Shown one piece after another: positions 1-63,522 of a stretch of 63,522 bases of DNA. Source of the stretch: Thermomucor indicae-seudaticae (taxonomy: Eukaryota > Mucoromycota > Mucoromycetes > Mucorales > Lichtheimiaceae); NCBI GenBank assembly GCA_000787465.1, contig JSYX01000155.1, positions 1 to 63,522 on the forward strand, read 5' to 3'. The first letter of the stretch is position 1; every line of letters starts with the position of its first letter. Both the position numbers and the translations under genes were made by a program. Under the pieces are notes generated by a model. That model was not told where the DNA came from. It worked only from the letters and a program-made list of their open reading frames with translations, and did no database searches.

Positions 1-464
1 TACAAGCTACAAAAGATGGTTTTGTTTAATTTGATTCATCTTATGATGTGGCGCTATTGTATGGCGTAACACTTACCCACTGACGCTTTCTCCCGCTCTT
101 CATCATCGAGTCGCTTTTTTCTCTCGTTTTTTCTGGAGGATCAAATCTTTCCAGTGTGGAGGAGTCATAATGTGTCAGCTGGAACAAAAAGAGGTTTGCT
201 GCGCTGGGCGGCTGCACAAATACGTATGCGGAGCTGCAATATTCATCACATGTTCCAGAGATGATGATGGGAACTTTTGGGCTTCCCCGGGGAAGTCAAT
301 CAGGCATTCTGCCCACTACCGGGGGCGTACGGGGTAAGTGTAAATGATTGTTTGAATGGAAAATGGACTGACTGCATATTTTGATTTGTAAATCTCTGCA
401 AATTTTAAAGAATAAACCTGTAATAAAGACAGTTTCCAATAATAAGCAAGGAATAAAGCTGATG
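1..464. other. Intergenic, window edge
   Basis: No coding frame that I can support. It lies beyond the 3' end of the carboxypeptidase gene. It contains a perfect 14-bp palindrome, CTTCCCCGGGGAAG, at 282-295. Neighbouring sequence has G- and C-rich runs but nothing else recognisable. Confidence 0.5.
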
Positions 465-2363
465 TTAGTTATTCAATGGTTTGTTGTTTAACCATCGAGC
501 GAAGAAGTCGAGTGCGTTTTCAGGCTGATCATAGGGCACCTGTGTGCATGGGACATGAGTTTAGCATCGACACGCCGACGGCGTCTAACATGGACAAGAG
601 AAAACCTACCATGTGGCCTGCATCAAAGACACGAAGGAAGGTAAGGCCACCATAAGAGCGAACTTCACCAGCTTGTTTAAAGGTGTCCTGATTATACCAA
701 GGCTCATCCAGAGACTGGCCGTAACCTTCTTGACCAGACCATTCCATATCAAGTGACCACGCTTTGTTGCCGTACCAATTGCAGATCCAATCCTGTTTTT
801 CAACGTGAATGGCAAATCGGTGCGCTAAGTAGTTTATTCATAATAGACATTTTCCTAAACTTACCATATCGCCTACATAGAGCAAGACTCGAATACCTTC
901 CTCTAGGACTTGAGCGACTTCATGCGAAAAGTCTCTTGCTCTATAAGCATACAAAGATAAGTTATTCGCCCGTCTGTCCCTTGTTTTATTATTCAATTAC
1001 CCGTCTCCAGTGAAACCGAATCGTGCACCAACTGAATTGTCACATCCACGGTACTGGCCTGCTTCATCATCGACACCCAATTCCCAGCGGACTTCAGGTA
1101 GGTTCGCATAGGTTTCAATGGCATCAAGTTCGTTGTAGCATAAACCACTGTCACCGGCGCACTTTTTGCGAATGTCATATGGGTTCAATCCAGTCGCGTC
1201 AAAATTGCTTGCTTGGGTGCGTTCGCAGTACATGTTGGCTGGCACGCAGGTAATGGCTGTTGGAATACGGTAGCAGATATCCATCATGGCCTTGCATCGA
1301 GGATAGGTGTCCCGCATCTTTTGGCATTCCGTCTCATTAAAAATTGGCTTATCTAATTCCTCCCCACTTTGCATCAGTGTATATCTCTCTATCTCGCTGA
1401 GTTCTTTTCCTTACAGATGGAATCCTGAGCGCACGAATAGGTCTCATAATGCTTAAACTGAGTGCGAGGCTCAGTCCAACCATTGCCAATCAACATGGAC
1501 TCAAAAGCCAGGCGCAAATGACCTCCTTCCTTATTACGATTCACGATTTCAGCCGCCAAAGCAGGTAGATAATGACCGCCATACGATTCGCCCGCGATAT
1601 GAAGCGGGTTGTCTGCGTACTCTGGGAATTCTGTCAAAAAGAGTTGCAGGAATGCGTATACGTCACGCGCCGATTCCTTGGAACTGCGGGTTTTTGATTT
1701 GCCGTAACTGTATCCGACATTCACAGGCTATGCGTGCATCTTTAGATAAACAGAATGGGTATGTTCCTGACCCCTGGAATGATGTACCTGATCCAAGAAG
1801 ACGACATTGGCCACATTGTTCCAGCTATACTTGTTGGTTCTCGTTTCGTTTCCATAAGTATTGACCAAGCAAGGTCTGCCGTATAGAATAAGCGATATGT
1901 CAAGAAAAAAGGGGACGTTTCTTTTTACCCAAGTTCCATCCAAAGACCCATCATGGACGAGCAACCAGGACCACCATTCAACCAAAGAACAAGTGGGTCT
2001 GTTTTGGGTGCGTTGCGCGATTCAAAGAACCAAAAGAAAAAGTGGTCGTCCGTCTCTAGGTTGTCAATGTAACCCGAATACTGTTCATTGCCATGGGCAG
2101 TATTAGTGTATCTTGGTCACCCCCTTCTTCCTTGTTGCTATTGCTACCTGAACGCCTTGTTCACAGGACAAGGGCTGTTTGACACGAACAGCATAACCTT
2201 GTACGTTCTCATTCGTAATGACGCGGAATGACTGTAGTTTCCCACCAAAGCTCGGAGAATATGAGGCATGAAGAGAAGCTTGGTCATAAAAGTTTATGCT
2301 TGCAGCCAAAGTGATGGCCCAAGCACAGAGGACCACCAATATAGAGGGTACTTGATATCGCAT
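465..2363 (-). CDS. Serine carboxypeptidase (peptidase S10, carboxypeptidase Y-like)
   Basis: Secreted or vacuolar serine carboxypeptidase that removes C-terminal residues from peptides. The N-terminus ([20 protein letters not shown]) is a signal peptide, followed by a short propeptide. Family motifs are [10 protein letters not shown] (substrate and oxyanion region), GESYGG with the catalytic Ser, an Asp in a DWICNW-type motif and the catalytic His in DAGHM-VPYDQP. The model needs several short introns. Examples are about 2081-2147, joining EQGVQ to YSGYIDN, and the last intron, which joins DAGHM to [10 protein letters not shown]. The reading ends in [10 protein letters not shown] with its stop at 465. 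Exon order follows carboxypeptidase Y well. The splice sites in the 750-1000 and 1375-1440 regions are the least certain. The start at 2363 is the Met directly before the signal sequence. The next gene upstream, a GATA factor, is divergent. Confidence 0.88.
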
Positions 2364-2689
2364 AATAGCGGAGAGAGATAAAGGGAGGAGGTTGTGGCAA
2401 CGTGTGGAGATTTCTGCGTCGTACCTTCCTCCTTGAATCGTATCGGTAACTGAATGGCATCGGAGGCGGGTAAAGAGATAAGCAGCGATTTATATCTTAT
2501 CTATGGCCATCCCCCAAACTTTACGAAAGGTTATAGGAAAGCTAATCATCCACCAGCTCTCCAAAGTTATCCCTTTATCTTTATCTTTCTCTCTTGTCGT
2601 TGAGTTCGTGGAGATTTTCTTCCTTTCTTGTCTACGATTAAAATCGTCTTTCGCTGCTTTGCGAGATCAACGGGACTATTTCTATCTTG

Positions 2690-3796
2690 ATGGATGACAG
2701 CCGCTTGAACAACACTTCTATTCCTTCAATGAATGCTACCGAGAGCAGTAGCAGTTCGTCATCAACTAGGATATATCAGTGGGCACAGCGTGCTAGTCCA
2801 GAACGTGCATCTACCTCGTCTTCTTCTTACAATATCGACCACCATCATCATCATCACCACCACCAGCAACAGGAGAACAGCAACGGTACCAGTAGCAATA
2901 GTGTTGTAGTCGAAGAATGTCCAGAATGTCAAAGACACCAACAAACTCGATGGGCACCACCCGTAACAAAGTGCTTCAATTGTCAGACCACCACAACACC
3001 CTTGTGGCGACGCGACGACAACGGAAACACTATCTGTAATGCCTGTGGACTCTACTACAAGCTGCATAACGTTCAGCGACCGATCACCATGAAACGGTCT
3101 ATCATTAAACGACGAAAACGGTTCAGTTCTGTCAATTTCCATCAACGTCAAACGCCATCCTGTGAGTATCACTCGAGTAACGAGCGACGTATGTCTGCAC
3201 CCAGCACAAGTACGACTAATAATAGTCATGGGTACGCTGCCGCACCACCACCACCGCCGCCGCCGCCTGCACCCAATCTACCCAATCTTCGTAGTCTATT
3301 GTCTGCTCTCGGCGTTGCAGAAGCCTCTACTACTACTACGACTGCTAGCGCTACCACTACCGCATCTACACTTGCCACAGCAGCCAGTATGCTTTTGGAA
3401 CCAGGCAGGTTACGCCAGGCACTTCAGGCCCGCCGAGATGAATTGCAAAAAGAAGTCGACAATATCAATGCTTTACTGTCACAGTCGTCCAAAGTACTTC
3501 AAAGCATTGAATCCGTCATGGCCCATCAAACGCAACACCAGGAATCCTTGGCTCCCTTGATCAGTACTTTGCTTCAACAACAACCCAACCTCTTGGCATC
3601 TCTCTTGATGCTGAATAGCACGAATCGATATCCTTCTTCTCCTCCTCCTTCTGAAGACAGTTATATGATGGCTGGTCTAGACCACAGCACCCATCATCAT
3701 CATAGTACTAGTAGTGGCAGTACAGGCTCAAGTATAGTATACCCATTACATTTCCGACGACCCTCCGACCCCGATAAACAACAAGAACAACAATAA
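2690..3796 (+). CDS. GATA-type zinc-finger transcription factor
   Basis: Nuclear DNA-binding protein of 368 residues in a single exon. One GATA finger lies at about residues 95-120: CFNC, 17 residues, then CNAC, with the TPLWRR motif and the following basic tail [11 protein letters not shown] second Cys pair (CPEC) sits just upstream, at about 77-80, and may be a vestigial finger half. A run of eight His precedes it. The middle is Ser/Thr/Pro-rich with a polyproline run. Around residues 240-285 there is a predicted coiled coil ([19 protein letters not shown]), as in the AreB/Gzf3-type GATA factors that dimerise. A specific role in nitrogen or iron regulation is inference only. The start is the first ATG, at 2690; an upstream in-frame TTG is not used. 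The gene is convergent with the PPR gene, 126 bp away. Confidence 0.9.
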
Positions 3797-3922
3797 CAAT
3801 TTGATAAGAAATCCCAAAATTGGACATTGCTGCCCTCTTTGGCAAAGTTCGAGATAAACTCTTTCTCTGTCTTTCCTGATCAATCAAACTATATGCCTTA
3901 TCAAAGGTTGTCGTTTTATCAA

Positions 3923-5218
3923 TTATGCTTGTTGTCTTCCAAGAATGTATTCGTTATAAATCCGGTCCGCCTGTTCCGGCTTTTTCCTTTCATTGTACCG
4001 CTTGATGAGTGCCCGGTACATGGATTGCAGCGGCTGAATCTTGTAGACCATCGTCATGTAATTCATCAAGGCTTCGGCTTTGCCCGGCTTCTTTTCTCTC
4101 AGGGCAGTATACCGAATAAAGTACTTGAAGGTCGCTACATTGGGCTTGATCTTGGCTCGATCCATGGCAAAAAACACGCGACGCGCGGACTCGATCTCCT
4201 TGTGTTCGCAATGCCATCGTATCAGGGCGTTGCAGACATCCAAGTTCCAGGATACCTTGTGTTTCTCCATCAGTCTGTCAGAAATATATCGCATCTGCTT
4301 CATGTCCCCTTGGCGTCCATAGGCATGGATCAGGGCCACAAATGTACGCGCTGAAGGCTTTTGCTTTTGGTTTCCTGATCGCGGCATCAAATGATGCAGC
4401 GGCGCTGCGCGGGCCGCCTGCGGCGTCGTGGGCATATCCTTGGTGATCGAAAACATGGACAGCCAGTTCTTACTCTTATCAGTCATTGTTGTCGATTTGT
4501 TGTTGTCGGGTTCAAACAATTTTCGAAACAGTTTGAGTGCTTCATGGGGTTCGCCCATTCGTCCATAAGCTTCCATCAATGTATCGTACGTGCACAATGT
4601 CGGTTCCATGCCATCTTGCTTTCTCAACTGTTTATAGATCTCCAGTGCCATCTCAGGCTTGTTGCATGCCACGGCCGCTTGCATGTAATGATTGTACGTG
4701 TACACGCTCGGTCGAAGCGTCCACAATCCTGGTTGTTGGGCCTGCTGCTGCAGTTCTTCCCAATACCGCGTACAGGCATCCCAATCATTTGCCTTTCCAT
4801 AAAATTCGATCAGGTGATCATAATCCATGACAGTCAACTTGTATCCGTAGGCGCGCATTTTCCCCAACACAAACTCGATCCGGCTCTTCATTGTTTCAAT
4901 GTCATTGGGACCGTAGGCTACCATGCCTTTGACAGTGCAAGAACGCAAGACAAGTGAATGATATTCAGAACGCAGAAACCGGTACATTGGGTCGCCTATA
5001 CTGACATACGACGACCATAACTCTTCCGGTTGCTGGCTACCAAACTTTTTGAGGACCTTCCGGAACTCTTTCAGTCGGTAATGTCTTGGTAATTCATTTT
5101 CGAGCAGTAATGGGTGGAATCGAAAGGCTGGTCGGACCGCTGCTGCTGTCGTTGTGGAGACAAAGCGGGCGAAAACGTTGCATATCTGCCGAGTAGTCCT
5201 ACTACTGCTGCTAAGCAT
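3923..5218 (-). CDS. Mitochondrial pentatricopeptide repeat (PPR) protein
   Basis: Intronless, 431 residues. The N-terminus (MLSSSSRTTRQICNVFARFV) is Ser/Arg-rich and lacks acids, so it looks like a mitochondrial presequence. Several 35-residue PPR-like helical pairs follow from about residue 125: one starting VMDYDHLIEFYGKANDW, one starting VYTYNHYMQAAVACNKPEMA, one starting LCTYDTLMEAYGRMGEPHEA, then ARTFVALIHAYGRQGDM and VATFKYFIRYTA. The family binds organellar RNA in a sequence-specific way; the target here is unknown. It is divergent from the lectin-like gene downstream, with 77 bp between the start codons. Confidence 0.85.
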   Translation of the reverse strand: MLSSSSRTTRQICNVFARFVSTTTAAAVRPAFRFHPLLLENELPRHYRLKEFRKVLKKFGSQQPEELWSSYVSIGDPMYRFLRSEYHSLVLRSCTVKGMVAYGPNDIETMKSRIEFVLGKMRAYGYKLTVMDYDHLIEFYGKANDWDACTRYWEELQQQAQQPGLWTLRPSVYTYNHYMQAAVACNKPEMALEIYKQLRKQDGMEPTLCTYDTLMEAYGRMGEPHEALKLFRKLFEPDNNKSTTMTDKSKNWLSMFSITKDMPTTPQAARAAPLHHLMPRSGNQKQKPSARTFVALIHAYGRQGDMKQMRYISDRLMEKHKVSWNLDVCNALIRWHCEHKEIESARRVFFAMDRAKIKPNVATFKYFIRYTALREKKPGKAEALMNYMTMVYKIQPLQSMYRALIKRYNERKKPEQADRIYNEYILGRQQA

Positions 5219-5295
5219 GTTGTTTATGAAAAAAATAAAAGGCTGTGATTCAATCAGATAGTGCCCTGGCGGGGCAAGACTTCCCGACCGGGGAA

Positions 5296-5980
5296 ATGTC
5301 TGATTTTCCAGAAGGATACTTCTATATTCGATCGCGACTTTGTGGGAAAGTCATTGATGGTAGGTTGCATTGCATTGTATTCATGGCGGGGCTCATGAAC
5401 AGTCTATGGTTGACAATGAGTCCCACGTAGTGGACGGTGCATCGACCAAGGTAATCCGTGGCAAAACTAAGGCGCGATTACTGCACCGACTGACAATGGC
5501 CGAAGAATGATGCTAAAGTATTAATCTGGACGCCCAAACACAATGAAGACCGTGATAACCAACTCTGGTATTATCAGGTATATAACAATGAGAATATGAA
5601 AGTAAGAAAGATTGAACTCACACAGGTGGGTGGGGGACAAACAGGACGGGTTTATAATCAATAAGCATTCAAACAAGGTCCTTGACGTCCGCGGTGGTCC
5701 ACTCAAAGAAAACGCGCCCATTATTCAGTATGACCGAAAACTGGTCGTGGATGCTCAGAACCAGCGGTTTGGGTACAACAGCAGAGAGGGCCACATTTAC
5801 GTCTTAGCGGACCCACACATGGTACTGGACATTCGCGGCGGCGAGACCAGTGATGGCACCCGGGTTATTTTGTACCGTAAAAAGCTATCGTTTGAAGATA
5901 ACCTCAACCAACTGTGGGACCTCGTGCCTGCTGGTGAAGTTCGTGCGGAACGCGAAGTCTTGTTTGAAGCTGATATCTGA
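5296..5980 (+). CDS. Beta-trefoil (ricin B-type lectin-like) protein
   Basis: Small cytosolic protein with no signal peptide. Its repeated QLW and VLDVRGG motifs mark a beta-trefoil lectin fold. There is no catalytic toxin chain; only the carbohydrate-binding-type fold is present. The model has four exons. GKVID is joined to VDGASTK over an intron of about 5360-5430. ASTK is joined to NDAKVLIWTPK over an intron ending GAAG near 5507. WYYQ is joined to DGFIINKHSNK with the acceptor at AAACAG, which also gives a QxW motif (DNQLWYYQ). The last exon holds VLDIRGGETSDG and DNLNQLWDLVP. Proteins of this layout are common in Mucoromycota (family knowledge); the ligand is unknown. The start is chosen at MSDFPEGYFYIRS, where the trefoil begins. 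Confidence 0.75.
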
Positions 5981-6205
5981 TATATTTGATACCCCACTCT
6001 TATACACACACGCAAACCAATAAATGCTCCAATTGTACAGAGAAAATGAGAAATTCTTGGCAGCACTTGGAGCCAACAACGTCGGAAGTTTCGGGCGCAG
6101 CGGGTATGGTGAAACCATGGGTTTTGCTTTCATTGTCCTTGGTAGTTCGATTTGCGCACGGCCTTCTTTCTTTTCTCCTACCTTATCATATATACGATTG
6201 GTGCC

Positions 6206-7708
6206 ATGAAAACTAGTGTAGGAAAGGGTTTCCATACACTGGCTGCGATTGTAGCAGCATTGATAGGATTGTACTGGCAAATGCAACAACAGCAAGACGC
6301 ATTTGCTGCAGTGTCGTCGTCAAAGGACATCCCTTTACAAGGCTATGTAGACGAACGATACGAAACCGTCAAGGACACACTCCTCCAAGCCTTTTTATCT
6401 GGAAAGCAAGTGGGTGCTGGTGTTGCGGCCTATGTGGACGGCAAGCTTGTGGTGGATTTGCAGGCTGGTTGGCAGGATTATGAAGCGCGTATACCGTACA
6501 CCGAGAACACTCTCCAAGTCGTCTACTCCTGTACTAAAGTCTTGGTATTTTCTCGGGGTTCATTGCTTTAAAAGAAGAGGGAGGCTTACAATAGGATATC
6601 ACAAAGATGAGCATTGTGGTGGCTCAGGCAGTACAAAAGGGTCATGTGTTGTATGACGAAAGGATATCGACGTACTGGCCAGAATTTGCCCAAGGCAACA
6701 AGGAAAATGTGACAGTGGGAGACCTGGTATATTCATTGTTCATCCAAAATCAATTATATATCCTGACTTTCTTTTGAAAGATGGTGCATGCGGCGGGCGT
6801 GGGCTATCTGGATCGTCCGCTATCATCTGCAGAAGCCCAAAACCCAGAACGGTTTGCTCGCATCTTGGCTGCGCAGTCACATAATGACGGTGGGATCCGG
6901 AAACGTCACTATCATGGTGTCACGGGCGGCTGGTACATTAACGAGATCCTGAAACGGACAAACCATCCGTCGGTCGGCCAAATTGCGCGAGAGCATTATC
7001 GAAAGGTGTACGGCATCGAGTGGTATTTAAATCCGTATCAGGAAGAATACGATGGTCGGATCGCCAAACTGTACCTGAGCCGTGGTCTGCGCACTATATT
7101 TCGTTTGGTGGACACCATCAATGCAGTCCCGTTCCTGCGCCGGTTGAACCAGGGAAATATTTTTCACAAGACGTTTACAGTGAGTATGCCTGATCAAGCG
7201 GGCATGAAGGATTATACGAGCTTGAGCCTGCGAAGGATTGAGAGTCCTAGTTTTAGTGGCTACACGAATGCACGTTCCGTAAGTCTGCCTATATTTATTT
7301 ATGTCAAGTCAAAGGAACAAGGAAACTGAGCTGTTTAGGATAGATTGCAAAGCTGGCTGCCATGATGGCTAACGGAGGCCAAGCCATAGAACCAGGAGAA
7401 CCCGATTTGCTTGATCCATCCACCTATGCACTGGCCACACAACCTCTCGAACCTGAATAGACCCTGTGGTGGGCCGCACGGTCTTGCCACTGAAGGGTGG
7501 ATTTACTGTCATGGATACAATTGGCATTGATGGCGCTACGTTCATTGGCTGGGGCGGAGCAGGTGGAAGTGCGTTTTACTGGAGCTCGGAGCTCAAGATT
7601 GGGTGCGGCTATTGTAACAATGGCTTGAATGGGATCATGCCTCCTGAAGAAAGAAGTGTGTCCATCCTAAAGGTGCTCGTAGAGCAAGCTCGTAAATTGC
7701 AACTGTAA
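6206..7708 (+). CDS. Beta-lactamase-fold serine hydrolase, copy 1 (frameshifted)
   Basis: Member of the penicillin-binding/class C beta-lactamase-related esterase family. An N-terminal signal-anchor helix (residues about 8-24) precedes the domain. The SxxK nucleophile motif reads SCTK near 6525-6540, and the tyrosine region reads YHGVTGGW. Introns are 6545-6606, 6727-6780 and about 7279-7343. At 7458 an in-frame TAG follows LEPE; the homology resumes in another frame (from GAC at 7460: DPVVGRTVLPLKGG). This looks like loss of one base, or a sequencing error. The downstream paralogue is intact through this point. Compared with it, copy 1 has an extra intron right after TKVL. The reaction is unproven; hydrolysis of esters or amides is inferred from the family. 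Confidence 0.72.
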
Positions 7709-7922
7709 ATGGAACCCTTTGGAAATACCATACGTAACATGAGTCAATCGAAACGCTTCTCCTTTTTTTCCCGTCCGAAAATTCCATAAACCGAACAGCG
7801 GCAGTGTGCAGAAGTTTTCTGTCTGCCGCAGCATTCGTGTAACATGAAAGCTAAACCATTCCATTTTTTAAACCGCACTTTGCTTTTGAACTCTTTTCTC
7901 CTTTACCACCTCAGAATAACAC

Positions 7923-9437
7923 ATGAGTCAAAGAGACAAGGCAGCGCCATCGTCAAACTTTAAAAAGATTTCACTAGTGACAACTGTGGTCGTGGGCTGT
8001 TTGGCATATGTCTGCAGTGAGCGATACCAAAGCCAAGGCGCTTTCATGCCATGGCGTTGCTCGGTGCTCGGTCTCGACTGCCCTTCCGACATTCCAGTGC
8101 GTGGCTATATTGACGAGCAGTACAGGGCGGTGCAAGACGCGTTCAAGGACAACTTTTTGTGGGGCAGAGAAGTCGGTGCCGGGATAGCTGCGTATGTGGA
8201 TGGGAAACTCGTGGCCGATCTGCAAGCGGGATGGCAGGATATCGAGGCGGGTGTTCCTTATACTGAAGAAACCTTGCAGCTGGTGTTTTCGAGTACCAAA
8301 GTGTTGGCTGCGATCGTGGTTGCTCAAGCTGTGCAAAATGGGTCCCTCTCTTACGATGAAATGATCGCTACGTATTGGCCAGAGTTCGCTCAAGGCAACA
8401 AGGAAAACGTCACCTTGGGTGATCTGGTAATAATAATAACGATAGCACTGGTCCACGGGAAAAGGAACGTGAATTAATATTGTCTGAAACAAAAAAGATG
8501 GCCCATGCGGCCGGGGTTGGGCATCTGGACATACCAGTAACTTCAGCCATGGCAGAAGACCCTGACCGGTTCTCGCGTTTTTTGGCCGCTCAACCCCACA
8601 ACTTTGGCGGTGTCCGGACACGAAGCTACCATGCTGTCACGAGTGGCTGGTACATTAATGAAGTGCTCAAGAGGACCGTGAACAAGACCGTGGACCAAGT
8701 CGCAAGCGAGCTGAACGAGGCGTACGGTATCGAGTGGCGACTAAAGCCCTACCAAGAAGAGTACGACCATCGGATCGCCAAGCTCTACACTGGGCCGCCA
8801 CTCCGTCGGTTCTTGCGCGGCACCCTCGGTTTCATCAAAGCATACGTCAAGGGGATCAATGTCATCAAGGTCTATGGCAAAGACAGTATCTTTTACAAGG
8901 CTGCCACGCTCAGCGTGCCGGATCAGGTGCAAACCCAGGATTTCACGAGTCTTCGTATGAGAAGAATCGAAAGTCCTGCCTGCAGTGGCTACACCAATGC
9001 TCGATCGGTAATGAAAGAAAGAATATATACAGAGTATTGGACTGACACGCTATATGAGAAAGATGGCCAAATTGGCTGCCATGATGGCAAATGGCGGACA
9101 CGCCATCGAACAAGGAGAACCTGACCTTTTGGAGGAAGCTACCTATGCCACAGCAACTGCAGAGCCCGTGGGAGCCGAATTTGATCACCTTCTGAATAAC
9201 CATCTCACTGCACTCAAGGGTGGCTTTACGGTCATGGATCCAATGATCCACGTCGAAAACACGACATTTATTGGATGGGCCGGTGCAGGCGGCAGTCTGT
9301 TTGTTTGGAATCCAGAGCTCAGTATTGGCTTTGGCTATTGCGATAACGGTATATTCAACTTGGTGGCCCCTGACGAACGGAGCCTTCATATCCTCTCTGC
9401 GCTCGTGAGACGAGTCAAGCAGTTGAAGAATCGGTGA
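7923..9437 (+). CDS. Beta-lactamase-fold serine hydrolase, copy 2
   Basis: Intact tandem paralogue of the preceding gene. It has an N-terminal membrane anchor (about residues 17-33), then the serine hydrolase domain. SxxK reads SSTK in FSSTKVLAAIVV, and YHAVTSGW matches the family tyrosine motif. The C-terminal glycine-rich strand is GWAGAGGSLFVWN. Two introns are needed: one after GNKENVTLGDL (8427 to just before MAHAAGVG) and one after SGYTNARS (about 9009-9063). The reading then continues to RRVKQLKNR and a TGA. The tandem arrangement, shared intron positions and high similarity indicate a local duplication. It is convergent with the homeobox gene. Substrate unknown. Confidence 0.85.
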
Positions 9438-9494
9438 ATCGTATGTCACATATAGTAAATTTATGTTTGGTTTTATTGCTTTCAGATGTATATA

Positions 9495-11203
9495 TCATCC
9501 TTGGTGTTCTATGCTCTGAAACAATAGCAAATTGTCTTGTTTGGATCTCGCGTCGCCTTCTTCCAAAAGAGACATCATACTGTCTCCATCTTGGACTGTC
9601 AAACACCTGGGATCAATCGCCTGCACATGTTCTTGCAATAAAACCTTAATATGCTGATCGTTTTGAGCCATGCGGTACAGTTCAGCCCGAAGCGGCAACG
9701 CCGGCCCTTCCAGCTGTTGCACGTTGACCGTGGTTGCCTGTTGATCCTGTGTAAAATCGTGACACTGTGTCCAATGCCCATTGTGCATCATGTAAAATGC
9801 AAGCATTTCGGGTTGTGCAATACAGAACGCGAGTCGGGCCCAGCCCAGACGCTCCAACAAGGGCTCCAGTCGTACAGAAAGAAGGCTGTCTATCGAAAAC
9901 TCAATCTTGAACTGCTGCTGCTGATGCCCGTCCTGAATGCGCCAGACCATCATGCGTCGCACTGTGTCGTGGTAGCAGGATAGGTCGTTGGCGCCTAGCG
10001 TCATTCGTTTCCATGTGCCGATCTGAAGCGTCTCGGCTGGAATCCGGTTCAGTGCACTGCTATTGTCTTCTTCAACTGACATGGGTGTCTCTAAGCGTCC
10101 ATCTAGTTTGTTTTTATCGTTATTCAGAGTGGACACTTGGTATTGTAAATCCAAGTCTTACCTGTTGGCATGGGATGGATGGTCTGTTGAGCAACGGCAG
10201 AAGAAAAGGGATGTGGGCCTGCAGGTAAAGTATAGCTCCTGGTTCTGTAACATGGACCAGGTGCTGGTGCTGCTGCTGGTACGTTATTCGTCATGTTGTC
10301 TGCTGAACAAGAAGAGTCATAGTACGGTGATCCACGTCGAGTCGTGAGTTGTTGTGGGTATGGGCCTAATGAATGCGCGCGCGTCCTTGTAGTGGCTGAT
10401 GTTGTTTCCGACGAAGCCGAGGATGGTGGTGGAGTGACGGAAGAAAATGAAGAAGGTGGCGGAGGAGGTGGAGGAGGAGGCGGAGGAAGTGAGTGAAGCG
10501 AAAGTGGTGGAGGTGGAACAGACGAAGACCTGCTGTTACCGTTTGCATAGAACCAATTGTGGTGGCGGCGTTGTTGTTGCTGCTGGTTGTAGTAGTAGTA
10601 GTAATAGTAATAATACAGATCAGGATTGGAGGCCAGACTGACGCCATCCGGTGACATATGTTGATAATGATACGCAGCCGCTTGACAAGCAGCAGCGGCC
10701 GCAGTGGCAGCATAGTATTGCATACGAACGGTTTCATCATGTAAGAGTGAGGATCGTTTAGCCATGTTTTTCACTTTGGCGCGCCGGTTTTGGAACCAGA
10801 TCTGGATCGAGCGCTCGGACATGCCCAGTTCACGTGACAGTTGCTCGCGTACCTTATTGTTTGGTGATGGATTGACGCTGAATGTCTTTTCTAGAACTGC
10901 TAGTTGTTCCGGTGTGGCACGTGTTCGTTTACGTGGCGGTGCTTCTTGTTCTTTTGGCTTAGTGCTCGTTGGTGTAGCTACGGATGGTGATGATGACTGT
11001 TGTTGTTGTTGTTGTTGCGTGTCTATGGTTGGATTATGCATATTCGATGATGATGATGATGAAGGAGCTGTATACATGGCTTGATAATCAAATGGTACGA
11101 TTTGATCGTAGCAGGATGGTGTTGTTGTCGTGAGAGCATGGCTTTGTTGATCTAAAGGAGTGCTTGTTGAAGGTGTGTAAATGAAATCATGTGATGGATC
11201 CAT
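9495..11203 (-). CDS. Homeobox transcription factor
   Basis: Two exons (11203-10162 and 10102-9495; 59-nt intron), 549 residues. The homeodomain lies at about residues 91-150. It has basic RKRTRATPEQ at its start and the recognition helix RSIQIWFQNRRAKVK. Around it the protein is low complexity: polyGln, an alanine-rich segment, nine consecutive tyrosines, and a run of about ten prolines. The C-terminal exon carries a well-ordered segment (IGTWKRMTLGANDLSCY through FSIDSLLSVRLEPLLERLG), which resembles the conserved C-terminal domain of fungal Phx1/Hoy1-type homeobox factors; that assignment is from memory. The start is placed at MDPSHDFIY. The upstream in-frame sequence is pyrimidine-rich leader. 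Confidence 0.88.
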
Positions 11204-13244
11204 AATGAGGTCAGGCAAAAAAGCAAGAGTTGCAGAAAGCGTATAAAAAGACAAGAAAAAAGAGGTAGAAAATGACTTCTTCTGTCGACTTAAAGAAATA
11301 ATTTGCAGGGCGTAGCACACAATAAGAGCGGTGCAATAAAGGGGATCGACTTCTTTCTAGATATATACACTTTAATGAGAGAGAGCCAGTTCCGGAAACT
11401 CGCTCATTTGCACGCAACACCACTATTATTAATGAATAGGCAGCAGGATTGTCTCTTTTTGTGGTTTTGGAGCCAATTAAACATCGTTCTATTTTTCGTT
11501 TGCCACGCGATACTGTATTGGAACCCCCACTCCTTACTTTGTCGTGGTGGACGCGCCGTGTTCTTGAGCGGGGTTTATGTACCGGGCCGACCCAGGCACG
11601 CACTCTCTCCGCGCTCCACACATTGTATGAGACAACACTATACTTGTTTTGATCATGGTAGGATGGCCTGACCTCGTGTCGTCCTCTAAGATTTTAGGGC
11701 CCTGTCTATATGGCGGAGTCGGTCAGCTACGGTCCAGAGCGTCTCCCGCCACATGGAACCGAATTGAGCTCGGATCAAACATGTAATTCTCCCCCCTTCT
11801 CATATCCTTTTTGCGTGTATGTCCAACATTACGTCTCGCCTGTGACGGATCCCTTTTCATGTCGGCAAGATTAGCTGTGCGACATTATATTCGCTATATG
11901 CTTATAGAACAGGCTTTAATGAATCATTTGAGGGCAAACACAGCCGAAAACAAACGTCGAGGATGGGACTGTCTAAGAGGTTTAATTGTACGAGGGATAT
12001 GTAAATGCTTGGTGGCAATGGTAGGATTTTCCTGGTGTAATTTACTTTTAAAGGTCACTGAAACGTGCAAGTACAGCGTGGCCTGTCAAAGAAGGGCATT
12101 TGCATTGAGCGGATGTGAGTGTAAGTGAATGAGTTGCATGCGTGTCTGAGGCTAATATCACTTTGCGTGACATTGGATCCCAAATTTAAACAACCCAGGG
12201 AAACCAGTCTCATTCCACGTTGTTTCGCCAACCTTACAGCTGGTGGCAAAAACTTCGCCGGAATTTTGAACACAGTTCTTTCCGCGCACCGTAAAATAAG
12301 CTATAGCTCAATAGCAGCCTATCTTTGTCCTCAAAAGCAGTTTCGTTATTACTATCAAGGCTGCAATTACTGCACGGTATGGCCACCGACCGCAACGGTC
12401 AGATGGCCGCTGTTAATAGAAGATCAAGGTTTGCTTCGTCAGAAAGAAGCATACTCAGCATTGTCGAATGCAAGATCTATAATTGGGTTCTGTCGGTATG
12501 CTGAGATGAAAAATCCCTGTTCATCGTGGCTCGAGTAATGCCTCAGACGTTCAAGGGACAGGCTTTCCAATATGTACATTTCGTCCGGGCATTAATAAAC
12601 CAGCACATTCCACATCTCAAACGAGCGCACTATAGATATTTCCGTTCATGTCAATTGCCAAGTTCTTGGGTCAATTCTGAAAAGTCCGTATCTTTTCTGT
12701 CCTTGCATTGTCAATGTCAGAAACTATATTGAAGAAGTCCATATAAGCTAGTCTATACGCACGTGGATGCCTCGGCATACTGTAATAAATTGTGCCTGAC
12801 GTTTGCAATATGACTTTTCATTTTGTTCCTTGTCAAGTGTAACATTTGACGGGTGCACATGATACGGGTTTGGGATAGCTAGTTATATGTGAGCTATTAT
12901 ATACCAACTGTAATTCGTGGATTATAACACTGGACGACGCTTTTACAGGATGGTTGAAGTGCCCTATGACAGGGATCTTACGAGTCCTCTCGTTGAGCAT
13001 TGTTGCTGTGTCAATAAGGCTCAGCGCCAAATGGCATCGATCTGTGTTTCCCAAGAATCGGGAAACAAGTGCGGAGTTTAGGAGCGGACCCCGGATAATC
13101 ATGGATCGGGGCCACGTGAGGGCGACCCAGAAGGTATGTTGCTGGTGCATAGCATTTGGTTATGTCCATTTATCTATATCTACCGTAGTTAATAACTAGA
13201 AACTTCATATTCAATAAATGATTCGATAACATGAGAGAGGTTAT
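11204..13244. other. Gene-poor 2 kb interval
   Basis: Upstream region of the homeobox gene and downstream region of the GT15 gene. It holds scattered open frames of 60-140 codons (for example 12125-12538 on plus). None has recognisable motifs, a consistent splice pattern or codon regularity. No tRNA, repeat array or mobile element was recognised. It probably includes the promoter of the homeobox gene. Confidence 0.5.
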
Positions 13245-14535
13245 TCATAGTGAAAGGCAACCATCAAAAGTCTTTGCGGGATCACAAACACAATTGAGCC
13301 GATGAGCCGTGGATTTGTCCTTGGGACAGTGGGTTGCGACCGAAAACGAGTAACCCATGCTTTCCATAGGGTAGAGTTCGTCACGTCGTAAGAACAGCGC
13401 GGCAGCCATGGTTTGAACTGGAGCATCTCCCCATCTATACAAAGGTAATAAATCGTCAAACTCACGCTGCTTTCCCCCCATCATTCCACGTCTTTTCTAT
13501 ACCGCTCATAGAAAAATCCGCCAGTTTCATCCAGATACCGAAAGAACTCTGTATAGGCTGGCGATCGCAGAAACTCGAGCGAGACAATCATAAAGTTGTT
13601 CCAAATGTGACATCCATTGTAGCCGTCGCCGTCCAACGGATCAGAAAGCAAAGGCATCAAACTTTGGTTCGCTGGCAGTACTCCATTGTTCTGCTTCGCC
13701 ATGAAGGATTGCACATGCTGCCAAAGTGTTGGTATCGCCTGTAGGTTTTCGTGCATGGTAATGGCATAAGCTGTTGAGATGACGCGCCCCGTCAGCCCTT
13801 AAGCTTTTGCAAGCAATAGAAGGATACTTGCCGAGCTTTTTATTGTGCTGCTTCATGAACGCAAAAGGATCCACGTCCACGTCGCAAAGGTAGCGGGACC
13901 GAGGCTGGACTTTCCAATAGTACTCTGCGTCCTGTAACAGCGGATGATGCGCTAGAAAGCCGGCATTGTACCTATCATTATCATCATCATCAAAATATCT
14001 TTTCTTTTGCTGGAGAGGAGAGCTAAAATAATCCAAACCTAGTTACTTTTCGCCAACTGATGCTTTGTCCATGAAAGACGCCGCGTGCAAAAGCCTGTAA
14101 TGCCGCTTCTTCCACACGCTTTGTATCAATCCAGGAGGGTTCGTTCCATTGCTCAGGTGGGATCTGTCCAAAGTACACCGGGTGGCGTGTTACGGCTCGT
14201 ACCCATTGCTGAAACCGTGGGCTGAGCCGTTTCTCGCTCAGGAATACCCACGGGTATCCGTGGTCCCTATTGAAGCGGTCTTCCAAGTCCTTCATGGTTG
14301 CTCGGATATCATGCAATTCTTCTTCGCGTGCCATCACAACGAACGCGGCTTTGGCTGGTAACCGTGGATCCCATTGAATTCTTTCTGCTTTCGTTTTGAA
14401 TCGACTCACAAGAGCGTAAATATCAATCAAATAGAAAAAACTGGCAAGGATGAGAAGTAGGCAAAATAGGCATCTACGAGAACTCTGTGTCGTTCGATGC
14501 CATGGCTTCATGTACTTTTCTTGTTCTTCTCCCAT
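13245..14535 (-). CDS. GT15 (KRE2/MNT1-type) mannosyltransferase-like protein, divergent active site
   Basis: Golgi type II membrane protein of the alpha-1,2-mannosyltransferase family GT15. After a short cytosolic basic segment there is one TM helix (CLFCLLLILASFFYLIDIYAL), then the catalytic-type domain. Family landmarks are KAAFVVMAREEEL, NRDHGYPWVFLSE, YNAGFLAHHPLL, GGFFYER-WGDAPV and a Cys-rich end. Four exons. VTR is joined to YNAGF. KKL is joined to AYAITMHENL through an intron with a GC donor (GCAAGT). FFYER is joined to WGDAPV. Two conserved positions differ from the family. EPDV, which binds the metal in Kre2p, reads QPRS here. NFEI, whose Glu is proposed catalytic, reads NFMI. It may be a pseudoenzyme or use altered chemistry. 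The start is the Met at 14535. Confidence 0.85.
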
Positions 14536-14672
14536 TGCTCTCTCCCCCCCATTTATTGAAAAGACAGCGACTCCATTTAAATGCATACAGCACAATTTTA
14601 ATATAACCGTTTTGAGGTTCGGTAGGTATCCTAAAGTTTGAAATATACAGACATAGATGAAGAGGGGGGATA

Positions 14673-15455
14673 TTATGATTGATTGGCTGCTTTCTGTCGT
14701 TCAAGAGCTGCGACATGCGTTTCCATGGTCGTCAGGATGTCATCCCAAGAAATAAATATTTCGGAAAGCGTGTTCACCTTGACGAAAAAACAAGATGATC
14801 AGTCGAGCATACGTTCACAAGCTTTTCTGTCTTACCAGGCCATTATAGGATTCCATGGCATGCGTTATCTTTTGCGTAACATTCTCCAGTTGCTTGACTT
14901 GCTCTGCATGAATGGCTTCTAATGGCGCCAACTCGGGTCCTAGCTTTTCCACAGCTGTTTTTCATCATGTCGTTACTTTACTCTCTCTCTCTTCAAATAA
15001 GATGACAAATGGACTCTAGTAATTTTTTTACCTACAAAATCGGTTCCATTCACGACGTGTTCCAGTGCCTTGACTTGCTTGACGTCCGCTGCAAATCGTT
15101 CCAAGTCATCAGCAGCAGCCAGGACCAATTCCAGCTTTGTCTCAGGGGCCAGTATTTCACGTTCGAGTGCAAGCGTCGAACTGCAAGGATTGAGTAACTT
15201 GGAATGAACCTCATCTGCGGAATCGCTTGTGTTATCATGTCAAGCATTCCGTGTGCAAGTTTATATAGAGTTATTACACTTATCCATAAAATCGTGAATC
15301 GTCTTGTTGGACTTGTACACCGAATGAAGTTCCTTTCGGATACTCTCAATGCGTTTTAGTATGGTCGTCTTGTTGTTGATGACAGGCTGCTGTGCTCCAC
15401 CCGAAAGGACATGTTCCAAATGCCGTAATCTTGCTTCGAATCCAAATTCATCCAT
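14673..15455 (-). CDS. Dynactin subunit 3 (p22/p24) homologue
   Basis: Small coiled-coil subunit of the dynactin shoulder, which links dynein to cargo. The start is MDEFGFEARLRHLEHVLSGG. Helical segments follow: KRIESIRKELHSVYKSNKT, then VHSKLLNP (after a splice giving DKYEVHSKL), LALEREILAPETKLELVLAA, KLGPELAPLEAIHAEQVKQL, and a C-terminal motif ISWDDILTTMETHV. The last motif corresponds to the VQWDELLCQLE region of animal DCTN3. Four exons with short introns; the stop is at 14673-14675. The start codon is 76 bp from that of the divergent TONSL-like gene. Confidence 0.75.
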
Positions 15456-15531
15456 CTACAAAAGGTGGAGGGAGTTTTAAAGGAACAAGAAAGCTGATAG
15501 TAACTTGACCCCTTTGCTCCGACTTACTGTA
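15456..15531. promoter_or_regulatory. Bidirectional promoter interval (76 bp)
   Basis: The start codons of the dynactin p22 and TONSL-like genes face away from each other with only 76 bp between them. Both 5' leaders and core promoters must lie here or overlap the coding regions. No TATA box is visible. Confidence 0.45.
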
Positions 15532-18500
15532 ATGGGGAAACGTAAAGTGACCTATGCCATTGGCTTTGCGCAGAGCACGCCGCATGCACTGGACATTGCG
15601 CGTAGAAGGGCGCTGATCAAGGACCTCTTCCAAGAAGGCAAGCATTTCGCGGCGGCACGGACTTGTTTGGATCTCGTCGATCTGTTGTTGGCCGATGCCG
15701 ATCTGATCGATCTCGACGACGGTCACGAGAAACAACTAGAGGAACGGCTCCATGAAGCACTCAAGTATTGTCAGTACGCTTACGAATACTTTGCCTCGAA
15801 GCAAGACTGCATCAACGATCTGTCGAGGTAACTGTAACTTTCTCTCTGTTTGTGCTCCACTCGACTTAAGGAACGGCATAGGTCTTTGGATTTGATGGTG
15901 CAGTGTTACCACAGGCATGTTTTCAAAAGAAAGAGAGAGAGAGTTCTCGTGATTGTCCTGGCTAAAACTGAGTGAATGCAGGTTGGCAGACTTTGATGAA
16001 GCAATCGAGAAAAGCAAGGAACGCATCGCGCTGTTGAGCGATAGCGATGATCTTCTGGATTTGCAAAAGGCGTTCAAGGCTCTAGCCGACATATACTTCC
16101 AACGCGGGTAAGGAAGGGTATTGAACACACATACATTTTTCTTATGCGTAATAATAATAATAATAATCAGCCACGATCCCGAGTTGTGCAAGCACAGCGA
16201 CTTTGAGAACGCAAAGATGTACTATTGGCAAGAACGCAGCATACTCGATAAGATGCCTGGTAACTTATCGTTAAACGGAGGAAAAGTGGTGTGCGACTAA
16301 AAGTTATATAGTGGATTTGGAAGATGAAGACATCTTGGCGCAAATGAAGCGTTCGTCCGATTTTAATCTGGGCGTCATGGAAGCCAAATCCGAAGCAGGC
16401 TGGGAAACGGGAGAAACACTTTTGGTTGCAGCTGTCAAGCAGGCAAGGGAACAGCATGATTATGATAACGAACGATTGGCTTGGTGGGAGCTAGCAAATG
16501 TATTCAAAAGACAAGGCAACCTTGAAAGACTCTTGACCTGCCAAAATAAAGAGCTCCACTTAATTCGTAAATATCGCATGAAGGATCAGGAGATACCTTG
16601 CTTAACGGAAATGAGTGAGTTTCTTGTTGCCCATATGGAGGGGGGATGGGACACTACTTTTAATAACCGATAAATAGTTAAAACGTATCTCGAGATCGAA
16701 GACTATGATCGATGCCTGGAACTCTGCCGCGAGATTCGAGGTTAGACGGACGCCTTCCTTTCTCTTATTCCAGGATCAGACACATTCATTTTGATACATG
16801 ATAGGCCTTGTGGACGAAGAAGACAAAGACAATCCTGCTGTAAGATATTGTGATAATGAGACGCGAAAATGGAAGAGGGATGCAAGGCTAAAATTCATCC
16901 CGAGTAGACTGCAGTTCTTAACATGGTTGTATCCATCAAATCCAAACAACAAGCGATCGCTGATATGCCACAATCATCCGAGCTTTCCACTGTCCATCAA
17001 CGTGCAAGTCTATATCTTGAGTTAGGTTGGTTGAAGCTAGCCTGGCTGGCCGGCAATTGGAAGGAAGGTTTGGAAAGGAGGAGATTGCTTATTGGTTTAT
17101 TGTGGGTCAGGTAAACAACTCTACGAATTCGGGTTAACTCGTAAAGCCCTCGCTGCCGTTGACACCGCTCTTGAAAATATGGATGCAGACACTCAAGTCC
17201 AACAACAATCATCCGAGTTGCGTATCCAGCTTTGCCAGCTTAAAGCAGATATTCTCTGGGAACAGCGCGAAGCGGCAAGTAGTAACACGTTTCTTTTACT
17301 AGAAGGAATGCTAAAAGAAATATAGGCTATGGATGCAATGGTGTTGCTTAACAATAGCATTATCAGCGACGTCAAGAGTCTTTGGACGGAGGGTCCAGAA
17401 AGAACAGAGCATCTTGGGCGGGTCTATAAACGTCTGGCGAATATATATTACTTTTTTGACAAGCAAGAAGAATTTGAACATTGGGACAACCTTGCCAATG
17501 AAATAAAAGGTGGAAGCCAGGTAATGTACTTGTCGAAAATTTTAAGCATCGCCTATTCTCTAAATACGGAGTCCAGGGTCATCCTATGGATATTGATTTC
17601 AGCCAAATTGAACACAACGATCCATCACTGGAGACCACAGAGCAAGTTGTCAGACAAGTTGGTGACATGGACCTGGCTCCTGAACAGGAGCAGCAGCAGC
17701 AGCAACAACACACTGAAACAGAACCAAAGGAACCAATGGTAAACAGAAGCATATGCTTTACCTCACGTATAATATTTGCTGATGTTATCATGAAGGCAAG
17801 AGTGAGCATCGAAATTGAGGGTCAAAGGATGATGATCCAAGTTCCTGTCGCCGAGCAGTCTAGCACCATTGAATGGCTGGCCCAACAGACATCCCGACAG
17901 ATATGGGAGATGCATGGTGTTGAGGTAAAAGAGAGCTAATTGTTATTTTGCAAAGTGGTATAACCCAAATCTGGTATTAGCCTATCATAAAGGAGATGCG
18001 TACTGATGCAGGAACTGTGTCTTGGGGCGAATTGGTCATGGATGTTATCAATACAACAAATGAGCGCTGGCTTGTTGCCGTCGTTGAAGGTAATAATAAG
18101 GTTGTAGTACACTCAAGGAGCTAAACTTACACATTGATATACATAAGGTCTTCGAGAGAAAACCAGGTTAGAACTTATCAGGAACGGGTTCGCACGGATT
18201 GGTTTTTCTATACCCTCTATGGCAGAAAATATACTGAAAGAATCCAAACCAAACGAACTCTTGCTCTCAGGACTTGGTATGATGACCGTAACAACAACAA
18301 GTCAATCCTGTTTCACTAACCTTCGTTAGGCCTAACCTCTCGTCATGTTCCGATCCTGTGTCATGTTTTCAAGTATGCAGGCGTGCCTGATCACCTAGAC
18401 CTATCATCCAATCTCTTTTGTATGTATAGTAGAATAGAAAGGGCTAACCGTATACTGACCAACTAATCTAACATTATTAGACGACCAAGATATCGAAACC

Positions 18501-18957
18501 TTGTTCAAGGAGAATCGGTTACCAATTCAGCTGGATTTAAGAAGTAACAGACTCACCGCCAACGTTATGCAAGTTTTGTCATCCGAGCTGCTGGAACGTG
18601 TTTACTTGGGATACAATCCTCTTGGTCCGATAGCACTACTGCAACTACCAAGCCTACTGTCCAAGTCACCCAACTTAAGACTGTTTGAAGCAGAGTGCTG
18701 CGATTTAGGCAATTATATCTGGGTCACTTTGGAAATGAAAGAAGAATTTCACGCCTCTGTATCCAGTAAGAGAGAACGGAGTAAATTCAGTTTGGGCATA
18801 TATCTAATCGACCCATGTCTTAGAAGTAAGCGATGCCTCTCGCAAGAGCGTCATGCTGAATTTACTGCACAACAACTTTGGACGAATGATGCGCTCTCAG
18901 TGGAAGCCATTGCTGGACATGCTGGTCCATGACCCTGGTACACAACTGCAACTATAA
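15532..18957 (+). CDS. Tonsoku-like (TONSL/TSK) protein: TPR-UBL-LRR
   Basis: Multi-exon gene whose domain order matches Tonsoku/TONSL, the partner of MMS22L in replication-coupled recombination repair. Exons from 15532 to about 17520 give TPR-like helices, for example RALIKDLFQEGKHFAAARTC, QAREQHDYDNERLAWWELAN and LGRVYKRLANIYYFFDKQEE. A disordered Gln/Glu-rich linker follows. Near 17790-17935 a ubiquitin-like segment reads RVSIEIEGQRMMIQVP...IEWLAQQTS, and it continues as WGELVMDVI. From 18481, leucine-rich repeats read LDLRSNRLTANVM and VYLGYNPLGPIALLQLPSLL. The last exon ends HDPGTQLQL. I see no ankyrin repeats, which animal TONSL has and plant TSK lacks. Exon boundaries are approximate; the order and identity are well supported. 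Confidence 0.78.
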
Positions 18958-19285
18958 TGGCGCTCTGCTGCGTATTGTATTATAGCATTTCTTAAAAACA
19001 GCATACTCCACATTGTACATACTTTTGCATTAAAGAAAGATTCATTCGATGCACATAGAGCTTTTACATCGTTGAATCGTTAGATCCGTGCAATTGTCCC
19101 AGTATTGGAAACAAAAGCAATTTCAATCAAATTTTGTTCGGCATGTACTGAGCTATGCCTTTAAATGCTGCACCGCTTCAGTAGCCATGGCAACGCTGAA
19201 ATGATGACATCGATCAAAGTCACGAGCGAGCGGGCAACCAAGTAATACCAAAACACTTTTGGTCACCGACAAAGTCTTGTTCCTT
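18958..19285. other. Intergenic between TONSL-like and NDUFB8 genes
   Basis: Contains the 3' end of the TONSL-like transcript and the promoter of the NDUFB8 gene. AT-rich, with no coding frame, RNA gene or repeat that I can support. Confidence 0.5.
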
Positions 19286-19945
19286 ATGGCTTTACGCACG
19301 ACAACAACACGTTTACTGAACACACGTCTGACGGCGACTGTCCGACCCTCGTTCTTGACCACGACCGTACGCGCCCAATCGACTTTGAACACGGGTGAAG
19401 TGGTGGAGGATCCCCAAATTGGCGACTACCCCAATCTCCCTCGCTGGAGCGCACAGGCTCGTGGTCCGTATGGATGGTGGGATCCTCAAGACAAGCGTAA
19501 CTTTGGTGAAACTGTAATAATGCAGCACCGCAGACGGAATGCCATGGGAAATAATGACGAATGCCCCCGATTTAGGTCCATGAAGAAGATGAAATCATGG
19601 GTGTGTGGGCGCCCGACCTTCACACATACAGCCCTTACAAGGCATTGGCACAATTGGGATTGGCTGCTGGTCTTTTGGGCGCATTCTCGTACGTGGTTTA
19701 CAAGACTTACCCCGAAAGCCCTGCTGTAAGTTGAGGACAAGGCTGGTTCTCGTTTTCTCTTTCCACCGGGACGCTCATGATAAATATAGGTGAAGCGTAC
19801 GTATCCATATGATGGATTAAAGGCAGAATTAGGAGCTCGCGATCATGATGTCCGGCCGCGTGGAGTAAGTATGGTGGGCGGAGCGGGTGAGCATGAATGA
19901 GAATTGAATCACTGATGATATTATTACTAGGCTCGTCCGGAATAG
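19286..19945 (+). CDS. NDUFB8: NADH:ubiquinone oxidoreductase subunit NDUFB8 (ASHI)
   Basis: Accessory subunit of mitochondrial complex I in the inner membrane. It has an Arg/Thr-rich presequence (MALRTTTTRLLNTRLTATVR), then the family signature DYPNLPRWSAQARGPYGWWD. Exon 2 continues VHEEDEIMGVWAPDLHTYSP and a single TM helix (GLAAGLLGAFSYVVYK). Exon 3 is VKRTYPYDGLKAELGARDHD and exon 4 is the short ARPE end. All junctions are in phase with GT...AG introns, the first beginning after NFGET. Its presence shows that the organism has type I NADH dehydrogenase, unlike some yeasts. Confidence 0.92.
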
Positions 19946-20218
19946 ATGAAACTTTGCATAAACTTGGAAATAAAAAAAAGAACTTTTTTTCATAGGATCG
20001 ATCAGTGTGATTGCCGTTTAACCTACAAGAAAAAGGGCGGGAAAGAACATGACAAAGAATTGAGCAAGAAGTTCAGGAGATGGGGGCAATCCTTATTGGA
20101 CGATTGTTCGGACATTGTGTTTTTCCAAAGAAGAACATTCCATTTGCACAGAACGTAAAAAGTTGCTAGTTGACAACTTTTTCTTTTGCCCTCCTCTTTC
20201 TCTTACTGTCTCTGCATT

Positions 20219-21375
20219 ATGAAAATCATTCCTATTCGTGTTCTTGAAGATAACTATTCTTATATCCTGATTGACGACAAGACAAAAGAAGCTGCAGTCA
20301 TTGATCCGTACGTTGGCAAATGATCGATCTGCTTTATCCTTATTACTAAAGTCGAGAGAGAAAAGCGCTGAGCCCATCAAGATTTTAAATGTCATTAGTC
20401 AAACCGGAGCGAAACTTTCAAGGTAGGATAGTTTGTGTCAATTATCGAACATTCTCTTCATCAGAAAAGGCAATATTTATGAAACTCTAATGATAATATT
20501 TTGTCAATTAGCGTATTCATTACACATCATCATTGGGATCATGCAGGCGGCAACATTGAACTCGTAGGTAAAGCATCCATACCATCCATTTCTGAATTTA
20601 AGATCGGCAAAACGGTGGAGGCAGAGAGAGAGTGAGGGACAATTTGCGTCATTTGGACTTTGTTAGGATTAGAGTAACACAAAACTAATCACAAACACAC
20701 CCCAGCAAAGAAACCGGGGCTTGCAGTATACGGGGCAGACGCAAGAATTCCTGAAATCAATTATGTCTGCAAAGATCACGAAGAATTCAAACTTGGCTCT
20801 CTTGAAATTACACCTCTACATACGCCATGCCATACCAAGGGACATGTGTGCTACTACGTCGTCGATCCAGCAACCAATGAAAAAGCAGTCTTCACCGGAG
20901 AGTACGCATCTGTCCCTTCCATCAGTTCAGAGCAAAACATGCTCAATTGTATCTCTGTATAGCACACTCTTTATTGGTGGCATAGGAAGATTCTTTGAAG
21001 GCGATGCGCGTGACATGTACCGTATCCTGTTCCATGTTATCACCAAGCTTCCGGATGACACGTGGATCTATTGCGGACATGAATATACCAGAGACAATTT
21101 GAAAGTAAGATCATCATCCGTCAGAGAAATACACGCTAACACCTTTTTATACGATCCAGTTTGCACTCACGATCGAACCACAGAATGAAGCGTTACTAGC
21201 GAAATGGGCATGGTGTCAGGACAAAACCATTACGGTACCGTCTACGATTGCTCAAGAGAAAATGTACAACCCATTCTTGCGCGTCAATGAACAGTCTCTC
21301 CAATTATTTGCTGGCAAAAACGATCCGGTAGAGACTTTGGCCACTTTACAAGAACTCAAAGATGCATTCCGATAA
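20219..21375 (+). CDS. GLO2: Hydroxyacylglutathione hydrolase (glyoxalase II)
   Basis: Metallo-beta-lactamase-fold enzyme that hydrolyses S-D-lactoylglutathione to D-lactate and glutathione, the last step of methylglyoxal detoxification. The start is MKIIPIRVLEDNYSYILID. After intron 1 (GATCC joined to the exon beginning CGCTGAG) comes AEPIKILNVISQTG. The dinuclear metal motif reads THHHWDHAGG, with further ligands in PCHTKGHVCYYV and TGD-TLFIGG, where the Asp codon is rebuilt across an intron. CGHEYTRDNLKF and the C-terminal NPFLRVNE substrate-binding helix are present. No targeting peptide is seen, so it is probably cytosolic. Confidence 0.93.
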
Positions 21376-21444
21376 TACAATACCTCTTCAAACACCTTGT
21401 AACCTTTTCCTCTTTACTGTACTTTAGTTTCTTTTAAATAGCTA

Positions 21445-22821
21445 TCAAGTCAATCGATCGCGTTCCGTCGGCTCTTCTTCCCCGTCTTCCTGATTTTCTT
21501 CTCCTTCTTCCTGATTGTCGTTGGATTCCTCGACTATCATGGGTTCCGATTCCTCTTCTTCTTCTTTTTTATGGGTTACTGACTCTTCCGGTTTGGTGTC
21601 ATAACGCTTGGATGATCGTCGAGAAGACGCCATGGTCCTATCATCATCATCGGCCCGTAAAGTATCAGGAGGTGGAGGGACTGGATGATGTTGAGTTGCT
21701 CTGTATTCGTCATAATCCATCTTCTCGGATGAAAATGGGTTTGTCTGTGCGTCCGATATGGCGGGTGATGAGCTGGACTCAAAGACAGTAAGAGTCTCAC
21801 CAACAGGTGGTGGTGGTGGTGGTGATGGCGGTGTATAGTCTTCACCGCCACCCTGAGTCAAATCTAATGGATGAACTGCTCCCGCACCTCCCTCTCTTGG
21901 TGCTGCTGCAGCGGCACCGCTTTTGCGAGCAGCTGCCTTGCGCCGTTTCTCGATCTCAGTGTACAGCTTTTGACGCTGCTCATAATACGTTTCACTGGCA
22001 CGCGGCATCACGTCTGAATAAGCCGGAGGTGGTGGCAATTGCTCTTCCTGGCTACTAGGAGGTGCTCGCTTCTTCTTTGTCCTTCTGCTGCCGCTACAGC
22101 TGCCGCTGTGTGGTTGTCGCTTGATGTGGACGATCGGCTTTTCGTCTGACCATTCTTCTTCGTCTGTGTCACTTGGTTCACGCAAACGCTTCAAGTATCC
22201 CTGATATCGATACACCAATGTCATCATGGAAATCTATATCGGGCTCATTATTATTTTCATAAAACTTCTGACCATGTTCCTTGGTATTTACCAAAAGCAT
22301 GCTATACACGACCCAGGTAATGGTCCGTTGAGCAGCGATCCGCGACCATTGCGCATAACAGTTGTCTATTAGCTGCTGCGCTTCCTCGTCTGCTTGAACG
22401 TGTCCTAGCGACCACCAAAAGAGCTTATCGGATGCACTGTCGGAGCAAGCGGTCACCAGTGTATAGCGGTAGAGCGTAAAGAGCAACACGACGTGAATGA
22501 AGCCCAGCGCAATTTGCAAGGCTCCAAAGATGGCCAAGAAAAACGCATAAACCTTGACACCCGTTTTCCAGCGCTGTCATATGTATATTTAGCAAACTGC
22601 ATACATTCAGCGACTGGATATATATGTACCATGAGTGTGACGATAATACCAAAGAAACTCCATAAACTAATGATGCCGGCAAACGCCAAATAGGTATAAA
22701 AGTCGCCAAACCGCGTATGATAAACTTGACCTAGAAACGTGAGCGTTATAAAATAGGATGTCATTCGCAGCTTATGGAAAAGAAAACACTTGCTTGGCAG
22801 ATAAGACAAGTCAACAGCCAT
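21445..22821 (-). CDS. Four-TM membrane protein with long acidic, PPxY-containing tail
   Basis: Three exons (22821-22630, 22573-22292, 22233-21445), 420 residues. Four hydrophobic helices can be drawn: MTSYFITLTFLGQVY, LAFAGIISLWSFFGIIVTL, FFLAIFGALQIALGFIHVV and ITWVVYSMLLISMMTLVY. The loop between helices 3 and 4 carries two Cys (TACSD and DNCYA). The topology recalls MARVEL-type proteins, but I do not recognise a family. The roughly 240-residue cytosolic tail is Pro-, Ser- and Glu-rich. It includes PPPPAY (a PPxY motif, which binds WW domains such as those of Rsp5/Nedd4 ligases), a nuclear-signal-like RRTKKKR and a strongly acidic C-terminus. The start ATG is tentative. Confidence 0.65.
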
Positions 22822-23434
22822 CAATGCAGCACCAAGCAACTTCAATCGAAAAATTAATTGCGCTGTGCGTCGTAGGAAAACTTCAATTGCATTACCACTA
22901 GCATGACTTCAGCGACCAGCGCGTAAGCGCGCGCCGATATATTTGAGAATAGTATGTATAGCCTTGTCAGCATTCAGTGACAGAAAGCGCAGAAAAAGGA
23001 ATGCAGGACATGGGTAAACACCGGGAACATTTGAACAATGGTGTGCGTCCCCCCTGCTTATGGTCCTCGCCCCGACATGACGCGCAAGGATACATTGTGA
23101 AGCTGGGTGCACCTGTATCGATCTATCATGCTGTAAAAGCTGCCCTTGTCATGTCATGGTCAGTAGGTATACGAATTGGGAAATCTGGTATACCAGAAAG
23201 CCTCTTAAGAGTTAATGCACAGGTCTTGTTAGCTTATTGTTCAAAACGGTCGTTGCTGCATTAACACCGAGGAGAGTTATTGTCAATAACATGCTATCTT
23301 CAATCCAACTGTCCCAGTAAAATAGAGACATTCATATAGCATTACAAAGCAGAATGAGTATACAAAGGGAGCTTTATCTCAAGGACAAATTATAGAAAGC
23401 TATGCATGTCACTTTATTCAAGAGAACAAGTAAT
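22822..23434. other. Intergenic, no gene recognised
   Basis: Lies between the tails and heads of two minus-strand genes. Short open frames only, without motifs. It should contain the promoter of the four-TM gene and the terminator of nothing on plus. No RNA gene or repeat recognised. Confidence 0.45.
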
Positions 23435-26038
23435 CTAGTCTCGTTCAAGGGAAATGTAACCTTCACGGCGTCGTCTCCACCAGAGCCAGCCATAGTAGCC
23501 GATCAAGGCCAATAAGGCAGCGGCCAGCAGAACGCCCACGACAATAAGGATGATGGCCCACCAACGGAGTCCGCCGCTGCCGTGCTGCAGATCCAATGGC
23601 ATCAGCACCTTATCAATGACCAGGACACCTCCACCGCTGCTCGAGCGTCCGACATTGACCACATCGGCGGTGTTGCTATCGCCCTTGACCTGCACCGTAT
23701 AGCCGGAATCGGTCTTGGTCATCACAACCTTGGTATCCTCCGATAGCAACGAGGGCAACTCGACGCCGTCCTTTGTGATCTCGTGCGGACCGTCTCGCAG
23801 CACTGCTCTCTTGTTTTCTAGATGCACGCGAGGCAAGTCAACCGGGAGAACATGGAGCTTCGCGACGCGCAACAGGTGCTCGGGCTGATCCAGCAAGTCG
23901 CTCAAGTTCAACTTGGCGAATGCGCGGTCACTGGGCGCCAAGAGGGTGTAGGACTTGTCCAATCCATCCAGGATTTGCTGGCTCAGGTTGGTTCGGCTCA
24001 ACAAACGCAAGAAGCTTCCGGTTTCGTCGGCGGCCAGCAACTCGCGGTTCGTGATTTGCAGATTGGACGGCAATTCGACGCGATCGACTTGATGGATCAC
24101 GCCATTCGAGACAATCATGTCGGGGTGGACGACCTTGGCAATCACGGAGCGGTCGGATCCGTCGCCGGCACCGGCACCGCGGAGGAACAGTTGGCCGTCC
24201 TTGGTCTTGTTCACATTGATCTCGGGCCCAGCGAGGGTGGGTAGACGCTTCTCACCCAGGGACGTCTCGTTGAAGTAGACAAGGTCGCGCACAGCGTGGA
24301 ACTTGATCACGCTCGCGAGCTTGTCCGCCGACTCGGGCTGGAGCAGATGCTTGGTCACCAGACCCAGACGAGCAAACGCAGCGTTCGTCGGTGCAAAGAG
24401 CGTGATGCTCGCTGCTTGCTTGATGTCCTCGTCAGCACCGGACGCATACAAACCAGCGACAAACGTGGAAAGATCCAGATGCGTTGGGAGTTGGTTCAGT
24501 GGGTCCCGGGGAAGACTCAAAGGCTGCGCGATTGGATACAGGATGCTCTTGCCCGCAGATACTATAAAACCCACTCGATTAGAACGACAAGATAAGGCTG
24601 TACACGTTCCAATGGAATACCTGGATCGCCAATCAAACCCACGCGATTGAACTGGATAGACTTCTTCTTCGTTTCCGTCTTCACCAGCCGCTGGTCTTGG
24701 TCGGTAACATGAACCACGATGCGTTGTCTATCCTTGGACTCGAGACGGTCATTCGACTCGGTTTTCAAGAGCATACCATCGCCCAGATCATCCTGTTTGT
24801 GCTTGCCACTGACAATGTGATACTTTAACCAGTTCTCGAGCTGGTTCCGTGGGACGGTGCCTTCATCGATGGCCTCATTCGGGGGAGCCAAGATGGTATA
24901 CGGGGTGTCTGTGTCAAGGTAGCAGTCGAGCTCATTTTCGTCGAGCAGCGACACAAACTTGGTAGCATCCATGGCAATCAAGGCTTTGCGCGGGTTCATT
25001 TGCAAAAAGTCTCTGTTGCGTGGCAAGATGGACTTTTCAAGAACATGAATCACGCCTACAATAGACCGCTTGAATGAGTGGCATATACGCGTACCACCTA
25101 TTCGGGGCTTTCATCACGTACCGTTCGAAGCAAGGATATCCCGATGGATAATCTTGGCACCGTTGACGGTGACTTGGTTATTCTTGTCCAGGACGACTTC
25201 CAGATGTTCGCCTTGCAACGACTTGTATTGCGACTTGCCGTTCGGAAAGTCCTCGTAGTAAAGCACATCATCATAGATTTGATGCTTCAGGATCTTGGCA
25301 AGGTCGTCCTTGGCTGCAGAGTGGTTGAGGTAGGCCTTTTCTGTATCGCTCAGACCTTCAAATACGTCACGGGTCACAAAGACCGTGTAACCATTCGCAC
25401 GCTTCAGTTCAGCATCGATATCGGCTCTGGTGACTAATTCGCCAAAGGGTACCAGATCCTTTTCCTCGTGCAAGGTTCTGTCTGTAAAAGAAAAAGTCAA
25501 CAAGATCCATCTTGTGTGTGTGCGTGGAGGGGTTTCTCGATCGTTTACCCAAGTCGACAGGGGGTCGCAGCAATCCATTAATCACATGGACAATACCGTT
25601 GTCTGCTTCCAAATCGGCATCCACAATCTGGGCTTGGTTGACTTTCCATTGACCACTGTCCTTGCCGACCTTGATTCGCTGAGCAAAAGGACCTTGTTTC
25701 AAACTGGTCTCGAGCAACTCGCCATCATAAAGCTCTTCCGTCTTGACAGCATTCGGCAAGACATGGTACAAGAGCCGACCACGCGTCACCTTTTGGCCTA
25801 GCAACGAATAGGTGGTCTCCGTCTCCTGCCGTTTCTCAAATGCCTCGTTGACGGGTGCAAACACAGAGATCGATTTGTCGCCCGCCTTCAGATCGTCCCA
25901 GAGACCAGTTCGCTTCAGTTGTTGTACAAGCACGCGGAATCGATCGTCGGATGTCAGGATTTCATCCACGGTTTTGGACGCTACTAGGGCAGCACACCAA
26001 AGAAAAATGAAAATTATGCCACTAATCAACGGTTTCAT
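23435..26038 (-). CDS. Fasciclin (FAS1) domain membrane protein, five repeats
   Basis: Four exons (26038-25549, 25481-25122, 25055-24621, 24561-23435; introns 59-67 nt), 803 residues. A signal peptide (MKPLISGIIFIFLWCAALVA) is followed by five FAS1-like units. Each has an H1-type segment (ISVFAPVNEAF, YTVFVTRDVFE, YTILAPPNEAI, ITLFAPTNAAF, YTLLAPSDRAF) and an H2-type end (NGIVHVINGLL, GVIHVLEKSIL, NGVIHQVDRVEL). A single TM helix (WWAIILIVVGVLLAAALLALIGYYG) and a short basic tail close the protein. The architecture matches fungal vacuolar or cell-surface FAS1 adhesion-type proteins such as yeast YLR001C. Function is inferred only from that family. A luminal orientation of the FAS1 repeats follows from the signal peptide. 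Confidence 0.9.
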
Positions 26039-28415
26039 CCTTTTTTGAAAAGAAGAGAAAAAACGAAAGATAGGCAGGGCTAGAAATTAGTTATTTTATG
26101 CAGCAAAAATCGAGTCTCATTCTTGCTTAGACCGGGGTTTTTTCGCAACGACCTTGAGATTGCTGGTAAACTTGCGAATCGCCCATACGTGAACGTTGGA
26201 AAAGAGAAGTAAAAATCCCTGTTAATCTTAAATGAAGGCGATGATTTCTTGGAGGAGCCGCTTCGAAGATTCTCAGTCTAATGACGCTTGCAGGCTTCCT
26301 TACTCGCTTTTGTTTCATAGCGACCAGTATTTGCTAAGCATCATAATGGTGTCATTTTGCTGCTCATGTTATGCCGACGATTGAAAGACCGCACATTCTT
26401 TCAACATCTCACAAAACTATTCCAACGCTAATGGAGCCTGATGTCGCTGAAGCTGCGAGATGAAGTTGGGAAACATTATCTTATCGATGCGGTAAACATG
26501 CATTCACAGCAGTAACGTCCGATTGGACTTTGCAACTGTTTTCGAAACTTCGTTCCTTGTATAACGGGAACTCTATGCGTTGTTCAAATGGCACCAATCA
26601 GTCATCTGTTACTTATGATTGAGACCATGACACTGAATGTGTAGAACATCACTAATGCTCTCACCAGGAATCTCCAAACGTCGACCGAACTCGGATTTGA
26701 CTCAATCCGGCCGCATTGATGCCCACCATGCAACCACGTAAAATCGTCATACTCCCCGGGGAGCGAGACTTCTTGTTTGAAACGTCCTGAAGTGGCATAG
26801 TGCTTTAACTTGAGAAAAAAGTGAGAACGGGAAGGAGAAAGAAGATAGGTTACGAATCTATCGTACGGAACGCTTTACATTCCGAATGTCCTGAGTCCCG
26901 TCCTGAGTACCGAGCGTCCTGAGCCGAAGCCTAGCCCTCAGCTATGTTTCTCCAGATAAGCACCTGGATCGGTCAACACAGAAGAAGAGCGCCTATGATA
27001 AGGAATTCCTAAAGAACATTGTATAGAGTTCCAGATACTGAGTCTCACCGACTTTTGGTCTCTTGTAAAATCTTCTCTTTTTTCGATATCTCAGCACTAT
27101 TCATTATAAGTATGTGCTCTTGATCATGCTGAATTGAACTATTAAGTTCTATTCGTCCGTTATACAAATTCTATTCGATTTGGGAACATCGGCCAGCATG
27201 AGCTTTCAAAAGAACATACAATGTGCCAGAGTGCATTCATGCTGTTCTGAAGGCAAAAGACGGAAGTACGCGCTAGTAATAACCGGGGCGACTGGACTTT
27301 CCTGGAGGCTGCCCTGCACCAAGCGGGTTGCCATTTTCGACCCGTCCTTATATGGAGCATGGCGATCTTTCGTTGGTTCAATACTTGGAGAAATGTCAAA
27401 CAGGAGGTTATCCATCCTGTTTTCCCGGGTGCTATAGGACAAAACAATTACCGTTGGTACATTTGGGTAGGTGAAATCCACGCAGTTCGACATAAGCCAT
27501 ACAGAAAGCTCCATGCACTATCAAGTGTGAAATATCCATTGGAGATGTGAGAGACTCTTGACGATGTACTCATCCTTGTTTCAAGCATCTGCTGAGAGAG
27601 ATAACATCGCTCAGGCCACATTCACGGGGCGACAAACGCCGTGTAACCGATTAGCGTGTTTTTATGGTTCAGCGTCGATACCAGCTTTGGTAATGAACTG
27701 GATTCCAGACCTCTGATATCCCGGTTCTTGACGATAGAGAAGCCCACTTATTCAAGTCAGCGGTGGAGCCCGTTCGTCGTTTGGATATGTCTATCGATTA
27801 AACAATCGTGGTTAAACTGGTTTTGAGCTGGAAGCAGCTGATCAAATTGATGCTTAAGAATGAACCACGTTGTATGGTGCAAAGCGGTGACACATTTGAG
27901 GGTTCATTTTCAGAGACCTCCAGTTGTACAAGCTGATACCTTGAACCGATCCTTGAGCGTCAAGGTTCCGTCGATCGCATATTCCATGGCTCTATCACCA
28001 GCGAAATGATCGATGAGCACCAAACTGATGAAACCGCGGGGCGTTTCGGTGATATAGCCATGGCGCTGCTACAATGGGCTTTCCTAGGCATGCAGCAAGG
28101 CCTGAGCCCAAGGGGATGATCCTCTCTATGGGCTCTCCGAATCAAATCGAATGGCATATCACTCCCTTCAAAACAAGAAGACCCTTTTTTGTTCTTCAAT
28201 GTTTGTGCGACGCTAACCGGAAGAACCACAGAGGCAAAAAGCTCAACCTTCACCATAAGAAGCTTGAACCAATGCCAAAGCTTCAAAAAATTTTCGTGTA
28301 CCACCACAACCGACTGTTTTTGATCTGCGATCCGTATAAAAGCCTAATTCCACTTAACCATGATCTGAAGCAACTATCTCTTTCTCTCCACATTCCCCGT
28401 CCCCAAAGAGCAAGA
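26039..28415. other. Gene-poor 2.4 kb with decayed sequence
   Basis: No intact gene. GTCCTGAG occurs three times in 36 bp (26888, 26900, 26916), and a CTCCCCGGGGAG palindrome lies at 26752-26763. On the minus strand, 27206-27514 and 27960-28307 have open frames that read like protein in more than one frame (for example GYITETPRGFISLVLIDHF near 28060), interrupted by stops. This fits an old, decayed gene or transposon, but I cannot name the family. The last 150 bp is the leader of the MFS gene. Confidence 0.45.
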
Positions 28416-30037
28416 ATGGACGAACCCACAATCACTGAGAAATCGCCTTTGGCTGTTCCTTCACTGGCGACTCGATTGCGGGCCATTGCACCGTTATTGC
28501 CACCTGTCTTGCAATCCTTTGCGTATCAATTCATTTCAGGCATCAACGACGGTAATCTTGGTATCATGCTGCCGAGCATCAAGGCCCATTATGGCTTGAC
28601 CCAGTATGTGGTGTCCATCATCTTCTTGTGCAATGCCTTTGGATACATTATGGGTAAGTCTAATTCCGATCATCACCCATACCGATCGACTAAGCTTGTA
28701 TTAGCCGCCTTTTCGAATGGATATCTGGTCAAGTACATCTCTCAATCCAAGACGGCACTGTTTGGGTCGTGCGTGATGATTGTAGGCTACATGGTGGTCC
28801 TATTTGCGGTTCCGTTTCCCGTCATGTGCATTTTCATGATTTTCATTGGGTTTGGCGTTGCCCTGACCCAATCGAGCTCCAACGTCGTGTGCGGTGAAAT
28901 GCCTCACAGTACGCTGATGCTCAGTTTTCTCCATGGTACGAACTCGTCTCCTCCCCCTTACCCTCTTTGCCGGTTGTTGATTAACATGGGGGATGGATAA
29001 GCGTTTTATGCAGCGGGTGGCTTGATTGGCCCACTCATGGCGTCTGGGTTGTTGGAGGCTCAAAAGCCGTGGAACACATCCTACATGGTCCTTTGCGGTC
29101 TGGCCGTCCTGAATTCCATCAGCACCTTCTTTTGTTTCCGGCGATTACGGATCAACGCTGAAAAAGAGGCCGATGCAGAGAAGGAAGCTCAGAACCGACC
29201 ACCTCCGCCGATGCCGATGCCCAGTACAGACCAAGTGACGGTTGTAGCGGAACCGACCACCAAGAAGCATGGTAACAATCTGTTGGCTGAAATCTTCCGT
29301 TATCGTCTCACGCCAGTGGGTGCTGTGTTCCTGCTGTTTTACACGGGCACCGAGGTCACGATCGGCAACTGGGGCTACACGTTCTTGATTAGCTCCCGGA
29401 GCTCGGATACAGTCGCGATGGCGCATGTCATGTCCGGATACTGGGCAGGTATCTGCGCGGGCCGCCTATTCCTTGGCTTCGTGACCCATCGCTTTGGTGA
29501 AAAACGAATGGTCTATTGTTACCTCTCGGTCATTGTGGCCATGATGGTGTTTCTGTGGTTTGTGCCGTATGTCGGAGCCAACGCTACAGGTTAGCCCAAC
29601 AACCAAAGCGAATTCAGTGATGGGAACAAACGCGCCGTCTATCTTTTATTAGCCTTGGTTGTCACTGGTGCGATGTTGGGCCCTATTTTCCCTACCACAG
29701 TCTCTGTTGCTCACCAGCTTATTCCTCCGCGGCTATACGCCACCGCTGTCGGATTGCTTTCTGCGGTAAGTTACACCCACTAAAAAGTTCAGTATGTACG
29801 CTAACTCACTCTGGGTATCAAAAGTCTGCTAGCGCCGGCACTGCACTGATTCCTTACGCCACTGGTGTCTTGATTGGATCCAAAGGCGTCGGATCCATGT
29901 TGCCTTTCTGTGTCGCTACTTCTGCCACGATGCTCTGTGTCTGGCTCCTGATACCAAACCCAAGACCACAGACAAACCCAGTCGTTTTGGCCATTCGACG
30001 TCTCCATATGCGTCCCAACAACGACGTGCCTGTGTAA
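28416..30037 (+). CDS. MFS transporter (Bsc6/fucose-permease-like)
   Basis: Multi-exon major facilitator superfamily permease. The start is MDEPTITEKSPLAVPS. TM segments follow: LPPVLQSFAYQFISGINDGN (first helix with the NDGN motif), YVVSIIFLCNAFGYIM, ALFGSCVMIVGYMVVLFAV and FMIFIGFGVALTQSSSN. After a charged central loop (AEKEADAEKEAQNRPPPP), the second half begins LTPVGAVFLLFYTGTEVTIG. It then continues GYWAGICAGRLFLGFVTHRF, LVVTGAMLGPIFPTTVSV and a last helix PFCVATSATMLCVWLL. The layout and the YTGTEVTIGNW motif match the fungal MFS subfamily that includes Bsc6 and FucP-like proteins. The substrate is unknown. The last exons are joined ANAT-ALVVTG and LLSA-SASAG. Confidence 0.85.
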
Positions 30038-30584
30038 AACAAAAGAAAGCCAAACTGTACGATAACCCCATCCTCTTGTATACTACGCAAATCCCGTTTT
30101 CTTTTCTATAACTTGCATATACATCATTTCCTGTCATTCGATTCATTTATATATTACTGCTGAGTAGCTCTTCATCATTATCTTATCAATATAGACATGT
30201 GTTGAGGCTTTAACTTGGTTGAGCAGAAATGAAAGCTGAGCATGTGTATACCAAGCCTGAAACATGCTTGAGGGTTTTGATCCTTAAAGACGAGAGAGAT
30301 CCTTTTTCTTTGTTCCTTATTCCACGGTGTTACCATACGACTTGTTCGTTTTAGGCGCGAACCGCTATATTGAGCCCTTTTCTGCCTGTGCCTGTCAAAC
30401 ATGTATATCAATTCGTTGCTCTAGGTATTCAACGGCCGACGAGGTTACGCAGAATGTCGACATCTTGTGCTGAGGTTGCGCGTAATATGGTGCAAGGGGA
30501 TTCTTCGGAGAACAATGCATATGCAGCTAATAAAAGGGGTCCAGGGACCATATTCATTACTAATCTTCTTCTTTCATCTACATA
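30038..30584. other. Intergenic between two MFS genes
   Basis: Holds the 3' end of the first MFS gene and the promoter of the second. No supported coding region, repeat or RNA gene. Confidence 0.5.
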
Positions 30585-32568
30585 ATGTCTGTTGCAGTAG
30601 ACACTGCCCTGATCGATAATAGTAAACCGACAACGTATGGTGCAACCAAATCCAACGATATCCCAATTCTGCATTCTCAGCACGAAGATTCGTTTCGAGA
30701 ACAGTTTGAAAAGAGCTCAACAAGTTTAAGGACACTTGTCGTCTGGTAACGCATAAAACCGATGCTTGTATTTCAATGGCTAACCGTCTGGTAGCTTATG
30801 TACAGGATCCTTCCTAGCAGCTGTCGACTCGTCCATCGTTTCTACCATATTCAACGACATTGGCACCGAATTTCAAAGGTAACCTACCTAGGCCTTCAAG
30901 CATGATAACAGAGTGGACCAACATCTCCCTTTTAGCGCTAATTTGTCGGCATGGATATTTACGTCTTATCTTCTCAGCTCATCTGCGCTGCAACCCCTTT
31001 GTAAGTCTCTTGCCTTTATTCTCCACACGGGTGCCTTATTCACCGTCATCCATAGATGCCAAGTTATCCGATGTCTTTGGCCGAAAATCGATCCTCGTGC
31101 TCGTTGTGAGTTTCTTTTTTGTGGGCTCATGGTTCTGCGGAGCAGCACGTACCATGATCGAGCTCTCTATTGCACGTGCGGTTGCTGGCTTGGGCGGTGG
31201 TGGCTTAATGTGTATGGCCTCAGTCGTGATTCACGACCTGATACCGATGCGACAGCGTGGCCAATATCAGTCCTATGTGAACATGACGCAAATGGTCGGC
31301 ACTGCGATCGGGGCACCGGCTGGCGGTTGGATTAACGATACGCTCGGTTGGCGATACTGCTTTTACATTAATCTGCCACCCTGTATGGCGATCCTGTATA
31401 TCTATATCAAGCGGCTCAACAATTATAATCTCAAAAAGAGCAATGATCAAGAAGAGAAATGGTGGACGAAACTGGATTTCGTGGGCGCATTCATCTTGCT
31501 GGTAGCCAACGTCAGCTTTGTCACGGGTACCTCGTTTGGCGGCAACACGCGCGATTGGGACGATCCCATGATTGTGAGCGTGCTTGTTCTAGCCGGGCTG
31601 GCGTTTTTCGCGTTCTTTGTCTACGAGTTCCGCTGGGCAAAGCATCCCTTGCTGTCGCCTGCGCTCGTCAGGGACCGTAACGTGATTGGGTCTTGTGCGA
31701 GCAATTACTTTTTGTGGGGAACCACCATGGCCATCTCGTATCTCATGCCTCAGTTCTTTATGGTAAAAGCGACAAGAATAGGCATCCAAACGATGAAAAA
31801 CCGATTTTTTTTTGAATAGGGCGTCCTGGGCTATACGTCTTCCTCGGCGGCCTTGTGGAATTTACCAAAAACCATCATGGTTGCTATCGGTTGCTGGAGC
31901 GTGGGTCGCTACATGACGGTCACTGGACGGTATTACAGGTACCTCGTCATTGTTTTGGCATTGGACGTCTTGTCTCTCTTGAGCATGGTGTTCTGGACAC
32001 CCGACACGCCCCTTGCCATTGAACTCGCTGGAATTACCATTGAAGGATTCGGTTTCGGTACTGTGATTGTGAGTACGATGGTGGCGCTGGTAGCCCATAT
32101 CTCCCATCAAGGTAACCTCTAAAAGGAAGAGCAGTTGTTTTCCTTCGGTTGCTTAATGAATGGCCGTGATAGATACGGCCTCTGCGACATCCATGATCTT
32201 TTTGTTCCGTTCGACGGGATTCGTCAGTGGCACCGCCATTACAGCTGCCATCGTCCAAAGCAGCTTCAAGTCGTTCTTAACCAAAAACATTACTGGACCC
32301 GAAGCAGAAAAGGTGCGTAACAAGATAGAGCGAGGGAGAGCAAACTTGCTGTTAATCCCGGCGCCTCATCTTGTTCATTTAGATTATTGAATTCGTTCGA
32401 ACATCCATCAGCAAAATTCGAACACTGTCGCCGGAATTGCAGCAGACTGTGATTGACGCATTGTACATGTCTCTACAGCGAGGGTTTATTTACGCGTTCT
32501 TATGTACAGCACTTAGTTTTATTGCTGTTGCCAGCATGAAGAATTACAAATTGCCGTCAGCTCAATAA
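30585..32568 (+). CDS. MFS transporter, DHA2/14-TM type (Fnx1/Vba-like)
   Basis: Drug:H+ antiporter-2-type permease. A soluble N-terminus (MSVAVDTALIDN) precedes the first helix, which carries the D1 motif AAVDSSIVSTI split across exons. Helix 2 follows, then motif A (LSDVFGRK), RAVAGLGGGGLMCMASVV (motif C-like region) and GAPAGGWINDTLGWRYCFYI. A DWDDP loop separates the halves. Later exons give GVLGYTSSSAALWNLPKT, GFGFGTVIVSTMVALVA and the last helix FIYAFLCTALSFIAVA, ending NYKLPSAQ. In fungi this type includes vacuolar basic amino acid transporters (Vba, Fnx1) and drug exporters; which applies here is not decidable. At least six introns. Confidence 0.87.
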
Positions 32569-33512
32569 ACAGAGGTGTGTGTAACCTTTTGTCGCATAAA
32601 ACAGGTCTTTGGTGACACAAGGTGGACAATTCGCATGAATGGTCTGCTTCTCGCCGTTATCCAAAGAGTTCCTTTCTCAATCGTCTTTTGAATTGGAATA
32701 TATGATACACGGCACTCTTTGTATGCGCAATCCCCATTATAAGATGGTCTACTGGCACCCGTATTGCACCAAGGAGCTTTGCAAAACACGTCGAATACGA
32801 ACGTCTTTCGCTCAGTCTTTGATTTGCCACTGTATTGGTCCATGTGACATTGCAGTTTTTGGATACGCACAGGGTATGCGTACGGTGTCTCGGTGTTCAA
32901 GTGCATACAGATATTCCTGCACTCTACTGGACTTTGGAGGCACCACCATCATTATCCAGTGTATCTTCGATGACAGGTCATGGCATTTGAAATCCGCGGC
33001 TCATTCCTTTATATCATGCTGGAAAAAGACCCTAGTCCTGCTTCATGCGTTGTGAGAAAAAATAATACCCAGTCAAACCAATTGAACCGCAGCATTGACC
33101 AACAGACATCAGGTGAAGGGTATTGGACTGCGGCATCCAGCCTATGATAAAATGTATCGAGCGTTAGGAAAAAAAAGAATGAATGAACAAGTCGATTATC
33201 CCTGTATTTACACATACATAGACAGAGAAGACAGGAATAAGTCGAGACTTGCGATGATGTTGTTCTGTTTGTGATGGGAAAAAGAGTGGCATGCTGCAAA
33301 AATTGAACATGTCCTGTTTGGGAAAAAAGCAGTGATGTGTTGTCCGTGTATATAAAAGTCAAACCAGGTTTTTTCTCATACTTTTCTTTACACCTTTCTC
33401 TCTTTTCTCTTCCTTCTCTGCAAACTGGAAATGGGTAATTATCAATCAAACAAGAGATGTTGTATTGCGTGCACATTCGCTAACTTGTTGTCGCCGTCCG
33501 AATCGTTCCGGC
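32569..33512. other. Intergenic upstream of eEF2
   Basis: Contains open frames on both strands (32639-33055 plus, 32562-32906 minus) without recognisable motifs. The last 170 bp is a strong promoter: a TATA box at 33349 and a long pyrimidine-rich stretch after it. Confidence 0.5.
33349..33358 (+). promoter_or_regulatory. TATA box of eEF2 gene
   Basis: TATATAAAAG, 155 bp before the eEF2 start codon and followed by a C/T-rich leader (33380-33425). This is typical of highly expressed translation genes. The same decamer precedes the small basic protein gene at 58543. Confidence 0.6.
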
Positions 33513-36379
33513 ATGAATGAATGGATAGTGGTAAGTTGTACTACTTCTTCTTGGTCATCCTCTTCTTAGAACTGGAGCGAATAACGACTCTTGTTTCGTA
33601 TAGAACTTTACGATTGAGGAAATCCGAAGTTTGATGGTATATGCTGCCAAGAAGCAAGGTGGAAGGCGTGAGAACTTACACAAATAGTAGAGCCGGACGA
33701 CCAACGTCCGAAACATGTCTGTGATTGCCCATGTTGACCACGGCAAGTCAACGTTGACAGACTCGTTGGTGTCCAAAGCTGGTATTATTTCGGCCGGACG
33801 CGCCGGTGACATGCGCTTCACGGATACTCGTCAAGACGAGCAAGATCGTGGTATTACCATCAAGTCGACGGCCATTTCCATGTACTTTAAGTTGGAGAAT
33901 CCGGATGACATCAAGGAAATCAAGAACCAAAAGACGGAAGGACACGAATTCCTGATTAATCTCATTGATTCGCCTGGCCACGTTGACTTTTCGTCCGAAG
34001 TGACAGCAGCGCTACGGGTCACGGACGGCGCTCTGGTCGTGGTGGATTGCATCGAAGGCGTCTGCGTCCAGACGGAAACGGTGCTGCGACAGTCCCTGAC
34101 GGAGCGCATCAAGCCTGTTCTTGTCATCAACAAGATCGACCGTGCTCTTCTTGAGCTCCAGCTTGACAAGGAAGAGTTGTACAGCGTAAGTCCTTCTTCC
34201 TTTTATTAGTCGCTCTTCCCTCTCTCTTACGACACACATGCCCTTCTGTAGTCATTTTCTCGTACGATTGAATCTGTCAATGTGATTATTTCCACGTACC
34301 TTGACGAAGCACTGGGTGACGTCCAAGTATACCCTGAAAGGGGCACGGTGGCTTTTGCGTCTGGTCTTCATGGCTGGGGATTCACCCTGCGGCAATTCGC
34401 CATCCGTTACTCCAAGAAGTTTGGTGTCGACAAGGAAAAGATGATGCAAAAGCTATGGGGCGAAAACTACTTTAACCCAAAGACAAAGAAATGGTCTACC
34501 AAGAGCACCGATGCGTCTGGCACGCAGCTCGAACGTGCATTCAATATGTTTGTGCTTGACCCTATCTACAAGATCTTTGACTCTATCATGAACTATAAAA
34601 AGGACCAAACGGCCATGCTGCTCGACAAGCTGGGTATCTCCTTGAAGACAGAAGAAAAGGACCTCGAAGGCAAGCAGTTGATGAAGGTCGTCATGCGCAA
34701 GTTTTTGCCATGCGGTGACGCGCTTCTGGAAATGATCTGTCTCCACTTGCCGTCGCCTGTTACTGCCCAACGCTATCGTGTGCCGAACCTGTATGAGGGC
34801 CCGATGGACGACGAATGCGCCACGGGTATCCGCAACTGCGACCCGAACGCACCCCTGATGCTGTACGTTTCCAAGATGGTGCCTACCTCGGACAAGGGCC
34901 GGTTCTATGCCTTTGGTCGCGTCTTTTCTGGCACCGTGCGCGCAGGTATGAAGGTCCGGATCATGGGTCCGAACTATCAACCAGGGTCCAAGAACGACCT
35001 GTCCATCAAGTCCATCCAGCGCACTGTCCTCATGATGGGCCGTTACGTCGAAGCCATCGAAGATTGCCCGGCTGGCAACATCATCGGTCTCGTGGGTGTC
35101 GACCAGTTCTTGGTCAAGTCCGGTACCATCACCACCTCCGAAGTCGCGCACAACATGAAGGTCATGAAGTTCTCTGTCTCTCCAGTCGTGCAAGTCGCCG
35201 TCGATGTCAAGAACGCAAATGATCTGCCCAAGCTGGTTGAAGGTCTCAAGCGACTCGCCAAGTCAGATCCATGTGTCCTGACCTACACCTCCGATTCCGG
35301 TGAACACATCGTGGCCGGCGCAGGCGAACTTCATCTGGAGATTATCCTCAAGGACCTCGAAGAAGACCACGCCCAGGTACCCATAAAGACCGGTGATCCT
35401 GTGGTGCAGTACCGGGAAACCGTGACGGAGCTTTCATCAGTCGACTGTCTTGCCAAGTCGCCCAACAAGCACAACCGTATCTACATGCGCGCTATGCCCA
35501 TTGACGAAGAGTTATCAAAGGCTATTGATGAAGGGAAGATCAGTGCCAAGGACGACTTCAAGTCGAGAGCACGTGAATTGGCTGAGCACTACAACTGGGA
35601 CTTGACTGAAGCACGCAAGATTTGGTGTTTTGGTCCTGAAGGCACTGGTCCCAACTTGGTAAAGTTCTTCTCTTTTCTCATTCAGGAAAGAATACAGAGA
35701 GAAGCTCACAATTATAATGAAAGTTGGTGGATACAACCAAGGCTGTACAGTATCTGAACGAAATCAAGGACTCGGTCGTGGCTGCCTTCCAATGGGCTAC
35801 CAAGGAGGGTCCGATGGCGGAAGAGAACCTACGTGGATGCCGTTTCAATATTATCGATGTCGTTCTGCACGCTGACGCTATCCATCGTGGCGGCGGTCAA
35901 ATCATTCCCACAGCACGCAACGTGATCTACGCCTCAGTCTTGACAGCCAAACCAGCAATCCAAGAACCTGTATATCTCGTAGAAATCCAGTGCCCGCAGA
36001 CGGCTATTGGTGGCATTTACAATGTCCTCAATCGACGTCGTGGCATGGTCTTTTCGGAAGAACAGCGACCAGGCACACCCATGATGACCATCAAGGCCTA
36101 TCTACCCGTCAATGAATCGTTTGGTTTCACGGCTGACCTGAGAGCAGCCACGGGCGGTCAGGCCTTCCCGCAGGCTGTGTTTGATCATTGGCAAGCCATG
36201 ACGGGTGATCCTTTGGAGCCCGGCAATAAAGGTGACTAAACAGGAAAAGAGAAGCGGAAAGGACGTTTTAATTGACCACTTGTTTTACATTAGTTCATGA
36301 CATTATCGCGAACGTCCGCAAGAGAAAGGGATTGCCAATAGAAATCCCTGGCCCTGAAAAGTACATGGACAAGCTGTAA
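33513..36379 (+). CDS. EFT1: Translation elongation factor 2 (eEF2)
   Basis: GTPase that moves the ribosome along the mRNA. Exons are joined as follows: first exon through IV (33513-33530), [30 protein letters not shown], then [33 protein letters not shown] and a final exon [14 protein letters not shown] ending YMDKL. GTPase motifs are AHVDHGKS (G1), RGITIKS (switch I), DSPGH (G3) and NKID (G4). The diphthamide loop [15 protein letters not shown] carries the His that is modified and targeted by ADP-ribosylating toxins. Length fits the family (about 840 residues). The reconstructed N-terminus is MNEWIVNFTIEE, four residues longer than the usual MVNFTIEE. A strong promoter precedes it. Confidence 0.95.
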
Positions 36380-36756
36380 AAACTCCCTTTTTCCACAGAT
36401 AAAGTTTGCTTTCTAAAGGGTGTACATAATACTGTAAACTGCTTGTTTTAAAAGGAATGAAAAGACTTTATTAGCGTATACGAATGGCAAACATCTTTAT
36501 TAAAGTCCATCGGCAAAGCATGCACTGACAGGAACGTTATCAACTGCTATCGGCAGTTGGCAAAAAGGCAGGTCCAAAGACCCTGGAGGACGCAAGGCAG
36601 ACGAACAAAGAAAACGTTCACGAGAGTCAGCTTGAAGATGCTTTCACCTATTCGTTTCACCATCTCCACATACATAATATCTTATGCCAGAAAAAGGATT
36701 CCCACCTGTTGGGATAGGTTAATTTGTGTGACCATACTCAAAAATTTGTCTTTCTC
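36380..36756. other. Intergenic between eEF2 and methyltransferase genes
   Basis: Contains the eEF2 3' end (AT-rich) and the leader of the methyltransferase gene. An open frame at 36557-36862 overlaps the next gene in another frame and has no motif. Confidence 0.45.
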
Positions 36757-37581
36757 ATGGAACGCGCCTTGGCCACGATCGAGGGCTGGGAAGACGGCAA
36801 GCCATACCAACGTCGCATTACAAGACTCGATCGGTGGGAGCTCCAATCGGCTGACCGCCTAACGTTTCATTTCAATTCGCAGGATATTGTGCTCGTGCAA
36901 GACCCGCATTCCGACCATTTGGGCGGCTACATTTGGTTGACAGCCATTGTGTTTTGCTTTTACCTGGAATCTCTGGCGACCGCTAAACGGGGTAGCAGCA
37001 AGCGACATGAGTGGATTCGCATGGACCGCTCCAAGCGCTGGGTGGAGCTTGGGTCCGGAGTGGGGCTGATTGGGATCATGCTGCGCAAGCTTGGGATAGA
37101 AGATGTTGTCATTACCGACATTGCTGAACTGGTGCCTGTGATGGAACGTAATGTGGAAGCCAACGGGTGCCGGATTCAGTCTTTGAGCGGGCGCCGAAAG
37201 AACGAAGCTAATGTGACAGACCCAGTGGTCGTGGTGGAACCGCTGCTGTGGAACGATGCTGAGGCCATTCGACATATTAAGGAGGCTGGGGAAATTGATT
37301 ATGTGATTGCGTGCGACTGTATCTATTCCGAAGCAAGTGCGGTCGATCTCGTGGCCACGATGGATGCGCTTGCAGGCGAGCACACGTCCGTGATTTGCGT
37401 CAGCGAAGTGCGTAACCAGGCAGCACAAGACAAGTTCATGGCGGAGGCTCAACAACGTTTTAAGGTCGATCTGCTCCCTGCAGAACAATGGCAGACAAAA
37501 GTGAGTGACATCCCTTTTGATGCAACCTTGAATTTTTACCGACTGCGGAAGCGCGGTTCACTGAAACATAATAAAAAGTAA
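36757..37581 (+). CDS. Class I SAM-dependent protein methyltransferase (METTL21/FAM86-like)
   Basis: Single exon, 274 residues, start MERALATIEGWEDG. It belongs by motif to the Methyltransf_16 group, which methylates lysines of translation factors and chaperones. WLTAIVFCFYLES lies in the helix before motif I. Motif I reads WVELGSGVGLIGIM, followed by VVITDIAELVPVMERNVEAN (acidic loop D) and DYVIACDCIYSE (the post-motif D-x-x-Y type signature of this family). The last part is NFYRLRKRG. It lies 377 bp downstream of eEF2 in the same direction. Some relatives (yeast Efm2 and Efm3) methylate eEF2, but adjacency does not prove that substrate. Could equally target another protein. Confidence 0.8.
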   Translation: MERALATIEGWEDGKPYQRRITRLDRWELQSADRLTFHFNSQDIVLVQDPHSDHLGGYIWLTAIVFCFYLESLATAKRGSSKRHEWIRMDRSKRWVELGSGVGLIGIMLRKLGIEDVVITDIAELVPVMERNVEANGCRIQSLSGRRKNEANVTDPVVVVEPLLWNDAEAIRHIKEAGEIDYVIACDCIYSEASAVDLVATMDALAGEHTSVICVSEVRNQAAQDKFMAEAQQRFKVDLLPAEQWQTKVSDIPFDATLNFYRLRKRGSLKHNKK

Positions 37582-37771
37582 GGGTGCTTGTATCGAATCG
37601 GGGTCCCTTGTCCAACCCGCTGTGCGTGTGCTCGCGCCTGGTAAAAAAAAGAAGCGCGACACACACTCAACTGGACGTAACGCATACCTCTTTGCTTTTT
37701 TTATCTCTATTGTTTTATATCGTTGTTATTATTCTCCCCTTCCCCTTCTCTACTTTTGCTTTGACAGCGCC

Positions 37772-40700
37772 ATGAAGTGGCTGCCGTTACCAAAGATCGC
37801 TCATGGCATAGCTGTATATCCGTACACTCCATCTTCGAGCTCGGCAGCCAATTCACGACCTCCCACTACCTACTCTACGATACAATCGCCTTTACTATCT
37901 CCACAAATCGACGCAGCATCGATACTAACAACAGCATCAGCATCATCGGACAGTGGCTCGACGAATCCAGCTGATTATGCTTGCCTGCTTCCGTTGGAGG
38001 TGGGGGATGAGCTCTTCATCTTGGAACAGCAAGGACAGTGGTACCGCGGTTACGTGTTGTCTGCCGTCGAGGAAGGTAGAAAGCCAAACACTGCTCCGTT
38101 AGGCTGCTTTCCCCGCACGCATGTACAGATCAAAGAATATCTCGATATGGATCCAAACGAGTCGAATGCAGCTGAGATAATGATGCGACGCACAGATGAT
38201 CGGCCCTTGTCGTCTGTCGCTGCGCCCTGGCAGCAGCAACATGCAACAATCACTCCTGACGCACTCCAGTTGTCCCGCTCAGTCTCCGAATCACTCATTT
38301 ATTCATCGACTCCTAGAAAATCCTACCACGCGCCTACTACTGCTCGCCGGCCCGACAGTGTCGTGGATATGACTGTGGAGTTGGATGCCGAGGAACATGG
38401 AGCAGGAGGTGTACCAGTCCCGTCGCTACCTTTAGCACGATTTGATCAATCGACCATTACAGGCAGCTCTGAACCTCTGGTGGATGAAATTGGAGCATGT
38501 GTGAGTGAGTGGAACTGCTTATTGTACAAATATCTCGAAGAGCGACGGTATGCGGCATTCAACGCAGTAAGGGATCAAATCAATTATCTTTTCCAGGCCC
38601 GCCGACAACTGCTGGATCAGGCCTTGTCAAAAGAGGAATTGGCACGACTTCGCAAAGACATTATCCATCGCATGGTGATACTCAACATGTCACAAGACAG
38701 AGATATGATTATTCGACACCCAGAACGGGGTTACATCTTGGATGCCAACAGCACTTCGTTGGCTACAATCTTTCGAATGCACTGGAAATATACCTTGTCT
38801 GAACATATTCCAGTCACTTCAATGACCCTACCTCTCTCTCGACCCTCTATCGCATCCTCTTCACAAACAACAACAACTACGACAGCCGCCGATCCGTTAC
38901 CCTCACCACAACCACAGCAACAAACAACAACGCCCATCTCCACGACCACCACCAAAGGCGCCAAGTTTCACCACCTGTTCCTGGAGCTCAAGGCATGCGT
39001 CGCTCATTTCTGCCAGCCTGGCGAATTCACTGAGCTCTATTTTTCGCTCTACAACCGCGAGGAACGCCGGTTCCTGACAGAGCAGTTCGTGGTGGTTTTG
39101 AACTACAATGGGATGCCCAAGGACGAGCAGCAAATTGGACGACTTCAGACGCTGTTTGCCGACTTATCCATGCACGATTTGAACGAACACTTGTACATGG
39201 TCTGTCGCGTGGTACGGTTGGGAAATATGAAATCGGTAGACAGGGAGAAAGATGCGCTGGGGAACATCGGCAGTCATGCGTCCATCCTCTTTGGTGGCGT
39301 TGACGCTAGTAGCAGCAAGCAGTCTTCTGTTAGATCGCATGGATTGTGTCGTCGGCCGTTTGGATGTGCTGTTCTTCACCTGGGTTCGCTGTTGCAGAAA
39401 GCCGATTCATCGCCAGCCGGTGGGCCTGGTGATCTCTTATCACCAGGAAGTGTCAATGGTGGAGCAGGAGGAGGGGCAGCGAGTTATTATAGTCGACTAG
39501 CACCTTCAGAGCATGATATTCGGATCTATACGGCAGCATCTGAATCGACCTTTGGAACACTGCATGAAGATATCATCAACAACAACACCAAGGATTTTGT
39601 AAAGCATCCACGGGCAGAAATGCTTTGTGTATATCTGCGCTTGTTTTATGGACAGCTTGATGACGTGCTCAAGACGAATGCAGCGCTGCTACAAGGTGTA
39701 CCTCGTACGCTGCGTCTGGGGTTCCCGGACGTCGTGTTTCCAGACGATGAGCGCAACGAGCTGTATGTGACGTTAGATGCAGGCGACTTTGTGCAGTTTG
39801 GTCGGTCCAGAAACGTACAAGTCACAGTCTGTGTGCGGGACAACGCGACGGGCGAAGCCATTGAAAACGCCTTGTCAGCAGGAGCGGGCGCACCGCCGAC
39901 CACTTATTGGGAAAGCATGATCTTCTATCACGAGCAGAGGCCAAAGTGGGGAGAAATGATAAAGGTACAGATACGAGACTCACATGTATGGGAACGAGCC
40001 CATTTGTTCTTTACGGTACGATACAGGAGCAGCAACAGTGCGGCCGAAGTAGCCATGGGCAGCGACAAGCCGGTGGCCATGGGCTTCTTGCCGCTGTTTC
40101 TGCCACCTTTTCATCGATACTTTGTGGCAGACGGGTCGCATACGTTGATTCTGTACAAGTACGACAAGCAGCTGGCACATCCACGTGTCTATCTGGATAA
40201 CGTGGCCTGGTGCTCGCGATCCACGGCGCCGTTCAATCTTCAAAATCAGGAACTTGCTGCGTTTTGGAGGAAGCAACAACAACAGCAACGACCTCTGCAG
40301 CAACAGCATTCGCCTTCTCTACACAGTCTCAAGGAGTCGCACCGGACATTTAGCTCGTCGTCATTGAACGGCAGCGTCAGCAGTATCGTATCGGATTCGC
40401 AGTCGTCGTCGGTCCTGTCAGACCCGGCCAGCGTGGCAGCTGCAGCCAAACTGAACGCAACCCGGGACACTTTGACGATCACGACCTTTCTTTGCTCAAC
40501 GCATTTCACCGAGAACGAGACGCTCGTCAAGCTATTAAACTGGCGATCCATTTTGGATGTGGATCCGGACGGCAGCGGCTACGAAGACGTGCTTTCAGTA
40601 CTGGACAAGTTTACGTTTGTGGGAGAGATGGAAGTCGTCAAGTTTCTGAATGATATATTTGATGCTCTCTTGTCCATTTTGACGTACAGGCACAAGGACG

Positions 40701-43700
40701 AAGAAAAGGGTGTGCGTCTACATGACGAAGCGCTGGCAGCCATTGTGTGTGTCTTGGGCATAGTGCAAGATCGGCGGTTTAGCAATTTCCGGCCGGTATT
40801 GGATGTCTATGTTGAGCAACGGTTCTCGTTTCCGGAGGGCGAGGAGACCCGGAAACGCACTGTCAATATGCATGGATTGGTGTACGAGCCCATGCTCAAG
40901 GGCCTTTTGCGACTGTGCACCAATGCGAGTGAGCCCAAAAACGCCAAGCGATTGCGGAGCAGTATGAAGGTGTGGGAGTACCTGTTTCGGTTTGTGGTTC
41001 GGTCACGAGAAATGCAACAACTGACGGAAGACGAAGGTGAGCGATCATTGAGGGATATCATGTTCAAGGAGGAGATTCAACAGTTACTGGACATGATCAA
41101 TGCCATGGTGGGACCGGATCAGCCCAGCTTTATGATCGGCACACAGACTTTGGCGCTTCAGCACTTTGCAGACATCCTCGGCGAATTGCGACGCGTCTTT
41201 TCGTCCAAGCAGATGGTGGACATAACTTGCCGGTTTGTGAATGCAAGCGCTCATGTTACGGGCAAATTGGTGGGGTATCGCCTTTGCATGATATTGGCGA
41301 TCGTCAAAGGTCCAGTCTTTAATGACCAGACTTGTCGTTCCGGATTGGCGAAGAACGTGTTCAAGTGGATTAATGTGTGGATAAATTCCTACATGGCAGC
41401 CGCGAAGAATGTGATCTTTAGTCGACAGGCAGACGGAGGCGACGGCGGCAGTGGGGATCATCAGCAGCAAACGCGGTTACCTCGCGCCCAGTGGCTCGAG
41501 TATTTGCGTCTGTCTCTAACGATACTAAGCGAAGTGTTGGATAAAGTACGGAGGCTCTCCGGAATGGCGTCCTTGGGTATCTCATCGGCTTCCATATCAT
41601 CACCATCCCTTTCAGCGCTCTCGCGGCCCATCTCGCTGGCCACGAGCGGAGACGAAGACATGACGGAGGATTCTCAGGGAGAACGGATGACTATTACCGA
41701 GATGGCACTGCAGCTTTTACCTCAACTTTTGAATGCTTACAAGGACCTGCAGCGGTTGACGATGCAAGCTATACACGCATCGGGTATCGTGGCCGATAAC
41801 ACTGCGGCTGGAGCTGGCATAACACCGTCCGTGAGGTCGCGGCACTCGCTCAGTGTGCGCCGGGACAGATCAAACTCGATTAGCCCCAAGCATTCGTCGT
41901 CGACCTCAAGTCGTGAACTGGCGGCGGCATCTGATGGATCTAGCAAGTTTTCGGTGGTGCTGCAAGCATTGGCGACTTCACCTACGACGCCTTTCCCGTC
42001 TAGCTATCCGTTCCAGTCAACGTCGATCAAGAACAACCCTGCCTTGGTAGCGGCGGGCAACGTGGCAGCGATGGTAACGACTGGCCTGCTTGATATCACG
42101 GTTGTCATTCTGGAGCTATTCTATCTGGCGCCGCGACAGCAGTGGATCGACTACTTGTATACCATGTATGAAAACGAGGGGGCTGAGGCGCTAGCGACCT
42201 TTTTGCGTCAGGTGTGCCATACGTGCCTGGCTATCTTATTTGGCGACAGTATGCTGAAGCTGGATGAGCTGAGCGCCAGGGATGATGACAGCATGCATCA
42301 CGTACAGGACGAGTCGGCTATCACACGCAAGTTGCCTGACCATTGGCTCAACCTCTCGTTGATCGCTCATCAAATCGTTTTGTGCCACATCCTTGCGCCG
42401 GCGGTCAATGTGTTTGAGCTGCCAGAGTTTTTAGCTGCTACAGAGCATTATGATGAAGAAGAAGCCAGGGAAGAGGAGGAAGAGGAGGAAGAAGGAGGAG
42501 GAGCAGAGAAGAAGAAACGGAGTATGGTAAATGACCTGTGGCGCACGTTTTTCGTTGGCCTCCTGCGGGTGGTCTCGAGTCCACGACTGGAAATTGAACA
42601 AGACCTACCGCAAACACAGCGCGTGATCTGGAAACTGACGGATAACATGAAGGGTGCCGTGGGTGCCAAGACGCTTCTGGCTCTATGGCATCTGGCAGGT
42701 CCGAAAAAGTCGCGTGTGTTTGGATCGGGGCGGGCATCTGCGCTGGCTGCGACGATCGATTCAACTCGGGTCAATGGGCATCACTACAGCGGTTCTGTGG
42801 ATACGATTGCAGAGGAGGAGCGATTTATGTCTGCTGAAGAAGGGGAGGACGATGAAGATGTAGTAGAGGATACTGACCTTTTGGCCGCCAAGGTGATGAT
42901 CAACCAAATGAAAGACGAGGAGTTGGAAGCAGCAAAGCCCAAGGAGGACAAGGAGAAACCTGCGATTTCAAGACTTCAGCTAGCTCTGATCCCTGTGATA
43001 TTGCGACCTCTTTGTGGTGTGGGACTGACGCTGCATGATAAAGTGCGATCCGCGGCCGTGTCTATTTTGGCGGATATCATTGTGATTGAACTGCAATCGT
43101 TTGGCGAACTGTCTCGGGTGCAGAACTTACTCATAAGCACGATTGATTTGCTGGTCATGACCGAGAACAAAGGCGACGAAACGATCAAGAGCAAGATCAT
43201 ACCAGAAATGGTACAGGAGGTAGGGCACCGCTTGATCGAGCAAAAGGTGAGCGAGCCATTGGCGGAGCCGGCACGGCAGATGGTCGAATCGATTGGCAAG
43301 TTTTTGGACTTGTTACTACAGATCAGGAGCCTGCCACTGGAGAACGATGAGTTTGTGGACGAAAGGACGAGTGCGACGCTTAAATTGATGGAGTTTATTC
43401 AAGTCATTCAGCGTCAAGACATTTATGTCAAGTATGTCCATCAGCTTGTGGAGATGCATCTGAGCAATAATAACTATGTCGAGGCTGCTTTCACGTTGCG
43501 ACTGCATGCCAATTTATTATCCTGGGACCCCAATGAAGAACTACCAGCGATCGAGGAACTGGACTTGCCTGCAGAGACCGCCTTCGCTCGAAAAGAAAAG
43601 CTGTACTGGAATATGCTCTCGTACCTTGAAAAGGGGCATGCATGGGAAATTTGCATCAAACTTTGCAAAGAATTGGCTGCCGAATACGAGTCGACCGTCT

Positions 43701-45185
43701 ATGACTATATGAAGCTGAGCGAAGTGCTCCAGCGGGAAGCTCAGTATGTGCAGGACATTATGCAAAAGGAACGGTACTTTGCAGAATACTTTCGAGTTGG
43801 GTTCTATGGTCGCGGATTCCCTCCCAGCGTGCGAAACAAACAGTTTGTCTATCGCGGTATGGAATGGGAAAAGATTGCGTCGTTTGTGGAGCGAATGCAG
43901 AACCAGCATCCGAACGCCCAGATCCTCACCGGCAAACAGCAGCAGTCTGGACTACTTTTCGAAGATGATTTGGCGGGTGAATTGGATGCTCAGTATCTTC
44001 AGATCACAGCCGTAACGCCAGAGCCTGATGAAAAGACAAACACAGAACTGCTCCAGAATCCACTTGTTCCGGACAATATCAAGAAGTACTATGCTTCCAA
44101 CGATGTGTGCAGCTTTTCGTTTTCTCGACCGTTTGATAAACAAGGCCAACAGCAACAGCAGCAGCAAGCTGGGAATGCCAGTAAACCCGAGATGGACTTT
44201 CTCAACTTGTGGACGAAAAAGACTATATTTGTGTGCGAAGAATCTTTCCCGACAACGGCTCGACGTTCAGAGGTGATTTCAGTTCAGGAGATTGAGATCT
44301 CGCCTATTGAAAATGCGGTGCTTGCTATTGAAAAGAAGAACCATGAGCTGAATGAGCTGAATAACAAGTATGCCGTGCACTTGCAGTCTCCTCGTAAAGC
44401 TGCCGGATCCATCAATATCAACCCATTTTCAATGGCTCTGAACGGTGCAGTCGATGCGCCTGTCAATGGCGGTGTAGCGCTGTATCGCAAGGCGTTTTTG
44501 ACAGACGATTATTGGGAGAAAAATCCAGATATGCGGCCATGGATTCGACGGCTGAAGGAAGCGATCTATGAACAGGTTATTTATTCATTCTGTGCGCAAT
44601 GTTATCTACATTTGCTGATGGGTTACGGGCCAAATTTAGGTTGAGATTATCGAAAAGTGTCTTGAGACGCACAAGAAACTTGTGTCTGCTGAAATGCGAC
44701 CTTTTCATTCAACACTTGCTGGATGTATGTGTTTATTCAAATTTGCAAAGTGAGACTCTACAGAGAAAGAATAACCTTTCTTTCTTTTAGTTTTCAAAAA
44801 GAATTTCGAAGAGGAGCTCGATTATATACATAAGCGGCGAGGTACCCAAGAAATAGTGGAGGAGCAGTCCACAGAGCCATCAACAGCGGCAGAACCACGA
44901 CCTCCGATGACACGAAAAATGTCATCGACACCATCCTCCCTGCCCATGTCACCCATTTTATCCACTATGCGTTCATCGACTGATGTTCGTCCAGCAAGTA
45001 TTGCCGTGGATGTACCTTTCGCTTCCGCCATCTATAATAATGCATCTATTTCATCCATCACTGCTACTACGTCTGCTGCTTCTACTACTACAGCAGCCAA
45101 CACCACTACTACTAGTGCTGCTTCGCGAGCCGAGAGCTTATCGCGTAGCCTCAAGATGTCGCTTCGCAAGAAAAAGCGGACATAA
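37772..45185 (+). CDS. DOCK-family guanine nucleotide exchange factor (Dck1-like)
   Basis: Three exons (37772-44575, 44640-44724, 44791-45185), 2,427 residues. It activates Rho-family GTPases, with an ELMO-type partner in known systems. The N-terminus holds an SH3-like segment (CLLPLEVGDELFILEQQGQWY). The DHR-1/C2 domain is near residues 600-810 (RNELYVTLDAGDFVQFGRSRNVQVTV is its core; YDKQLAHPRVYL its end). A long armadillo-like helical region follows. The catalytic DHR-2 domain starts near residue 1890 (ARKEKLYWNMLSYLEKG and QKERYFAEYFRVGFYGRGFP) and ends in the terminal exons (NFEEELDYIHKRR). The tail is Ser/Thr/Ala-rich and ends in a basic LKMSLRKKKRT, which could bind membrane or act as an NLS. 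Start chosen at MKWLPLPKIAHG. Confidence 0.93.
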
Positions 45186-45928
45186 TCTCTACTCATCTAT
45201 ATATCTATCTATTATCATATATATATTCTTATCTAGTTTTTTCTTTTCTGTTTAAGCTTATCTGTGTATTTTTTCTCCTGTCAATTGAAGTTTCTCCATT
45301 TTTGTCATTTGAGGTACAGCAGGGAGAATTCGGGCGTGAGTTTTGGTGCACAACTCAACTGAGGCGTTCTATGCTCCTAAGACTGAATTTGGAGTGGTTC
45401 ATGCTAGAAATTCGACCATGTCGTCCGATCAGTAGCCCATCGGATATGTATAAAGCACGCCTTCATATCGTTGGGTTCGGTTTATGTGGAAATATTGTAA
45501 AAAAACTCGCATGTTTGGGTTGGCGTACGGAAACTGCAGACTATATGTATTATACCGGTATTTTGAGGATCCTGTGGTAAATAGGTTTTGATGGCACGCG
45601 TAAAACTAATTTAAGGTTCCCGCATGGTCTGGTAGCTAAGCATAATTGTGTTCGAAAGGCAAAGGGTAGAAGGTTAAATTGCGCAAAGACGCCAGACTAA
45701 GTAAATTGCGGGTAAATGAATTACCGAAAACGCGACATCAGACAGCACGTTCACAATAGCGTTCTTTCGAGCGCCGATATTACACACCGCATAGAATGGC
45801 TACAACGGAGAGGCAGGGAAGAGAAGAGTCAGTGGCAACCATAACAGGGTAATTGGACACAGGCTTGATTTGGCACAAGAGATGTCGATCTCATGGTTGA
45901 CCTCCACCCTCCTTTTCTTTAATTATCA
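45186..45928. other. Intergenic, no gene recognised
   Basis: AT-rich 3' region of the DOCK gene, then an open frame at 45302-45580 without recognisable motifs. No RNA gene or repeat seen. Confidence 0.45.
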
Positions 45929-46915
45929 TGATTTCTGGTTGTTGTTGTTGTGGTGGACAAAGAACTTGTGAGAACGCAAGAGCGATAGACAGACTAGAAA
46001 GCAATGCTCGACTCGCATATGAAATCGGTCAGAGCCTATTGGAGCGAGACCAGGAAGGTGTTAAGCAGGTCGTCACGAACTGACAGTTTTTGAAAGAATG
46101 CTTGCGCGAAGCCGAGACCGAGGATCAAAAAGCTGACCGCCGAGCATATGAAATGGTACAGGTCCCTGGCAGCCACTGGATGGCCAGGCCAGTGATCTTG
46201 AAACGCAGCTCAGAGAAAGGCTCAAGACAGAATCGGACCCGTTACAGACGCTCGAAGCGGTCCTACGTGCGTGATGGCCGAGTTGCAGGAACTGGCGGGT
46301 GAGTACAGTTGGTTTGGAGAAACAAGTACAAGACACTCTACGAAAGACATTATTTCATACAGCAGATCACTCGCTAAAACTTGTTTATCAGAGTCCCTTC
46401 AGATGGCCTATATAACAAAATGACGTTGCCTCGTTTCACTCCGTCTCCACGCCTTCCTCTAAACATCGCCGTCGCTTATCAATACCAAAGACAACAGTCG
46501 GAGACCCAGTCTGCAAGGACACTCGATGACCTTCGCTTCACAGATTTAATGGCACTCACCAGACGCACATTCGATATCAACCGCATGAGCCGCGTCAGCA
46601 ACTCCATGATTGAGCGTATCATCAGTACCATTCGAACTTCGAAAGTAGGAAGCCAAGAACTCGTATGCTTATGTCAAGAAATGCTGACGGGAGCTACGAA
46701 TCACATTGAACGACTTGCAAGTTGCCTACGTCAAGAAACTCCAAGAACATGGCACTCGTATAGAAAAACAAATCTTAGAGCACAAAGAACAAGGATGGAC
46801 TACTTGCCATATCAAAGTCTTTTATCCTACCACCACCAAAGACCCACATCGGAAAATCTTCCATCAATGATCATTGTCGCTCATTCATATCACCCACGAC
46901 TGATCCATTGACGAG
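45929..46915 (+). pseudogene. Decayed coiled-coil protein locus
   Basis: Reads as pieces of one coiled-coil protein in shifting frames: RAIDRLESNARLAYEIGQSL (45980-46040), FLKECLREAETEDQKADRRA, DLETQLRERLKTESDPLQTL and MAELQELAG, each interrupted by stops that no good GT...AG intron removes. Further on, 46430-46910 is open but a second frame also reads like protein (LQVAYVKKLQEHGTRIEKQI, then GWTTCHIKVFYPT). I take it as a disrupted gene, or a real multi-exon gene with sequence errors. Family not recognised. Confidence 0.35.
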
Positions 46916-47066
46916 GAAGATCCCTTTACTGCTGCCCAACGTAGTTTTCAAGATCCGAGGTTCCTTATCTGCCAGTCTGCTGTAATGTATTGCCTTTCAG
47001 TTCATATCATCGCCAGGGAGATTTGTGTTGTGTGCATAATGTAAAGAGTGTGATACGAGGAAGAAA

Positions 47067-47819
47067 TCATAAGATATCATTCCATGTTTCATACATCGGA
47101 CCCTCGTCCGAAGAGTAATCAGGTTCCGAGTCGTGCACATCTTCCTCCTCACGTTTCTTCATGCATCGGAGGCATCTCGCCTTTTCCGCATTTCTTCTTT
47201 GATTCTAATATCATCATCCGTCGTGAGTCTTCTCCTTCCTTCTTCAGCGCTCGATCCAGTCCCACTTACCTTGGCAAATTGTTCGAGGGGTTTGGTCTTG
47301 GTACATGTCATACAAGTCAAAGTAACAGTTTGCTTGGCTGTGCATTGCTTGCAAATGATTTGTTTTGGTTTCTTGTTCCAGCCAGGTGGTGCATAAGCTA
47401 ACATAACGAAAGACGAAGTGTGAGTTTTCCATATCGAGAGACCTTATTTCTTGTCTTACGCACGGTTATAAGTTGCCTACAAAAAATGTCGTCAGATGGA
47501 ATTCGATATCTATATGTGTTCTTCCTTTTACCTTTGCCAGTTGTGTCTTTGAAAAGGCGTCTAGTTGTTTCTCCTAATATTCTCGCAGTGTCAGGACAAG
47601 TAGAAAATCGGGAGTTCCCATATGGTTATTACCTTGTCACAGAAAACGCAACGCAATGATTTTGGTGTGGGCGTCTGATCTAAATCCCATCGATCAGTCA
47701 GAAAAGAACCTGTCAGTCGCACGCTCAATCAACCAATTACCGTTGGCCTTGTAAGCACTATATCCTTCCTGGAAAGGTGATTCGAACTTAAGCTTTCCTG
47801 CGGGACCGTGGCGATTCAT
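47067..47819 (-). CDS. Stc1-domain protein
   Basis: Small multi-exon protein with two zinc-binding CxxC modules typical of the Stc1 domain. The reconstructed order is MNRHGPAGKLKFESPFQEGY, GNWLIEHQTPTPKSLRC, VFCDKEKQLDAFSKTQLAK, ATYNPYAPPGWNKK, IICKQCTAKQTVTLTCMTC, TKTKPLEQFAK and NQRRNAEKARCLRCMKKREE, with an acidic end. The pattern CxxC...CxxC, CxxC, KARCLRCMKK is diagnostic. In fission yeast, Stc1 bridges RNAi (Ago1) and the CLRC methyltransferase complex. Whether this homologue does so is inference. Five introns of about 40-60 nt, all GT...AG. The start at 47819 is the only in-frame ATG; an upstream exon lacking ATG is also spliceable. Confidence 0.72.
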
Positions 47820-47926
47820 ACGAAAGAAAAAAGAGAGTTGAGGAGAAAGTAACGGAAAGTTGACCAGGCACAGATTCTTACCGAAAAAGGTTTGTCGGTC
47901 TTTGAATTCCTTCTCAGACACCAAAA

Positions 47927-50165
47927 TCAACCCTCATGCAATGGACAATGAAAAACGCAATGAATGAATGAAAGAAATACTGTGACTTCCGTTATGCTCC
48001 CATCTTCTGATTTTCCAGCTTTCAACATTACCCTTGTCGGCAGTCGCCGCGTCTGAAGATACGCGTATATATCGTTCTGGCTGATATATTCGGAATCAAG
48101 AGTAGGGTCTTTAAGCTGGGACAGGCGAGTAAGCATTCGCAGTGTTCGAATCGTGAGCATTGCGCTCATAGTGATATGCAATTTTTCAACTATTGGATCG
48201 CTCCAACCTGCTGCATCGATAATATCGTCGTTCGATGCGCCAGAACTAATGTGAAGTTCTATCGATTGTTTCGAAAATAAGGCTTCCAGAAGCACGGCCA
48301 TACTTGGGTTTCCGGGGCGCGATTCATAAAGGTGGAATGTTTGCAAACTATGGGACTCGGTAAATAACAAGTGTAACCCATGAAACGCCGGGTTTGTGCA
48401 TTGTTCGAGATAGACTTCGCGTAAATACTTTACTTCGGCCATATTTGCAAATGCTTGACTCCAGCTCTGTAAATCAACCTTGTCCATTCTCAGATACTGC
48501 AGTGCAGAGGTAGTTGTCATAAGAGCTGTTGCGGCATTGTTTAGATTCCCGGCTCCTATAGACTTTAGCGGTTGTTGATTGTCAAGTGTTATCCGCTTCA
48601 AACATGGAGCGCCCACAGATGCAAGCGCTTTAAGTGCTTTCTGTTCAGGCTGCGTAGCACTTGGGCTGAGTACAACACTTTCCAGAGTACGGTTGTGCCG
48701 TCGGAAAAACAGCGCTGTGATATTGTCAATACTTGTCTTCACTTGAGCGCTTATATGGAACTTCCGGAGCCCGATACCATTCGCTTTGTACTTTGGCCAC
48801 GCCTCATGGGAAACATTTAGGCCCTCAAAATACCCAACCGTCGTCTGCGCTTGACTCGCCTGTTTTTAAGCGGCATGAAGTTTCAACCCAAGGTTCTCTG
48901 CAATCTTTTGAGGTCGTGCCCCAATCTACGATTTCTGGGTATGAGTCCAAGAGACGTCGTCAGCCATAATGATGTCCTGAACACGGTGTATGAATTCTGT
49001 CCACACATTGTATGGAGAGAAATGAACCTGTGGGATGGGCAATCCTCACCCTGCCCGGCGCTGTCACTTCTAAAAAATCGGTCAAGTTTAGACAAACATC
49101 CGACGCTATTGCTACACAATGAAACGTATCAAAGTGGTTCAAATGTATCGAAAACTTGGTAAGGCTTTGGATGCTCAGCTTGAGCAAGTCGGCCGATGCT
49201 GTGAATAAATGGGGTACTTGGTTGGCGAACTTGCGTTCATCTTCAAAACAAATATCTATCACGCATTACTGAACCGTTCAGAAGCGGTTACCTGAGAGGC
49301 GGCGTTCGCAGCATCTTCTTACCTATGGATTCTATACAGGAACATCCGGCCGACACCAAGAACTTGAATGCTTCCCCAGCTTCATTAGTCAGGCATGACA
49401 GCCTTAGGATTCGAAGACTATCCTTAAGTCTTGCTGGCCTCAGTGCTTGCTGCACACGAGGGCATAAAGCAAAAGTCAAATCCAGTTCCCGATACTGGGT
49501 GACCGCCAGTCAAAGAGATTGCGCCAGCTTTCGCATGTCGATGCGCTTATTACGCAGTCTGTGCAAGACAAGTAAGAGAATATGCGGTTGAGAATATCGT
49601 ATGAAACCCGCTGTAGGAAATGATTGTTTCTCGCTTCAAATAATGCTTTCCGGTCCAGAAAAGTTTATAGTGTGGGTGTGTCCTCGGTATTGATTTCGTC
49701 AGGTCGTCGAAGTGGTAAATGTTTTACCGACTTGTTCCTGTAACTGATAGACGTCAGCCGCCTGCAAATAACCGTCAGGTATCTTTGGTGACAGTATAAT
49801 GGCTCGATTGGTGTCTTCCAGTACCCTCTCGTACTCGTCATTGTTCTTGTAGGCACCTCCACGGTGTGTGTAAAGTACAGATAACAGCGAATGCTGAACC
49901 TCATTAATCGCATGACTGAAATAAGAAACGGTACTACAATATAAGTAACGCGTTGCCTCGCTTTTGCCGAGATCAAAAGTTGTCTGCAAAGCATAGAGAG
50001 GCAAATCTTGAGACACTGATCCAACTGCACTCGACTGGTGCCCTGTTGCTGATAGCTCTGTAACAGGACTCTTGCCTATTCGTTTTGTACGCACATACAC
50101 GGCATCATGCCACGGGTGTCATTGTTCAGTGAGTCCATTGCGGCAGAGTAATAAGTAGAGCCATT
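47927..50165 (-). pseudogene. TPR/F-box/LRR protein (Pof3-like), probably disrupted
   Basis: Order on the minus strand: a TPR pair (LLSVLYTHRGGAYKNNDEYE, NRAIILSPKIPDGYLQAADV), then an F-box (RVSYDILNRIFSYLSCTDCV). Leucine-rich repeats follow (SLRILRLSCLTNEAGEAFKF, then 48742-47927, with ALQYLRMDKVDLQSWSQAFA). This is the Pof3-type architecture, expanded in Mucoromycota; such proteins are SCF ubiquitin-ligase receptors. Between the F-box (CESWRNLF, near 49520) and YRELDLTFAL the frame shifts by one base without any intron that could repair it. The middle (48750-49250) also changes frame repeatedly. Either it is a decaying paralogue or several short exons are missed. No convincing start codon; MDSLNNDTRG at about 50150 is a candidate. 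Confidence 0.5.
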
Positions 50166-50666
50166 GCTACGAACCAAAGTCAGTAATCGATAGCTTGTGC
50201 ACACAGAAAGGAAAAGAAAGGTGTGCTGTGGAAGTTCGGAGTATTGTCACGAAAAGGGTTTGCATTACTCTGATTCATATCATAACAAATCGGTACCTTT
50301 GGCTTTACTTTATAGGAACAAGGTATTAAAAACCTCCTACATACTTTTCACACACCTGACATCCTCCCAGATCAAGTGTGGCGTCAAAAGTAGCTTTGTC
50401 AAAGAGTGCAGGAAACAGCTTATCGATAAATGCGTTGACCTCATTGGCCTCACCGTAAGAAAGCGATTGCCATGAAAGACTTCTCAACAAAGGTCACGCT
50501 CACAGGAAAGATCATGCAGTCTGTCGCTCAACCAGGAACGCAACGCAATGATTGGCTGTGGACGATCCAAATAAAGTCAAAAAATTGGAGAGAAAGAGTG
50601 GACATTTTTCTTCTTTCTTTCGCTGCTCTCATTTTTTCCGCTGCGCCCCCTTTTCTCTCAGTTGCC
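50166..50666. other. Intergenic upstream of LIM-binding gene
   Basis: Leader and promoter of the next gene. In-frame codons extend upstream of the chosen ATG (from 50472) but end in a Ser/Phe-rich stretch typical of pyrimidine-rich leader. No motif, repeat or RNA gene recognised. Confidence 0.4.
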
Positions 50667-52471
50667 ATGTCGGCTGAATTCATACCACCCGCACCTGCCA
50701 CTCGCGTCATGCCATCACAGGGGCAACCTCAGTTTGCACCTGCTATGGTGCCACAAAACGCTGCACAGTTGCAGTATCAACGACTGCTGGCAGCGCAACA
50801 ACAGCAGCAGCCACGATCGTTTCAGCAGCTGCAGCAATCGCAACTGTTACAGCAGCAACAACAACAGCAACAACAACAGCGTTCCACTGCCTTTCCGCCT
50901 ACACCAGTCCTCACGCAACAGCCGAGAACACCAAGCGTTCCCCAGCAGGCTGTAGCGGTCAAGCAGCAGCAGCAGCAGCAGTTGCAGTTGCCAACACCAG
51001 CCATGACAGCAGTCCCGCTACCAAGGTACGCCTGATCCGATACGAGAGACCTATTAAAGTATCAACCTCCTTAACCCTTTTCTTCCGTTTTCCTCAGCAG
51101 CCATGCTTTATCGACAAGTCAGGCAGTCTTAAAGCTAATGCAGTTCAGTGATCGGCTGGCACCTGTCACGGAGGTAACGACTTGGGTTGAAGGGAAAAGA
51201 GTATCAGGAAGAAAGAGAGAGGTTAAAGCTTTATAATATAACAGCAGGCAGCAAAGGATCGTAAAGTCTGGGATGAATTTGTAAACGACTTCTTTACTTC
51301 GACGGGAACGGTGAAATTTACGTTGTTCAATGCTCACACCAAAGAAAAGAAGACGCATTGTAAGTATCATGCAATGAGGGCAAGTTTCCGCTCGATCTTG
51401 TGTAACTCTGCCATTTTATTAGCTGTATGCCGTCCCTTGATTGCCCGTTTATTTCATACTCAATATGAGGCGGATGCCACATCCATTCAGTTGACTTTGG
51501 ACCAAACGATTGAATATTTTTTGACGGGTGGAATGATGCTGGAATGCCCTCGTTCGAGTTTTATTTACCGCTATGATAATGGCTCTTTGGTGAGGATTGG
51601 ATAGAGTGTGTGTATAAGTACGTTTGCACGCCAGTCAGCTGATGAAAGAATAGGTTATTTTGACAGGGGTATTAACCGCCGTTCTCTTATTGGAACCTAA
51701 CGATGGAGGCTTGAAAATAGCACAGTTCGATTTTGAGTGTACGCAACACGAGGAATATGTATCCCGGAAGAGTATTGGTTCATCGGAATCGAAGAAAAAA
51801 GGACGAAAAGCATCTCTTGCGATTCCAGAGTCACCTGTGAATAGTTGGGGTGTACCTGACAGAGTGTATTATTTGTTGGAGGTACGGTAACATGGAAGAG
51901 TAAGCTGGCAACACGTGGACTTAATTGCCGTCTTTTCTCACAGATATCAGACACGGTAACAAGATACTCAGGGAACGCCATTGATGCTCTGATGGCAAGA
52001 ATAACTGCCGTGGGTAAGTGTCGTCATACAAATATCTTTTGGACCTCTCTTTTATGCTAAAGGATGGTGGGACCAGAAAATGTATTCCGTACACCACAAC
52101 AATCATCAACAGTGATTGGTGATACGGGTAAGATACATCATCATCAGCTGGGCCCCCAGCACGGTGCTAAGCGAATATACGCAGCCAGTCAGCCAATGAC
52201 TCCTGTTAATCGATTCACTTCTTCTTTGTCCCAACCACCTGTTGGCTCTTACCCTTACATGATACCCGGCTGCTCCATGGCCACCATGCAATGTCACGCT
52301 CACGTACCCTCTCCACTCAATCCAGCCATCAATCCAGTTCGCACAGCTTATGACTTGTCTCCCGATATAACAGAAAGCTATGTGCAGGATCCATCATCAG
52401 CAGCAGCAGCATCAACTTCCGTTGGTGGTGCTAGCATGAGTAAAGTATCAATCAAGGAACGGTTGTTGTAA
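50667..52471 (+). CDS. LIM-domain-binding transcriptional co-regulator (LDB1/PtaB-like)
   Basis: Nuclear adaptor that dimerises and bridges transcription factors. The N-terminus (MSAEFIPPAPATRVMPSQGQ) leads into long glutamine runs. The LIM-binding domain is spread over short exons: VLKLMQFSDRLAP, KDRKVWDEFVNDFFTSTGTV, KFTLFNAHTKEKKTH, LIARLFHTQYEADATSIQLT and a later YEADATSIQ-linked part (LTGGMMLECPRSSFIYRYDN). It continues LKIAQFDFECTQHEEYVSRK and ends RYSGNAIDALMARI. A Ser/Pro/Gln-rich C-terminus follows. In Aspergillus and Candida, related proteins (PtaB, Mfg1) work with SomA/Flo8 in adhesion and development (family knowledge). The frame stops at 52469-52471. The same frame stays open after the stop to 52561 and encodes a basic, NLS-like end. 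Confidence 0.8.
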
Positions 52472-52982
52472 ACGGCTAAAACTGAAGTGTTAGAAAAGCG
52501 CAAATCCATGAGCAGTGGTGACCAGGCTCCTACGCGTAAACGGAAGAATACCCGCAAGTAAAAATAAAAGGAACTTGCAATGCTATGCAACGTGCGAAGG
52601 AACTCTCCCCACACGCTTCCCCTCCGTCTCCCTTCTCAGTGTAAGCTTTTATTAATGCAGAAAACAAGCAGAGAGTGAGGGAGAGAGTTTCTGACGGATG
52701 TTATGTAGGATTTTGTCTCGTTTTTCGTCAACAAAGCCCGATTTAGTGAGCTCAGCTGCTCTGATAATATGCCTGTAAATAAACATGTATCTAAACTAAC
52801 TCCGACTGATTTAAGACACAAGAGATTTAAAAATTAGCGACCTTTTTGACGATGATGGTCAGGTTATTATATACACTCACCAAGTCAAACAGCCGAGATA
52901 GTATTCAAACAAGTGAAAAGAATTAAAAAGAATGAGTATCGTAATAATTGAATGAAAAAATATACAGACTTATAGATACAAC
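52472..52982. other. Intergenic; basic in-frame extension then AT-rich spacer
   Basis: 52472-52561 continues the LIM-binding frame after its TAA (TAKTEVLEKRKSMSS, then TRKRKNTRK) to a second TAA. The rest is AT-rich, without genes, and lies 3' of the Fanzor-like ORF. If this locus behaves like a TnpB/Fanzor element, the guide-encoding right end would be here, just below 52983. Confidence 0.4.
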
Positions 52983-53038
52983 GGGCGCAAGGCCCTATCC
53001 ACGTGTCGAAGTGGATCCAATTTTTCGTGAAGGACGAA
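52983..53038 (-). ncRNA. Candidate Fanzor guide RNA (omega RNA) scaffold hairpins
   Basis: Three hairpins in 56 nt at the 3' end of the Fanzor-like ORF, covering the stop codon (52995-52997). GGGC pairs with GCCC around GCAAG at 52983-52995. ATCCAC pairs with GTGGAT around an 8-nt loop at 52997-53016. TTCGT pairs with ACGAA around GAAGG at 53024-53038. In TnpB and Fanzor loci the omega RNA overlaps the 3' end of the ORF and runs into the right flank. Position and structure agree; transcription and function are inference. Confidence 0.4.
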
Positions 53039-56000
53039 TGAAGCTAGCAGGGCGTTTCTGATAGAGCAGCACGGACTTTGTGATTGTTGCTACATTGTCG
53101 GCGGCGTTACCATCACGATGAATGACATGATGGCAGTCTGGGCACTGAACAACGCGACGCACCTGCATAAGTCCTTGAGAGTCGAGACGATTTCTGTCGC
53201 GGACTGGGAGCACCGGACGTCATCTCAGAAAATCAACTTTCACCATGCGACCATTTTTAACGCATCGGCAGCAGATCTTGGACGAATTGTACTCGTCCAC
53301 TCGAGTGAGTGTGTCGGGCTCGTTGCTGTGCTCATTCTGCTGCAAGATGTTGCAGTACAGTGCTCCTGATAGCTTGTGGTCCATGGGTGCAAGGGCTCCC
53401 TTCCTGGCTCGGCGACTCATACCATCCAGGCCAAATCCGTAGACCAAGGGTTTACCGCTTCGCTGTATAGTCTGATTTGCTTGGTTCGTTATAAGATTGC
53501 AGGCCCTGTGAAGACATGATCGACCGGATATGGCATTGTCCCATTTTCGGCGTCGCACAGATGGGTTGGAGTAAAATTCAAAAATCCGGAGCCCCTTATC
53601 GTCTGCCTTGAACTGTCTGACGCACTCCAAGTATCTGTCAAGAGTGCTGTGGGTTGATCCTTGGCTGAGGTCGCTCTCCAATAGATCAATGCCAGCGGCA
53701 CACTTGCGATCCATGAGCCAGTCGCGGTTTGGAATAGTTCTGCCTACAGAAAACCTCGCTTGATTATGAGCTGGGATCCCTTTTTGGATGGGTCGGCTGG
53801 CAAAAAGACACTTCCAACGGGACACACCTCGCCGAAATCAAGCCCAACCACACCGTCATAACGTTCAAGGAGGTTAACTGGGTCGCCGCTGAGATTCACA
53901 CGCCAGCGCTCCTGCAGTTGTTCTCTTGTTGTCCGCCGCAGCTCTGTCAAGTATTTAGGAGTCGTGCTGATCGTCTTTGATCGAGTCCAGTCCATGAAGA
54001 GGGCGTACAGACGTATTCCATCGGTTCTGAAGACACGTCGTGGTGTGAACCGCTTCTTGTTCGGATTGCCAGGAATTGTCTGGTTTAACCAGCGGAAATA
54101 GCGTCGCTTTTCGACCTTGACGTTGCCATCTCGGTCGATAGTACCCTGCTCCCGTATGTTGAAGACCACGGAAAACGGATCTGGACGATCGCGACCTTTC
54201 CTCGTGCCAGCCTTCGTGATATCGCGACACGCACTTTCTATCCCGTCAATTTCTAAACAATTGTTTGCTTAGTAAATGAACCGCGAAGACATGAGAATAA
54301 TCTTCAAACCTTGACGCAACCGCCGCATCTCCTCTTCGTCCTTTGTCTGTGCCATGCGCTCCTTCAAAGGCTGAATAACGGGACCCGCAAAATGATCAAT
54401 ATGATCCAGCAGTTTGTTCGTGAAACGCTTGCTGAATGGTATTGCAACGGTATGACATGGCTGTACCGGACACACGGGAAACGCGAGGCCATCCGGGCAT
54501 TTTTCCAGTATATATATCATCAACGGGATCAATGGTCCGCCTTTAGTTTTCGCAAGTCTCTCTTCGGAAATGACTTCATCGTCTTCCTCTTCCTCGTCGC
54601 TTTCTGGGTAATCGCTGTTGTCATCATCGCCCAGAGTGCGTTTGCTGGGGAGCTGTGAAGAGGAAGGTTCCGCAACCATTCGGTCCCGCTGCTTTGTTCC
54701 AAGACATTCCTCCAGATTGATGCCGAGTACTGGCTTGTCTGTTACGTTGACGCCGCGTTCGGCACTAATTAAGTCATCAATGGCTCGCTGAACATTCCTC
54801 GGAAGCTTTCTAATCGACTTTGCGACGTCTTCTTCTTCGTCGTCTTCGTCTGCGGAATGAAGCGGCACTTCCCAAATCTTGCCAAACAAGTAGCTGATTA
54901 AAGATTTGGTGTTCTGCGGCCACCCTTCAGGTATCGTAGCCTTGTTAATAAGTTCTCGGCGACACTAGTCATCGTCAAATGGCGTTGATGACGTGCGGTT
55001 CCGCTGCACCATTTTCGTCACGAAGCTGTCCATCTGCTTTCCGATACTCTGGTCGACTGGATACGAGGATAAGACACCGGCATCTCTTTCATGCGTTGCT
55101 TGAGAATGACCGGGAGTTGGGCTCGAGAAGCGCACACCCCTTGAAGGAGAATGCCGGGATGGTCCAGACGTTGGTCCTTGGCTAGACGTTGACTCCTGGG
55201 TGGACGTTGCTTCTTGAGTAGCTCTTGCATTGACAGTTGTGACCAATGCATTGATGAACTCGGGATCCTGTGGCCAGCCTAGCGGAGCTTTCGCAGTTTC
55301 CTTGAGCCTTCTCTGCAGATACTTACTGTACCTCTCTTTGAAACAGGCAACAATGCTCTGACGGAAAGCAAGATCAAGCTCAACTGCCATTTGCTGTACC
55401 AGGTCCCCGCGATGCTGAGTATCTGGCAAATCACGCATTCTGTTAGAGCATCCATGGAACCAAATTTTCCGAGCTAGCAATAATACGTTCCTCATAAGTT
55501 TGTTATTTGCCATGAGATCCATCAATGAGAGGAGCGCCCGATCCCCTGGGAAAGCCTTGAATGACTCCGGTCCCTTGGACGATCGCAGGTCACCACGGCG
55601 GTCCAAAGTAACCAGATCCGGATCGTATGTAGCTTTGGCTAGTTGCTCGCGATCTTCTGTCCGAGTCACGCGCGTTCTAGGATCATAATCCATAGCACAG
55701 TAGAGGATCCATCGCCACACTTGCTGCGGATTCGAGCTGCTTCCAGCGGGAAAGAACTGTGCATAGAATTCCGCTCTCTTTTCGTTGTCAAGTACGTGAT
55801 ACGCTTCACGCAACGCAATATTGGCGATATGGAGAGCAACGAACCGAGCGTATGACATCTCCTGAACGAGCATGCGAACGATCTTCTCCAAAGGAGCAGC
55901 TTCTTGCCGGGCAGCGTCATTGGATCTCTTATTACGGTCTGCAGCTGCACTTAGAATAGAAGAGTGAAGACCTGCGTCTGCTGTGACAACGTATCGAGAT

Positions 56001-57527
56001 TTGTCGGAGATAACTTGTTGCTCTCCAGTCTGGGGATCCTTCATGCGAATTACAGAAGGTTCTTGCGCGTTCCGTATGACCTTACTTGCCTTTGCTACCA
56101 CTAGCGCGCTGTTTGCCTTTGTACTTTACAGGTCTTTCCTCAGTGCGCGCTTTCGTGATATATACTTCCGGTGCAGGGATGCTAGCCCGGGGCTGGTCTG
56201 ACGGTGAAAGGAACTTGTAGTGCGACCCTTGGTCAGTACGACGCTGAGGAGGCGGCGCAGACGCACTAAGAGCTTCACCGAGGTAAGGCAGGATTGATTC
56301 GTTCAATGTAAACGGGATCGTTCCAAAACGCATCCACTGTCCGCCAGAGGAGATGCCGGAAACCAGAGGCCTGCAAAACTGGTGAAGCGCAATTTCAAAA
56401 CGCTGCATCTCCGAATTCGATACTTTGGTCCCGATATTGTCCATCAAGGTAACCAAGAGTTCGTTCGCTGATTCTTGGGAAGGTCTAATCTCGTTGAGCA
56501 GCCTCATGATCTTTTTAAACGAGATGCTGTAGAGATTCCTTGCATAGTCGTTGCAGCATGTAGATGCTAGGACCACAAACCGAACTTCGGCCTAGGATTT
56601 TTTTTTCGCGTTTGTAAGAAATGAAATTGTGAATATGCAGAATTAATTACCATTCGCACGTCTGTCTCAGAATCTGTTCGTAGTCCCATCGCATGCAGCA
56701 GACCACGCTTCGTCACCACTTTCCCCTTGAAATCGCTGTCCGACCAGTTGGTCTTGGTGATATGCTGCGGCGAATATGCGCGTCAGACCGGTGCATAAAG
56801 ATCGTTCAGAGAAAAAAAGGAAGCAAAAAATGCACACCACAACGTCAAGAGCGCCCCCGTAAGCGAAAAGGTCACCGTCCCGAGACATGATCGCGGGTCG
56901 CTCATCCTCGCGGACTGTGTTGCATAGGTACACTATCTCAGAATCGGCTTCGAAGGGGGCCTCATGATAGTAAATCCCGGCTGGCTGACTGCCTGCGTCT
57001 TGATATACCATGATATTGTGTGCCACCGTATTCTGAGTGACGGCCTGCTTGATCGCCGGTGTGAAAGTGACCCACTTGCGGGCATACTTGTTGAACCGCT
57101 CTTGTTGGTAATTGTTGCGGATGCCGCGCTGATGGATGCGCCTCGCTGCCCTGTACGCTTCTCTACGGTGGCTCTGTCGGGCTAAATGGGTCTGCTTCTT
57201 TGCGTACAATGGTTGGCCGTCGATAACGAAACAAACCGTGGAGACATCGCTGCGTGTCATGAAACGTTGCACGTCGGATATCACGAGCTCCACAAAGCGG
57301 GCAATAATGTGGTGGACTGCGTTGACGTTTCGTTCTACTTCGCCCTGCGACGACCGTAACTCGATTTCGAGCAGTTCGCGGGCAAAGATCTGCAGCAACG
57401 TAAAAAATTCACAGCAGAAATCTACATAAAGGACACTCACCTCTTTCTGCCGAAGTTCGTCTGCTGTGCTTACTGCTCGGGATGTGTTTGACTGACGTAA
57501 AAAGGCATGAAGCCCTTTTAGTCCCAT
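52995..57527 (-). CDS. FEN1/XPG-like nuclease fused to Fanzor (TnpB-like) RuvC nuclease
   Basis: Seven exons: 57527-56838, 56764-56651, 56591-56099, 56061-55010, 54964-54310, 54252-53252 and 53203-52995. About 1,404 codons. Residues 1-300 form a flap-endonuclease core: MGLKGLHAFL start, acidic residues in YVDF (D36), VIDGQ (D103), APFEADSE (E193, D195) and SRDGDLFAYG (D217, D219), then an H3TH-like CCNDYARNLYSISFKKI. A long unassigned middle follows (WRWILYCAMDYD; acidic DEEEEDDE). The Fanzor part has RuvC-I VVGLDFGEV (near D1140), GFGLDGMSRRARKG in the RuvC-II region, VDEYNSSKICCRC, then QCPDC and HRDGNAADN (RuvC-III). An in-frame TAG at 54965-54967 lies inside a 45-nt candidate intron. Near 53745-53755 the frame shifts by one base. 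It may therefore be two genes or a damaged copy. No transposase gene or terminal repeats were identified. Confidence 0.7.
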
Positions 57528-58542
57528 ACAGGTTTAAAAATTCTAATTGCAGCAAAATTGAGCATTAAGACAAGATACAAGAAGGCAGATCGGTCCATAC
57601 AGTTAACTTTTTTGTAAGTATATGGGTTTTTTTGGATTAAGATAGCTGAAACCTCAACAATCAGTATATACGATGGGTAGCATCAAAAGTGAATATACCT
57701 ACATATATAGTGAAAAGTTGGTTTAATAGCTAGTTCGAACGTATATGTTGAGTTTGTTGTAAAAAGTGAAGTCTATTGTTCAACCGTTAGTTTGCATGGT
57801 GGTATAACTTAGCAAAAATGCAAAAGCTTACAAATGAGTCGCTTTGTTGAATTTTGAGATGTAAAAAATCGTAGTCATTAAGAGAACGATGAGGAAAGAA
57901 AAACCAGAGACGATGTGCTGGAGGTAATATAATACTTGTGTGTTTCAGATCCCGAAGTTTCATTGTCTCATGGATTTTACCACATTGATATGGACCATTG
58001 ATCATACCGGGTCACTGGATTGATCCATCAATGAATATTAATCGCGCGATACTTGGTTAATAATTAATGTGTTTCATACACGATATGATGCCTTCATGTT
58101 TTTATTCTCGTATTCTGGTTTACTTTGGACGCAGAATGATACGCCAGTAGAATGGATCAATCATCGAAATGGTATATTATTAATTAAAGTAATGCATCGA
58201 CAGCACTACAAGAGAAAACTTTTCTCTCCTAGTCTCAACTATGCACAGCGCATTTTTGGAGTCCATATTTGAATGAGCTGGACTTGAGTTTCTCATATGG
58301 CCTTTCTTTTCTTTGATTGCGAGTAGAAAGTACCTTCTTCTGCAGCGTAGAATAACAATCAATGGAGTGACGTACATCACATGATGCACTGGTGTACTGT
58401 GATGCATACGGGACACGTTAGCACAATGAAAATATCATGAGATGCATTAGCAAAATGGAGGCAAACATGGAATGATTCAGGGTAGAATGATCCGGCATAT
58501 ATAAAAGAACCTGACAGATCAAACTTGCCATTTCAATCCAAA
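57528..58542. other. AT-rich intergenic
   Basis: Upstream of the FEN/Fanzor gene on the minus side and promoter of the small basic gene on the plus side. Very AT-rich, with no coding region. GATGCA occurs three times upstream of the TATA box (58385, 58403, 58442 approximately), which may be a factor site. Confidence 0.45.
58498..58507 (+). promoter_or_regulatory. TATA box of small basic protein gene
   Basis: TATATAAAAG, identical to the decamer upstream of eEF2. It lies 36 nt before the ATG at 58543, so the 5' leader must be very short. Confidence 0.55.
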
Positions 58543-58880
58543 ATGAACAATACAAGCATCAGCGCCAGGAACGTGACCATTAACACTGGTTCGCTCGGCT
58601 CTGTCGGTAAGCACAAAAAGCGTTGGCCAAGCATAAAAGCCTGTTAATTCGCAATGAAGGGCCATCGGTCACACCACCACCTCTTCCTCCAAAGCAGCAG
58701 CAACAGCAACAGCAGCAGAAGCAGCAGCGCAAGAAGCGCAGACCAAACCGCCGCCAGCATAGGGGCATACGGAAAAGACAAGCCCAAAGAAAATACAACA
58801 ATTATAATAAATACAATGCAGAAAAAAACAAGCTTGATATATGTATGTTGCATAATAATGAAAAATTAAAGCAAGATTGA
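58543..58880 (+). CDS. Small, strongly basic, polyglutamine protein
   Basis: Two exons joined by a 54-nt GT...AG intron, about 94 residues. Exon 1 encodes MNNTSISARNVTINTGSLGS. The splice gives SVG-PSVTPPPLPPK, then a run of Gln, then a dense basic stretch (KKRRPNRRQHRGIRKRQ) and a Lys/Asn-rich end. Without splicing the first frame stops after 34 codons. The basic segment could bind nucleic acid or act as a nuclear signal. No family recognised. A perfect TATA box lies 36 nt upstream. It sits between the FEN/Fanzor locus and DIRS debris, so it could belong to an element or be a young gene. Confidence 0.5.
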
Positions 58881-59471
58881 ATAAATTGCTACTACTTTGC
58901 GCATGACATATTAGTTAGATCTTTCCAGTATGCAGTGTGGAAATAACGAACTACTACTTATTTGCATTGACCATTTTGTGGTCCTGGAATGGCTTCCGAT
59001 ATTGTTCATATTTCTGAAGTGAACTGAAAGAGAGAAATCGAACTGCTTCCGGGGGATAGCAAGCACAATGCTGTGTTTTTATTAAACAGTCAGATTCCTG
59101 TTGGCCGTTCCAGTTCCATGTTGGTTGTATGTGGCCATAGGTGCTTGGGCTGCAACACAGAAGCAATTGCGGAGCGTGTCACGTTGAGGTACTGATGAGA
59201 AAGATGTTTGGGTCGTACTTGGTCAGGTCCCTAGGAGGACGCTGTTGTCTGTTCCACTCCACCCAACGTTGCCAACTATGATTGTAGGCTCTGCTAGTGG
59301 TTAGTCAGATAGCTTTGCTCATATACTCGATGATGTGTTCCGAAAAGCCCTCTTGTCTTTGCTTCTACCGGATAATAGCCACGCGGCCAAGGTCCATTTC
59401 TTCGATACCTTCAACATTAAAGAAGGTTCGAGACTGCGACGCATCACCATTGGCCACCAGAATTGTGTCGG
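58881..59471. other. Intergenic, flank of retroelement debris
   Basis: No supported gene. The right part, from about 59300, is likely retroelement-derived, since the reverse transcriptase fragment on the minus strand begins just beyond it. Nothing else recognised. Confidence 0.4.
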
Positions 59472-59955
59472 TCATGCTGGAGCTACTAATATTGCTTGGC
59501 GTACCCTGTCCGTTTGCCATTTGCGTATAACTTTCGGTATTAACTTCCAAGGTGGATTCAGATATAGACCTCTCTTCGGCCATCGTTGGCGAAAGGCGTC
59601 TGTCGCACAAGCTTCTGGGTCCGGCATCGATGACCAGTATCTGGGTAGGCGTCTATTGTGTCTTGCTGCGAATGCATCTATGATCAATTTGCATTTGTAA
59701 TGTTGTCTGATCTTCTGAATGTGTTTGTGGGGCAAAGCTCCCTCGAACAACGGTGTCCTCACTCGACTGAGGCTGTCGGCCGCCACATTTTCCGCTCCCT
59801 TGATCTGGCTGGATTGCACTTGTAAATTGAATTGTTGATTACATCCCTGATTGCTAAGGCCAACTCATGTAGTTTTCGATTTGGCCCCCCCCCTCGAAAC
59901 GAATATTTGATTGCGGTCTTGTTGTCCGAGTAGGCATGGATGATACAACGGACAG
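59472..59955 (-). mobile_element. DIRS-type retroelement fragment: RNase H end
   Basis: The minus strand encodes a truncated RNase H of DIRS/Ngaro style in broken frames. YSDNKTAIKY (catalytic-Asp region) lies near 59930-59900, LHELALAIRDVINNS comes next in another frame, and IKGAENVAADSLSR and IIDAFAARHNRRLPRYWSS follow with LYLNPPWKLIPKVIRKWQ. Frameshifts separate the first pieces, so it is inactive. It meets a second fragment of opposite strand at about 59955. Confidence 0.7.
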
Positions 59956-61146
59956 GGATGGTCCCAGGCCTTCAAGAACCCGTTCCTCCATCCCCCATGG
60001 ATGTTATATCTCGTTGCTTACAGAAGATACGCCTGGAGGGCATAGCGGCGACAATAGTGGTACCTTATTGGAAGGCAGTACCCTGGTTCCCAACACTGAT
60101 GAAAATGGCAGTGGCAAGACCACTGATTCTGAATCCGAGACGAACGGTGCACCTGGCCACACCACTAACACCTTGGCCATTCAAGAACAAGATGTGGAGA
60201 CTCTCCCTCTGGTGGGCCTCCGCCGCCGATACGACGATGCGAACTTGTCAGAAGAAGCCCGCGAATTGTTGACAGACAACTTAACGGCAGACACAAGTAC
60301 GAATAGATCATATCAGCGGGGTCAACAACTTTTCGTCAACTGGGCCATGCAACACGATGTCGATCTTTCATCTTTCACCTTCCAGGATCTTATCAATATT
60401 TCTCGTTGCAGCTTACCATGACGTCTTTGGTCTTAACACCCTCAAGCTCTTCAAGACAGCAGTTCTCAAATTCCATCGGTTGCCCCCCTTATTTCACCAG
60501 AATCAAGATCTTCTTGCGTTGCTCCGTTCCTTTGCCAGTCGTGCTCCACAGCGCCCGTTGTCTCGTCAAATGGTGGATCTGACGCCTAGTTTGCGCCACG
60601 TTTCGTCCTTGGCCGACAAAGCTGTCACGGACCTTCTGGCGGCTAATCAAGCAGCTGCCTTTTTGCTCGCTATTGTTGGTTTTCTACGTCCCTCTGACCT
60701 TCACCGTGTAGTATTACGACGATGTACTATTGAATCTGGATCGAATCAACTTATTCTTACGATATCAGCATCCAAAGAACGACGTCAACATCGTGCTATT
60801 GTGGAAACCATCTTAATTCATCCAAACTTGCAAGACAACTCTCCTTGCCCCGTCAAGGCATTCTGCACCCTGCGGGATCATATAAAGGCAAAAGATCATA
60901 GACCACCGGATGTTTTGTTTGTTAACTCGATGCATCCTGACCGCCCGGAGCAAGCGCAAACCATTTCGCCCTGATTACGGCGTATCGTTAGAGTATCGAC
61001 AAACGTTTCGCCTGCTCCTTCTTTGCGCTCTCTTGGTTCGGAGCTGCCGTTGCGGCTGGCATTCCCTGGAGGATATCGTGACCTTGGGCAACTGGTCTCC
61101 TCCTGTGGTTTTCGAGGAACATTATCGTCGTCATCAGGTGGCGTAG
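59956..61146 (+). mobile_element. DIRS-type retroelement fragment: RT/RNase H end and tyrosine recombinase
   Basis: Starts inside the RNase H end (WSQAFKNPFLHPPW, then IAATIVVPYWKAVPWFPTLM in another frame). A tyrosine recombinase follows: NLTADTSTNRSYQRGQQLFV, FTFQDLINI, then after a frame change a core with AAFLLAIVGFLRPSDLHRVV (first catalytic Arg) and TISASKERRQHR. The C-terminal motif (SVRSLGSELPLR and LGNWSPPVVFEEHYRRHQ, with the Tyr nucleophile) is split between two frames. RT before recombinase on one strand is the DIRS/Ngaro order. Several frameshifts make it inactive. Confidence 0.7.
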
Positions 61147-61198
61147 ACGAATTTCACTCAAGCAGTATTGGGGTCTTCTTGACGTGTCTCTGGAGATG

Positions 61199-61490
61199 CA
61201 TACATCCTTCCATAGTGACTCCGAACGGTCTCATGGAATTGACGAGAGATTTATCGACCGTCAATTCATCATTAGACCTAAGGAGGCACTATGGAAGGAT
61301 GTATCACCCGACCCACCCGCTTCCATTTGTCCTTCGCGCTTCAGATCTGATTATTAATCGAAGTATAGAGATCTTATAGGTTTTATTGGTTCCAGAAACT
61401 TCTCTGTATACTCGCTATCCAATAAAAGAAAAGAAGATCATAGCATACATCGTTCCATAGTGTCTCCTCAGGTCTACTGATGAAATGTAC
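61199..61490. repeat. Roughly 45-bp repeat, three copies, two inverted
   Basis: A unit beginning ATACATCCTTCCATAGTG occurs on plus at about 61200-61244, inverted at 61260-61304, and on plus again, more diverged, at about 61445-61490. The first two form a 105-bp imperfect hairpin whose inner arms include GAATTGAC and GTCAATTC. It lies directly after the recombinase, where DIRS elements carry terminal and internal complementary repeats. Confidence 0.6.
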
Positions 61491-63522
61491 ACTTGTCCAT
61501 TAAAAAATGGAAAGAGGTTCTGATTAGTGACCTTTGACAGCACCCCAATCGTTGACTGGATGTTGCTGTAGGTCTTACGTGGTTGATGCTTCTTAAAGAA
61601 TCCCTTTCAAAACATTCGGCTTGGCTTGTCAGGCCTATTAAGTCCCTGAGAGTTTCGCCGATCAATAAATATTCTGCATCGTGTAAAATTGAGCCTATTC
61701 ATGTAACTGTCGATGTTGGAATCTAGGCACATGTACAGTACACTGAAACGACAAAGCCCAAGTAAGCAGATGCCAGTAAAGATATGCATCGTCATTTCCA
61801 CTCTAGTTGTAGAGATAGGAACGGACAGTAATTCATAACCTGAGTCATGCCGTGTAATGCTGCCCAATGGCATACTCTGAACAGGGAATTCTGAATGCAA
61901 TTCTAAAGCTAGACACCGTGTCCTCAGCGACAGTAGATTTTCCGCGCGTACTCTTCTGGGAAGTGCCATAGTGTTCCTTTTTATCAGACTTACAGCAAAA
62001 AGAAATTTTGAGACTCGTATGAGACCCACGTAGCAAATACTCCCCATGTATAAGAAACTTCAAGAAGAACAGCTACAGTCTCCCCTTTCCTAAGTTGTAA
62101 CCCCATAAGTTACGCCTTTTACGCGAAACGCTTCCCGTCATAAGGAAGTCGTTCTTCACTTTCTCTGGAAAAAGAAAAGAGTCCATAACTCAGCACCGCT
62201 TCAGTTCTCTGACACAATTATGGAACTCCACAGCGTCTACAAACGGCAGCCAATGCTGTGTTCATTGCAAAACAATGATCTCGTGGTGCTTTTATTTTTT
62301 GATTTCATCTTTCTGTCATCAAATGAAGAACTGGAAGGCAAAGAGGTTCAAGAAGCTGAACCGCTTAAAGACAGAAGAGGACAAGAAAAACAACATCGGT
62401 AATTCCATGCACTTGAACTAGTATATCAGGCCAGCGCGTGGCAGGTTAAAGAGAGCAAGAATATCCGGCAGGGTCAACCGTAACGCCAAGATGATGAATA
62501 TCAATGCAGCGCCATTCACCCGATGCATCAATGCCGAAAAATACGACCCTGCGAATCCCCACTCGAATACTAGACATCTCAAATGCTACTTTCACAAAAA
62601 AAGAAAACAATAATGAGCTCCTGAAGGGCAGTTTCTGGGACAAGGTAGAACACTATACCGTAAAAAAAGGCTTGAGAAAGTCTTTGACGTTGAATATGGC
62701 TGACGCTACGCTGTTTATGTCAAATGTTGCAGAACTGGGAGAACAGATGCGTCAGCTTTTTGCGACTCACTTGATCCTTTTCTGGATGGAAACAGAGCAC
62801 GAGTTTACGACCGTTCTTCTTCACCCAGGCGTATTTTTACGCTTGCATGCGGTTGATTTGCTGTCAGGCGCCTATGGATGGGAGCTCATCTGTTCAAACG
62901 AGCACATACCAAGGCCAAGCTTATTGAAGAGTTCAAGAGGTACAAAGACCTCCACCCGGCGATCACTGCGAAAGGGCCTACGTACAACATCCATTGGCGT
63001 CTCTGGTGAGAACTCGGCCGTCATATTGACCAACTATGAGATACTAGTAAGCATTTTAAAAGAGATCAGCGTAATGTATGCGTTCATTTTATTTACTTAC
63101 GCGCAGGGCCTAAAGGCCAAGGATGTGACAAAGTTATCCTTACATGTGTAAACGATGAATGTGCAGGCAACCAAGGAAATTGACCAGCTTCCATGGTGAA
63201 AACAGACTCCTTGACGAAATCAGTGGCAAAACTAATTAGCGCTATCAATTTGAAACCAATCGGAAAACTATCGACTATGGAAGACCGAAGCGTGAGTCCT
63301 GAGAATTATTAGACCTTTATCTGCAACGCTTGGAACGAAATCGAAGAAAGCAACGGTAAACTTTGGTGTGCGGCCGACGACATGCGGGACAAGGCGACCA
63401 ATACGTGGAGCTTTACTGTTTGTTGCACCTTAGAGAACACTAAAACGAAGGCGACGAAGCAAGACCGTGCGATCAATCACCAAATCCATTAACGACAGAC
63501 ATAGCAAGCACCCTTAAACATG
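61491..63522. other. Repeat-flank region with unassigned open frames
   Basis: Two longer open frames stand out. The minus frame at 61607-62047 contains MALPRRVRAENLLSLRTR. The plus frame at 62504-63151 contains LKGSFWDKVEHYTVKKGLRK and LGEQMRQLFATHLILFW. Near 62900-63000 another plus frame also reads like protein (AKLIEEFKRYKDLHP, then TYNIHWRLW). I recognise no family. They could be exons of an unknown gene cut by the window edge, or old element sequence. Confidence 0.3.

Follow-up and report, generated by a model that had tools for sequence, protein, structure and literature searches.

A most likely decayed copy of a mucoralean fusion gene predicted to join an Exonuclease 1-like nuclease to a Fanzor1-like protein in a probably mobile family

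The window, meaning the whole 63,522-nt stretch of Thermomucor indicae-seudaticae DNA analysed here, carries on its reverse strand an interrupted copy of a gene in which an Exonuclease 1 (EXO1)-like nuclease is followed by a linker and a Fanzor-type protein (Table 1). Reading through this copy needs the three introns listed, all ordinary-looking. An in-frame GT-AG intron fits the position of intron 1 in all ten copies tested, these being the copies whose profile hits break there and the splice test being permissive (1-10 candidates per site), and one copy, C65, reads through without an intron. Within the linker the frame changes at about 56085-56125, which may reflect either an intron or a lesion: after a donor at 56085 the frame is restored by none of ten acceptors, and 41 permissive GT-AG pairs would restore it.

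Table 1. Features of the fusion gene and of the proposed element ends in the window
Feature	Position	Strand	Remarks
EXO1-like nuclease/Fanzor-type fusion gene, copy interrupted	52995..57527	-	ATG at 57527; last stop TAG 52995-52997
Exon 1: EXO1/FEN-superfamily nuclease core	56838..57527	-	EXO1-equivalent codons D30 57420-57422, D78 57219-57221, K85 57198-57200, R92 57177-57179, E150 56949-56951, D152 56943-56945, D171 56877-56879, D173 56871-56873
Intron 1, 73 nt, GT-AG	56765..56837	-	
Exon 2: nuclease domain	56651..56764	-	
Intron 2, 59 nt, GT-AG	56592..56650	-	alternative donor at 56659
Helix-3-turn-helix (H3TH) part of nuclease	56487..56591	-	EXO1 D225 equivalent 56547-56549
Linker from nuclease to Fanzor part, weakly conserved	55991..56486	-	
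Fanzor REC region (profile MID)	55217..55990	-	
In-frame TAG within conserved sequence	54965..54967	-	
Fanzor N-terminal region, continuation (profile FZN)	54332..54964	-	
Intron, 57 nt, with TACTAAG branch-point-like sequence	54253..54309	-	
WED-like region with TDG motif, and RuvC-I Asp	53747..54178	-	D codon of TDG 54020-54022; RuvC-I Asp 53837-53839, DFG context
RuvC: alternative Glu of VDEY and first CxxC	53223..53750	-	Glu 53292-53294; frame differs from preceding piece
In-frame TGA	53220..53222	-	sense codon in sister copy C438
Second zinc CxxC and RuvC-III HRDGNAADN	52998..53219	-	Asp codon 53112-53114
Element right end, candidate guide-RNA scaffold	52784..52912	-	common to four loci
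Upstream block, tentative left part of element	57745..58041	-	84% with C510

In an alignment by eye the in-frame TAG faces a residue of P0003, the Apophysomyces protein, and this argues against an intron at this position. Together with the TGA and a shift of frame near 53747, it indicates that the window copy is probably broken. The preliminary description had seen spliceable exons leading on the same strand into a RuvC and zinc-ribbon protein, of which the strand and the HRDGNAADN motif stand and the uninterrupted reading does not. If the assembly is correct, these interruptions mean that the copy in the window has most likely decayed, and every same-genome copy that was followed closely (window, C65, C4, C591 and C198) is interrupted or frame-shifted somewhere.

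By sequence, the nearest relative of the nuclease half is Exonuclease 1, not FEN1 or XPG. In Pfam it matches XPG_I at 2.4e-5, narrowly passing the cut-off, and XPG_N at 0.009, which fails it, and the family profile finds human Exonuclease 1 with an E value of 1e-9 and, in a second search, 2.7e-11. The earlier label of FEN1/XPG-like thus holds for the superfamily and gives way to Exonuclease 1 within it, and the full set of FEN-type acids and the H3TH-like segment noticed at that time are both in place: the window copy keeps seven EXO1-type active-site acids, the helical-arch Lys and Arg, and the equivalent of EXO1 D225. Across the eight family sequences aligned, the seven carboxylates are kept, except that D171 is replaced by N in C4 and truncated rows have gaps, and the Lys and Arg, seven residues apart, occur in all seven sequences that reach them. 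The Rhizomucor protein P0010, not among the eight, reads FEAYP, so that the second acid of that pair is missing. The seven acids, the arch residues, the APYEAD and DGDL motifs and the H3TH are all shared with Exonuclease 1 and the Rad2-XPG-FEN1 superfamily, from which the present family differs in that the nuclease is joined to an RNA-guided-type nuclease and belongs to a multi-copy, probably mobile family. A 5' nuclease action of this half is predicted. Some members of the superfamily, XRN1 among them, act on RNA, and in a real fusion this half might instead trim RNA, maturing the 5' side of a guide-RNA precursor; XRN1 chains do appear among the lower fold matches (rows 46 and 50). EXO1, T5 exonuclease, FEN1 and Rad2/XPG rank higher, however, and the H3TH Asp and helical-arch Lys and Arg, which mark the DNA-acting members of the superfamily, are kept, and RNA trimming is accordingly rather improbable.

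The Fanzor half matches the Pfam family Cas12f1-like_TNB at 1.8e-5, which narrowly fails the cut-off, and the four pieces between the nuclease and the C-terminal half match no Pfam family at its cut-off. The family profile finds the Spizellomyces Fanzor SpuFz1 at 1.3e-4 and, in a second search, 1.3e-5, such that profile searches, which had been suggested as a check, lead from the nuclease half to Exonuclease 1 and from the C-terminal half to a Fanzor. The window copy has the Fanzor-type D, alternative E and D together with four Cys. The alternative catalytic Glu, as this residue is defined for Fanzors in a part of PMC10711439, lies six residues ahead of the zinc ribbon in all six sequences that reach it and aligns with DEYKTS of SpuFz1. 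The WED motif, which is not aligned to the Fanzor1 position, reads TDG in three of eight sequences (window, P0002 and P0003), TNG in four and NDG in C4. At RuvC-I none of the eight has DPG, with DFG, DSG or DLG in its place, and because DPG is described in the same part of PMC10711439 as near exclusive to Fanzors, the family is termed Fanzor1-like rather than canonical Fanzor1. It shares with Fanzor1 (SpuFz1, PpFz1) the predicted fold, the RuvC D, alternative Glu and D, and the zinc ribbon, while adding an N-terminal EXO1-like nuclease and a linker, and its Fanzor part of ∼950 aa exceeds the maximum of ∼800 aa reported for Fanzors (PMC10711439, in part). RNA-guided DNA cleavage by this half is predicted.

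The predicted folds, which are of low confidence (mean pLDDT of 64.1 and 55.7 for the two models), give an EXO1/FEN match at the N-terminus and a Fanzor1 match after the linker. The best six Foldseek matches are Fanzor1, with TM-scores of the Fanzor matches of 0.22-0.28. Residues 475-1079 of P0002 match SpuFz1 27-466, a match that begins with the REC region, and residues 325-483, the linker equivalent, have pLDDT below 50. With a second aligner, Fanzor and Cas12 chains tie over the RuvC part of the C591 model, and for the Syncephalastrum racemosum model Foldseek gave no match below 0.001, EXO1 coming first at 0.027.

Single-exon searches of the same genome gave 21, 26, 10 and 16 matches on 35 contigs. 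Four profiles were scanned over 29 of these contigs, 24 with wider flanks and five as pieces of 1.7-3.3 kb (C290, C323, C281, C89 and C242); C508, C215, C40, C12, C86 and C478 lay outside the scan, and loci L054-L060, which repeat the window, C438 and C460 or have no hit (C510 and C289), are left out of the count. The profiles were built from eight sequences that include the database proteins P0001-P0003, whose own scores follow by construction. In 11 of the 29 contigs the two halves follow each other in order on the same strand, with the REC region in the window, C65, C4, C591, C645, C198, C209 and C431 and without it in C272 and C300, C368 having only the H3TH piece and RuvC. The chance of a same-strand RuvC hit within 6 kb downstream is ∼0.003 per nuclease locus. 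The nuclease and REC region alone were found in three contigs (C671 at a contig end, C8 and C89), the nuclease alone in five (C354, C551, C187 and C432 within ∼1.1 kb of a contig end, and C156 with room), the REC region alone in one (C242), and RuvC alone in nine (C294, C438, C290 and C323 at a contig edge, C460, C31 and C98 with upstream room, and the fragments C429 and C281). Four same-genome copies are ∼31% identical to the window copy, so that the fusion architecture is old, and much of the Fanzor part is covered by a single open frame of 818 aa in C65 and of 677 aa in C591. Contig ends cut or adjoin C354, C551, C187, C432, C294, C438, C290, C323, C671, C209, C431, C65 and C591, as expected of repeats that break assembly.

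A profile search for relatives, restricted to proteins of 0.55-1.75 times the query length (free-standing halves fall outside this range), found one uninterrupted predicted protein with both halves, P0001 of Lichtheimia hyalospora (1416 aa). Both halves are also present in P0002 of Syncephalastrum racemosum (1166 aa) and P0003 of Apophysomyces ossiformis (1036 aa), which end inside RuvC, P0003 also being without the nuclease start. A search with the RuvC half, whose length range excluded full fusions, gave seven proteins (P0004-P0010), of which P0004 is nearly identical by eye to the C591 frame. Of the ten database proteins, four thus have both halves, while six are incomplete. Proteins with both halves, which the preliminary description had advised looking for in Mucoromycota, occur in Lichtheimia, Syncephalastrum, Apophysomyces and Rhizomucor (R. 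pusillus), all of them Mucorales, and its concern that relatives might always encode the halves as unlinked genes is answered by the three long relatives of the length-filtered search, all of which carry both. A protein search with the middle exon only gave no match under a length filter that left out full-length relatives, and searches of viral contigs and of bacterial and archaeal genomes gave pattern matches and no relative.

It might still be that a nuclease gene and a Fanzor gene lie side by side in one element and were merged by gene prediction, since single-half loci occur and P0004-P0009 cover the Fanzor side only; by eye, moreover, two of eight sequences (C4 and P0002) have a Met where the Fanzor part begins, and P0001 has one three residues later. 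But the other five sequences have no Met there, P0001 spans the junction as a single protein, and P0004-P0009 start inside the Fanzor part without a full REC region in any of them and so look like pieces. Many single-half loci in the genome are cut by contig ends. In addition, internal-deletion forms, which lack the REC region, place a nuclease piece directly before RuvC (L048 in C272, L062 in C300, and P0010 of Rhizomucor pusillus). Two merged genes are consequently a very improbable explanation. A single fusion gene, as was first proposed, is upheld by the co-linear divergent copies, the 1416-aa relative, the matching intron positions and the predicted folds. Distances in the nuclease and RuvC halves of eight sequences, some of them partial, are correlated (r 0.69, with 11 of 20000 permutations as high), as are those of the nuclease and REC region (r 0.63, 40 of 20000) and of REC and RuvC (r 0.77, 10 of 20000) in the same set. 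This correlated divergence suggests that the halves travelled together, and they appear to share a history. At the level of sequence comparison and modelling, both domains, the conservation of their catalytic residues across the family and their long-term linkage are established.

The fusion gene forms a multi-copy, probably mobile family of Mucorales. Downstream of the gene, similarity to C438, C460 and C289 ends at 52779-52784, and the final 106 nt show 89-95% identity among these three and the window, a level of conservation close to that of the coding sequence. The right-end fold is no better than those of shuffled sequences (z −1.39, 19 of 200 as good), and none of 24 pairs covaries, so that a guide-scaffold role of this end is putative. 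A search of Rfam yielded a single match, below threshold and without evident relevance. C289 (L060, 236-360) is a stand-alone right end, consisting of the last ∼129 nt only with no coding homology, and resembles the ghost guide-RNA loci of SpuFz1. C510, which shares the upstream block, was considered as a further full copy and rejected, as the piece examined has no significant domain hit. In a real fusion the nuclease half could serve transposition itself, by removing 5' flaps or filling gaps at the insertion ends. In favour of this are the apparent mobility of the family, with abrupt limits of right-end homology in several copies, and the lack of any visible transposase in the flanks examined. 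We consider it unlikely, however, because neither a target-site duplication nor a terminal inverted repeat was found beyond 8-nt matches, no integration intermediate is known, and the closest relative is EXO1 rather than FEN1.

The explanation that we regard as moderately probable is that the locus is a decayed member of a mucoralean gene family, multi-copy and probably mobile, that encodes one polypeptide composed of an EXO1-like 5' nuclease, a flexible linker of ∼150 aa and a complete Fanzor1-like, RNA-guided endonuclease, and that this polypeptide would act in homing. The guide-RNA scaffold would come from the right end of the element and the guide itself from the flanking DNA, and the Fanzor half would thus cut its own site where this is empty. 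The EXO1-like half, being tethered, would then strip 5' strands from the fresh ends, and this resection would shift repair from end joining to recombination with the element-bearing copy, thereby keeping or spreading the element. A cut combined with resection that favours recombination is the simplest reading, and we infer it from domain chemistry and engineered analogues, drawing on the abstracts of a study of engineered EXO1-Cas9 (PMC11107001) and a TnpB gene-drive study, and on part of a review on exonuclease fusions. With the same chemistry the EXO1-like half could instead destroy the cut target, be it a rival element or incoming DNA, and not promote its repair. This would suit a multi-copy family with varied guides, but target destruction seems a fairly remote prospect beside homing by cutting and resection.

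Mucor, Rhizopus and Phycomyces belong to the same group of fungi as the hosts of the fusion. Fanzor1 is listed in all three by Bao and Jurka (2013, PMC3627910), and the words 'fen' and 'flap' are absent from that text; in the part of it used here, the Fanzor1 elements are multi-copy like the present family and MCi-2 also is without recognizable terminal inverted repeats. A full-text literature search, many subscription papers and bioRxiv being outside its scope, yielded no description of a Fanzor or TnpB fused to such a nuclease, in agreement with the impression at the outset that none was known, and parts of PMC12719977 and PMC11521923 likewise describe no natural fusion. The nearest counterpart is the EXO1-based Cas9 'exonuclease editor' (PMC11107001, in part), which also combines an RNA-guided cutter with the EXO1 nuclease but is man-made and Cas9-based, whereas the present fusion is natural and Fanzor-type with its nuclease N-terminal. 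It is a more tentative proposal that the family represents a natural 'exonuclease editor', in which the single protein of a selfish element cuts a guide-matched site, resects it at once and homes into empty alleles as an RNA-guided gene drive. The fusion would also parallel in nature those engineered fusions of Cas9 or Cas12a with an exonuclease that favour precise repair. That a Fanzor-type protein has an end-resecting nuclease of its own bears directly on what Fanzor does for its element, as it points to recombination repair as the purpose of the cut, and this can be tested by inactivating the domains singly.

Elsewhere in the window, remnants that by eye resemble a DIRS-type retroelement lie 1.4-3 kb upstream of the fusion gene (59472-59864 on the reverse strand and 59873-60974 on the forward strand), where one frame matches Dam at 3e-5, below the cut-off, and recombinase-like frames have no Pfam match. 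On the forward strand, an open frame of 2359 aa at 37565-44644 resembles by eye a DOCK-type exchange factor.
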